A stretch of DNA of 45,485 nt, from positions 1 to 45,485 of the forward strand of contig CAMDCV010000032.1 in assembly GCA_945890645.1 (NCBI GenBank), read 5' to 3'. The notes under the pieces were generated by a model. The model saw nothing but the letters and a program-made list of their open reading frames with translations. It was not told the DNA's origin and ran no database searches. Shown here in pieces: positions 1-45,485 of the stretch; the first letter of the stretch is position 1; the number at the start of each line of letters is the position of its first letter. Both the position numbers and the translations under genes were made by a program. This DNA is from Akkermansia muciniphila (lineage in GTDB: Bacteria; Verrucomicrobiota; Verrucomicrobiia; Verrucomicrobiales; Akkermansiaceae).

Positions 1-97
1 AGCTGGGCGATGCCACCCAGCGCCCAAGCAAAGAAAGAGTATGCACACGAATCATTTCCATCAACGTCACCCAGGCCGCAGAGCCAGAAAAATCTAA

Positions 98-763
98 ATT
101 GCTCACTATGCTGAAATCGGTTTTAAACTTTTTCAGCAAGCCTTACTTACTGCATTGGAAAAAACGGGCCAAACGAAAAATACGTTGGTCATTTTTTCCT
201 CGGACAACGGACCCGTCTGGTACGAAGCTGATAAAAAAAAATATGACCACGACGCTACCGCAGGATTTCGCGGTATGAAAGCGGATGCCTGGGAAGGTGG
301 GCATCGTATGCCGTTCCTCGTGCGCTGGCCCGCTCGGATCAAAGCTGGCTCGGTCAGTGAGCAAACCATTTGCTTTACCGATTTGATAGCGACCTTTGCT
401 GACATTTGCGGCACAAAACTTCCCGACGAGGCCGCGCCGGACAGCTTCAGTTTATTGCCAGTAATCGATGGCACACACCCTGCAGACAAACCCATCCGAG
501 CTCCCATAGTCATGCGCACTGGGGGCGAAGGCGCCAAGATGATGATCCGATCAGGCGATTGGAAATTGATTAACGGTCTCGGCTCTGGCGGCTTCAGCAA
601 ACCCAGCTCCCTCAAACCCGAACCCGGCCAGCCAACCGTTCAACTCTACAATCTCCGCAGTGATCCCGCAGAGACAAGGAATATAGCTGCCGAACATCCC
701 GACAAAATCAAAGAGCTGGAAGCTGCCATGCAAAAGATCGTCGAGAGCGGTAGAAGTCGATGA
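98..763 (+). pseudogene. 3' remnant of a sulfatase gene
   Basis: The frame encodes the C-terminal half of a type I (formylglycine-dependent) sulfatase. The hallmark seen is IFSSDNGP, followed by a region with GGHRMPFLVRWP, which matches the GG.R.P....WPG block of the family, and a typical ending with QLYNLRSDPAE. These enzymes cleave sulfate esters from glycans, usually in the periplasm. Family members are about 450-550 aa. Here the frame is open only from an in-frame stop at 95-97, about 220 codons, so the N-terminal half with the CxPSR activation motif is missing. No other frame in bases 1-97 resembles a sulfatase. The only possible starts are poor (TTG at 155). I read it as a decayed 5'-truncated gene; a sequencing frameshift combined with the window edge is the alternative. 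It converges on the regulator gene downstream. Confidence 0.7.
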
Positions 764-817
764 ACTCAAAACACTCCGTACTGCGGGAAACGAGCGTTTC
801 CACGAAGTAAGCACTCT

Positions 818-1981
818 TCACCCCTTCACTGGCGGACCATGCTTGAGGCGATAATTTTTCGGCGTTAGTCCCGTGGCACGCTTGAACATCGTGTGCATAT
901 TCGCCACCGTGCTAAAACCAGATCGCTGGCTGAGCTCTTTGATCGATTCCTCGCTTTCGACTAAGAGACGTTTGAGTTTCGAGATGCGCAAGCGGATCAA
1001 TTCCTCATTGATGCTGCGCCCCAGATGCGTTTGAAAACGTCGCTCCAAAGTCTGCCTGCCGATACCCACTGCCTGCGCGATTTTTGGGACCGATAGCTTC
1101 CCGCCTGAATGTTGCGCCATGTAGGAAAGAGCGCTCGCCACCTTCGCGTCGTTCACCGCATAGAAGTCCGATGATCGCCGCACCACGACTTCTTTTGGCT
1201 GCGTGAAGAGCGGGCCCTCAGGAGGTGCTTTTCCTTGCATCAACCCATCTAACAAGCGCGCCGCTTCATAACCACGTTTGAAGTCCCCCATGTCGATGCT
1301 AGACAGCGATGGGTCCGCTGCATTGCATGTCACCGGCTCGTTATTCGCTCCGATCAATGTGAGCTGTTCGGGGATTTTCCATCCATTCGCCCGGCAGATG
1401 GAACTCACGGCGTAACAAATGTGATCATCGGAAAAAGCAATTCCTAGTGGCGCCTCCCACTCGGATTGCGTCTGTGTGACATACTCGAAAAACTGCGCCC
1501 ATAAGCCTTCTTTCGTATCGAAGTTAAGCATGACGGAATGTCGACCACAGGGATAGCCATGTTTCTGCGTCGCTTCTAGCATCCCTTCATAATGCGCTTT
1601 GGAGGCATTGCACGACTTGTAGCCAAAATGTGCAAAGCGTCGCAGGCCCCGAGCGATCAGATGTTCCACCGACATACGCCCGACCGATTTGAAATCGACA
1701 TACACGCCTGGCACTTGATCAATTGCTGGTGAGTTCAGCCAGACATTCACCATGGGCACATCTGCACTGCGGGCTGCCTTGAAAATTTTCGTATCGATTC
1801 GTCCGAGTATCCCGTCGTATTTCACTCCGCGTACCATTTCAAAGACAGGAAAATTTCCGATGTGAAATTTCCAGTCGGCATGCTTTGCCGCATAGTGTTG
1901 CATACCCGCAAATATCTCGTAATGGCGTTTGAAAGGCCAATTGAGTTCCATGGCCACCGCAATATTGCGCACACTCGACAT
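818..1981 (-). CDS. XylR-type AraC family transcriptional regulator
   Basis: A 387-aa DNA-binding regulator. Residues 1 to about 275 resemble a periplasmic-binding-protein (LacI/XylR-like) sensor, with the segments DGILGRID, VNVWLNSP, HFGYKSC and FSDDHICYAV typical of the sugar-sensing fold. Residues about 290-380 form an AraC/XylS domain with two helix-turn-helix units: VPKIAQAVGIGRQTLERRF and IKELSQRSGFSTVANMHTMF, then the closing GLTPKNYR. Such proteins usually bind a sugar and activate glycan-use genes. It lies head-to-head with lysA and tail-to-tail with the sulfatase remnant, so its target may have been the now broken sulfatase locus (inference). AAAAGGGT sits just before the ATG as a possible ribosome site. 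Confidence 0.9.
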   Translation of the reverse strand: MSSVRNIAVAMELNWPFKRHYEIFAGMQHYAAKHADWKFHIGNFPVFEMVRGVKYDGILGRIDTKIFKAARSADVPMVNVWLNSPAIDQVPGVYVDFKSVGRMSVEHLIARGLRRFAHFGYKSCNASKAHYEGMLEATQKHGYPCGRHSVMLNFDTKEGLWAQFFEYVTQTQSEWEAPLGIAFSDDHICYAVSSICRANGWKIPEQLTLIGANNEPVTCNAADPSLSSIDMGDFKRGYEAARLLDGLMQGKAPPEGPLFTQPKEVVVRRSSDFYAVNDAKVASALSYMAQHSGGKLSVPKIAQAVGIGRQTLERRFQTHLGRSINEELIRLRISKLKRLLVESEESIKELSQRSGFSTVANMHTMFKRATGLTPKNYRLKHGPPVKG

Positions 1982-2108
1982 ACCCTTTTCTTACCAGCAC
2001 TTGCCCATCGGAGCAATCCCCTTCCCCATTGCGAAAAAAATGAGACAGCGACTCTCGCAGATTTCCCACTTGGCGGTCGCGTGTTTTGCGTTTAGCTTTT
2101 GCGCCTGC

Positions 2109-3395
2109 ATGCACGCTTTTTCCTACATCAACGGTCAACTCTACTGCGAAAACGTTCCGCTTCAATCGCTCGCGGACCAATACGGCACTCCGCTCTATGT
2201 GTATTCGGGAAATACCATTCTCGATCACTTCCGCCGCCTTGATCTCGCGCTAAAAGGCCTCGAACATGAAGTCGCCTATGCGGTCAAAGCAAACTCGAAT
2301 CTATCAGTGTTGCGGTTGCTAGCACAGGCAGGAGCAGGCTTCGATATCGTTTCCGGCGGCGAACTTTTCCGCGTCATCAAAGCGGGTGGCGATCCTGCGC
2401 ATTGCACGTTTGCAGGAGTCGGTAAGACACGAGAGGAAATCATCTACGCTCTGCAACAAGGCATTTATTGCTTCAATGTCGAATCGGAAGCGGAACTCGC
2501 GTATCTCAACGAAGTCGCCAAGGAACTAGGCGTGATTGCACCTGCCGCCGTGCGCGTGAATCCAAATGTCGATGCCAAAACGCACAAATACATCTCCACA
2601 GGCAAGTCCGAGAACAAGTTTGGCATCGACTTTGATGCGATCGAAGGCCTTTACGACAAAGCCAGTGAGCAATGGAAAAACGTGCGCATGCGCGGTCTGC
2701 AAATGCACATCGGCTCGCAACTGACTTCCGTGCAGCCCTTTGTGGAGGCTGTAAAAAAAGTAAAACCACTCGCTCAGGCCCTCAAGGACAAGCACCAGAT
2801 TGAGTTCTGGTCCATCGGTGGCGGCATCGGTATTGTTTATCACGATTCCTTGGCTTCGGGGCAATTGAAATGGTGGCAGCAACAAGAGTCCGAAAGCAAA
2901 CCGCTGAGCATTGAAGAATACGGTGCATCCGTCGTGCCCTTGCTTAAGGACCTCGGATTGAAGATTTTGCTAGAGCCTGGGCGTTACATCGTCGGCAACG
3001 CGGGCGTCCTTCTGACCCGCTGTCTCTATGAGAAAAAAGGCAGCGCCAAGACCTTTAAAATTGTCGATGCCGGGATGAACGACCTCATTCGCCCCGCTCT
3101 TTACGAGGGCCATCACGAAATTGCGCCCGTCATCGAAAAATCTGGAGACCTTGTCAAAGCGGATGTCGTCGGCCCAATCTGCGAGAGCGGAGACTTTTTC
3201 TGTCAGGATCGTCCCATGCCCGACTTCCAACCCGGCGATGTGATTGCTCTACTCTCCGCAGGAGCCTATGGCTTCGTCATGGCCAGCAATTACAACACCC
3301 GCCCACTGCCGGCGGAAATCCTCGTCGATGGGGAAAATGCGACACTCGTGCGCAAGCGCCAGACACTCGATGACGTGATCGCCGGTGAATTGTGA
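2109..3395 (+). CDS. lysA: Diaminopimelate decarboxylase
   Basis: LysA makes L-lysine from meso-diaminopimelate, using pyridoxal phosphate. Visible motifs are the cofactor lysine in YAVKANSN (about residue 60), the HIGSQ block, the glycine-rich phosphate loop SIGGGIGI, LEPGRYIVGNAG, the active-site cysteine in CESGDFF and the C-terminal GAYGFVMASNYN. The frame is open upstream to 1929, but family alignment starts at YINGQLYCE, so I chose ATG 2109 (428 aa). ATG 2040 would add a cysteine-rich leader and cannot be excluded. It is the first gene of a lysA-tgt-yajC-secDF run. The 127 bp to the divergent regulator is too short for a lysine riboswitch, and none is seen. Confidence 0.95.
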   Translation: MHAFSYINGQLYCENVPLQSLADQYGTPLYVYSGNTILDHFRRLDLALKGLEHEVAYAVKANSNLSVLRLLAQAGAGFDIVSGGELFRVIKAGGDPAHCTFAGVGKTREEIIYALQQGIYCFNVESEAELAYLNEVAKELGVIAPAAVRVNPNVDAKTHKYISTGKSENKFGIDFDAIEGLYDKASEQWKNVRMRGLQMHIGSQLTSVQPFVEAVKKVKPLAQALKDKHQIEFWSIGGGIGIVYHDSLASGQLKWWQQQESESKPLSIEEYGASVVPLLKDLGLKILLEPGRYIVGNAGVLLTRCLYEKKGSAKTFKIVDAGMNDLIRPALYEGHHEIAPVIEKSGDLVKADVVGPICESGDFFCQDRPMPDFQPGDVIALLSAGAYGFVMASNYNTRPLPAEILVDGENATLVRKRQTLDDVIAGEL

Positions 3396-3428
3396 TCCCT
3401 GGCGCATTTCTTCCACCCTCTTCCGCGC

Positions 3429-4556
3429 GTGCCCTTCACCCTGCTCCAAACTGATACCGAATCCAAAGCACGTTTGGGGCGTCTTGAGTTGCCACATGGC
3501 ACGGTGGATACGCCAATTTTCATGCCAGTGGGTACGCAGGGGTCGGTGAAAACCTTACACCCTGACGACCTCGATGCACTCGGCGCGCAGATCATTTTGG
3601 GTAATACCTACCACCTCTGGTTGCGACCGGGCCATGAGTTGATCAAGGACATGGGCGGACTTCATGCGTTTGCTTCGTGGGACAAACCCATACTCACCGA
3701 CTCCGGAGGCTTCCAAGTCTGGTCCTTGGCGAAATTGCGCAAAATCAGTGAGGAGGGCGTGCGTTTCCAAAATCATCTCGATGGCTCCAAAATGATGCTC
3801 ACACCCGAGCTCAGCATGGAAATCCAAGCCGCGATCGGTTCCGACATCGCGATGCTATTCGACGAATGCCCGCCCTACCCATGCGATGAAAAATACGCGG
3901 CCGAGTCGCTGGCGCTCACCACCCGTTGGGCACGGCGTTGCAAGGACTGGGTCACGGCCCATGAACCGCGCTCGGGCAGCGGGCGACAACACCATTTCGG
4001 CATCGTCCAAGGCTCAATCTATGCCGACCTGCGAGCCCAGTCCGCCACCGAACTCGCAGCAATGGACTTCGATGGTTACGCGGTCGGCGGGGTTAGCGTT
4101 GGTGAACCAGAGGAGGAAATGTTTCGTGCGATCGACAATGCCGTGCCATTTCTCCCCGAAAACAAGCCGCGCTACGCGATGGGACTTGGCACGCCGCCGC
4201 AGATTTTGGAAATGATTGGACGTGGAGTAGACATGTTCGATTGCGTCATGCCCACACGCGTCGCCCGTCACGGCACGGCTTTCACACTGGATGGCCCGAT
4301 CCAAATCAAAAATCTAGCCTTCGCTCGCGACCCACGTCCGCTCTGCGAAACCTCCCACCCGCACGTCTCGCGCTTTTCCCGTTCCTATATCCGCCATTTG
4401 TTCCGGGCGGGAGAAATTCTCTCTTTACGGTTGCTTTCTTTCCATAATCTGCATTTCTATCTGCGTCTCGTGAGCGACGCGCGCCAAGCCATCGCTGACG
4501 GGACTTTCGTGTCCTTTAAGAATTCCTTCATCAAACGCTACCTCAAACAATCATGA
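3429..4556 (+). CDS. tgt: Queuine tRNA-ribosyltransferase, unusual zinc site
   Basis: Tgt exchanges guanine-34 of GUN-anticodon tRNAs for preQ1, a step of queuosine synthesis. The GTG start at 3429 gives 375 aa, the normal length. Visible are DSGGFQVWS (D91, general acid/base), FGIVQGSIY, GYAVGGVSVGE, and the nucleophile region GVDMFDCVMPTR (D271). The C-terminal zinc site is not canonical: where the family has CxCxxC before the SRAYIRHL segment, this protein has C306-E-T-S-H-P-H312, with the fourth ligand H339 (SFHNLHF) kept. Neither alternative frame restores the cysteines. The gene follows lysA by 33 bp and overlaps yajC by 4 bp (ATGA), a sign of translational coupling. Confidence 0.95.
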   Translation: MPFTLLQTDTESKARLGRLELPHGTVDTPIFMPVGTQGSVKTLHPDDLDALGAQIILGNTYHLWLRPGHELIKDMGGLHAFASWDKPILTDSGGFQVWSLAKLRKISEEGVRFQNHLDGSKMMLTPELSMEIQAAIGSDIAMLFDECPPYPCDEKYAAESLALTTRWARRCKDWVTAHEPRSGSGRQHHFGIVQGSIYADLRAQSATELAAMDFDGYAVGGVSVGEPEEEMFRAIDNAVPFLPENKPRYAMGLGTPPQILEMIGRGVDMFDCVMPTRVARHGTAFTLDGPIQIKNLAFARDPRPLCETSHPHVSRFSRSYIRHLFRAGEILSLRLLSFHNLHFYLRLVSDARQAIADGTFVSFKNSFIKRYLKQS

Positions 4557-4876
4557 TTCCGACTCTTTTCACCACTCTCGCACAAACCGGAGGTGCCGCA
4601 CCTAGCTCAGGCCCCGGCACCCAAGGCCTGATCATGATGGGTCTGATGGTTGTTATGTTTTACTTTTTGCTCATCCGCCCGCAGCAACGCCAGCGCAAAG
4701 AAATGCAAAAACGACTTGATTCCATGCAGACTGGCGACAAGGTCATCACCACCGCTGGTATTCATGGATTGGTCCACAATATTAAGGAAAAAACTGTCAT
4801 CGTCAAAATTGCCGATAGCACCATGGTCGAGTTTGATAAACCCGCCATTGCTCAGGTGATCAAAAAAGACGCCTAA
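4553..4876 (+). CDS. yajC: Sec translocon accessory subunit YajC
   Basis: YajC is a small inner-membrane protein associated with SecDF. The 107-aa product has one transmembrane segment (residues about 25-43, GLIMMGLMVVMFYFLLI), followed directly by the family signature RPQQRQRKE. A soluble KOW-like part follows, with GDKVITTAGIHG. Its start codon overlaps the tgt stop (ATGA), and secDF begins 34 bp downstream; the tgt-yajC-secD order is widely conserved. The length and motifs leave little doubt. Confidence 0.95.
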   Translation: MIPTLFTTLAQTGGAAPSSGPGTQGLIMMGLMVVMFYFLLIRPQQRQRKEMQKRLDSMQTGDKVITTAGIHGLVHNIKEKTVIVKIADSTMVEFDKPAIAQVIKKDA

Positions 4877-4910
4877 ATCCCTTTCTGTTTCCTCAACCCT
4901 TCTCACGCAC

Positions 4911-7337
4911 ATGATGCCGAACCATCTCTCGCTCGCCGTATTGCCTTCTTGGCTAGAAAATTTCACCAAGGAACCTCTCACTCTGTTTTGCTACGGTGTG
5001 CTTTTGTTGATTTTGTTCGGCTGGTATTTCGCCACGGAACATGAACGCCGCAAGCGCGATGTCGGCACTGTTTTGTTAGTCTTGGTGATGCTGCTGTGCA
5101 CGATTGCTTTGATTCCTCTCGATAAAAAACTCAAAGGGGCAATTGATATCGTCGGTGGTTCTTCGTTCACGATGCAAGTTCAGCCTCGCGAGAATGCGAA
5201 CGGTGATCCAGTGGAAGTCACTGAGGAAGACACGGAAAACGCTAAAGCCATTATTGAAAAACGCCTCACAGGTTATGGGGAAAATGAACCGATTATTTTC
5301 CGCCAAGGCGTCGATCGCTTTGTCGTTCAAATGCCGGGCGGCAAACCGGAAGATGCAGCGAAAATTCGCGACATTCTTACCAAAGCCGCAAAATTGGAAT
5401 TCCGTGAAGTTCATTCTCAATCGAGTCAATTGGCCGAACAAGTAGCGGCGGGTGAGCACATCGAACCCGGTTACAAAGTATTCCCTTACAAACAGAAAAT
5501 CAACGAAGGCACGCCCGAAGAGACGGAAATCAACACCAATATCTTGCTGAATCGTCGTCCCGCAGTGGAGGGTCATGACATCGCCCGCGCGACTCCCGAC
5601 CCCATGGGCGGCGGTCGGGTGGACATCACCCTCGACGGTGAAGGTGAAGACAAGATGATCGCACTGACGCAGCCCATGACGGAAGGTCGCGACAGAATTG
5701 CCATCGTGCTCGATGGCGTTTGCATCAGTGCTCCCGTTGTGCAGCAAGTGCCGCTTGGTAAACAATTTCAAATCACCGGTCTCAATGCGCAAGGGGAAGC
5801 CGTTTCTCTCGCGAAAAACTTGATGAACCCCATCAACAATCCGCTCAAAGTGGACGAGGAGCGCACCGTGTCACCCACGCTGGGTGCCGCTGTCGTTCAG
5901 CAAGGCATCATGTCTGGAGTTGTCGGTCTGATCGCTACCTTCCTATTCATTTTGATCTACTACCGCTTTGCAGGTCTGGTGGCACTCGTCGGCTTGGTGA
6001 TCAATACCATCATGCTGTTCGGCATCATGGCGATGTTTGGCTTCGCCTTTTCGCTTCCGGGTATCGCAGGTATTGTTCTCACCATCGGCATGGCCGTCGA
6101 TGCGAACGTCCTCATTTATGAACGTTTGCGCGAGGAAATTGCCGCGGGCAAGTCGGTGAAAAACGCTCTGGCACTCGCTTACGAAAAAGCCTTCACGGCG
6201 ATTTTTGACTCAAACTTCACCTCCTTGATTACTGCTGTCCTCCTGTTCTGGCGCGCAAGTGGCACCGTCAAAGGTTTCGCGATCACTCTCACGATCGGCA
6301 TTGTCGCCTCGCTGTTCTCTTCGATTCTGGTGACTCGCGTCCTGTTCCGCTGGTGCGTCGATAACAACTTGATCAAGACCTTCAAATTCGCCAACATTAT
6401 CAAATCCACAAACTTTGATTTCCTCGGAAAAAGAGGTATGGCAGCGGTGTTATCATTTATACTAGTCATCGCTTCGCTAGGCATTTTCGCAGTCAAAAAA
6501 GACAATGCCATGGGCATCGATTTCACCGGCGGCACAATCATCACTTACAACATTGGTGAAGCCCAAGCCCTACCATTTACCGATGTAGACAAAGTCATCA
6601 AAGGCATGACCTTGCAAAAATCGGCGGTGCCTCTCGAGGAAAACAACTTAGTCACGGGTCGATTGCTCACCGTGCGCTGCGATAACAAAGACGCTCCGCT
6701 GATCGAGCAAACACTCGCCGATGCATTCCCGGAAATCGCCAGCCTCGATCTCAAACCCAGCCGCGAAGAAGTTTCCGCCGTGCTTGGCAATGAATTCCTG
6801 CGCGACTCCTCTATCGCCTTGTTAATGGGTATGGGATTGATTTTCCTCTACGTTAGTTTGCGCTATCGCCTCTCCTTCGCGGTCGGCGCCATCATCGCTC
6901 TCTTCCACGATGTGATCATCAGTTGCGGACTCGTAGTGATCATGGGCAATCAATTGTCGCTCATTCACATTGCCGCCATTCTGACCATCGCGGGTTACTC
7001 GATCAATGACACCGTCATTATTTTCGACAGGATTCGTGAAACCTTGCGCTACAGCACTGGCAGCTTGAAAGACATCATGAACGAGGCCATCAATGCGACA
7101 TTATCGCGAACCGTCCTCACCTCGGGTGCCACACTGTTCTCAGTGGGTGCTCTTTACCTCTTCGGTGGTCAGTCGATGCGCGACTTCTCGCTGATGATTC
7201 TCATCGGTATTGTAGTCGGCACCTACTCCTCGATCTTCGTCGCCTCCGCGCTCGTATTGTGGTGGGCTAAGATCACCCGCGCCGATTACCGCGAGGTCGA
7301 AGAAAGCAAAGCCGAGAAAGTCGAAGTCGTCGGCTGA
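4911..7337 (+). CDS. secDF: Protein translocase subunit SecDF (fused)
   Basis: An 808-aa fusion of SecD (about residues 1-480) and SecF (about 490-808), which uses the proton gradient to pull exported proteins through SecYEG. The SecD part shows a first membrane helix, the periplasmic P1 domain (MPGGKPEDA, an FREV-like strand) and the membrane block GIAGIVLTIGMAVDANVLIYERLREE. The SecF part starts around NFDFLGKR, with MGIDFTGGT and the matching block AGYSINDTVIIFDRIRE. About twelve membrane helices are expected. Fusions occur in several phyla, including Bacillus; many other bacteria carry two genes. It is the last gene of the operon and ends 16 bp before a strong hairpin. ATG 4914 is an alternative start. 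Confidence 0.95.
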   Translation: MMPNHLSLAVLPSWLENFTKEPLTLFCYGVLLLILFGWYFATEHERRKRDVGTVLLVLVMLLCTIALIPLDKKLKGAIDIVGGSSFTMQVQPRENANGDPVEVTEEDTENAKAIIEKRLTGYGENEPIIFRQGVDRFVVQMPGGKPEDAAKIRDILTKAAKLEFREVHSQSSQLAEQVAAGEHIEPGYKVFPYKQKINEGTPEETEINTNILLNRRPAVEGHDIARATPDPMGGGRVDITLDGEGEDKMIALTQPMTEGRDRIAIVLDGVCISAPVVQQVPLGKQFQITGLNAQGEAVSLAKNLMNPINNPLKVDEERTVSPTLGAAVVQQGIMSGVVGLIATFLFILIYYRFAGLVALVGLVINTIMLFGIMAMFGFAFSLPGIAGIVLTIGMAVDANVLIYERLREEIAAGKSVKNALALAYEKAFTAIFDSNFTSLITAVLLFWRASGTVKGFAITLTIGIVASLFSSILVTRVLFRWCVDNNLIKTFKFANIIKSTNFDFLGKRGMAAVLSFILVIASLGIFAVKKDNAMGIDFTGGTIITYNIGEAQALPFTDVDKVIKGMTLQKSAVPLEENNLVTGRLLTVRCDNKDAPLIEQTLADAFPEIASLDLKPSREEVSAVLGNEFLRDSSIALLMGMGLIFLYVSLRYRLSFAVGAIIALFHDVIISCGLVVIMGNQLSLIHIAAILTIAGYSINDTVIIFDRIRETLRYSTGSLKDIMNEAINATLSRTVLTSGATLFSVGALYLFGGQSMRDFSLMILIGIVVGTYSSIFVASALVLWWAKITRADYREVEESKAEKVEVVG

Positions 7338-7353
7338 TTGGAAAAACTCAAAA

Positions 7354-7392
7354 AAAAAGCGCGGCCCGCAATCATTGCAGGCCGCGCTTTTT
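7354..7392. terminator. Bidirectional intrinsic terminator
   Basis: The arm GCGCGGCC at 7359-7366 pairs with GGCCGCGC at 7380-7387, and the inner arms GCAAT / ATTGC (7368-7372, 7374-7378) extend the stem to 13 pairs with one C-A mismatch and a one-base loop as written; the true loop is probably wider. An A-run precedes it and a T-run follows it, so it can end secDF transcription on the plus strand and the lipoprotein gene on the minus strand. Confidence 0.9.
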
Positions 7393-7406
7393 AGTTTAAC
7401 GAATCA

Positions 7407-7835
7407 TCACCCGCGACGAGTGAAGCTCACCGGAATCACGCGACCATCGGTGTTGTGCATTTTGCCCGACCAGGTAATCAGACCTTGGTTGATGGATTTG
7501 TTGAGCGTAAGAATCGCCGTTTGGCTGCCACGGGTGTATTCTGTCAGCACCAACTGGCCATTGGCAGTGTTCTTACCGCGCAGCGTGTATGTAATCGAAC
7601 CATTGTCCGAAGGATGATAATACGAGCCCACCACATTGCCATCCGCTTGCCACGTCAGTTGAAAATACGCAAAACGCGAACCAACTTGACCGCCGTAATT
7701 TTGAATCGTGCCATAAGCGAAATCATTGATGGAATTGATCTCTGCATTGTTTTGAGAAGAATTGCTCGATTCCGGCGGAACGCAGGAAACAAGGGCGGAG
7801 CCAACGACGGCTAGAATTGCAAATTTGATTTTCAT
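7407..7835 (-). CDS. Small lipoprotein of unknown function
   Basis: A 142-aa product with a lipoprotein signal: MKIK, a hydrophobic stretch, then the lipobox ALVSC (cysteine at about residue 18), followed by a Ser/Asn-rich linker. The rest is predicted beta-rich, with alternating strands such as YFQLTWQADGNVVGSYY, SITYTLRG and LITWSGKM, resembling small extracytoplasmic beta-sandwich proteins. I recognise no family. It is a single gene between a shared terminator and its own promoter region; a weak match (TTGGCA, 16 bp, TAGAAC) lies at 7860-7887 on the minus strand. Confidence 0.75.
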   Translation of the reverse strand: MKIKFAILAVVGSALVSCVPPESSNSSQNNAEINSINDFAYGTIQNYGGQVGSRFAYFQLTWQADGNVVGSYYHPSDNGSITYTLRGKNTANGQLVLTEYTRGSQTAILTLNKSINQGLITWSGKMHNTDGRVIPVSFTRRG

Positions 7836-7933
7836 AATGTTAGGTGTGAATACAGTGCTGTTCTAGCAAAACCGATATTCTTGCCAATCAAAAACGCACA
7901 TCCGATTGCGCAGCAAAATTGATAGCTCTCTGA

Positions 7934-8479
7934 TCAGGGCTGATAACGGATGGTCGCGAGAATTTGCTCCGCTTTCTTGCGGCGCTCTTCATCCGTTTCA
8001 AACGCGATTTGGATGGTCCACAGAGTTTGTCCTTTAAGAAAATAGACAGATTCTAACGTAATTGCTTTTCCCTCCAGTTTCGCTGAAAATGACAATCTCT
8101 TGGCGGGCATTTGCGATACTGTTACCACCCCAGTGCTTTGCATCGGTTTGACCACTCCCGGCCTACGCCCCATATCGGCTGCAGCGCGTTTCACAAGATC
8201 ATTCAGATCCATGGGAGTATCGGGCATGTATTCGGTTCGAGCCACGGTGATATCCATACCGTTAGACCGACAAATATCACTAGCCATCGCTCGCACCGGA
8301 TTATTCAATGGCGCGTCCGCTGGGCGCTGATACTTGGTGACATTCTCAAACTCGCCCTCGCAGCGAAGTTTCACCTGATGCACGGTATGTTCCACCGGCT
8401 CCGCGATTAACATGCTAGGCAGTAAGGCAAGTGCGCTCACCAACAATTTCAACGTACTACCTTTTACCCATATCTTCAT
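7934..8479 (-). CDS. Exported protein of unknown function
   Basis: A 181-aa product with a signal peptide (KLLVSALALLPSMLIAEP, cleavage after about residue 26). The mature part has two cysteines (in LRCEGEF and SDICRSNG) that could form a disulfide. It ends in a segment, ITLESVYFLKGQTLWTIQIA then a charged helix and AEQILATIRY, that resembles the last strand and helix of small periplasmic folds of the PsbP/DcrB kind (weak impression only). No function can be named. The likely promoter places the transcription start on the ATG itself (see the separate site). Confidence 0.7.
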   Translation of the reverse strand: MKIWVKGSTLKLLVSALALLPSMLIAEPVEHTVHQVKLRCEGEFENVTKYQRPADAPLNNPVRAMASDICRSNGMDITVARTEYMPDTPMDLNDLVKRAAADMGRRPGVVKPMQSTGVVTVSQMPAKRLSFSAKLEGKAITLESVYFLKGQTLWTIQIAFETDEERRKKAEQILATIRYQP

Positions 8480-8485
8480 GGCGAA

Positions 8486-8514
8486 ATTCTATCGCATGTT
8501 CGCGACGACATCAA
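8486..8514 (-). promoter_or_regulatory. Sigma-70-like promoter, possible leaderless start
   Basis: On the minus strand TTGATG (8514-8509) and TAGAAT (8491-8486) are 17 bp apart. Only six bases separate the -10 box from the ATG at 8479, so the expected +1 falls on the A of the start codon of the exported-protein gene. There is no Shine-Dalgarno sequence. The pattern is visible, but activity is inferred. Confidence 0.45.
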
Positions 8515-8600
8515 CCCCACAATATATACCGAAAAACCCTCAAACTTTGCCGCCTTATGTGATTAAAAAATTGCCTTCTAAAATAGCAAAGATTCCTAAT

Positions 8601-8633
8601 AAAAAAACGCTACGGGAAGAATCCGGCAGCGTT
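8601..8633 (-). terminator. Intrinsic terminator of rpmJ
   Basis: Read on the minus strand, AACGCTGCCGG pairs with CCGTAGCGTT around a short loop (ATTCTTC, with one bulged position) and is followed by seven T residues (8607-8601). It lies 25 bp after the rpmJ stop. Confidence 0.85.
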
Positions 8634-8657
8634 TGTTGAGAAAGGTATTTGTGAGAA

Positions 8658-8822
8658 TTACTTCACACCTTTTTTCGAGAGGCGGGTGCCTTTGGTAGCG
8701 CCTTGACGGGCTTTAAACTTAGGATTGCTCTTGCAAATAACATAGAGCGTACCACCGCGTTTGACCACTTGGCAATCAGCGTGGCGGCGTTTGGCGGAAT
8801 TGAGTGAGGAAAGAACTTTCAT
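8658..8822 (-). CDS. rpmJ: Large-subunit ribosomal protein bL36 (zinc-free type)
   Basis: A 54-aa protein starting [17 protein letters not shown] and containing [14 protein letters not shown], the bL36 signature. Canonical bL36 binds one zinc through three Cys and one His; this form keeps only two of the cysteines, which is the C-minus type (YkgO-like) known from zinc-limitation paralogues and from lineages that carry only this form. A basic C-terminal extension ([14 protein letters not shown]) makes it longer than the usual 37-46 aa. The frame is open further upstream, but the start at 8822 is set by homology. It is likely monocistronic, with its own terminator. Confidence 0.93.
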
Positions 8823-8909
8823 GGTGGTGAGGTGGTAATTCGGGAGGGGGAAACTAGCGGGGCGGTCGGATTTGTAAAGGCATTTCTTGTAAAAAAAGCA
8901 CTTTCTTTT

Positions 8910-8935
8910 GGCCGTTGTGCCCCGCAGCAACGGCC
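8910..8935 (-). terminator. Hairpin after the SNF2 gene
   Basis: GGCCGTTG (8910-8917) and CAACGGCC (8928-8935) form a perfect 8-bp stem with a 10-nt loop, starting 7 bp beyond the SNF2 stop. No T-run follows on the minus strand, so termination is uncertain; it may only protect the 3' end of the message. Confidence 0.4.
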
Positions 8936-8942
8936 CCAGTGA

Positions 8943-11900
8943 TCAATCATCATCGTCCTCGTCGTCAGGCGGCGGCGCGGGGTCTTCTTCCTCACCACCG
9001 TGGTTGAGAATGAAGGCAAGGTCGTCGATACCGAGGTTGGTCGCAAAACCTTCGTCACCCAGCACGTTGATGACCAATTGGGTCTTCTGATGCTGGAGGA
9101 TACGGATTTTTTCTTCAACCGTGTCGCGGGTGAGCAATCGGTAGGCGATCACCTTGTTCTTCTGGCCGATCCGGTGGGTTCGGTCGATGGCTTGGTTTTC
9201 CACGGCGGGGTTCCACCAAGGATCGTAAAGAATGACGTAGGAAGCCGAGGTAAGGTTAAGACCTGCACCACCGGCTTTGAGCGAGAGCAAGAAGACACTC
9301 GGATCTTTGGTGGTTTGGAATTTTTCAATTTCGCCTTTGCGATCCTTTGTCTGCCCCGTGAGGTAGTTGTAGGGTCGGCTTTCGCCTTCCAAACGGGCTT
9401 TGATGAGGTCGAGCATCGATACAAACTGCGAGAAGACGAGCACCTTGTGGCCTTCTTCGTGCAGTTGGTCGAGCAGATAAAACAGCGACTCCATCTTGGC
9501 GCTCTCTTCTTTGAGATACTTCGGATCGATAAGACCGGGGTGGCAGCAAATCTGACGCAGACGCATGAGTCCTTGAAGAATCGCGAAGGAGTTTTTCTTG
9601 ACTGCTTCGTCGGAATCCATGCCGAGCAGAGCTTTCTGAATGCGTTTGAGTTCGGCACGATACAGATCCAACTGCACGCCTTCCATTTTCGAGTATACTT
9701 CCTCCTCGGTCCGTGGTGGCAGGTCCTGCGCCACTTGCGATTTGGTGCGTCGAATCAAGAACGGACGAAGGCGAGCGGCGAGGCGCTGTTGGCTGCCGGG
9801 GTCTTTGCGTTTGTCGAACCGTTTTTTGAAGTACGAGCGTGAACCAAGCACACCGGGCATCGCGAAAGCCATCAGCGACCACATGTCCATCAGGCGGTTT
9901 TCGATCGGAGTACCGGTGAGGACCAATCGGTTGCCGGCATCGAGTTCACGCGCAGCTTTTGCGGCTTTCGAATCGGGATTCTTGATCTGCTGTCCTTCAT
10001 CGAGAATGACCGTGAGCCACTGGATCTTGTTGAGCAACTCGCCGCAGACCCGAAGCTGCGCGTAGTTCATGACCAACATGTCGAGCGTGTTCTGGTAATA
10101 CTCGAGATTGATGTCGTCACGGTTGCGAAGAATCTTAACGTTGAGCTCTGGTGCAAATTTGTGCGCTTCCGTAACCCACACATCGAGCACGGATTTCGGG
10201 CAAACAATGAGCACTGGTTTTTTCTTCGCATCTTTTTTGACGGCTTCATTGCGCAACCACAAGATGTAGGTGAGCGACTGGATCGTTTTACCCAAGCCCA
10301 TGTCGTCGGCAAGGATACCACCGAAATTGTTCGTCGCGAGGTAAGCGAGGAAGCGGAAACCTTCGATCTGATAGGGACGAAGGGTCGCATTGAGATTCGT
10401 CGGCAACTCGGCATCGACTTCGATGACGATGTCGTTCGCACGGTCCTTGATTTTTTTCCAAGCTTTTGGATCGAAAACATCCGCCGCTTTCGGGTCGGCG
10501 AGCTGCAGAGCGTGCATCCGGTGCGTTTCGCCGGAGAGGTCGAAGGGATCGAGGCCGAGGCGTGTAACGGCATCGCGTTGTTCCGGATCGAGTTTGATTT
10601 CCAAACGCATCCAGGAGCCGTCTTCCATGCGGACGTAGCCACCGCGCGCAGCGACGAGCTGACGGATTTGCGCTTTGCTGAGATTGACACCTTCTACATC
10701 GATCACAATGCGCAGGTCGAACCAGTCGATTTCTTGGTTCACGACCTCGAAGCGCACGGCGGCACTAACGGGATCGTTAAGAATCGTCTTGAGTCGGACA
10801 TCAATGTCCAGTTCTACCTGCGGCGGCATTTTGCGAATCCACTCGGCAAATTTTTCGGGGAAATTTTTCGTGAGACGCGTTTTAAACGAAACGAGTTTTT
10901 CATCGTATGTCAGCGACATTTCATCGAGAACTTTCGGTACGCAATGGAGGTCCTCACGAGCAAAGCGCATGAGCTGCTTGCCTTTGACGATTTGTTGTTC
11001 GACGAGTTCCCAACCTTCTTTGTTGAGGCGTTCCGTACGGCGACCTTTGGTTTCGAGAGCCGTGACATCGACAACAAGGTGCTCGGTTTCGGCAGAAGTG
11101 AGACCCGCTACCAGCTTGAGTTCCAACTTCGGTTTCAGTTCCAGATCGACCACGCGTTTCGTCAATGACTCCGGCAATGATGCGCCGATTTTGCGCAGAA
11201 ATTCCACCCCTTCCAGCGAGTCGATCACGCGTTTCGGAATGAAGTAGCGTGGCATGATTTCCGTCTCGTTCAGCCAGCGCGGCGGACCAGGGAAAACGGT
11301 TTCGTCGGATTGATAGAGTTCCACACGACCCGGCAACAAACGCACCGAGTGAGAAACATTTTCGCCCGATACCGTCACCAATTGCAGTGCAAAATTAGAG
11401 CCATCGTACGGATCATCTTCACAGCGCCAGCTCAAAGGTTCGTTAACAACTTTGAAGTGTTTTTCATCGAGGTTGACCAAGTAGCCTTTCAGAGCCGGTT
11501 GACGGAACAGACGATTCATGAAACGGCAACTCTCTTCTTGATCGAAGTCGAACAACGCATCGCCCTCTTTCCGATAGAACGAAAGAAAATGTTCCCACAA
11601 AATTTGGCTCGAGGGATCGAGGCGCATCGCTGCTTCCATGTAGAGCGCCGCGTAGCGTTCGATGTCCGACTTTTCGCGCAGTTGCAGCCATTCGCCGCCT
11701 TTTTCGCGAAGCTCCAAGCGAGCCTCGTTGATTGTAGCAACCAAGCGCACTTCCGCTTCAAAGGGTGGTTCCGAGGGCGGGCGTTCATTGACGCGTTCGA
11801 TACGCTCATACCACGAGGCGACTTCGCGCTCCTGTTCCCACTCCGCCATTTTTTTCTGCACCGATTCGAGATCGGTGATGACGTTCATGAATTCAGGATA

Positions 11901-12464
11901 AGGAAGCTTCTTTTTGTAAAAAGCGTAGGCGATGTAGTTCCAGAATTCTAGGATGTCGCTCGGTGGCATCGGCCATAGTTCCAGCGGCTCGTAGCTCGTG
12001 ATTTCCCAGCGTGGCGAAATACGCACCATGTCGTGGTCGTGGACTTCTCCCTCAATCACATAGCGGCGATAGCGTTTCTCGATTTTCGTGACAAAATCTG
12101 CTTCTTTGTCATCGAGTTCGCGACCGAGTTTATCCTCGATCAAATCCAGCACCGGGGCATCATCAAATTCATTCGGCGATTCCGGTAGGTCCTCGCCACG
12201 GTGCATGCGCTCCATCATGGTCGCATATTGGCAAGCCCCCGAAACGATCTCGTCCTCTGCGGTGCAACTACCGAACCAACGATTGCCTTGCAGACGAAGG
12301 CTCGTGCGATGCACTCCCGTTTCCTCTTCGACACGGCCCTGAATGAACAGGTGATTGCCGAAAATTTGCGTTACAGCACCATCTTTCTGCAATAATTCGC
12401 CTTTTTTACGGGCCTCCTCAGGAAAGCTGTTGAGGAAATTTAAAGTAGCACGGTCAGGATTCAT
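8943..12464 (-). CDS. SNF2-family DNA-dependent ATPase/helicase
   Basis: A 1173-aa cytoplasmic protein. The C-terminal half is a complete SNF2 motor: ADDMGLGKTIQSLTYILW (motif I, about residue 725), VICPKSVLDVW (Ia), LDEGQQIKN (motif II, DEGQ about 823), LVLTGTPIENRLMDMWSL (III), RTKSQVAQDLPPRTEE (IV), VLVFSQFVSMLDLI, FLLSLKAGGAGLNLT (V) and QAIDRTHRIGQ (VI, about 1090). The N-terminal 600 residues are the poorly conserved region of bacterial SNF2 proteins. Residues 60-90 resemble a SWIM zinc finger, but with only C67 and C78 left of the CxC...CxH pattern. The C-terminus is very acidic (PPPDDEDDDD). These proteins remodel nucleic-acid-protein complexes, and the exact role is unknown. No neighbouring methylase or nuclease suggests a defence system. 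Confidence 0.95.
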   Translation of the reverse strand: MNPDRATLNFLNSFPEEARKKGELLQKDGAVTQIFGNHLFIQGRVEEETGVHRTSLRLQGNRWFGSCTAEDEIVSGACQYATMMERMHRGEDLPESPNEFDDAPVLDLIEDKLGRELDDKEADFVTKIEKRYRRYVIEGEVHDHDMVRISPRWEITSYEPLELWPMPPSDILEFWNYIAYAFYKKKLPYPEFMNVITDLESVQKKMAEWEQEREVASWYERIERVNERPPSEPPFEAEVRLVATINEARLELREKGGEWLQLREKSDIERYAALYMEAAMRLDPSSQILWEHFLSFYRKEGDALFDFDQEESCRFMNRLFRQPALKGYLVNLDEKHFKVVNEPLSWRCEDDPYDGSNFALQLVTVSGENVSHSVRLLPGRVELYQSDETVFPGPPRWLNETEIMPRYFIPKRVIDSLEGVEFLRKIGASLPESLTKRVVDLELKPKLELKLVAGLTSAETEHLVVDVTALETKGRRTERLNKEGWELVEQQIVKGKQLMRFAREDLHCVPKVLDEMSLTYDEKLVSFKTRLTKNFPEKFAEWIRKMPPQVELDIDVRLKTILNDPVSAAVRFEVVNQEIDWFDLRIVIDVEGVNLSKAQIRQLVAARGGYVRMEDGSWMRLEIKLDPEQRDAVTRLGLDPFDLSGETHRMHALQLADPKAADVFDPKAWKKIKDRANDIVIEVDAELPTNLNATLRPYQIEGFRFLAYLATNNFGGILADDMGLGKTIQSLTYILWLRNEAVKKDAKKKPVLIVCPKSVLDVWVTEAHKFAPELNVKILRNRDDINLEYYQNTLDMLVMNYAQLRVCGELLNKIQWLTVILDEGQQIKNPDSKAAKAARELDAGNRLVLTGTPIENRLMDMWSLMAFAMPGVLGSRSYFKKRFDKRKDPGSQQRLAARLRPFLIRRTKSQVAQDLPPRTEEEVYSKMEGVQLDLYRAELKRIQKALLGMDSDEAVKKNSFAILQGLMRLRQICCHPGLIDPKYLKEESAKMESLFYLLDQLHEEGHKVLVFSQFVSMLDLIKARLEGESRPYNYLTGQTKDRKGEIEKFQTTKDPSVFLLSLKAGGAGLNLTSASYVILYDPWWNPAVENQAIDRTHRIGQKNKVIAYRLLTRDTVEEKIRILQHQKTQLVINVLGDEGFATNLGIDDLAFILNHGGEEEDPAPPPDDEDDDD

Positions 12465-12511
12465 CGCGAATTGGGAAATAGGAACGCCAAAATGGGATAT
12501 GGCGGGGCGCG

Positions 12512-12541
12512 ACTATACACCTGTATTTTTCCGTAGCGCAA
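12512..12541 (-). promoter_or_regulatory. Candidate promoter of the SNF2 gene
   Basis: On the minus strand TTGCGC (12541-12536) and TATAGT (12517-12512) are separated by 18 bp. The start codon lies 48 bp downstream at 12464. The match to the sigma-70 consensus is moderate and the site is inferred by eye. Confidence 0.35.
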
Positions 12542-12620
12542 GAAAAACCGTCAGGCATGACAAAAAAGCCAATTCTTCATCAATCGTAAGCACCCGAGTG
12601 GCCTGAGACCACATTACCTA

Positions 12621-14270
12621 CTAACGCCCCATCAGCTTAAGCATCGCACTCGCGCATTCGTCGCCCAAGCGGATGAAAAATCGACCGCTGCCGTCATAGT
12701 GGTAGCCTTGATTGCTGCCATACAAGGGCCACTGCTCTTCCGAGCGTTTGATTTCAGAAGCATCGCCGTCGGTGCGCGCGGCATCTTTTTTCATGCGCCA
12801 GATCGCGACTTCGGGAGTGGTGAGCGCCCAACTTTCGACAGCGGCCACCGTTCCCGCCAATTCTGGGGCGCGAGCTGCCGTGCGCTGAGCTTGGGCGACA
12901 TTGTTCGTCATCGCGTCCTCGCGAAACGCTGGTGTGCCCAAAATGCCGATGACAAATGGCATTTTCGGCTGCTTGACCTCTTTCCGCAGGTCCTGAATGA
13001 AGTGGACCATGTTGCTGCTGTAGTTGCCATAAAACTCAGGATCGAACTGGTCGTTGAATCCTTGGAACCACAAACCACCAGCAACTTCAAAGCCAACCTT
13101 TGGATCGTATTCCGGATGGTAACTCTTCGGATCGGCCAAAACTTTGCGGACAAATCCAATCATTTCATTCCAATAAAAGCTGGCTTGATCATTGGCAGGC
13201 ATGTCGCCGGGTGGGCGAACAAACGTTTGGCTGAGCCCCTTGCTCTTTGCATTCAGCGCTGCGAGTTTCTCTTGCGCCGCAGCTTGTTGATCCTTAGGCA
13301 TTTTTGCGATCGATGCCTGCAAGTTGCGTTTTTCGTTTTCGAGTGACTTGATTTCCTTATCCATCTGCGCCATCGCCGCGGGCGTACCTCCCTCTGCGAT
13401 ATACTTGTCCCACGTTGCTTTTCTCAACTTCCACTGCTCCACCTGCTGGTTCTGGCCTGCTGTAAGCTGATAAGGCCCTGCAGAAGGCGGACGAAAATCG
13501 TAGTGCAGGGACTTACCACCCCATGCAGTCTTGATGATCAGCACGGGTTGGTCGAGTTGCTTTTCCAGCATCATGCCGAAGGCATACTCAGGTCCAAATG
13601 CCGAGGGACGCGCGCCATAGCCTGTGCTCAGCGGACCAGTAGCCAGACCAGGCTCGGCCGCGCGATTCAAGCCACCGTAGGCCGCGATGTAAGTGCGCTT
13701 GCCGACGGGAAGTCCCAGTTTGTTTTGCCAAGTATTCGCTACTTCGACCGCATCTTTGAGGGGTTTGGTGAGGGCAGCGGTTTCAAGCACTTTTTGATCC
13801 GTGAGATTCGGAGTGAAAATGGCGGCTAACTCCTTGTCGCGCGCAGCACGGGCTGCATCCGTCTGACGTTTGCGAAACTCCTCATAGCGCTCGCTGCGCA
13901 CTTTTTCGATCTCTGCATTCAAGGCATTCTGCAACAAAACGCCAAACTCTTTTTTCGGTAGCTTGGCATTGGCAGGGTCTTTCATCAATTGATCGCGGAG
14001 TGTCGTTTCTGATTTCAGTCTAACCTCGCGACTGATGCCAGAAGTGAGTAAGGCCCATTCTTCCTTGGTCGGCACATAAGCAGGCTTCGGTAAGTAGGCC
14101 AGCGTGGAAACTTCCGCGTGCCCCTGCATGTTCGACTGTCCTGCGAGCACATACACCAGCAACTTCTTGCTACCTTTTTCCGCAGCTGCAGCAGTTGCCG
14201 TAAAGCTTGCAAACAAAATAGCCATAGCGACCGCAGCTGACAAATGTAGTGATTTTTGAGATAGTTTCAT
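12621..14270 (-). CDS. Exported SGNH hydrolase (sialate O-acetylesterase-like), with helical insertions
   Basis: A 549-aa product with a signal peptide ending in ATAAAAEK. It carries the SASA/DUF303 carbohydrate-esterase signature: VYVLAGQSNMQG (nucleophile S46), IIKTAWGGKSL, the GGLWFQGFNDQ block and a C-terminal HYDGSG that supplies the catalytic His. Such enzymes remove acetyl groups from sugars. Two long charged helical insertions interrupt the fold: about residues 65-165 (rich in K, E and R) and about 285-350 (MDKEIKSLENEKRNLQASIA, coiled-coil-like). Typical SASA domains are 220-300 aa, so this is nearly twice that size. It is a single minus-strand gene facing the S10 peptidase across a structured intergenic region. 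The acetylated substrate cannot be told. Confidence 0.88.
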   Translation of the reverse strand: MKLSQKSLHLSAAVAMAILFASFTATAAAAEKGSKKLLVYVLAGQSNMQGHAEVSTLAYLPKPAYVPTKEEWALLTSGISREVRLKSETTLRDQLMKDPANAKLPKKEFGVLLQNALNAEIEKVRSERYEEFRKRQTDAARAARDKELAAIFTPNLTDQKVLETAALTKPLKDAVEVANTWQNKLGLPVGKRTYIAAYGGLNRAAEPGLATGPLSTGYGARPSAFGPEYAFGMMLEKQLDQPVLIIKTAWGGKSLHYDFRPPSAGPYQLTAGQNQQVEQWKLRKATWDKYIAEGGTPAAMAQMDKEIKSLENEKRNLQASIAKMPKDQQAAAQEKLAALNAKSKGLSQTFVRPPGDMPANDQASFYWNEMIGFVRKVLADPKSYHPEYDPKVGFEVAGGLWFQGFNDQFDPEFYGNYSSNMVHFIQDLRKEVKQPKMPFVIGILGTPAFREDAMTNNVAQAQRTAARAPELAGTVAAVESWALTTPEVAIWRMKKDAARTDGDASEIKRSEEQWPLYGSNQGYHYDGSGRFFIRLGDECASAMLKLMGR

Positions 14271-14328
14271 AATCTAGCAATGATGCAAATGTGAAGAGAT
14301 CAATGAAATCTTTCCGATTGCCCGTGTT

Positions 14329-14374
14329 TATACTTGCCAGCCGCTTGTCGGCTTTCATCTAACGAGCAAGTATA
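14329..14374. repeat. Nested inverted repeat in the divergent intergenic region
   Basis: TATACTTGC (14329-14337) is the exact reverse complement of GCAAGTATA (14366-14374). Inside lies a second hairpin, AGCCG / CGGCT (14339-14343, 14349-14353). It sits between the divergent esterase and S10 peptidase genes and could be an operator, a cruciform or the core of a small RNA; nothing decides between these. Confidence 0.5.
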
Positions 14375-14468
14375 TTTTGATGCTGGCATGGCATTCGCAC
14401 TATGACCCATGTTCTGAACCAACGTGATTTTCTATTGCCAGATGCCGCATTCCCATTACATTGCGCGC

Positions 14469-15977
14469 ATGTTTGCTCAATCTTTTCGCTGCCTAATGTT
14501 TGCTGCCTTAAGCCTGCCACTGGTAGCTCAGGACAAACCCGCGCAAGAAAAACCCAAAGAAGAGCCGAAAAAAGCTGATGTTGCGCCGCAGAAAGATGTC
14601 ACCATCGAAGGATTGGCTACCATTGATGGAAAAAAAATCCCCTACAAGGCCACGACAGGCAAACTGGTTCTAAACAAAGAGGACGGCTCCCCTCGCGCAT
14701 CGATTTTTCACGTTTCTTACGTTCGCTCTGACCAGGATAGCGCCAATCGTCCGGTTACTTTTGCCTTCAATGGCGGCCCCGGCTCCTCGGCGGTTTGGCT
14801 ACACCTGGGTGCCCTCGGTCCACGCATCATTCAAATGTCAGGCGACGGCACTCAAGCAGTTACTCCCCCTGTACAGTTTGGCAACAATCCGTTTTCCATC
14901 CTCGATGTCAGCGATCTGGTATTCATCGATCCGGTCTCCACCGGCTACAGCCGTGCGGAAAAAGACGCCAAGCCCGGTGAGTTTCATGGCGTGGAGGAAG
15001 ACGTCGAATCAGTCGGCGATTTCATCCGCTCCTGGGTGACGAAGAACAAACGCTGGGCATCACCGAAATTCTTGTTAGGCGAATCCTATGGTGGCGTGCG
15101 CGCAGCCGGCCTATCGCATTTTTTACAGAGCCGTTATGCGATGTCGCTCAATGGCGTGATCATGCTCTCGACCCTGCTCGATTTCCAAACGCTCTCGCCA
15201 GCGAATGGCAACGACCTTGCCTATCAAGTATATTTGCCGACATTCGCCTCGGTCGCTCATTACCACGGTGTGCTGAAAGGTGATCGCGATGAATTGGTGA
15301 AAAAAGCCCGCGCCTTCGCGTTTGGTCCGTATACCACCGCGCTGCTGCAAGGAAACGAAATTTCCGATGCCGACAAAAAGGCCGCCGCCACCCAACTCGC
15401 AAGCTTCACAGGGTTATCGAGTGAATTGATCGAAGATCTCGACCTACGCATCGATCCCACACGTTTCCGTGGCGAGTTGCTCAAAGCGAAACAAAAAGTC
15501 GTGGGGCGCTTCGATGCCCGCGTCGCCTGGGATGACACCGACAGCAGCGAAATCCAAGCCGATTACGATCCTTCCTACTCGCTCGCGTATGGAGCCTTCG
15601 GCACAGCGATGCTCAGCTATCTCACCACCGAACTCGATTGGCAGGAGAACCAACCTTATGAAATCCTCACCGGCAAGGTTCATCCTTGGCGTTGGAATGC
15701 CAGCAACGGCTACGTCAATCTTAGCAGCAAACTCGCCACAGCCATTCGCGATAACCCCAAGCTGCGCGTGCTGGTGCAATGTGGCTACACGGATCTCGCG
15801 ACTCCCGCCGATGGCATGCTTTACTCGACTCGCCAGATGCTAAACCTTCCGGCTCCCCTGCGGAAAAATATCACTTACACTTGGTATGAAGGTGGCCACA
15901 TGTTCTATATGAATCCCCCTGATTTGAAAAAAATGCGCACCGACCTCGTCGATTTCATCACTGCCAAACCAGAATAA
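14469..15977 (+). CDS. Exported serine carboxypeptidase (peptidase family S10)
   Basis: About 502 aa from ATG 14469; this start gives a clean signal peptide (FAALSLPLVAQ) followed by a Lys/Glu/Pro-rich linker. Upstream ATGs (14424, 14442) would add residues unlike a signal sequence. S10 motifs are all present: FNGGPGSSAVWLHLGALGP (oxyanion and substrate site), the nucleophile LGESYGGVRA, the Asp in QCGYTDLATP and the His in WYEGGHMFY. S10 enzymes remove C-terminal residues at acidic pH. They are known best from fungi, plants and lysosomes; bacterial exported forms occur in Acidobacteria, Verrucomicrobia and some Proteobacteria. The DUF4870 gene starts 1 bp after its stop. Confidence 0.93.
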   Translation: MFAQSFRCLMFAALSLPLVAQDKPAQEKPKEEPKKADVAPQKDVTIEGLATIDGKKIPYKATTGKLVLNKEDGSPRASIFHVSYVRSDQDSANRPVTFAFNGGPGSSAVWLHLGALGPRIIQMSGDGTQAVTPPVQFGNNPFSILDVSDLVFIDPVSTGYSRAEKDAKPGEFHGVEEDVESVGDFIRSWVTKNKRWASPKFLLGESYGGVRAAGLSHFLQSRYAMSLNGVIMLSTLLDFQTLSPANGNDLAYQVYLPTFASVAHYHGVLKGDRDELVKKARAFAFGPYTTALLQGNEISDADKKAAATQLASFTGLSSELIEDLDLRIDPTRFRGELLKAKQKVVGRFDARVAWDDTDSSEIQADYDPSYSLAYGAFGTAMLSYLTTELDWQENQPYEILTGKVHPWRWNASNGYVNLSSKLATAIRDNPKLRVLVQCGYTDLATPADGMLYSTRQMLNLPAPLRKNITYTWYEGGHMFYMNPPDLKKMRTDLVDFITAKPE

Positions 15978-15978
15978 T

Positions 15979-16395
15979 ATGCTCGACCAACCACCACCAG
16001 ACCTCCCGCAAGATACTGGCATGATCGCCACACCCGAGGATAAGAACCTCGGTATGCTTTGCCACCTAACCGCCTTAATCGGCGTACTGATTGGCGGCGG
16101 CTTTCTTGGCTTCGTCGGGCCATTGATCATTATGAATCTGCAACAGGGAAAAACGCCCTTTGTCACATTTCATGCCCGTGAGAGTCTGAACCACCAAATT
16201 ACGTTCATGCTGGTTTATGTGGTTTGCTTTCTACTCATTTTCGTCGGTAGTTTTCTCTTTTGCGTAGGAATTTTGTTCATCTTTCCCCTAGTGATCGCAG
16301 CCATTCTCTCGATTGTTTTTGAGATCATGGCTTCCGTGCAAGCCAGTCGTGGCGAATGGACGCGGATTCCGTGGTCCATTCGATTCATTTCTTGA
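15979..16395 (+). CDS. DUF4870 membrane protein
   Basis: A 138-aa integral membrane protein of the DUF4870 (Tic20-like) family. The family pattern is visible: KNLGMLCHLTALIG, then a hydrophobic helix and GPLIIMNLQQGKTPFV, the conserved FHARESLNHQI motif, two more helices and a C-terminal GEWTRIPWSIRF. About four membrane helices are expected. The function of the family is not established. It starts a single base after the S10 peptidase stop, so the two are surely cotranscribed. Confidence 0.9.
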   Translation: MLDQPPPDLPQDTGMIATPEDKNLGMLCHLTALIGVLIGGGFLGFVGPLIIMNLQQGKTPFVTFHARESLNHQITFMLVYVVCFLLIFVGSFLFCVGILFIFPLVIAAILSIVFEIMASVQASRGEWTRIPWSIRFIS

Positions 16396-16448
16396 TTGAA
16401 ACATTGTTTCTCCATATCGCGTAAACCACTAACTTACTCATCCCCATC

Positions 16449-17597
16449 ATGATCCGTTCCTTCATACTTGCCATCGCTGCCGCCTCGCTCTGCGCGGCAC
16501 AACCGTTCGAAGTCAAAACTCTGGAAATCGGCGCTAGCGCTCCGGACTTTTCGCTGGTCGGAGTCGATGATAAAACGTATCAACTCAAAGACTTCGCCGC
16601 CGCCAAAGTGCTCGCCGTGATTTTCACCTGCAACCATTGCCCAGAGGCAGACGCCGCCAGTGCGCGCATTCAAGAAACGGCTGATTTCTATAAAGACAAA
16701 GGTGTGGCTGTGATCGCGATCTCAGGCAACGACCCACTCGCCCTACGCTCCGATGAGCTCGGTTATGCGCCGCACGGTGACTCATTTCCCGAAATGAAAC
16801 TCGCTGCCAAAGAGGCGAAATGGACCATCCCCTATCTCTACGATGGCGACACGCAAACCGTCAGCCGTGCCTATGGCGCGCAATCCACACCGCACGTATT
16901 TGTTTTCGATGCCGAACGCAAACTCCGCTACACCGGTCGCATGGATGAAGGCTTTCGCAAAGCCGGCCCCGTGGACAAAAGCCAAATGCGCGATGCGATC
17001 GATGCCATCCTCGCCGGCAAAGAAGTCGCAGTGCCGACCACTCGTTCTTATGGTTGCTCGACGAAGTGGACCTACAAGCGCGAGAGTGTCGCAAAGGACA
17101 ACGAAGCTTGGGCCAATCGCGAAGTCACGGTTGACGTGATTGATGAGGCAGTCGCCAAGTCTCTCATCGCTAATGACACCGACAAGGTGCGTTTGATCAA
17201 TTTCTGGTCCACCACCTGCGGCCCTTGCATCGCGGAAATGCCTGACCTCGTCGAAACCGCTCGCCGTTTCCAAAACCGTCCTTTTGAGCTGATCACCATC
17301 AGCACCGACCCCGCAGACAATGCGAAACAAGTTCTCGCCCTACTGAAGGCCAAACAAGTCGCCACTCCCAAACCACGTGAGGCGGCGATGAAAAAAGAAA
17401 ATCGCACTACCAACAACTACCACGTCAAAGACGGAGCGCTCGATGCCGTTGCCGATGCCATCAGCAAAGACTGGAACGGTGCCCTGCCCTACACCGTACT
17501 CGTGGCACCCGGCGGAAAAATTCTGTGGAAACACAACGACGAAGTGGACCCCGTAGAAGTACGGCGCCAAATCGTCAAAGCGCTGCAAGCCAAGTAA
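16449..17597 (+). CDS. Exported two-domain thioredoxin-fold protein
   Basis: A 382-aa product with a signal peptide (FILAIAAASLCAAQP). It contains two thioredoxin-like domains. The first (about residues 25-175) is AhpC/TSA-like with C61-N-H-C64 in IFTCNHCPEAD, a form common in redoxin proteins of Planctomycetes and Verrucomicrobia. The second (about 235-380) is TlpA/ResA-like with C257-G-P-C260 in FWSTTCGPCIAEMPDL and the cis-proline segment ALPYTVLVAPGGK. The likely role is periplasmic disulfide reduction or relay; the partner protein is unknown. A further lone cysteine lies in SYGCSTKW. It lies 53 bp after the DUF4870 gene and may belong to the same transcript. Confidence 0.9.
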   Translation: MIRSFILAIAAASLCAAQPFEVKTLEIGASAPDFSLVGVDDKTYQLKDFAAAKVLAVIFTCNHCPEADAASARIQETADFYKDKGVAVIAISGNDPLALRSDELGYAPHGDSFPEMKLAAKEAKWTIPYLYDGDTQTVSRAYGAQSTPHVFVFDAERKLRYTGRMDEGFRKAGPVDKSQMRDAIDAILAGKEVAVPTTRSYGCSTKWTYKRESVAKDNEAWANREVTVDVIDEAVAKSLIANDTDKVRLINFWSTTCGPCIAEMPDLVETARRFQNRPFELITISTDPADNAKQVLALLKAKQVATPKPREAAMKKENRTTNNYHVKDGALDAVADAISKDWNGALPYTVLVAPGGKILWKHNDEVDPVEVRRQIVKALQAK

Positions 17598-17727
17598 TCG
17601 TGCGATCGTAGAGGTTTGGCATCAATTCAGATTTCTATCTCCAGATCCCTCTTTTTTCACAACTCGCTGTACTCATTTACGTGAAGAAATCGGACCTGTC
17701 CTAACTACTGTCCGCGATTCCCGAACC

Positions 17728-19083
17728 GTGCCTGACTTTTCCCATCGGCCCACCATTGCCGCCATCGCCACCGCCGCCGCTCCTGCTGCGGTGGGACTGC
17801 TCCGCATTTCCGGACCGCAGGCATTCGCCATCGCTGATACCATGACAGGAGGAAAAGCGAGCACCGCCAGTGAGCGTTGCGCTCGTCTCTGCCGCGTCCA
17901 TGATGGTAACGGCCAGTTGCTCGATGAAACATTGCTCACCGTATTCCGCGGACCGCGCAGTTACACGGGAGAGGATGTTTGCGAGTTCGCAGGTCACGGT
18001 GGCATGCTCGTCATGCGCTCCCTGCTCTCCCGCGCTCTCGCCTGTGGTGCCACCCTCGCCGGACCCGGTGAATTTACACAGCAAGCATTTCTCCATGGCA
18101 AGCTCGACCTCACCCAAGCCGAGGGCGTCATGGACCTGATCAGCGCACAAACGCATTACGCCCTCCGCGCCGCCCATGAACAACGGGAAGGAAAACTCGG
18201 CCAACGCACCGAGCACGCCCGCGATGAACTGTTAGAATGCATAGCGCATATCGAAGCGTATATCGATTTCCCCGAAGAAGATATTTCGCCAGACGTGGGT
18301 GCCGCCTTGGAAAAACGTCTACTCACCATCCAAAAGACTCTGAGAGACCTGCTAGCCACCGCCGATCGCGGACGTATCCTCCGCGAGGGTGTTCGCACAG
18401 TCATCTTTGGAGCGCCAAACACCGGAAAATCCAGTTTGCTCAATCGCCTTCTCGGTTATGAACGAGCCATCGTTAGTCAGATCGCCGGCACTACGCGCGA
18501 CTCGATCGAAGAGACTATAAATTGCGGCGGCATCCTGCTTCGCCTCACTGACACCGCCGGCATGCGCGACCATACCAGCGATGTGATCGAACAGGAAGGC
18601 ATGCGCCGCTCACAGCAATTGCGCGATCAAGCAGATCTCGTATTGGCGCTATTCGATGCCAGCCAAGAAAAACCAGCCACTCTACCGCAGCCCGCTCATC
18701 CTCACCAGCACTTGCTCATTTTACTGAACAAAATTGACTGCGGCGAACATTCTAGTTGGCGAGACACTGACGCGATCCGCCTCTCCTGCCTGCTCGGCAG
18801 CGGACTCGAGGCACTGGAGTCAGCCCTTACCCGCACCATCATGCAGCAATCGCTCGATGACGGCCACAGCCTTGTCTCGATTAATGCCCGCCACCAGGAT
18901 TGCCTTCGTCGAGCCTTACATTCGTTAGATACCGCATTACCGCAACTCCGCTCTGGAGAGGATCTCACACTCATCAGTATCGAATTGCGCGAAGCAATGG
19001 ACGCCCTGGGCGAGATTGCCGGAAAAATCGATTCAGATGATATACTAGGCGTTATCTTCAGCCGCTTCTGCATCGGCAAATGA
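17728..19083 (+). CDS. mnmE: tRNA modification GTPase MnmE
   Basis: MnmE, with MnmG, installs the carboxymethylaminomethyl group at U34 of certain tRNAs. The 451-aa product (GTG start at 17728) shows the N-terminal tetrahydrofolate-binding domain (TIAAIATAAAPAAVGLLRIS, GPGEFTQQAFLHGKLDL), then the G domain inserted in a helical domain: GAPNTGKSSLLN (P-loop), GTTRDSIEE (G2), DTAGMRD (G3) and NKID (G4). The C-terminal FCIGK holds the catalytic cysteine. All functional motifs are intact. No mnmG lies within the window. Confidence 0.96.
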   Translation: MPDFSHRPTIAAIATAAAPAAVGLLRISGPQAFAIADTMTGGKASTASERCARLCRVHDGNGQLLDETLLTVFRGPRSYTGEDVCEFAGHGGMLVMRSLLSRALACGATLAGPGEFTQQAFLHGKLDLTQAEGVMDLISAQTHYALRAAHEQREGKLGQRTEHARDELLECIAHIEAYIDFPEEDISPDVGAALEKRLLTIQKTLRDLLATADRGRILREGVRTVIFGAPNTGKSSLLNRLLGYERAIVSQIAGTTRDSIEETINCGGILLRLTDTAGMRDHTSDVIEQEGMRRSQQLRDQADLVLALFDASQEKPATLPQPAHPHQHLLILLNKIDCGEHSSWRDTDAIRLSCLLGSGLEALESALTRTIMQQSLDDGHSLVSINARHQDCLRRALHSLDTALPQLRSGEDLTLISIELREAMDALGEIAGKIDSDDILGVIFSRFCIGK

Positions 19084-19124
19084 AGCATTGCATTTCTCAA
19101 AAATAAGCCGAAAATCACCACACA

Positions 19125-21698
19125 ATGTCGCGCTCAATCTGCCTGTGCCTCATCCCCTTGCTGACCATGGCGTCGGCCTCTTTCTCGTCCGCTCAAGACG
19201 ATCCCACCGCCTGGGTCGAATTGCTCGCGAGCGATAAATTGCGTACGCGTAAAGAAGCCGAAGATAAACTGTGGAAGGCCGGATCCTCTGCCATACCCGC
19301 TCTGGAAGCCGCATCGCAAGCAAAGAACCCGGAAGCCGCCATCCGTGCGCAAAAAATTCTGAGTTACCTGCAACTCGGTCTCACCCCAGACTCGCCCAAA
19401 GACATCATCGAGCTCGCGCAAAGCTTCGAAAAACTCTCTGTGGAAGGGAAAATCAACGCGTTCCAAACACTCAAACAGCAACGCCGCTTTCGCATCGCGT
19501 TATTGCTTTTCCAACGCGAGAAAGACAGCACCATTCAATCACAAATCCGCGAAGGCATCAGCGGACTGGCGATCGTCGCAGCCCGCGAAGCCATGCTCAC
19601 GGGAAATGACCAAGAAGCCATGCGCTTTCTCACCGATTTTCCCGAAGATCCGAAAAACATCACAGCCCTCGCGTGGGTCGCCCGCACCAATGGCAAACTC
19701 GATGAAGAAATCGCCAAAGCTCGCGCCTCGAAAGACCCCGACCAATGGCGCTATCTGCTCGCTCTTCTCCGCATCAAGGGCGATCGCACAGCGGTGATCG
19801 AACTTGCAGAAAAAAACAATCTTGTCGATCTCGCCGCCGCCATGGAACTGCTCGATGGCAATCCAGAAAACTGGTTGCGTTGGAAATCCGAAAACTCCGA
19901 TAATGACACACGCGACATCACGCGCACTTACACCAACGTCGTCTTAGAACGTCTTCGCAATGGCAAGGACAGCGCCAATAACATCAACTTTCTGATGAAA
20001 ATCGCTTTGCGTGACAGCGACTACACACGCCGCTGGGCCGCCGTTCAGGCATTGTATTCGTTAGGCAATGAATCCGTAGCACAAAAAGCGATGCAGTCAA
20101 TCGACCCGTCTGGGCTCTTCGGTTACATGGCAGAACGCGAAAAAATCGATGACGCACTCAAGGCACTGAAGCTCGATCCCGCCGCGCCGGACTTCGGTAC
20201 GTGGATCGATCGCACTATGAAAACCATCATCGATGATGAAGACAGCGGCGAAATGGAGGCCTTGATTTCGCTCATCGGATTTTTGGAAAAACGCGGCATT
20301 CACGACCCTCTCATCAAGCATTTCCAACCACGCATGTTGGAACTTGCGGCAAAAGATAACGAACGTTTCACCGAGGTGTTAGAAGCCTGTTTTTCCGCTT
20401 ACTCCAACATTCGTCAGGCTCCCGAAAGCGCGATGATGGTAGCCAGCGCCTATGCAAAAGAAGACGATCTTTTGTGGGGTTCCATGATTAGCATGGCTTT
20501 CTCTGACAACACTTACTTCACCCAATGGTGGGAGTGGTTGGGACAAATGTACCCCGAAGACAAACGAGCCGACCGTTTTCGCAAACTGTTAGTTTTGTTC
20601 CGCGTCATACCCGACAAGAAAACGGAACTCGCTGCGCTCGATCAATCAATCGAAGCCGCCTTACAAAAAGACGATCCGGTTGCTGCGGAAAATCATCGCA
20701 AACTGCTTTCCATTCTTTCTGCCATGACCCGCCTGTCGAAGTATGCGCTGTGGTCACTCAACGATGAGAGCGAGATGGACACGGATGATTTGATGAATCT
20801 TGAGCGCTGGGAAGATGCCGCGGAAAAATGGGAGGATGCGCTCAAGATCGCGCCAGACTCCTTGCAGTCGATCCTGTGGGCCGCAGTTTGTTGGCAAAAA
20901 GCAGGCAACGCAGCCAAAGCCCAGGAGGCAGAAAAACAATTTGAGGCTCTCGTGCTCGGCGATAGCTCGATGATGCTTGCAGCCTCGGCCATTTGCCAAC
21001 ACGTAGGACTTCATGATAAAGCCAGTGCCTGGCGCACACTCGCGCTCAATTGTGGAACGCGTGATAGCACATGGCTGATTTCACTTTACGCCAATGCGGA
21101 AGAACAATTGCTAACAGGACAATGGAAACGCGCCATCGCCGGATACGAAGCCTACTTGCTCAATTCTTTGACCAACGAAGACAGCTCGACGATGATGCTC
21201 TACTTCCGCATGCGCAAAAAGTCCGATATGGCGCGTGGATTTTCCTTGCACCAAAAACAACCGCAACAAGCCATCGCCCTATTGCGCGAATGCCACCAAT
21301 CCTTATTGGCCGATGCCTCACTCGCCGATCAATTTTTCCCAGCGCTTCGTCTCATCGGTGCTAAGGCGGAACACGACGCATGGTTCGAAGAATCATGGCA
21401 AGCGTTGATGAAAAATCGCGACCGCTTTCCGAAAGACGATAACGTGCGCAACTCCGCTGCTTGGCTGGCGGCCCGTTCAATGAAACGACTCGACGATGCC
21501 GAGAGAGAAGTCAAAGAAGCGCTGCGATTGCGGCCTAACCAAGCGGCCTATCTCGATACCGTTGCAGAAATTTGGTTTGCCCGCGGCAATCGTTCCAAGG
21601 CCATCGAGTGGTCGAAGAAAGCGATTAGCTCCGAACCCGGTGCCTCATCTCTTCGCGAGCAATACCACCGCTTCGTCAACGCACCATTTCCGAAATAA
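19125..21698 (+). CDS. Large exported HEAT/TPR repeat protein
   Basis: An 857-aa product with a signal peptide (LIPLLTMASASFSSAQD). Residues about 30-90 hold a HEAT-like repeat (RKEAEDKLWKAGSSAIPALE, then AAIRAQKILSYL) of the kind frequent in planctomycete and verrucomicrobial exported proteins. Most of the rest is alpha-helical with tetratricopeptide-like units, clearest in ERWEDAAEKWEDALKIAPDS and at the end in AEREVKEALRLRPNQAAYLD and GNRSKAIEWSKKAISSEPG. No catalytic domain is visible, so it is probably a periplasmic scaffold. It lies 41 bp after mnmE. Its function is unknown. Confidence 0.85.
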   Translation: MSRSICLCLIPLLTMASASFSSAQDDPTAWVELLASDKLRTRKEAEDKLWKAGSSAIPALEAASQAKNPEAAIRAQKILSYLQLGLTPDSPKDIIELAQSFEKLSVEGKINAFQTLKQQRRFRIALLLFQREKDSTIQSQIREGISGLAIVAAREAMLTGNDQEAMRFLTDFPEDPKNITALAWVARTNGKLDEEIAKARASKDPDQWRYLLALLRIKGDRTAVIELAEKNNLVDLAAAMELLDGNPENWLRWKSENSDNDTRDITRTYTNVVLERLRNGKDSANNINFLMKIALRDSDYTRRWAAVQALYSLGNESVAQKAMQSIDPSGLFGYMAEREKIDDALKALKLDPAAPDFGTWIDRTMKTIIDDEDSGEMEALISLIGFLEKRGIHDPLIKHFQPRMLELAAKDNERFTEVLEACFSAYSNIRQAPESAMMVASAYAKEDDLLWGSMISMAFSDNTYFTQWWEWLGQMYPEDKRADRFRKLLVLFRVIPDKKTELAALDQSIEAALQKDDPVAAENHRKLLSILSAMTRLSKYALWSLNDESEMDTDDLMNLERWEDAAEKWEDALKIAPDSLQSILWAAVCWQKAGNAAKAQEAEKQFEALVLGDSSMMLAASAICQHVGLHDKASAWRTLALNCGTRDSTWLISLYANAEEQLLTGQWKRAIAGYEAYLLNSLTNEDSSTMMLYFRMRKKSDMARGFSLHQKQPQQAIALLRECHQSLLADASLADQFFPALRLIGAKAEHDAWFEESWQALMKNRDRFPKDDNVRNSAAWLAARSMKRLDDAEREVKEALRLRPNQAAYLDTVAEIWFARGNRSKAIEWSKKAISSEPGASSLREQYHRFVNAPFPK

Positions 21699-21769
21699 TA
21701 TCGTTTCGAATCGTTTGACTTAACGCAATCATTCGCACGGCAAAACCTTCGATTCTACCCAACCCCTTC

Positions 21770-24241
21770 ATGAAACCATCCGCCCTACCGTTACTCATCG
21801 CACTGATCGCCATCGCGCCCGTTTTTGCTGATGTCATCCCCGTAGAATTACCACCCGCCGATGCTAAGCCTGTCGCATCCAACAAGCCGGTCAAAGTTTA
21901 CATTCTTTCGGGGCAATCGAACATGCTCGGCTTCGGCGCGGTGAAAGCCGCTGGTCCGCAGTATGCCAAAGTTTTCCTCTCTGCGGATCCCACTGCAAAA
22001 GCCACAGCTTTGCCTGTTGGACAAGCCGCGTTGTTGAAGTTCGGGGTTTATGAGCCGAGTGCTTCCGTTTTTTCAGGTGCCTATGATGCCACGGCAGACT
22101 ACACAAAGCTGAAACCAGCCAAGCAGGAAAGCATCGCCCTGGGCGATACTAACGCACAACTTCCCAGCATCAATGGCCCGCATACGGTGGTGGTATATGC
22201 GAAGATCGATGTGCCTTTCGATGGCAACTACGAACTACACGCGGGCTTCGAATCGAGCAGCTTTGCCAGCGCCCAGCTCGACGGCAAAGAAGTCTATCAA
22301 AAAAGCGACGATGGCAAGGTCACGCTTACTAAAGTTACTCTCAAAAAAGGCCAACACTATCCATTGCGCATTACCTATCGCAATGGCGGCTCCGCAGCAC
22401 TGTGGTTAGAACAAGTAGACCTCCGGGGCTATGGTGACCTTGGATTCGTAGTCAATGAACTGGGACGTTTCCGCCACCTGCTAGCAGAGGATGGCACATG
22501 GGCGAAACGTCCTGATGTTTTCCTGAACGATGCTTACATGGGTAAAGGCTCCAGTGCACCGCACGGTGTCGATGCCTGCGGACCAACCTTCGGTCCCGAA
22601 CTCGGCTTCGGCTTTGTAATGGGCACATTCCATGACGAGCCGGTGATTGTCATGAAAGCTGATATCGGCAACCGCAGTCTCGGCTGGGACATTCTCCCAC
22701 CGGGTAGTACGAGCTATGAATTTGAGGGAACTAAATATCCCGGCTACGGCGAGACACTCGATGCCAATGGCAACATCGTAAAACCCGGCCCGAGTGATTG
22801 GTATGCGGGCAAACAATACGACGACTACACCGCCGCGATCCGCGCGGTGCTCGACAACTTCGGCGAACGCTACCCGCAGTTTAAAGATCAAGGCTACGAA
22901 GTGGCCGGCTTCGCCTGGTGGCAGGGACACAAGGATGGTGGTAGCCCCGCGCACATCGCCAAGTATGAAGAAAACATGGTCAATCTCATCAAGGCGTGGC
23001 GCAAAGAATTCAATGCTCCGAATGCACCATTCACGATTGCCACCGTTGGATTTCACGGCAAAGACATGCCGGAAAATTACGTTAAGATCGCAGAGGCTCA
23101 ACTCAATGCCGCCAACCCCAAACGCCACCCTGAACTCGCGGGCACTGTTAAGGCCATCGATACTCGTCCCTTCTGGCGCGACTCTAGCATTTCTCCGAAA
23201 AATCAGGACTACCACTACAACCACAACGCCGAGACCTACATGCTCTGTGGCGATGCCCTCGGTCGTGCCATGGCAGAACTCAAAGGTGCCAAAGCCGCAT
23301 ATCCCGAACCCGGCATGATCAAATCAGTCGATGCACCGCCATACATGTCAGAAGCCTCAACGGAAGAAGTAAAAGCCATGATTCCTGCGATCAAACCCAT
23401 CGTGCTCGACCGACTGCTACCCGAGTTTGCTCTCACCAGTGCCAACGTTCCGTCGTATCTCCGTCGCGGTTTACCCATGGAAACCATTCTCGGTGGCAAA
23501 GCTCCGGCGAAGCCCACGCCTGTCATTGAAACGCAGATGGACCAGATGATTGACCACTACGAACTCTGCGGCATCAGCGATTACAGTTGGAAACCTTTCG
23601 GCCCTGAAATGAAAGCCGCCGACTGGCAATACCTTACTTTTGATCCCGCTGAAAAAAAAGATTCACCCGATGGCGATCGCTACCGCAATGTTACCTTGCC
23701 CGCTGGTGCGGAAAATTGGTTCGCTGCTAATTTCGATGCCGCCAAGGCGGGATGGAAAGTAGGCAAAGCTCCCTTTGGACAAAAAGAAGGCAAGCTCGCA
23801 GCTCTCAGTTCTTCATGCACTGTTCCTTACTGCGGATGCAATGCCGTCCCTGCTACTCTCTGGGACAAGGAAGTGCTGCTCATGCGTCAGACATTCGACG
23901 TGCCCAAACTCGATGCTGATCATCGCTATCGAATTGTCATCGGTGGCGCGGGTCACGGTTGGTCCGGAGAAGGCTACGCACTCTATCTGAATGGCAAGCT
24001 CATCAGCGAAGCTACAGGCGGCTACTACAAGAGCGGCGGTCAAGTGCGCGGCGCGCTTATCCTCAACGATCAGATGCCCGAATTTTCTAACGGAAAAATT
24101 ACCATCGCCGTGAAAGGCTTCTTGCGCCAAAATGGCCATCGGGGAAAAGCAGCACCTCCCAGCGGCCACATGAGTGTTTGGTTAGAATCCGCGAAGCTTT
24201 CCCCCATCGCGAAGGAAATGGCGACGGCGATGAAGAAGTAA
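21770..24241 (+). CDS. Multidomain exported SGNH hydrolase with nested beta domain
   Basis: An 823-aa product with a signal peptide (LPLLIALIAIAPVFADV). The SASA-like catalytic domain is split: VYILSGQSNMLGFGAVK (nucleophile serine, about residues 42-58) is separated by about 170 residues from the continuation at GDLGFVVNELGRF. The continuation has KADIGNRSLGWDILPPGS, AGFAWWQGHKDGG and the His block DYHYNHNAETYM. The insert contains a beta-rich, PA14/galactose-binding-like piece (VDVPFDGNYELHAG-type strands, AQLDGKEVY, SAALWLEQVDL). A second beta-sandwich-like domain fills about residues 590-815 (LMRQTFDVP, YALYLNGKLI). The 43.5-kb paralogue lacks both additions. The likely role is deacetylation of a polysaccharide, with the extra domains binding the glycan (inference). 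Confidence 0.88.
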   Translation: MKPSALPLLIALIAIAPVFADVIPVELPPADAKPVASNKPVKVYILSGQSNMLGFGAVKAAGPQYAKVFLSADPTAKATALPVGQAALLKFGVYEPSASVFSGAYDATADYTKLKPAKQESIALGDTNAQLPSINGPHTVVVYAKIDVPFDGNYELHAGFESSSFASAQLDGKEVYQKSDDGKVTLTKVTLKKGQHYPLRITYRNGGSAALWLEQVDLRGYGDLGFVVNELGRFRHLLAEDGTWAKRPDVFLNDAYMGKGSSAPHGVDACGPTFGPELGFGFVMGTFHDEPVIVMKADIGNRSLGWDILPPGSTSYEFEGTKYPGYGETLDANGNIVKPGPSDWYAGKQYDDYTAAIRAVLDNFGERYPQFKDQGYEVAGFAWWQGHKDGGSPAHIAKYEENMVNLIKAWRKEFNAPNAPFTIATVGFHGKDMPENYVKIAEAQLNAANPKRHPELAGTVKAIDTRPFWRDSSISPKNQDYHYNHNAETYMLCGDALGRAMAELKGAKAAYPEPGMIKSVDAPPYMSEASTEEVKAMIPAIKPIVLDRLLPEFALTSANVPSYLRRGLPMETILGGKAPAKPTPVIETQMDQMIDHYELCGISDYSWKPFGPEMKAADWQYLTFDPAEKKDSPDGDRYRNVTLPAGAENWFAANFDAAKAGWKVGKAPFGQKEGKLAALSSSCTVPYCGCNAVPATLWDKEVLLMRQTFDVPKLDADHRYRIVIGGAGHGWSGEGYALYLNGKLISEATGGYYKSGGQVRGALILNDQMPEFSNGKITIAVKGFLRQNGHRGKAAPPSGHMSVWLESAKLSPIAKEMATAMKK

Positions 24242-24244
24242 GCG

Positions 24245-24285
24245 CCGCAGGCCTTGGACTGCGGTGAGCATCACCGCTTTTTCTT
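24245..24285 (+). terminator. Terminator with an overlapping alternative hairpin
   Basis: GCGGTGA (24261-24267), loop GCA, TCACCGC (24271-24277) and then TTTTTCTT form a perfect intrinsic terminator 20 bp after the esterase stop. An upstream hairpin, CCGCAG (24245-24250) with CTGCGG (24259-24264), shares the bases GCGG, so the two stems exclude each other. Confidence 0.8.
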
Positions 24286-24385
24286 CGGTCGTGAATAATC
24301 TCAATCAGATGCGTTTCCTAAGATCAAGTTCTTCACCATACGGAAAGCTGCGATGCTCGCAGCACTCCAAGGCGGCTCAGGCCGC

Positions 24386-25825
24386 TCAAGACACTGCGCT
24401 TAATCCTGCACCGGTCAACTCTTTCGTATGCATCTTCCCATCGTGGCTCGCGAAGAGACCGGGGAATTTTTTTACCCATGCTGCATTCGCCGAGGGCACA
24501 TACTGACGCGAGTTCGCTTCGATCGTCGAAAGACCTGGAATATGCGATGCGATGCCCGCCGAATGCACCAGCGAAGCACCGGGACAAGTGAGGTCCTGCA
24601 CACACAGAAACATATCATATTTCTTCCCCGCAGCCGCCATCAACACGGCATGCGATTGACCCTTGCATGCTTTTAAGCAAGCTCCGGTGTAACCCATCTC
24701 ACGCGCCAGCAAGAGTGTTTCCAAATCGGTGAGAGATTCATCGATAACCACCGGATGTTCTTTCGCAGCGGCGTGCATGACGTTTTTCAAGTTGACTTTG
24801 AGGTCGCGCTGCGTCGGTTGTTCCAAATACAAAATACTCGCAAAAGCTTGTGGCGATTGTTCTTTGACCTTGCGCAAATATTCCATGACATACTCTACAT
24901 TGGGGCAACGCTCGTTAAAGTCGCTGCAATATTTCCAGTCCACATCAGGTCGCACCTCACGTGCCACACGATCAATTGCCACCGTACGCGCAATGTCCCA
25001 TTCGAGATTCTCACCCTGCAATTTGATTTTGATGCGCTCGAGCTTGTCGTATTTGATCCACTCGCCGAGAGTTTCCGGCATGCCATCGTTGAGACGTTGC
25101 GTGAGTTCGGAGTCAGCCACGGCATCCACTCCGCCGACTGAATGAAACATCCAGATCCAATCGCGTGGTTTGCTTTGCACGGCATTCTCTAACGATTCTC
25201 CTTTGAAGTCGTTGTTGAGGTAGCGCGAAAGATCATGTCCCAACAGTTCGGGCGAGTAAGTTTGGTAACAACTCACCTCTAACGATTTCCCCATCGCATC
25301 GTGCAGCGCGGCATCGAAGGCACTCGCGGTCACTTGCGTGCAGAGCTTCGGAATCGCTGTGGGCAATGCCATCTCGCGCGTGAGGTCGGCGGCGGCTTTG
25401 AGATACTCTGGTTCAAGTTGGTGATTGATTTCAATTGGATGCGCTAGCTCCTTGAAATCCCCCGTGATCTTGGCAATGCGTTCGGCCAATTTCTTCATCG
25501 CTTGGAGCGTGGCATCGTAGCTCATCTCTTTGGACGGGTACGACCAAACATTTCCCATCGGCATGGAACCGAATCCTTTTACGATTTTTCCTCCCGCAGT
25601 GGAGACTTCGACTGTAACGTTCAGCAAAGTCACACGGTCCACGGCGATACCACCGAATTTGTATGGACTGCGGTAGCGGAATTCTTCAAACTCATAATTA
25701 ACGCTCTCGATGCGGATGCCGTTTTTCGCTGCCATCTTAATATGAGGAGTGGATTGAGCCACCACAGAACCAAGAGTTCCCAAGGTACTAAGGGCGATGA
25801 AGTGACGACGAGATAATGGATTCAT
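24386..25825 (-). CDS. Tat-exported enolase-superfamily protein
   Basis: A 479-aa product. The N-terminus MNPLSRRHFIALSTLG is a twin-arginine (Tat) signal, unusual for this mostly cytoplasmic superfamily. The barrel has the mandelate racemase/muconate-cycloisomerase layout: KIKLQG (lysine base region), the metal ligands in SDFNER, YLEQPTQ and VIDESLTD, and a second lysine in CLKACKGQSHAVLM. These enzymes abstract a proton alpha to a carboxylate (epimerases, dehydratases). The substrate cannot be assigned; Ala-Glu epimerase-like or sugar-acid dehydratase activity are both possible. It converges on the esterase gene and is divergent from prmC. Confidence 0.85.
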   Translation of the reverse strand: MNPLSRRHFIALSTLGTLGSVVAQSTPHIKMAAKNGIRIESVNYEFEEFRYRSPYKFGGIAVDRVTLLNVTVEVSTAGGKIVKGFGSMPMGNVWSYPSKEMSYDATLQAMKKLAERIAKITGDFKELAHPIEINHQLEPEYLKAAADLTREMALPTAIPKLCTQVTASAFDAALHDAMGKSLEVSCYQTYSPELLGHDLSRYLNNDFKGESLENAVQSKPRDWIWMFHSVGGVDAVADSELTQRLNDGMPETLGEWIKYDKLERIKIKLQGENLEWDIARTVAIDRVAREVRPDVDWKYCSDFNERCPNVEYVMEYLRKVKEQSPQAFASILYLEQPTQRDLKVNLKNVMHAAAKEHPVVIDESLTDLETLLLAREMGYTGACLKACKGQSHAVLMAAAGKKYDMFLCVQDLTCPGASLVHSAGIASHIPGLSTIEANSRQYVPSANAAWVKKFPGLFASHDGKMHTKELTGAGLSAVS

Positions 25826-25888
25826 GACGATGATTTATATGAGGTTAGCGAACACCGACCGATCGACAAGGTTGGAATGCGACAGCTA

Positions 25889-25897
25889 TGCTATAAT
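25889..25897 (+). promoter_or_regulatory. Extended -10 promoter of prmC-murA
   Basis: TGCTATAAT is a perfect extended -10 element (TG at 25889, TATAAT at 25892-25897). The -35 position holds only a weak AGGTTG, as is usual for extended -10 promoters. The start codon of prmC lies 49 bp downstream. Confidence 0.6.
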
Positions 25898-25945
25898 GTT
25901 TTTTCTTTCCACTGCGAGGATTTCTCTTCATCGTGCGCCTCACCC

Positions 25946-26818
25946 ATGACCACCGTGTTGGAATGCATCGATGCAGGCACTACCTATTTGGAAAAACGCG
26001 GGGTCGAGGATGCACGACGCAACATGCAGTTGCTCGTCGCGCATCACATGAAATGCACCCGCATGCAGCTCTACTTGCGCTTCGATGAGCCACTCGGCGA
26101 GGAAGTTCTCGCGCCCCTGCGCACTGATTTGAAAAAACGCGGCGAGCGCGTTCCCTTGCAGCATTTGCTGGGAAGCGTGGCGTTTCACAAGCACGACTTC
26201 AAAATCGATGCGCGTGCTCTGATCCCGCGTCCGGAAACCGAAGAGTTAGTCGAGTGGTTGATTGCGAATGTTCAGCCCGCGCCAGCCACCGTACTCGATC
26301 TCGGCAGCGGCTCAGGCGTCATCGGTCTCAGCCTCGCTGCCGCATGGCCGCAGGCTCAAGTGACACTGGCCGACATATCCCCGCAAGCCCTCAGCCTCGC
26401 TCAGGAAAATGCCACAGCGCTCGGAATGGAGCGTGTGCGTTTTTGCGAAACATCGTTGTTTTCTCAGATCTCGGATCGCTTTGATCTGATCGTCGCCAAT
26501 CTCCCTTATGTGCCCGAGACCGATAGAGCCACACTCACACCGGAAGTGCTGCACGATCCAGCGCTGGCACTTTTTTCTGGTAACGATGGCCTCGATTTGA
26601 TCCGCGTTTTTTGCCAGCAAGCGAAACATTTCCTCACACCCGGCGGTAGGATTGCCATGGAGATCGGGCACGACCAAGCCGAAGCAACCAGCGCTCTTTT
26701 GCGTGAGGGTGGTCTCGACGAAGTCCGCGTGCTGAACGACATTTCTGGTATCGCGCGTTTTCCCCTTGCCAAACTTCCCCATTCCCCAAACGCTGATGCG
26801 GCGGGGGTAACCCCTTGA
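25946..26818 (+). CDS. prmC: Release factor glutamine methyltransferase
   Basis: PrmC methylates the glutamine of the GGQ motif in release factors RF1 and RF2, using S-adenosylmethionine. The product is 290 aa from ATG 25946, chosen because the helical N-terminal domain starts there (LECIDAGTTYLEKRGVEDAR). Visible are PLQHLLGSVAFHKHDF, the conserved RPETEELVEW, the SAM loop LDLGSGSGVIGLS and the catalytic NLPYVPE (N185; the family motif is NPPY, and NLPY is a known variant). murA begins 13 bp downstream. prfA, which often stands before prmC, is not here. Confidence 0.95.
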   Translation: MTTVLECIDAGTTYLEKRGVEDARRNMQLLVAHHMKCTRMQLYLRFDEPLGEEVLAPLRTDLKKRGERVPLQHLLGSVAFHKHDFKIDARALIPRPETEELVEWLIANVQPAPATVLDLGSGSGVIGLSLAAAWPQAQVTLADISPQALSLAQENATALGMERVRFCETSLFSQISDRFDLIVANLPYVPETDRATLTPEVLHDPALALFSGNDGLDLIRVFCQQAKHFLTPGGRIAMEIGHDQAEATSALLREGGLDEVRVLNDISGIARFPLAKLPHSPNADAAGVTP

Positions 26819-26831
26819 TTTTCCCAAACCT

Positions 26832-28103
26832 ATGGACAAACTTCTCGTACACGGCGGCTCCACACTTCGCGGCAGCATCAATATTTCCGGCTCAAAAAAC
26901 GCCTCGCTGCCGATCCTCGCCGCCTCGCTTCTCACCGATCAAGAAGTGATCATCCGCCGCGTGCCCGATGTATCGGACACCAACTACATGGTGCAAATCA
27001 TTTCCGCACTCGGTGGCGAAATCGAGCGCAGCTCCGGCACTGTGCGCATCAACAACAAAACCATCGTCGATACCGCTCCCTACGATCTCGTACGCCGCAT
27101 GCGTGCCTCCATCTGCGTGATGGGACCGTTACTCGCACGCACCGGTCGTGCCGTTGTCTCGCTGCCAGGTGGGTGCATCATCGGCGATCGACCTGTCGAT
27201 CTCCACCTGAGAGGCTTAGAGGCACTCGGAGCGACGACCGAATTTGATTCCGGAAACATCATCATCACCGCACCGAAAGGTGGCCTCAAAGGAGCGGAAA
27301 TCAACCTGCGCGGCACCCACGGTCCTACCGTTCTCGGCACCGACAACGTAATGATGGCCGCCGTATTTGCCGAAGGCACCACGGTGATCGAATCTGCCGC
27401 CGCTGAACCAGAAGTCGAAGACCTCGCGAACTTCCTCAATGGTCTCGGTGCGAAAATCGAAGGGGCGGGCACTCGTCGCATCACCATTCAAGGCGTGACT
27501 TCCTTAGGCAGCATCGAACACACTGTAATCCCCGATCGCATCGAAGCCGGCACCTTCATGGCGGCCGCCGTCATCGCTGGTGAGGGCGTGACATTGCATC
27601 GCATCTGCCGCGCCCAAATGACCGCCATCTCGAAAATTTTCGAAGACTGCGGCCACATTCTTCAGTTCAATGAAGCGGGCGATAGCGTCACCATCCATCG
27701 CGGTGAAAATCCCGTTGGTGCCGAGATCAACACCGCCCCCTACCCCGGCTACCCCACTGACATGCAGGCGCAAATGACCGCCGTCTTCGCAACCACACTC
27801 GGCATTTCCGTGGTAAAGGACACCATCTTCCCGCAACGCTTCATGCACTGCGCCGAAATGAAACGCATGGGCGCCGACATCAATGTCGATAGCGGCACCG
27901 CGATCATCAAAGGCGTGAAACAACTTTCCGCCGCCCCCGTGATGGCGAGCGATCTTCGTGCGTCTGCCGCGCTCGTGCTCGCCGGACTCACCGCCAAAGG
28001 CACCACCACCATCTCCCGCCTCTACCACATCGACCGCGGCTACGAGCACATCGACGAAAAACTCCTTCAACTCCACGCCCGCGTCGAACGAGTCAAAGAG
28101 TAA
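26832..28103 (+). CDS. murA: UDP-N-acetylglucosamine 1-carboxyvinyltransferase
   Basis: MurA transfers enolpyruvate from PEP to UDP-GlcNAc, the first committed step of peptidoglycan synthesis. The 423-aa product has the standard length. It shows the substrate lysine-asparagine pair in ISGSKNASLPILAA (K22, N23), RMRASICVMGPLLAR, the catalytic cysteine loop LPGGCIIGDRP (C115, the residue modified by fosfomycin), GTENV-like LGTDNVMMAA and the C-terminal YHIDRGYEHIDEKL. Carrying Cys rather than Asp at 115 predicts fosfomycin sensitivity of the enzyme. It is the second gene of the prmC transcript. Confidence 0.97.
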   Translation: MDKLLVHGGSTLRGSINISGSKNASLPILAASLLTDQEVIIRRVPDVSDTNYMVQIISALGGEIERSSGTVRINNKTIVDTAPYDLVRRMRASICVMGPLLARTGRAVVSLPGGCIIGDRPVDLHLRGLEALGATTEFDSGNIIITAPKGGLKGAEINLRGTHGPTVLGTDNVMMAAVFAEGTTVIESAAAEPEVEDLANFLNGLGAKIEGAGTRRITIQGVTSLGSIEHTVIPDRIEAGTFMAAAVIAGEGVTLHRICRAQMTAISKIFEDCGHILQFNEAGDSVTIHRGENPVGAEINTAPYPGYPTDMQAQMTAVFATTLGISVVKDTIFPQRFMHCAEMKRMGADINVDSGTAIIKGVKQLSAAPVMASDLRASAALVLAGLTAKGTTTISRLYHIDRGYEHIDEKLLQLHARVERVKE

Positions 28104-28133
28104 CGTGGCGGAGGTGTCTCGCCTCCCTGCCTC
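28104..28133. repeat. Palindromic element with a GTCTC/GAGAC core
   Basis: GGAGG (28110-28114), loop TGTCTCG, CCTCC (28122-28126) starts right after the murA stop. It resembles the hairpin at 42802-42820 in having the core CGAGAC between GC-rich arms. It may be a dispersed repeat; it may also act as an RNA 3' structure. Confidence 0.45.
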
Positions 28134-28139
28134 AAAATC

Positions 28140-28466
28140 ATGTCCCAAGCGCGCACAAGTCAGACAAACAATCAACAACACCCACTGGTGGGAACCTGGG
28201 TAAGTGCAGATGAATTTGCCTCGGACGTTGAATACCTGATCTCGGCAAAGGGAGATGGATTAACAGTTCGCGCGATCAATAAAAATGACTCGGAAGAAGC
28301 GGACATTTTCGAGATTCAGTGGGATGGAGAAATTTTAACTTTTGCAGCTCATTGGAACTCTACGGGCCGGTTTGCGCGCTGTCGTTTTTTATTGCAGTCC
28401 CAAGACCTTGTAGACTTTACCTACACTTACACCGACAGTGATGTGTTGCATCGCAAGTCAGTGTAA
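28140..28466 (+). CDS. Small protein of unknown function
   Basis: A 108-aa soluble product without a signal peptide. PLVGTWVSADE at the N-terminus and the alternating strands that follow (VEYLISAKGDGLTVRAINK, EIQWDGEILTFAAHW, RCRFLLQSQDLVDFTYTYTD) suggest a small beta-barrel or half-barrel reminiscent of lipocalin-like folds; this is a pattern impression, not a match. It lies 36 bp after murA, with a palindrome in between, and 27 bp before a lipoprotein gene. Confidence 0.65.
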   Translation: MSQARTSQTNNQQHPLVGTWVSADEFASDVEYLISAKGDGLTVRAINKNDSEEADIFEIQWDGEILTFAAHWNSTGRFARCRFLLQSQDLVDFTYTYTDSDVLHRKSV

Positions 28467-28493
28467 TATTTTTCTCATCAGATTATCAACGTA

Positions 28494-28871
28494 ATGAACT
28501 CCCTCACTCTCCTACGTGCTTTTTGCCTATCACTGCCCCTTGCCTGCATTGGATGTAAAAACCAGCAGCATGCAGCAGAACCTGAGGAACAAAAACCCCA
28601 GGAAGTTTCACTCGTTGCACAACCGGAAGAGGTAAAAGAAGATCCAGGCGATCTCTACTATCAGGCTTATCTTAAATCGCGCGAAGGTTCGAGCTTATCC
28701 CGTGATGCTTCTAATGCCAAGGAGCGCGAACTAGCGCTTCAGAAATTTCAAGAATCACTCGATTCCTTTCAGGCCATTAAAACGAAATTTCCTAATTGGA
28801 AGTCGCAGATGGTTGATGGAAGGATTGAATTAACGATCCAGCAAATGGCAAAGCTCAAGCAGAAAGAGTAA
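28494..28871 (+). CDS. Small lipoprotein of unknown function
   Basis: A 125-aa product with a lipoprotein signal (LSLPLACIGC, cysteine at about residue 22). A Glu/Pro/Gln-rich linker follows, then a helical part that looks like one and a half TPR-type helices (YYQAYLKSREGSS, ELALQKFQESLDSFQAIKTK, FPNWKSQMVDGRIELT). It is likely anchored in a membrane and faces the periplasm. No family is recognised. Confidence 0.7.
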   Translation: MNSLTLLRAFCLSLPLACIGCKNQQHAAEPEEQKPQEVSLVAQPEEVKEDPGDLYYQAYLKSREGSSLSRDASNAKERELALQKFQESLDSFQAIKTKFPNWKSQMVDGRIELTIQQMAKLKQKE

Positions 28872-28919
28872 TCCATTGCCCATCCTAACCGACGAAAAAT
28901 GCAACACACGCACTGACCT

Positions 28920-29369
28920 GTGAAGCCGCCTCGCCTTTCACTACTCATTTCTCTAACATGTGCGGTAGCCGTCGCGACCTATGCAATGTTTTTCTTTGTG
29001 GGAGCCGAGCGGATTTATCGTCTTTGGTATTACACACCCGCTGCTTTGGTAGTGGGATCACTGATCACCGATCGATTTCAGCAACGTAGTGCAAGGAAGA
29101 GGGGCTATTACCTCGATGGAATCATCGCGGTTTTGTGCCTTTCCCGACCACTATTTGGTTGGCCACCCGTTTCCGGTCACGCGCTATTTTTTGTGTATGC
29201 ATTCCTCACAGCATCCAGCAATCGCACTCGTGTATTTGCCTTGCTATTAGGCGTCATCACTCTGTATGCCAAAATTTGGCTATGGCACTGGGACATAACA
29301 CTTTGGCCGGGATTACTTGCAGGACTAGTAACAGGTATTTTGTATCGACGTAATCAAACTAGAGAATAG
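28920..29369 (+). CDS. Small integral membrane protein
   Basis: A 149-aa hydrophobic product (GTG start at 28920) with about four or five membrane helices, for example LLISLTCAVAVATYAMFFFV, the YTPAALVVGSLI segment, HALFFVYAFLTA and VFALLLGVITLYAKIWLW, and a positively charged end (RRNQTRE). No family is recognised. It may be cotranscribed with the lipoprotein gene 48 bp upstream. It ends 5 bp before the convergent YdjM-type gene. Confidence 0.65.
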   Translation: MKPPRLSLLISLTCAVAVATYAMFFFVGAERIYRLWYYTPAALVVGSLITDRFQQRSARKRGYYLDGIIAVLCLSRPLFGWPPVSGHALFFVYAFLTASSNRTRVFALLLGVITLYAKIWLWHWDITLWPGLLAGLVTGILYRRNQTRE

Positions 29370-29374
29370 CACTC

Positions 29375-30385
29375 TCAACGACCCGCATCTCCGTCCCGAA
29401 TCATCTTCCACAACGCCTGCCATGAGTCATCTCGGGTGCGCCGAAATGTGGCAAATTTTACATGCTCATCAGGCTTCGACGGATCGATTGTGATGCCCCA
29501 CAAGGGTGCGATGGCATCGGGACGCAGGGCGTAGCGCATGTCGCCTAACACCTGTGGCTGCTGCGGGTGCCAAGCTAGCCAATCATTCGAGAAATGGGCA
29601 AAACGGCGGATGTCATGGGCCAATACGGAGTCGGACGGAATGTTTGCAAGTGATTCAGGACGCACCAATGTGGCACGACTTTCCCCTATCAATCGCACAT
29701 CACCGCCAGCCCGATAGCACAAGACATGCACTTCACCTTCATGCTCATAAAGGGCGCGCCAGACGATGTTATTGCCGAACGAGGGCTTCGCCGTCAATCG
29801 CAACGGCCCATGACCGCGCTCCTCGGCGACGAACCGTGCTTCCCGCAGCACGCGCTGCTGTTGCACGAAACAGATCCCGAGATAAAACAACGCCCATAGT
29901 AGAGCCGCAGTGGCCCATTTCCGCGAGCGTCGTTTGATGCAGAACACCACCAAGATTAACAGTGGCAATGTGAACAGAGGATCAATCACAGAAATCAAAT
30001 CCCACGACACCCGCGTATCCGCAAACGGCCAGAACCAGCGCGTGCCATAGCTCGTCCACACATCACAAAGCCCATGACTCAATGCGGCAGCGATACCAGC
30101 CACCATCAGGATACGAGCATCGCAGGTTTTTTTGCGCCAACGTTGCCAAAGAATCACGAGCCATGCCATCGCCACGCCGATCACTGGTGCCAGCAACAAC
30201 GAGTGCGTGAAATGCCGATGCATCGCTATGCCAAACAACGGGTCTTCCTTCGACTGCAGAAATACATCCAGATCAGGAAATTCACCCGCAAGAAATCCCA
30301 CCACCGCCGCCTGACGACGGCTTTCACGCGGTGCCACGCAAACTGCCACCGCCATGCCCAAAAGTCCGTGAGTGAGATTGTCCAT
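29375..30385 (-). CDS. YdjM-type membrane-bound metal-dependent hydrolase
   Basis: A 336-aa membrane protein of the PF04307 (YdjM) family. The start at 30385 gives the family's typical first residues MDNLTHGLLGMAV; the frame is open for 24 codons further upstream. Conserved metal-site candidates are the His in NLTHG, the acidic GEFPDLD and the histidines in HRHFTHSLLLAP, followed by several membrane helices (AWLVILWQRW, LILVVFCIK). A soluble C-terminal part of about 150 residues follows. The substrate is unknown; related proteins are LexA-controlled in E. coli, but I see no LexA box here. Confidence 0.88.
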   Translation of the reverse strand: MDNLTHGLLGMAVAVCVAPRESRRQAAVVGFLAGEFPDLDVFLQSKEDPLFGIAMHRHFTHSLLLAPVIGVAMAWLVILWQRWRKKTCDARILMVAGIAAALSHGLCDVWTSYGTRWFWPFADTRVSWDLISVIDPLFTLPLLILVVFCIKRRSRKWATAALLWALFYLGICFVQQQRVLREARFVAEERGHGPLRLTAKPSFGNNIVWRALYEHEGEVHVLCYRAGGDVRLIGESRATLVRPESLANIPSDSVLAHDIRRFAHFSNDWLAWHPQQPQVLGDMRYALRPDAIAPLWGITIDPSKPDEHVKFATFRRTRDDSWQALWKMIRDGDAGR

Positions 30386-30530
30386 GCCGCGCCACCATCG
30401 CCGCAATACGCGGATTTTCCAGTAGAAATCTGCAGATGCTGCGGGGACGGTTGGCAAAATTGTATAGTATCAATCCGATGGATCAGTGTTTTCGATTTTT
30501 GATTGAAGGTGTTTTTACACGAGGTATGAA

Positions 30531-31394
30531 TTGCTTGTGCTTTCAGAAATCAACATCCCCTCTCCCCTGCCCTCTGTGGGATGTGATCGCCTCAGCCACC
30601 GCAATCCCATCGTTTACTGGCTGGGTGTGCAGTGGTTTCGTACGAAGCGTCATGTGCTTTGGTTGTTACAAAAAGAGACATTTGCCAAAGAACGAGCTCA
30701 AGGACCTTTGCCCTATCGCGTGCACAAACACTCCTCCGTATTGATCCGTAAATTGGGCGACACCGACCCCGTGCTGCAGCACAACAAAATCATCAATCTC
30801 CGACTCGCCACAGCCTGCCTCCACGAAGTCATCATCCGACCTGGGGAAGTGTTTTCCTTTTGCAAACTAGTCGGAAAACCCACACGCCGACGAGGCTTCG
30901 TGAAAGGTTTGCAACTCAGCCGCGGGCAAGCCATTTCGGGGATTGGTGGTGGCATTTGCCAAATTGCGAATCTCATTCATTGGCTCGTTCTTCACAGCCC
31001 GCTGACTGTGGTGGAGCGCAGTCAACATAGCTATGATCCTTTTCCTGATGAGGGGCGCATCATTCCCTTTGGCACCGGAGCAGCGATTTTTTATAACTAT
31101 GTGGACTATCAATTTCGCAACGATACCCTAGACACGTATCAATTACGATTTTGGCTAACAGAAAAAACCTTAGAAGGTGAGCTACGTTGCAATCGCGATC
31201 TGGAACACAAATATCATGTGATCGAGAAACACCATGTATTCGTGAAAATCGGCAACGCCTTTTATCGATCGAATCAAATTTGGCAATACCGCACCGTGAA
31301 ATGCCGCAGCGAGGTCGAAGAGGAAAAGCTGATCACGCGCAACTTCGCTGTCGTCAAGTACCAGCCCACCGACTACACGGAGCTGAAACTCTAA
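30531..31394 (+). CDS. VanW family protein
   Basis: About 287 aa. The VanW signature is clear: RPGEVFSFCKLVGKPT, RRRGFVKGLQL, ISGIGGGICQIANLIHWLVL and the FGTGAAIFYNYVDYQF block, all of the VanW/YoaR fold. The name comes from the accessory gene of the VanB vancomycin operon, but the biochemical role is unknown and most genomic copies have nothing to do with resistance. The start is uncertain: TTG 30531 or GTG 30537 fit; the frame opens at 30507. No signal peptide is visible. The nearest neighbours (YdjM-type hydrolase, S9 peptidase) do not suggest a van cluster. Confidence 0.85.
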   Translation: MLVLSEINIPSPLPSVGCDRLSHRNPIVYWLGVQWFRTKRHVLWLLQKETFAKERAQGPLPYRVHKHSSVLIRKLGDTDPVLQHNKIINLRLATACLHEVIIRPGEVFSFCKLVGKPTRRRGFVKGLQLSRGQAISGIGGGICQIANLIHWLVLHSPLTVVERSQHSYDPFPDEGRIIPFGTGAAIFYNYVDYQFRNDTLDTYQLRFWLTEKTLEGELRCNRDLEHKYHVIEKHHVFVKIGNAFYRSNQIWQYRTVKCRSEVEEEKLITRNFAVVKYQPTDYTELKL

Positions 31395-31444
31395 TTTTCA
31401 ATCGGCGCTTGCAATTTTTTCCTGCTAGCGGCGGTATAGCGCTC

Positions 31445-33484
31445 ATGTCTTTTGTGAAATATTTCGGGATATCGTTCGTATTTGCTCTTCCCCTATGGGC
31501 CGAGCATGGAGGCACCGCTCAGTTTGAGAGAACGACGACAGAGTTTTTCGCGATGGCACGGACTCCCGTGCGCAATCAAAAAATCAACTTCGGCTGGGCG
31601 GAAAATGAATCCCATTTGTTCTACAAAATTACCGAAGAAAATGGCAATGACATCGTAATGGCCTGGGATCTGGCAAAGGGCACAGAAAGCAAAAGCTCAC
31701 AACAAATTCCCGCGTTGCCGGAAGTGCCGAAAATAAAGTCACCCCAACGCTCGGGTTACGATGAAAATCAATCGAAAGATAACCAATGGGAAGTACTGCT
31801 TCGCGATGGCTCTGTCATCTTAAAAGACCGCAACACGAATACCGAGCGGGTGCTGGCGAAAGACAACCAAAATGGAGCCTTTTCAGGCAAACCGTACTGG
31901 TCGCCTGATTCGAAAAAATTTCTACTCTGGCAAAAAAAGGAAGTAGCGGAGCGCATCATCCATTACACGCGCTCGTCGCCGGAAAAACAATTGCATCCCG
32001 AGCACTTCGCCATCGACTACACAAAGCCAGGTGATGAGCTTTCGGTCCCTGTTCCGTGGATTTTTTATACCGACGGCAGCAATCCCCTTGAACCGGACCT
32101 GAGCTTGCTCGCAAATCCGTTTGAAATCAGAAAACCCGCCTGGCGCTCTGATTCAGAGCGACTTACCTATGAGTTTATTGAGCGTGGATTTGGCAAATTG
32201 AACGTCATCGAAATCAATGCAGCGACGCGAAAACAGCGCGTATTGATCCGCGAGGAAAGTGATACTTTTGTCTATGCCTATGGATATGCATTCCGATGCG
32301 ACCTCCGCGAAGGTGAAGAAATCCTATGGAACTCCGAACGCGATGGATGGAATCACTTGTATCTGATGGATGGGAAAACAGGTGCGGTCAAAAAGCAACT
32401 CACCAAAGGCGAATGGGTCGTAAAAAAAGTGCTGCAGGTGAATGAAGAAAATCGCACGGTTTTGTTGCAAGTGTGCGGTAACTACCCCACCCAAGATCCC
32501 TACTTTGAGCATTACGTAATGGTCCATATCGATACGGGTAAGATCGTGCCGTTGACCGACTCCGCGGGGCATCATGAAAAACCAGTATTTTCGCCGCAAG
32601 GGAACTACTATGTTTGTAGTTGGTCGCGCATTGATCACTCCCCCGTGTATGAATTGCGTCGCACTTCCGATGGCTCCTTGATTAAAACCTTAAGCAAAGC
32701 TGATGACCGCGAGCTGCGCAAGAAGTGGAATCTGCCTGAACCATTTGTGGCAAAAGATCGCGATGGCAAATTTGATATTTACGGAGTGATTATCAAACCA
32801 CCGAATTTCGATGCATCGAAAAAGTACCCGGTTGTGGAAGCCATCTACGCGGGACCGCATGATGCACATGTCAATAAGTCATGGTCACCATGGATGCCGC
32901 CGATGCATGAAATGGCCGTTCATGGCTTCATCGTCGTGCAGATCGATGGTCGCGGCACCGCGCATCGTGGGAAGGAGTTTCACCATTTCTGTTACAAAAA
33001 TCTCAAGGACGCGGGGCTACCCGATCGCATCGCGTGGATGAAAAAAGCCGCGGAATCGATTCCGCAAATGGATCTCACGCGAGTGGGAATTTTCGGAGGT
33101 TCGGCGGGCGGACAAAATGCATTAGGTGCATTGTTGTTTCACGGAGATTTTTACAAAGCGGCCGCCGCCGATTGTGGCTGCCATGACAATCGCATGGATA
33201 AGATTTGGTGGAATGAACAGTGGATGGATTGGCCCGTTGGACCGCAATACGCCGATAATTCCAACGTGACACACGCAAAGAACTTGCAGGGTGCGCTATT
33301 GTTGACCGTGGGAGAAGTGGATACGAATGTCGATCCCTCCTCGACGCTGCAAGTCGTCAATGCACTCATCAAAGCAGACAAAGACTTTGAACTCATCGTG
33401 GTGCCAAACGGCAAACATGGCGTCGGTGAATCCCGTCATATGCAACGCAAGCGCGTAGAGTTTTTTCAACGCCATTTACAGTAA
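31445..33484 (+). CDS. Exported prolyl oligopeptidase-type serine peptidase (family S9)
   Basis: A 679-aa product from ATG 31445; that start gives a signal peptide (YFGISFVFALPLWAEHG), while the open frame upstream overlaps the vanW gene. Residues about 30-430 look like the beta-propeller of DPP4-type enzymes (repeats such as WSPDSKKFLLW, WRSDSERLTYEF and FSPQGNYYVCSWS). The alpha/beta hydrolase part has the nucleophile IFGGSAGGQNAL (serine about residue 552), the Asp in VGEVDTNVDPSS and the His in NGKHGVGES. The likely role is cleavage of dipeptides, often after proline, in the periplasm. The nucleophile elbow is GGSAGGQ rather than the usual GWSYGG. Confidence 0.92.
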   Translation: MSFVKYFGISFVFALPLWAEHGGTAQFERTTTEFFAMARTPVRNQKINFGWAENESHLFYKITEENGNDIVMAWDLAKGTESKSSQQIPALPEVPKIKSPQRSGYDENQSKDNQWEVLLRDGSVILKDRNTNTERVLAKDNQNGAFSGKPYWSPDSKKFLLWQKKEVAERIIHYTRSSPEKQLHPEHFAIDYTKPGDELSVPVPWIFYTDGSNPLEPDLSLLANPFEIRKPAWRSDSERLTYEFIERGFGKLNVIEINAATRKQRVLIREESDTFVYAYGYAFRCDLREGEEILWNSERDGWNHLYLMDGKTGAVKKQLTKGEWVVKKVLQVNEENRTVLLQVCGNYPTQDPYFEHYVMVHIDTGKIVPLTDSAGHHEKPVFSPQGNYYVCSWSRIDHSPVYELRRTSDGSLIKTLSKADDRELRKKWNLPEPFVAKDRDGKFDIYGVIIKPPNFDASKKYPVVEAIYAGPHDAHVNKSWSPWMPPMHEMAVHGFIVVQIDGRGTAHRGKEFHHFCYKNLKDAGLPDRIAWMKKAAESIPQMDLTRVGIFGGSAGGQNALGALLFHGDFYKAAAADCGCHDNRMDKIWWNEQWMDWPVGPQYADNSNVTHAKNLQGALLLTVGEVDTNVDPSSTLQVVNALIKADKDFELIVVPNGKHGVGESRHMQRKRVEFFQRHLQ

Positions 33485-33562
33485 ATTCTTCTGGGAAATC
33501 CATTTTCAGGATTCGTTGAAATGCTCTGATTGCGGAACCAACTTCTGAGCGTGATTTTCCGG

Positions 33563-34396
33563 TCAACCGGCGTTTTTCAATCGCCATCGTGAACAATACG
33601 ACTGCAATCGTGTAATCAATAAGGTCATTTTTGATACCCGTAAATCTTTGCTCCGATTGAGACGTGAAAAATAATTTTCCATGACCCGATAAGGCAAATG
33701 CCCCAGTGATTTGAGCAATTCTTTTTGCGCCGAATTGTGATTGATCGTTGCGTGAAAATATCGATCCAACGATTTTTCCAGCCAATCAGCAATCGCATTG
33801 CCATCGCAAATTTCATGGATATAGAAAAACTCGAAAATTTGCAAATAATGGCGGCGCGCGGCTGCATCCAATTCGTGAGAAGACTTTTCCAGCACTAGCT
33901 CTATATATTCTTTTGCCGAGACAGCATACGTGAGCAGATCACAGAGATCGATATATGACAGGCCATCATAAGACAAAAAATACTGCTTCAGGTGTTCGGT
34001 GATTGATGAGCATTGGCGCGCGAGAATGTTTCTGTATTTCTCGATGCAGGTATCAAGCAGGACGATTTCATTTCCATCGTATTCGTCTTTGTCGTAGATC
34101 AGTGCAATACAATTCAATTTGGCCTCGTCTTCTGGCAAAATTTCATTTTCCAAGCGCGCCATAATACGGCTATGAATCAATGGAATGTGCATGCCTGCAA
34201 ATTCAACATCGAAATCATCGAATAGCTTGATCAGCACAGCGACAACCACCCTGGCGTAACGGGTTTTTTCGAGCAAATGAAGCAACTGCTCTGCATCCAC
34301 TTCCGAACGCTGCAACAGACAAATCGCCTCGTCGATTTTAGATGAGTCTGCGCTATGGATCAATGATCGAATTCGGCTAAATGCATTGATCTTCAT
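33563..34396 (-). CDS. Unrecognised 277-aa helical protein behind a toxin-antitoxin pair
   Basis: I do not recognise this family. The product appears soluble, has no signal peptide and is almost entirely alpha-helical, with Leu/Ile-rich repeats (IDEAICLLQRSEVDAEQLLHL, then a long acidic middle, DEYDGNEIVLLDTCIEKY) and a basic C-terminus (RLQSYCSRWRLKN). Helix pairs near the start could be HEAT/ARM-like. It begins only 10 bp after the antitoxin stop on the same strand, so cotranscription with the PIN/RHH pair is likely. The region is visibly more AT-rich than the neighbouring genes, which fits horizontal origin. It converges on the S9 peptidase gene. Confidence 0.75.
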   Translation of the reverse strand: MKINAFSRIRSLIHSADSSKIDEAICLLQRSEVDAEQLLHLLEKTRYARVVVAVLIKLFDDFDVEFAGMHIPLIHSRIMARLENEILPEDEAKLNCIALIYDKDEYDGNEIVLLDTCIEKYRNILARQCSSITEHLKQYFLSYDGLSYIDLCDLLTYAVSAKEYIELVLEKSSHELDAAARRHYLQIFEFFYIHEICDGNAIADWLEKSLDRYFHATINHNSAQKELLKSLGHLPYRVMENYFSRLNRSKDLRVSKMTLLITRLQSYCSRWRLKNAG

Positions 34397-34406
34397 GGAT
34401 CATCAC

Positions 34407-34652
34407 TCACCGTTTCTTCGTTCGCGACTCATCTTTTTTCCTTGGCGCATCGAGTATATTCAAAAGAGCGAGTCCTTTTTTTGCGGAGCCGTTGGCAGCC
34501 ATGGCACGGAATCGTGTTTCTGCGTCAAACTCAGCGATGCTGATAGTGGCCAGTTCTTCTACCAGCTTGTTCACGCTGATGTCACGGTGTTTTGCCAATT
34601 GACGCAGCCGTGCATGTTTGTCGTCGGGCAGTCTAATGGTGAGTGTGCTCAT
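34407..34652 (-). CDS. Ribbon-helix-helix antitoxin
   Basis: An 81-aa protein starting MSTLTIRLPDDKHARLRQLA, the typical N-terminal beta strand and first helix of an RHH DNA-binding domain, followed by ISVNKLVEELATISIAEFDA (second helix). The charged, flexible tail (DAPRKKDESRTKKR) is the likely toxin-binding part. It overlaps the PIN gene by 4 bp (ATGA), so it is translated after the toxin; in most type II pairs the antitoxin comes first. RHH antitoxins normally repress their own operon. Confidence 0.88.
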   Translation of the reverse strand: MSTLTIRLPDDKHARLRQLAKHRDISVNKLVEELATISIAEFDAETRFRAMAANGSAKKGLALLNILDAPRKKDESRTKKR

Positions 34653-35095
34653 AATTGGTGATGGATGAATTGAGTGGGGGTGATGATTTTCAGGTTAGGG
34701 AAGCGTAATTCTTTGGTTTGGAAATCTTTGGTATTGTTGGTTACAATCATTTCAGCGGACCCGGCAACGGCTAACTCGACCAAATGATTGTCGCCTTCAT
34801 CACGAAGGTTCGGTCGCCACAGGTAGTAAACTTTGACCCATTCGCACACAGAAAGAAACGCCTCCAAAAGAGTCTGTCTTTCCGCAACAGTGAGTGGACA
34901 CTTTCGAAAAATTGATTCGCGTTGCATAACTTCCTCATATTCATGGAGCAAGGCCGCTCCCATAAGAGGCTTTGCAACGCCTGACAGGCAGGACCTTAAT
35001 ACGGCACGATTGTTCCCCGAGGCGCTGAGAAGTGCCGCAATGTAAACATTGGTGTCCATAACGATTCTGGGGATCACAGGTTCATGATAGCACAT
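34649..35095 (-). CDS. PIN-domain toxin (putative RNase)
   Basis: A 148-aa PIN-domain protein of the COG1569-like type. The acidic active-site residues are seen in IVMDTNVYIAALLS (first Asp), HEYEEVMQ (Glu) and RDEGDNHLVELA (Asp); the fourth segment is MIVTNNTKDF, as is common in this subgroup. These toxins cut RNA and are held by the partner antitoxin. ATG 35095 or GTG 35077 can be the start; the second places the first beta strand nearest the N-terminus. It is the first gene of a minus-strand operon with the antitoxin and the 277-aa gene. Confidence 0.9.
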   Translation of the reverse strand: MCYHEPVIPRIVMDTNVYIAALLSASGNNRAVLRSCLSGVAKPLMGAALLHEYEEVMQRESIFRKCPLTVAERQTLLEAFLSVCEWVKVYYLWRPNLRDEGDNHLVELAVAGSAEMIVTNNTKDFQTKELRFPNLKIITPTQFIHHQL

Positions 35096-35180
35096 ACGCT
35101 GTCATGATCAATGCATAATTTCCCATTTGACCGCAAACTAAAGATTCGCAATTCCCTATGGAATTTTTAGTATCTGCGGC

Positions 35181-36143
35181 ATGCATTTCCCGTCACGCAT
35201 TCTCATCAAACTCAGCGAATGGTTTCCGTTGTGGATTGTGCTTGGGTGTGGCTGGGCGTGGTTGCAACCGGCGGCGTGGACGTGGTTTGAGCCGTGGATT
35301 TCGCGGGGCTTGGGGGTGATTATGTTAGGCATGGGGCTGACGCTTCGGGTAGCAGATTTCCGTGAAGTATTACGACAACCGAAGTGGATCGCGATTGGGG
35401 TGGCTTTGCAATTTTTGATTATGCCTTTCGCTGCAGTATTGTGCAGCAAGGTGTTTTCACTGCCGAAAGAACTCGCGCTGGGATTGATCTTGGTCGGTTG
35501 TTGTCCGGGCGGCACGGCATCGAATGTGATCTGCTACCTCGCTCGCGCGAATGTGGCATTGAGTGTGTTGCTGACGATGTGTTCGACCTTTGTCGCGGTG
35601 TTGTTGACGCCGCTACTCACGCAGTGGCTGGCGGGACAATTGATGCCCATCGATGCTTGGGCCTTGTTTCGCTCGATGATTGAGGTGGTATTGATCCCTT
35701 TGTTGTTAGGAATCGCGATGAATACGTTGATGGATCGCAGTCGGTTTCGCGAGCAAGCACAGCGTTGGGTGGGAGTGATCGGACCTTTGGTGAGCGTGAT
35801 TTTAATTGTGTTAGTGGTGGGTAGCATCGTGGCCGGGCGGAAGACAGAAATCGCGAGTGCAGGGCCGTGGTTATTTGTGGCGGTGTTTAGTCTGCATGCG
35901 ATTGGATTTGGACTTGGTTATCTTTTTTCTTATTGGTTCAAAGGAACAAAAGATGTCTGCTGCACGGTTTCGGTAGAAGTCGGCATGCAGAACAGCGGCC
36001 TCGGTGCTTCGCTGGCGAAAAAGCATTTTGCTGAGTTTGCCTTGGCTCCCGTCCCTGCTGCGATCTCAGCAGTGTTTCACAGCCTCATTGGTAGCTTTCT
36101 CGCGTGGTGCTGGAATCGGAAGAAAAAAGATTCAAACGAATAA
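35181..36143 (+). CDS. Bile acid:sodium symporter family transporter (BASS)
   Basis: A 320-aa membrane protein with about nine or ten helices. The family marks are GLGVIMLGMGLTL early, the core LILVGCCPGGTASNVICYLARANVALSV split over the two crossover helices, and EVGMQNSGLGASLAKKHF near the end, which together line the sodium and substrate sites. The substrate of bacterial members varies (pantoate, pyruvate or other organic anions), and nothing local defines it. The gene ends 12 bp inside the convergent methyltransferase gene (3' ends overlap). Confidence 0.93.
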   Translation: MHFPSRILIKLSEWFPLWIVLGCGWAWLQPAAWTWFEPWISRGLGVIMLGMGLTLRVADFREVLRQPKWIAIGVALQFLIMPFAAVLCSKVFSLPKELALGLILVGCCPGGTASNVICYLARANVALSVLLTMCSTFVAVLLTPLLTQWLAGQLMPIDAWALFRSMIEVVLIPLLLGIAMNTLMDRSRFREQAQRWVGVIGPLVSVILIVLVVGSIVAGRKTEIASAGPWLFVAVFSLHAIGFGLGYLFSYWFKGTKDVCCTVSVEVGMQNSGLGASLAKKHFAEFALAPVPAAISAVFHSLIGSFLAWCWNRKKKDSNE

Positions 36144-37520
36144 TCCGCGTCGATGCAGATGAGCGAGCAAGGCATGACAGGCTTCGACTTGCTCATCATT
36201 TGGGCAACGTTTCATCAATTGTTCAAAGCTGTGGCTACCATCGCAGGCGCGTAACCAAGCACGGTCGGTGGGCGATAGCAGGCAGGGGCGATGAAAGGCA
36301 TCGACGATCGCTTTCCCTGTGGCGAGATGATCTTGATTCAAGGCACTGAACTTTGGATGCGAGGGCATTTCATCAGGGAGCACAATCGGCTCGCTACGCA
36401 GTCGGATCATGCCTAACTGCAGGAGTCGTAGAGAGATGGAAATCGCTTCTTGCGGGGACAGGCTCGGCGCTTTTTGCAGTAGATGGCTCATCGAAAGACA
36501 GCTTGGCTCGCTGGCAAAAATGGCGGCCCCTAGCGTATCGGTGGCGGCATTGCCAGTCGGAGGCACGGGCATGAGCGCCTCGATGCACAACGTGGTAATT
36601 TCCTCAGCCGTCGGCGCGATGCGTGTCGCATCATTGCGGCAAATGACGCTGCAGCGGAATGTGCGACCGGTCAGAAAATCCGTCATTTGTTCATGAAGCA
36701 GCGGGTTGTTGGCTAAGCCGAGCAGTTGCGCTTGTGCCGTGCTGCTGAGTAGAGATGTTTGCGCTAATGTACTGTCGGCCTCGCCTACATACGTGAGACC
36801 AGCTTGCTCACACCAATGCACGAATTGACTAAAATAGCAGGGATCGTTCACTGGCGCGAGGTCATCAAACTTCAGTTGTTGTTCGCCCTTGGCCTGCGTA
36901 TCGCGCACGATCTCTAACAAATATTGCCCGTATCGATCGACACGTTGATCCAAGGCGCTTTCCATCCACTGCAAGGCCGACAGGGCGGAGCCCTGCGCGC
37001 CATCAATTTGTCGCAGTGTCAGTGCCATTTCTCGCAGCGGCTGACGCAAGGCCCACCCGGGCTGAGTGTTGTAACTGAGCATCGCCACGCCCTGTTTTTT
37101 TAGAGAACGCTGGCACAACTGAAGTAATGCCGATTTAATTTGGTCGTTCACCCATGAGAACACACCATGGGCAATAATGGCATCAAACGCTTCTTTCGGT
37201 GCCTGCCATTGCATCACATCGGCGCAGAGAAATTTCACGTTGGTGATGCCAGCGAGTGCGGCAAGTCGTTGAGCTTCGGCAATGGCGGAGGCACTGAGAT
37301 CGATGGCGGTGATTTGCGTATGAGGATAGGCAGCGGCGATCGGCAAAATATGATGTCCGGAAGCACATCCGATTTCAAGAATGTGCCAGTCACGGATCGG
37401 AGAGAGACGAAGTCCACCTAACAAAGCAGTGGCAGCCATGACAGCAGGATGCCCCGGTGGATGACTCATCGCCGGATAATTTTCTTCCTGATGGTTTGCG
37501 CTGGCGGGGAAATCGTTCAT
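36132..37520 (-). CDS. SAM methyltransferase with regulatory domain
   Basis: A 462-aa cytoplasmic protein. Residues about 25-215 are a class I methyltransferase fold: ILEIGCASGHHILP (SAM loop), ITAIDLSASAIAEA, FLCADVMQWQ and FDAIIAHGVFSWV. Residues about 220-300 fit the methyltransferase regulatory domain (PF10119) that often follows in this family. The C-terminal 150 residues are helical and may be a winged-helix-like end (LRACDGSHSFEQLMKRCP, ALLAHLHRRGLFV). Its substrate is unknown. The start overlaps the stop of the upstream spermidine-synthase-like gene by 4 bp (ATGA). Confidence 0.85.
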   Translation of the reverse strand: MNDFPASANHQEENYPAMSHPPGHPAVMAATALLGGLRLSPIRDWHILEIGCASGHHILPIAAAYPHTQITAIDLSASAIAEAQRLAALAGITNVKFLCADVMQWQAPKEAFDAIIAHGVFSWVNDQIKSALLQLCQRSLKKQGVAMLSYNTQPGWALRQPLREMALTLRQIDGAQGSALSALQWMESALDQRVDRYGQYLLEIVRDTQAKGEQQLKFDDLAPVNDPCYFSQFVHWCEQAGLTYVGEADSTLAQTSLLSSTAQAQLLGLANNPLLHEQMTDFLTGRTFRCSVICRNDATRIAPTAEEITTLCIEALMPVPPTGNAATDTLGAAIFASEPSCLSMSHLLQKAPSLSPQEAISISLRLLQLGMIRLRSEPIVLPDEMPSHPKFSALNQDHLATGKAIVDAFHRPCLLSPTDRAWLRACDGSHSFEQLMKRCPNDEQVEACHALLAHLHRRGLFV

Positions 37521-38275
37521 GATGAAGGGGTGAGAGTGGGAAGTCGGCGAACAGAAATTTTATCCCACAAGATGCGGTCGCGCGATGCTTTAAACTGAGC
37601 ACGCCACTGACGCAGAGCGGAAACACCGGCGATGCTATTGCCCCCGCAGAGCGTTTCATTGAGACCATCCGGCGTGCGGACTTCTTTGACGCAAGGAAAA
37701 TGCTGCCGATAGAGTTGGCGGATCTGGCTTTGCAAAGTGCGGTGCCCGGCACCGCGCACGAGGTTCGTGAGCAACATTCCGTTAGGCCTAAGCAGGCTCT
37801 TGAGTTGAGTGATCCATGCTTCATTCCAATCGCCGGGTCGATAAACATCCACCTTACCCGCGAGATATACATCATCGATCACGACATCGAATTTTTTCCT
37901 ACTTGCCGCAACCCATTCGTAGGCGTCCGCGATGGAAATGTCGCAGCGCAAAGTATCGAGATGCATGTGCTTGCGAGCGAGATCGATCAATTCGCCATCG
38001 ATGTCCACAGCAGTAAGTTCGGCGTCCGGCAGCAAGTGGCGCAGGGCATGAAATGTGGTTCCGCCCGCGAGACCAAGCATCAGGATAGCCTGCGGTCGCT
38101 TGCTAGGGTGCAACAACGTGGCCGCGATGATGTTATCCCACGCCAGTCCCGTGAGAAACCGTTGCGCGTGCCACCAAGCATGCACTGCTTGCTCAACACG
38201 AAATTCGACTTGCAGTGGTGATTTCCAAACCTCAACGCGTTGAAAACGGGTGGTGGCAATATCGACGCGTTGCAT
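37517..38275 (-). CDS. Spermidine synthase-like protein
   Basis: A 252-aa protein with the polyamine aminopropyltransferase / class I methyltransferase core: ILMLGLAGGTTFHALR, AELTAVDIDGELIDLARKHM, SIADAYEWV and the VIDDVYLAGK segment in the place of the gate motif. True spermidine synthases carry an N-terminal beta domain and a GGxDGxx gate motif, neither seen here, so the aminopropyl activity is doubtful and a methyltransferase role is possible. It forms a translationally coupled pair with the next methyltransferase gene. Confidence 0.8.
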   Translation of the reverse strand: MQRVDIATTRFQRVEVWKSPLQVEFRVEQAVHAWWHAQRFLTGLAWDNIIAATLLHPSKRPQAILMLGLAGGTTFHALRHLLPDAELTAVDIDGELIDLARKHMHLDTLRCDISIADAYEWVAASRKKFDVVIDDVYLAGKVDVYRPGDWNEAWITQLKSLLRPNGMLLTNLVRGAGHRTLQSQIRQLYRQHFPCVKEVRTPDGLNETLCGGNSIAGVSALRQWRAQFKASRDRILWDKISVRRLPTLTPSS

Positions 38276-38391
38276 GCGAATGATTGTGCGCGAAAATTCG
38301 GATTAGGGAATGAAAATTTCGCGATGCACTGTTGGGGATGAAGGTATGTTGAGCATGAATTGCTGTTGTTAGAAAAAATGATTTTTCACTG

Positions 38392-38417
38392 ATACATCTT
38401 GCGATTGTTTGATGTAT
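38392..38417. promoter_or_regulatory. Inverted repeat before a membrane-protein gene
   Basis: ATACATC (38392-38398) and GATGTAT (38411-38417) are exact inverted copies separated by 12 bp, ending 25 bp before the start at 38443. A weak promoter (TTGTTT, 17 bp, TTAATT) overlaps it, so it could be an operator. This is inference from position only. Confidence 0.3.
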
Positions 38418-38442
38418 TAACCGCGATTTAATTTATGGACTT

Positions 38443-39162
38443 ATGGATTCGCGTGCTTTTGTAACTTTCGGTCTGCCCCATTGCGTGGCGATGGCTGCCA
38501 CTGTGATTGCTTCTGTTTCTATGGTGCGGCTCAATCGATCTACCACGGTTTCACCCGAGGCAAAGCATCGAGCTAACGTAATTCTTGGGGTGATCCTCAT
38601 CGTAGCAGTGACTCTTGATCCGATTTTAACTTGGTTTCGCTACGATGATCAACCGGGAGTGGCATCGCGACTGGTGCGCGAGACGGCACTGCCGTTGTAT
38701 TTATGCGATGTCGTTTCTGGAGTTTTGGCGGTGGCCTTGATCGCAAGGAGGCAGCGGTTCGCTGAACTCGGCTACCTCTGGGGTATGGCTGGCACCGTGC
38801 AAGGGCTCATTACGCCCACGCTGTATTTTTCCTGGGACACGTTAGAGTATTATGCCTTTTTCGCGCAACATGGCGGAGTGCCTGTTGCCGCCCTTGCCCT
38901 GGCCTTCGGCACTCCATTGCGACCTCAGCCAGGTGCCTTCCAGCGCGCCATTTTCTGGAGTTGGGTTTACATGGTGGTGGTCTATGGGCTGAACTGGCTG
39001 CTGGGGGCGAACTATGGATTCTTGAATGGCAAGCCAGGCGTTGGCACCTTGTTTGATTACATGGGCCCGTATCCCTGGTATTTGATAACGCTCCAGTTCG
39101 TAGCCTTTACTTTTTACTTTTTGCTACTGCTCCCCTTCCGCAAAGGAGAACGAAATTCATGA
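38443..39162 (+). CDS. TIGR02206 (YwaF-like) membrane protein
   Basis: A 239-aa integral membrane protein with about six or seven helices. It matches the TIGR02206/YwaF family in the early FGLPHCVAMAATV segment, LPLYLCDVVSGVLAV and YLWGMAGTVQGLITP, the central histidine region FFAQHGGVPVAALAL and the conserved NWLLGANYGFLNGKP and MGPYPWYL. The function of this family is not known. It is a single gene, with a short AT-rich promoter region upstream. Confidence 0.9.
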   Translation: MDSRAFVTFGLPHCVAMAATVIASVSMVRLNRSTTVSPEAKHRANVILGVILIVAVTLDPILTWFRYDDQPGVASRLVRETALPLYLCDVVSGVLAVALIARRQRFAELGYLWGMAGTVQGLITPTLYFSWDTLEYYAFFAQHGGVPVAALALAFGTPLRPQPGAFQRAIFWSWVYMVVVYGLNWLLGANYGFLNGKPGVGTLFDYMGPYPWYLITLQFVAFTFYFLLLLPFRKGERNS

Positions 39163-39255
39163 TTCAATTTTTACGTCTTATGTCTGATCGTCTTTTATCT
39201 ATAGTTTGAATGTCTTGCGTCTGACCTCCAATCTGTGAATGCTGGTGGCGCATAC

Positions 39256-39771
39256 ATGGCCTCCCCGAAAACACTCGCCTCTCCAGAAAAAGAAGTGCGC
39301 TTTACGCGCTCCGCGCAGGGACGTCTGTTCTTAGTCCTGACAGCGGGCTTGTTAGCGCTTTCGTTAGGCTTGGTGGCACTGGCCACCCAGGGCACGGAAT
39401 TTGAAGCGCCGCGACTGGAAGGATATCTCTGGACGGCGCTGCTGCCCTTGATCGCGGCATGGTTTTTGGCGCGCCTCGGCATTCGCTGCATTCGCCATGC
39501 CTACATCATCTTTACGCCACTGGGGGTGGAAATTTTTCCGCTATTTCGCCCTGAGGCTACGATGCAACTTTTGCTGTGGTCGACGATTGATTCGTTAGAG
39601 TGCGACGTCACCAGCCAACGTATGATCATTCATTTCACCGCAGAAAAAACCGCTGGCGTGATCGTTTCGCTTGCGCCTATACTGCCCGCCCAGCGCGAAC
39701 TACTGCAACGATTGGTTGTGTCCGTCTCGCAACAACGCGCTGCTTCTTCGAACTCTTCTCCGACTCTCTAA
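39256..39771 (+). CDS. Membrane protein with PH-like cytoplasmic tail
   Basis: About 171 aa from ATG 39256 (GTG 39235 is an alternative). Two membrane helices (FLVLTAGLLALSLGLVAL and LWTALLPLIAAWFLA) are followed by a beta-rich tail (HAYIIFTPLGVEIFPLF, LLLWSTIDSLEC, RMIIHFTAE), which is the pattern of bacterial PH-like domain proteins (YdbS/DUF kind). No function is known. A YbjN-like gene starts 2 bp after its stop, so the two belong to one transcript. Confidence 0.7.
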   Translation: MASPKTLASPEKEVRFTRSAQGRLFLVLTAGLLALSLGLVALATQGTEFEAPRLEGYLWTALLPLIAAWFLARLGIRCIRHAYIIFTPLGVEIFPLFRPEATMQLLLWSTIDSLECDVTSQRMIIHFTAEKTAGVIVSLAPILPAQRELLQRLVVSVSQQRAASSNSSPTL

Positions 39772-39773
39772 TC

Positions 39774-40289
39774 ATGCGTGCTCCCTCTTTGCAAATCCTC
39801 TCGGTTGAATCCACTTTCGGCAGCCATGGCTGGCATTGCGAATTGCTCGAAGGTCGCGATGTCATTCGTGCTTCGTTCAACGCCCACCACACCCGCATCC
39901 AGCTTCACGCGCAATCCTACACGCCGATCAATGCCCTCGCGGTTGTCGGGGAAAGCCCCTTGCCGGTGAGCGAAGAGCATATTCCGTACCTTCTCGAATT
40001 ACTGTGCAGGGCGAACAAGTATCTTAACCTCGGGTCCTTCGAGTATGATCTCGATCGTCAGTTTATGGTATTTCGCATCACCAACATTTTTGAAAAAGAG
40101 CGCTACGATGCTGATATCGTGACCTCGATGGTCCATTGTGCCATTGCCGAATTGGACCGCATCATGCCGTACGCGATGATCGTGCAACGCACCCCTGAGG
40201 ACTTGCTCGATGACCTCGACATTGAACGTCTCTTGCAACGCGAAGACTTGATTCCGCCGGTGCCGGGGGATGAAGATGACCTGCCTTAG
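39774..40289 (+). CDS. YbjN-domain protein
   Basis: A 171-aa cytoplasmic protein. The segment LLELLCRANKYLNLGSFEYD then FMVFRITNIF and a helix ending in MIVQ fit the YbjN / type-III-chaperone-like fold used in several small regulatory or chaperone proteins. The C-terminus is acidic (GDEDDLP). ATG 39774 was chosen because the domain begins there and it lies 2 bp after the previous stop. The true partner is unknown. lysS follows 73 bp downstream. Confidence 0.75.
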   Translation: MRAPSLQILSVESTFGSHGWHCELLEGRDVIRASFNAHHTRIQLHAQSYTPINALAVVGESPLPVSEEHIPYLLELLCRANKYLNLGSFEYDLDRQFMVFRITNIFEKERYDADIVTSMVHCAIAELDRIMPYAMIVQRTPEDLLDDLDIERLLQREDLIPPVPGDEDDLP

Positions 40290-40362
40290 GCTGGAAAAAT
40301 CCACCCACTCTCGCATTTTGCTGTTTCCCAAACGCCCTTCCTCGCGTAAGTCATTTCCCGCC

Positions 40363-41832
40363 ATGTCTGAAGATGCCACGCCCCATTCCACCGAAGCTGA
40401 ACTGATCGCCGTCCGCCGCGCGAAGCTGGCGAAGCTCCGCGAACTCGGCGTGGACCCATTCGGCGCACGTTTTGAAACGACCACCACTCCCGCCGCGCTC
40501 CAATCGGATTTCGCCGAAGGCGTGAAAGTCAAAGTCGCTGGACGCATTACCGGCCTGCGCGATATGGGCAAGTCGGTCTTTTTCCATCTCGGCGATGTGC
40601 TTGGCTCGATCCAAGGCTATGTGGGTCTGAAAACTCTCTCGGAGCACGATGCCGCTGTCTGGCAGTGCCTCGATCGCGGCGACTGGATCGGCATCGAAGG
40701 CGAAACTTTCCTCACCCGCACCGGCGAGCCAACGATCAAGGTCGAAAGCTTCACTATGCTCTCGAAGTCCCTGCGCCCGATGCCTGACAAGTGGCACGGC
40801 GTGGCCGACCGCGAGATCAAGTACCGCAAGCGTCACCTCGACCTGATGGGCAATCCGGAAAGCGCCGAGGTGTTTGTGAAACGCATCCTGATGGTCGCGG
40901 AGATTCGTCGATTTTTCCAAGAGCGCGGCTTTTTGGAAGTGGAAACTCCGATGTTGCAAGACGTGGCCGGTGGCGCTGCTGCGCGGCCCTTTGAAACGTA
41001 TCACAATGCTCTTGGCATGCCGCTGACCTTGCGCATCGCACCGGAGCTTTTCCTCAAGCGTTTGCTCGTCGGTGGCTTTACGAAAATTTTCGAATTGAAT
41101 CGGAACTTCCGCAATGAAGGCATCTCGCGTCGTCACAACCCCGAGTTCACGATGCTCGAAGCCTATTGGGCGTTTTCGGATTTTGAGGAAATGGCAAATC
41201 TCGTCGAGGAAATGACGTGCTCACTCGCGGAAAAATTCTGTGGCGGTTTGCAGATCGACCACAAAGACGAAGAAGGCAATGTGATCCGCACGATCAACCT
41301 GCAACGCCCATGGAAACGCGCCGGCTATCACGATCTCATCAAGCTGGCCGCTGGCGATGATTTCTTCGACATCTCCCCGGCCCAACGCCGTGAGCGCTGT
41401 GCGGAAAAAGGCGTCGAGATTTCTGCCAACATGGAAGACTACGAAGTGGTGCAGCAAGTCTTTGAAAAACTCGTCGAGGAGAAAACATACGATCCGTGTT
41501 TCGTAACACGCGTCGCTTCGGAACTCGTGCCCTTGGCGAAAGTCACTCCCGGCGGCAAGACGGTGGAGGTTTACGAACTCATCATCAACGGTCAGGAAAT
41601 TTCACCCGGTTATTCGGAGCTGAATGATCCCGATGTGCAGCGCGATCGCTTGGAACATCAATCCGGTGGCGAGGAGCAGAAAGTCGATTACGATTTCATC
41701 GAGACACTCGAACACGGCATGCCTCCCGCAGGCGGCATCGGCATCGGCATCGATCGCTTGATCATGATGCTCACCGGCGCGCCGACGATTCGCGATGTGG
41801 TGCTCTTCCCGCAGTTGAAGAAAAAGGACTAA
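40363..41832 (+). CDS. lysS: Lysine-tRNA ligase, class II
   Basis: LysS charges tRNA-Lys. The 489-aa product has the OB-fold anticodon-binding domain (about residues 55-170, VKVAGRITGLRDMGKSVFFH), then the class II catalytic core: motif 1 around FLEVETPMLQ, motif 2 in FRNEGISRRHNPEFTMLEAY and motif 3 in GIGIGIDRLIMMLTG. The start ATG 40363 gives the usual N-terminal helix (AELIAVRRAKLAKLRELGVDPF). The EEP-family gene begins 4 bp after its stop. Confidence 0.97.
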   Translation: MSEDATPHSTEAELIAVRRAKLAKLRELGVDPFGARFETTTTPAALQSDFAEGVKVKVAGRITGLRDMGKSVFFHLGDVLGSIQGYVGLKTLSEHDAAVWQCLDRGDWIGIEGETFLTRTGEPTIKVESFTMLSKSLRPMPDKWHGVADREIKYRKRHLDLMGNPESAEVFVKRILMVAEIRRFFQERGFLEVETPMLQDVAGGAAARPFETYHNALGMPLTLRIAPELFLKRLLVGGFTKIFELNRNFRNEGISRRHNPEFTMLEAYWAFSDFEEMANLVEEMTCSLAEKFCGGLQIDHKDEEGNVIRTINLQRPWKRAGYHDLIKLAAGDDFFDISPAQRRERCAEKGVEISANMEDYEVVQQVFEKLVEEKTYDPCFVTRVASELVPLAKVTPGGKTVEVYELIINGQEISPGYSELNDPDVQRDRLEHQSGGEEQKVDYDFIETLEHGMPPAGGIGIGIDRLIMMLTGAPTIRDVVLFPQLKKKD

Positions 41833-41836
41833 GGCG

Positions 41837-42709
41837 ATGAGTCGTTTTTTTCGCTGCATGATGCTCGGCATCAGTTTGCTTGCTTCGGCAAGCGCAGCGG
41901 AATTGAAACTCACCTTTGCTTCCTATAATGTTCGTTATGAAACGCAGGAAGACCTTGGCTGGCGTTCGTGGCCGGATCGATTGCACCGACTGATCGCAAC
42001 GGTGCGACGCATGGATCCCGATGTCATGGGTGTTCAAGAAGCCTTGCACACGCAAGTCGCCGATATGCGATTGTCGCTTCCCGACTATGAGTTTTATGGC
42101 TTCGGTCGTGATGACGGAGTGAAGCGCGGCGAGTATTCGGGCATTTTCTATCGTCGCAGCCGCTTCAGCGCGGACCTCACCAATGCGGGTCAATTCTGGC
42201 TATCCGCCACGCCCGAAGTGCCCGGCTCTATGACATGGGGCAACGGAATTCCGCGCATCACGACTTGGATCCACCTGCGGGATCAAACGACGCAGCGTGG
42301 CTTCACTGTCTATAACACGCACTGGGATCATCGGCATCAGGGTTCGCGCGTGGAGGCGGCGTTTCTCATCGCCAAACGCATCGATGCCCGCAAGCACGCA
42401 AATGAGCCCGTGGTTTTGTTAGGCGATTTTAATGCCACCGAAGGAAACAATGCTGTCGATTATTTAGCTGGTCGCACCCCGCAGTGGCCGAATGCGTTGC
42501 TCGACACGTATCAGACCCTTCATCCCCAAGTAAAAGCAAGACGCACCTTGCATTTCTGGCAAAACCACAAAGAAGGCTGGGCAAAAGTCGATCACATCCT
42601 CGTCACGAAACCCGCACGCGTCATGCGTGCCGAAATCATCTATGCGGCAGCTGGAGAACTCCCCGCGTCTGATCACTATCCGGTCTGTTCGACCATCGTA
42701 TGGCCGTAG
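41837..42709 (+). CDS. Exported endonuclease/exonuclease/phosphatase family protein
   Basis: A 290-aa product with a signal peptide (CMMLGISLLASASAAELK). All EEP landmarks are present: FASYNVRYE, VMGVQEAL (metal Glu), GRDDGVKRGEYSGIFY, YNTHWDHRHQGSR, LLGDFNATEGN and the final SDHYPV catalytic His-Asp block. These metal-dependent phosphoesterases act on DNA, inositol phosphates or sphingomyelin; an exported bacterial form like this is most often an unassigned phosphodiesterase. It is joined to lysS with only 4 bp in between, but has no functional link to it. Confidence 0.92.
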   Translation: MSRFFRCMMLGISLLASASAAELKLTFASYNVRYETQEDLGWRSWPDRLHRLIATVRRMDPDVMGVQEALHTQVADMRLSLPDYEFYGFGRDDGVKRGEYSGIFYRRSRFSADLTNAGQFWLSATPEVPGSMTWGNGIPRITTWIHLRDQTTQRGFTVYNTHWDHRHQGSRVEAAFLIAKRIDARKHANEPVVLLGDFNATEGNNAVDYLAGRTPQWPNALLDTYQTLHPQVKARRTLHFWQNHKEGWAKVDHILVTKPARVMRAEIIYAAAGELPASDHYPVCSTIVWP

Positions 42710-42801
42710 CAATTCAGGGGTCAGCAAATCAAAAATCAAACATCAACAATCATCAATCGTCAATCAATCTGCCTTTTGCCTTTCCTTATAGGACAGCCTC
42801 T

Positions 42802-42820
42802 AGCCGCCGAGACGGCGGCT
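42802..42820. repeat. Palindrome with GAGAC loop
   Basis: AGCCGCC (42802-42808), loop GAGAC, GGCGGCT (42814-42820) is a perfect 7-bp stem in the intergenic region before the TPMT gene. It shares the CGAGAC core with the element at 28104-28133. The preceding 42725-42768 is a low-complexity run of AATCA/ATCAA-like units. Confidence 0.5.
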
Positions 42821-42871
42821 CTCCCCGACATTACCATTGACTGCGATCATAACGAATGCATCTTCCCCCTC

Positions 42872-43468
42872 ATGACAAACGAAGTCGATTGGGAATCACG
42901 CTACGGCGCCGCAGATACACCGTGGGACAAAGGACAAGCCCATCCGATGGTATCCCACTGGATCGCAAACATCGAAGTCGATGGTGCCATCGTCGTGCCC
43001 GGTTGCGGGCGCGGTTGGGACTTGCGTGCCTGGGCCGAGGCTCACCCGCAACACGAAGTCATCGGCATTGATCTCGCACCATCGGCGGTCCTTTCCGCGC
43101 GAGAAAATTGCGCGGACCTTGCCAACGTGGAAATCATCGAAGCCGATTTTTTCGCACTGCCGCAGTGGTATCGGAATCAGAAAATTGGGCTAATTTGGGA
43201 ACACACGTGTTTCTGCGCGATTCCCCCTTCTTTGCGCGATGCTTATGTGGCGACTGTTTCCCAACTGCTCTCCAGCGGCGGGCATTTGATCGGTGCGTTT
43301 TTTACCGATATGGATGATGGTGGCCAAGGTCCGCCTTGGAATGCTGCGATGGAAGAAATGGAGCAACGATTTTCGCCAAATTTCGTAATCGAATTTCCTG
43401 ATGTCGAGCATCGCACATTTGCCGGCCGCGAGGGCGAAGAACGCACGATCGTGATGCGGCGTATGTAA
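42872..43468 (+). CDS. TPMT-family S-adenosylmethionine methyltransferase
   Basis: A 198-aa protein. The family's opening W..RY.....PWD is visible as WESRYGAADTPWDKGQAHP, followed by the SAM loop VVPGCGRGWDLRAWA, GIDLAPSAV, EADFFALP and the late IWEHTCFCAIPP motif. Bacterial relatives methylate thiols, halides, selenium or tellurium compounds; the substrate here is open. The start ATG 42872 is chosen because the family signature begins at residue 6; the frame is open about 96 bp upstream. It ends just before a two-way hairpin. Confidence 0.9.
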   Translation: MTNEVDWESRYGAADTPWDKGQAHPMVSHWIANIEVDGAIVVPGCGRGWDLRAWAEAHPQHEVIGIDLAPSAVLSARENCADLANVEIIEADFFALPQWYRNQKIGLIWEHTCFCAIPPSLRDAYVATVSQLLSSGGHLIGAFFTDMDDGGQGPPWNAAMEEMEQRFSPNFVIEFPDVEHRTFAGREGEERTIVMRRM

Positions 43469-43473
43469 TGGGC

Positions 43474-43510
43474 AAAAAAAATCGCGAAGAAGGTATCCCC
43501 TCTTCGCGAT
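43474..43510. terminator. Two-way hairpin terminator
   Basis: ATCGCGAAGA (43481-43490) and TCTTCGCGAT (43501-43510) form a perfect 10-bp stem with loop AGGTATCCCC. The run of A at 43474-43480 becomes the T-tract for the minus-strand esterase gene; the plus-strand side has no good T-run, so it mainly serves the minus strand. Confidence 0.85.
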
Positions 43511-43527
43511 TGAAAATGTTGTGACGC

Positions 43528-44646
43528 TTACTTGGCTTTCAGCAACTTCACCATGGCTTCGCCGAGGCCGAGACCGACGTTCATGTAAGTTTTAGCGTTG
43601 CCATTGTAGTGGCCGTTGGAAGCACCGCCCATGCTGAGGGGGTTGGTGTAAACAGTGGCAACATTCCCTTTGAAATCGGGGTATTTGCCGCTTTCGCCAT
43701 CGACAGCCATCTGTCCCGCGAAAATTTTGCCGTCATTGCCCGTAGCGTTTTCTTTGCTCGTCTGACCAAGCGTTCCCAAGACGAAAGGAGCATTCGGCGC
43801 ATTGTATTCTTTGCGCAGTGCCTTGATGAGAGTCACGAGATTTTTCTCATAGTTCGCGGCGTGTGCTTCGTTGTAGCGATCCTTGTCACCCTGCCACCAG
43901 ATGAAACCAGCAATTTCATACTTGGTTGCTTCTGGGTAATACTTGGCGATTTCGGCTAGCACTTTTTTGGCATTGGCGGTGTCGTCGTCATACTGTTTGC
44001 CAGCATACCAATTGATGGGTTTGCCATTTTTGTCGAGCCACTCTTTTGGTGGTTCAGTGGCCAAGCCCTTGGTGGCATCGGCATCCCACATGTCCGGCTT
44101 GTCTTTGTAGCCCGCCATAACCTTGGTGGTTTTGACACCGGCTTTGTCGGTGAATTCTGCTAGATAACGCTCGCTACCCGGAGGAAGTAGGTCCCAGCCG
44201 AGACCACGATTGCCGATGGAGCTTTTCAGCACCATGACCGGCTCATCGAGAGCATTGCCGAGATGATGGCCGATGCCGATTTCGATACCGATCTTATTAC
44301 CGCTGACGGTCAACCAATCATTGCGATAAACGTTCATGTTGTCGCCTTTTTGCATCACGGAGACGTTGCGGACGTCCTGGCGAATCGTCCAAGCACCAGA
44401 CTCATCGACGAGGAAAGGGTAAAGTTTTTCCGTTTTTACGGCCATTTCGAGTGCGCCATCTTTGTCGCCCTTCACTGCGCCCATTTCGAGCGTGTTGGAT
44501 TGGCCCATCACGATGAAAACCTTAACGGGTTTTGTCATATCGGCAGGCTTGCCATCAGGTTTCGGAAGGTCGGCCGCCATCATCGGCGATGCGGCCAGCA
44601 GTGCGAGTCCGCACAGGGAGGTAAGGGAGTTGGGTAAAATTCTCAT
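43528..44646 (-). CDS. Exported SGNH hydrolase (sialate O-acetylesterase-like), compact form
   Basis: A 372-aa product with a signal peptide (LCGLALLAASPMMAADL). The catalytic pattern matches the other two esterases in the window: FIVMGQSNTLEMGAVK (nucleophile serine), SIGNRGLGWDLLPPGS, GFIWWQGDKDRY and the late NGHYNGNAKTYM with the His. It has a Thr after the GQSN where the others have Met. It is closest to the catalytic part of the 823-aa protein (shared GNR.LGWD.LPPGS and YAGKQYDD) but lacks its inserted and C-terminal domains. The likely role is sugar deacetylation in the periplasm; the substrate is unknown. Confidence 0.9.
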   Translation of the reverse strand: MRILPNSLTSLCGLALLAASPMMAADLPKPDGKPADMTKPVKVFIVMGQSNTLEMGAVKGDKDGALEMAVKTEKLYPFLVDESGAWTIRQDVRNVSVMQKGDNMNVYRNDWLTVSGNKIGIEIGIGHHLGNALDEPVMVLKSSIGNRGLGWDLLPPGSERYLAEFTDKAGVKTTKVMAGYKDKPDMWDADATKGLATEPPKEWLDKNGKPINWYAGKQYDDDTANAKKVLAEIAKYYPEATKYEIAGFIWWQGDKDRYNEAHAANYEKNLVTLIKALRKEYNAPNAPFVLGTLGQTSKENATGNDGKIFAGQMAVDGESGKYPDFKGNVATVYTNPLSMGGASNGHYNGNAKTYMNVGLGLGEAMVKLLKAK

Positions 44647-45056
44647 TGGACCGTCTGATACCGTGATAATCGGCTGATTCTTTCAGGAAAAGGCTGGGTT
44701 AGATGGGTGCGCACGGAGTATCCTCTTTCATTCCATTGTCTAAGCCGCCTGCCGTTTAGAAAAAAATTTCAATCTGCCTTAACGAACTCATAAATCAATT
44801 TTTCTGAAATTTTCATCATGATTGACTATAGTATGTTCCAAAAAATCAATATCACCACCAAGCGATAACTGTTAGAATAAGATATATTAACTATTTCAGA
44901 AAATTGATGATCTTCTAACAATGACAATCTTCATAAACCATTGAATCTCAATCTTTTACGAAGGAATAAAAATATTTCTTCCCCTTTTTCAATCCGACGA
45001 TATCGTCTGTTGCTGAACTAATACACTGTTCGCCAGAAATACCAATCCTCCGAATC
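44647..45056. other. AT-rich intergenic stretch
   Basis: About 410 bp without a credible gene. The part from 44760 to 45000 is strongly AT-rich compared with the rest of the window. It contains an inverted repeat TGTTAGAA (44870-44877) / TTCTAACA (44913-44920). I see no tRNA, clear promoter or terminator. It separates the esterase gene from the small membrane-protein gene near the transposase. Confidence 0.6.
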
Positions 45057-45347
45057 ATGCCCATCGCCGCCATCACCGGAATAGTTGCGGGTCTGATAGC
45101 AACCCAATGGATGCCGCTTCCTAAGTGGCGACTGCTGGCTGGCCTGATTCCATTGAGTATGTTGATCGCAGGGGCGGATGCGCTTGTTGTGCTTGGACTT
45201 CCGCAATACGTGACATCGCCGTCAATCGTCTGGCAGAGGCTCGCTTGTGGATTCCTTGTGGGCTGTGGAGCAGGCTATTTCGTCCTGTGGTTTCGAGTAG
45301 AATCGACTGCTTGGTTCCGCTGCCGAAAAAACAAAAAAGAAGAATAG
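45057..45347 (+). CDS. Small membrane protein (possibly cut by the IS end)
   Basis: A 96-aa product with about three membrane helices (AAITGIVAGLIATQWM, LLAGLIPLSMLIAGADALVVLG and LACGFLVGCGAGYFVLWF) and a charged tail (RCRKNKKEE). No family is recognised. Its stop codon lies 3 bp before the stop of the transposase on the other strand, so the tail may be partly built from the end of the insertion sequence. It is real but modest in certainty. Confidence 0.45.
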   Translation: MPIAAITGIVAGLIATQWMPLPKWRLLAGLIPLSMLIAGADALVVLGLPQYVTSPSIVWQRLACGFLVGCGAGYFVLWFRVESTAWFRCRKNKKEE

Positions 45348-45349
45348 TT

Positions 45350-45485
45350 TCAAGTTTGAAGTGCGACAACCGGTAGGCCATAATATATCTCGCTAGGTGT
45401 TTTGAATCCCAAGCGTTTTCGAGGCCGATCATTGAGATTCTTTGCGATTTTCGTGCAAGTGCTCTGAGTCAGATCATCGAGTGAA
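45350..45485 (-). mobile_element. 3' end of an IS30-family transposase
   Basis: The minus strand encodes the last 45 residues of an IS30-type DDE transposase running out of the window: IAKNLNDRPRKRLGFKTPSE, followed by IYYGLPVVALQT and a TGA stop at 45352-45350. LNxRPRKxLGxxTPxE and the VALQT ending are typical of the family. The terminal inverted repeat is expected close to the stop, around 45345-45370, but cannot be confirmed without the other end. Confidence 0.88.

Follow-up and report, generated by a model that had tools for sequence, protein, structure and literature searches.

A conserved bacterial Tgt without the canonical CxCxxC zinc motif is one case of a repeated loss

The tgt locus and its altered zinc loop

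The window considered here is the whole 45,485-nucleotide stretch of DNA that was analysed. Its gene of interest is tgt (3429..4556, forward strand), which begins at a GTG start codon and encodes a tRNA-guanosine(34) transglycosylase (Tgt) of 375 aa, matching both TIGR00430 and PF01702. The protein scores 491.2 bits against the TIGR00430 equivalog cut-off of 306.75, a wide margin, and PF01702 has a single match in the genome (3.8 Mb, 66 contigs, 97.55% complete), which makes this the sole Tgt found there. By 4 bases tgt overlaps the next gene, yajC (4553..4876, forward strand; TIGR00739, PF02699), and beyond it lies secDF (4911..7337, forward strand; Pfam SecD/SecF), a usual neighbour of tgt-yajC. 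The tgt-yajC-secD order is the same as in E. coli, where the genes run queA-tgt-yajC-secD-secF. Upstream of tgt in the window is a diaminopimelate decarboxylase gene (TIGR01048), and queA sits away from tgt (G000:C17), so that the window Tgt does have its pathway partner elsewhere in the genome. QueA was found in 52 of the 54 genomes searched, the window's genome among them, and queuosine synthesis is typically possible in Akkermansiaceae, probably the window's own family, according to an excerpt of a comparative genomics study (PMC11130926).

The preliminary description of this DNA had noted a Tgt lacking CxCxxC, with C306-E-T-S-H-P-H312 in the corresponding stretch and with H339, D91, and D271 present, and translation of 3429-4556 confirms each of these elements. 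In canonical Tgt, zinc is held by CxCxxC together with a later His. Measured against that set, the window Tgt has none of the three cysteines and retains the fourth ligand, His339 (4443..4445; this and all codons below are on the forward strand). Homology over the whole length and the catalytic Asp pair are common to the window Tgt and the bacterial Tgts (TIGR00430/PF01702) of Zymomonas mobilis and E. coli, but the window protein has Cys306, His310, and His312 instead of CxCxxC, in a degenerate loop, P304-F316 (PLCETSHPHVSRF; 4338..4376), that has one residue fewer than canonical loops usually have. In the alignment, His310 (4356..4358) stands where canonical Tgts have the second zinc Cys and Val313 (4365..4367) where they have the third, and the old first Cys falls in a deletion of one residue next to T308. 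The His310 column holds Cys in 100% of 93 canonical rows and His in 94% of 52 rows of the f1/f6 type (f1 being our code for the window's family, and the other f codes standing for other families). From this register it follows that Cys306 (4344..4346), a candidate new ligand, lies upstream of the old ligands, and that His312 (4362..4364), likewise a candidate, adjoins one of them. Both eukaryotic subunits, QTRT1 and QTRT2, match the window Tgt in sequence; the Cys/Cys/Cys/His set that excerpts of PMC6165067 and PMC8092309 describe for eukaryotic subunits (three Cys and one His in human QTRT1 and the Entamoeba subunits) is absent from it.

As had been claimed, no frameshift restores the cysteines: no frame on either strand within the gene gives CxCxxC, and the corresponding codon pattern, searched on both strands and in all frames, has 9 matches elsewhere in the window and none overlapping tgt. 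Among residues elsewhere in the protein that might compensate for the loss, positions 262 and 298 looked promising and were set aside because canonical Verrucomicrobiota already carry similar residues, which probably reflect kinship.

The catalytic residues are intact. D91, D271, and H323 are invariant in all 307 distinct Tgts compared in this work, and H323 aligns with a His that lies in the dimer helix of the Zymomonas Tgt. The roles of the Asp pair (codons 3699..3701 for Asp91 and 4239..4241 for Asp271) in the Z. mobilis Tgt are treated in the excerpted part of PMC4425180. Selection on the window Tgt is strongly purifying: dN/dS, computable for 18 of 19 relatives, lies at 0.02-0.10, with synonymous distances near saturation for the farther ones. 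Within the loop, C306, E307, H310, P311, and H312 are kept in all 20 rows formed by the window and those 19 relatives, and the synonymous codons vary. An AlphaFold2 model of the window Tgt (pLDDT 92.1, pTM 0.91) reaches pLDDT 95-96 over residues 301-320, compared with 96-97 for the CxCxxC stretch of L063, a canonical Tgt modelled as control. AlphaFold does not model metals, so all that these values establish is that confidence in the position of the loop equals that in a relative with the zinc motif. The best solved match to the model, 1q2r_A, superimposes with Z 52.3, rmsd 1.4, and 52% identity over 370 residues, and the model has the TIM-barrel fold of Tgt; 1p0b, named as Zymomonas mobilis, follows at Z 51.6, and we recognised no solved structure of a motif-less Tgt among the matches listed.

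Distribution and history of the motif loss

A Tgt match is present in 54 of the 57 genomes of relatives searched, the window's genome included, and CxCxxC is absent from all 41 distinct Tgts examined in family f1 and from all nine named near relatives (Akkermansia, Haloferula, Rubritalea, and others). Elsewhere in the same order, the sampled f4 and f6 Tgts have lost the motif, as have the sampled f2 Tgts apart from an intact one (L145), and family f3 is mixed, with L138, L141, and L142 intact and remnants in L134 (CIHPLT) and L136 (CSHPLT). Within the same class, the motif is gone from 20 of the 26 loci sampled (L152-L177), and the remnants there are different, DNYTC being an example; in more distant members of the phylum, CxCxxC is kept in 13 of 13 sampled. 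Outside the phylum, the motif is missing from 39 of 49 Tgts in a Bacteroidota sample, from 6 of 45 in a Pseudomonadota sample (L352, L355, L358, L359, L360, and L361, mostly SSCPAS-like), and from 0 of 28 in a sample around a Ruminococcus-labelled genome. The first two of these samples consist of best matches plus chosen weaker ones and the third of best matches only, so the samples are not random and the loss rates are indicative. Overall, 170 of the 307 distinct Tgts examined are without CxCxxC and 137 have it. The change is not peculiar to the window's genome; motif loss recurs across bacteria. Like the window Tgt, the motif-less proteins of the sampled Bacteroidota, of f7, f9, f13, f14, and f16 (same class), and of some Pseudomonadota keep the catalytic Asp residues. 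Their remnants differ from the window's (DNYTC, which retains the third Cys; D or S in place of that Cys; SSCPAS), and the losses of these Bacteroidota, same-class, and Pseudomonadota groups are placed separately on the tree described below.

We note in passing several variants seen during this survey. Six f3/f4 genomes carry a second Tgt with an intact CxCxxC, 44-47% identical, and five of these genomes also encode a Tgt without the motif; the one read whole (L342:5847-7568, reverse strand; the further second-Tgt loci are L127, L129, L135, L137, L139, and L150) is 573 aa long, with a C-terminal extension of ~200 residues in which Pfam found nothing significant. Genus g5 (L122 and L123), whose genomes are small (assemblies of 1.5-1.6 Mb), has extra residues in Tgt, and the L123 match is split in two inside one open frame. 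Tgt-like matches also occur in 20 phage records.

On a FastTree tree of the 307 distinct Tgts, built with the motif columns left out, the CxCxxC state changes 11 times. Equal-weight parsimony resolves these changes as 8 losses (three in Verrucomicrobiota, three in the Bacteroidota sample, and two in the Pseudomonadota sample) and 3 returns, although 11 losses are also possible because return of a three-cysteine motif is unlikely. A first tree, of 263 Tgts, gave 8 changes, and a careful tree of 85 rows, selected from Verrucomicrobiota and outgroups, gave 5; some of its forks separating the f2, f4, and f1 losses are weak or open, so that fewer events are possible there. These comparisons suggest that the CxCxxC site has been dismantled repeatedly, with the remainder of the enzyme left intact.

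The remaining ligand behaves differently according to whether the motif is present. Residue 339 is His in all 137 motif-bearing rows, whereas in the 170 motif-less rows H, Q, N, and I occur in 142, 25, 2, and 1, respectively; replacement in 28 of 170 versus 0 of 137 gives a Fisher p of 2e-8, a value that ignores kinship. Reconstruction on the tree yields 8 events in which His339 is replaced; every one falls on a motif-less branch, and one shares its branch with a motif loss (p 0.0013 under a null in which events fall in proportion to branch length). One event, basal to a Bacteroidota clade of 69 rows, hinges on the resolution of a tie and is followed by reversion to His in 62 of them; leaving it out (7 events) gives p 0.003. 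Since replacement is confined to motif-less branches, His339 appears, from these alignments, to be constrained by the zinc site and released when that site is lost. The 142 motif-less rows that still have His imply that the residue has another use or decays slowly, and for the same reason His339 alone is no sign of a metal. Three of the six motif-less Pseudomonadota Tgts have N or I at this position.

The metal site in the window's own branch

To describe the loop in the window's own branch, we compared 53 motif-less rows, comprising f1, f6, the named near relatives, and L041. Cys306 is present in 24 of the 53, all of which have both His312 and His339. With L041 set aside (its single loop Cys is the old third one, and it has no His312), exactly one loop Cys is found in 31 of the remaining 52 rows, at position 306 (24 rows) or 309 (7 rows) and never at both. 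His312 and His339 are both kept in all 31 rows with a loop Cys versus 4 of the 21 without one, a contrast whose Fisher value ignores kinship. L025 and L122 have lost H310 and kept C306, H312, and H339. This pattern suggests a cluster centred on the Cys, H312, and H339, with H310 as an optional member. A kinship-aware treatment of the coupling between Cys and His yields 5 independent tree pairs, on average 3.6 concordant and 0 discordant (p 0.125); with 5 pairs the test cannot reach significance, so we regard the coupling as a lead, not a demonstration. Nine of the 53 rows are of an Akkermansia type (eight from genus g3 plus L039, Akkermansia sp.), having Q339 and no loop Cys, and eight of these nine keep H310-P311. 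Outside this branch, 7 motif-less rows combine a loop Cys with Q339, so that a loop Cys there is not very informative.

The explanation that we place ahead of others, at a little short of an even chance, is that the window encodes a working Tgt in which dismantling of the zinc site was followed, in the window's branch, by reworking into a one-Cys/His cluster. Under this explanation, the enzyme would exchange guanine-34 of tRNA for preQ1, ahead of QueA. The CxCxxC site was dismantled in an ancestor of the window's family, as comparison shows, and the zinc subdomain is predicted still to fold. Cys306 (or Cys309 in a sister clade), His312, His339, and probably His310 would then form a small cluster of Cys and His, most likely with a metal ion still bound, and in the Akkermansia type and some other branches the cluster too would be gone and the enzyme presumably metal-free. 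The narrower proposition that the zinc site was rebuilt as a metal site of one Cys, at 306 or 309, plus His, and was discarded by Akkermansia-type relatives, is plausible but tentative; four rows that have both His312 and His339 but no Cys count against such a cluster.

Almost as likely as the reworked site is a fully metal-free, active Tgt, in which C306 and H312 would be ordinary residues of the lineage and ordinary packing would replace the zinc core, with Val313 in place of the third Cys, His310-Pro311 in place of the second, and His339 engaged in hydrogen bonding. It is a reading that we hold with less than even confidence for the window and prefer for the Akkermansia-type rows, which have Q339 and a loop without Cys. 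In sister branches C306, H312, or H339 has been lost and the gene retained; the extent of motif loss in the Bacteroidota sample (39 of 49 rows) argues in the same direction; the persistence of H310-P311 in 8 of 9 Q339 rows implies that this pair is useful without a metal; and the restriction of H339 replacement to motif-less rows implies that the site is dispensable there. What simple drift would not lead one to expect is the mutual exclusivity of Cys306 and Cys309 and the retention of H312 and H339 in every one of the 31 rows that have a loop Cys. The preliminary description had offered an altered Cys/His zinc site and a Tgt free of zinc as alternatives for this one protein; it had the right pair, and the survey lends evidence to each, in different branches. 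A decaying or repurposed gene, whether a non-functional Tgt or one catalysing another reaction, is very improbable. Replacing the zinc ligands of E. coli Tgt reportedly damages the enzyme, and these are the ligands lost here, but decay is opposed by the low dN/dS, the invariant catalytic residues, the single copy, the retained QueA, and the top Tgt equivalog score. An artefact of sequencing or assembly can be dismissed with near certainty: beyond the lack of any frame restoring the motif, the motif-less state occurs in 9 other same-genus genomes (88-97% identity) with synonymous codon differences, two of them with a protein 97% identical to the window's. The alignment of relatives that had been proposed as the means of exposing such an error found CxCxxC in none of the close relatives examined, and a state common to 41 of 41 f1 sequences and 9 of 9 named near relatives excludes both chance and error.

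A further possibility is genome-wide zinc sparing, in which several proteins of the lineage, including Tgt and ribosomal protein bL36, would have lost their zinc sites jointly; we consider it improbable. The zinc-free bL36 reported earlier is indeed present (8700-8822, reverse strand), being of the C- form and the only copy in the genome, and the same form occurs in 12 of 14 f1 loci (the other two, L293 and L302, are unread). The link to Tgt that this might imply fails. In a survey of 30 loci (14 from f1 and 16 from f2, f3, f4, and f6, a subset of the matches), all 16 bL36 genes read from the four other families are of the zinc type, and 12 of those same-order genomes have a degraded Tgt, so that Tgt erosion occurs without the bL36 switch and the two changes are not tied. 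One f2 genome with a degraded Tgt (G043) has a longer bL36 match, in this respect resembling the C- form. C- ribosomal proteins such as bL36 do resemble the window Tgt in being zinc proteins whose ligands are replaced in a protein still in use; unlike those variants, the window Tgt has no zinc-type copy found beside it in the genome, and the loss of its motif is not tied to the bL36 switch. The SNF2-type helicase of the same region (1173 aa; 8943-12464, reverse strand; Pfam SNF2 and helicase C domains), for which a degenerate SWIM finger had been proposed, gave no SWIM domain by Pfam at E up to 10, a search that a degenerate finger may escape.

A textbook feature lost repeatedly

The zinc site is presented as one of two hallmarks of Tgt enzymes in the excerpted text of PMC6165067, and its residues are termed "highly conserved" in that of PMC4425180. 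The window Tgt is a real, conserved variant, not unique to its genome, and one case of the repeated loss of this textbook feature; in a search of open-access literature that combined Tgt or queuosine with the motif or with zinc (subscription journals lying mostly outside its scope), no such losses appeared in the titles or abstract openings of the papers listed. Taken together, the comparisons indicate that conserved Tgts occurring in nature can dispense with the canonical zinc site. The role of zinc in Tgt (in folding, dimer formation, and tRNA binding) becomes testable with natural variants of graded loss in place of damaging mutants, and annotation or inhibitor work that assumes the zinc subdomain would not carry over to many bacteria. 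If the proposed rebuilding of the site is correct, the window's family would hold both rebuilt and empty versions of it, and the canonical zinc version would be found in other families of the same order.
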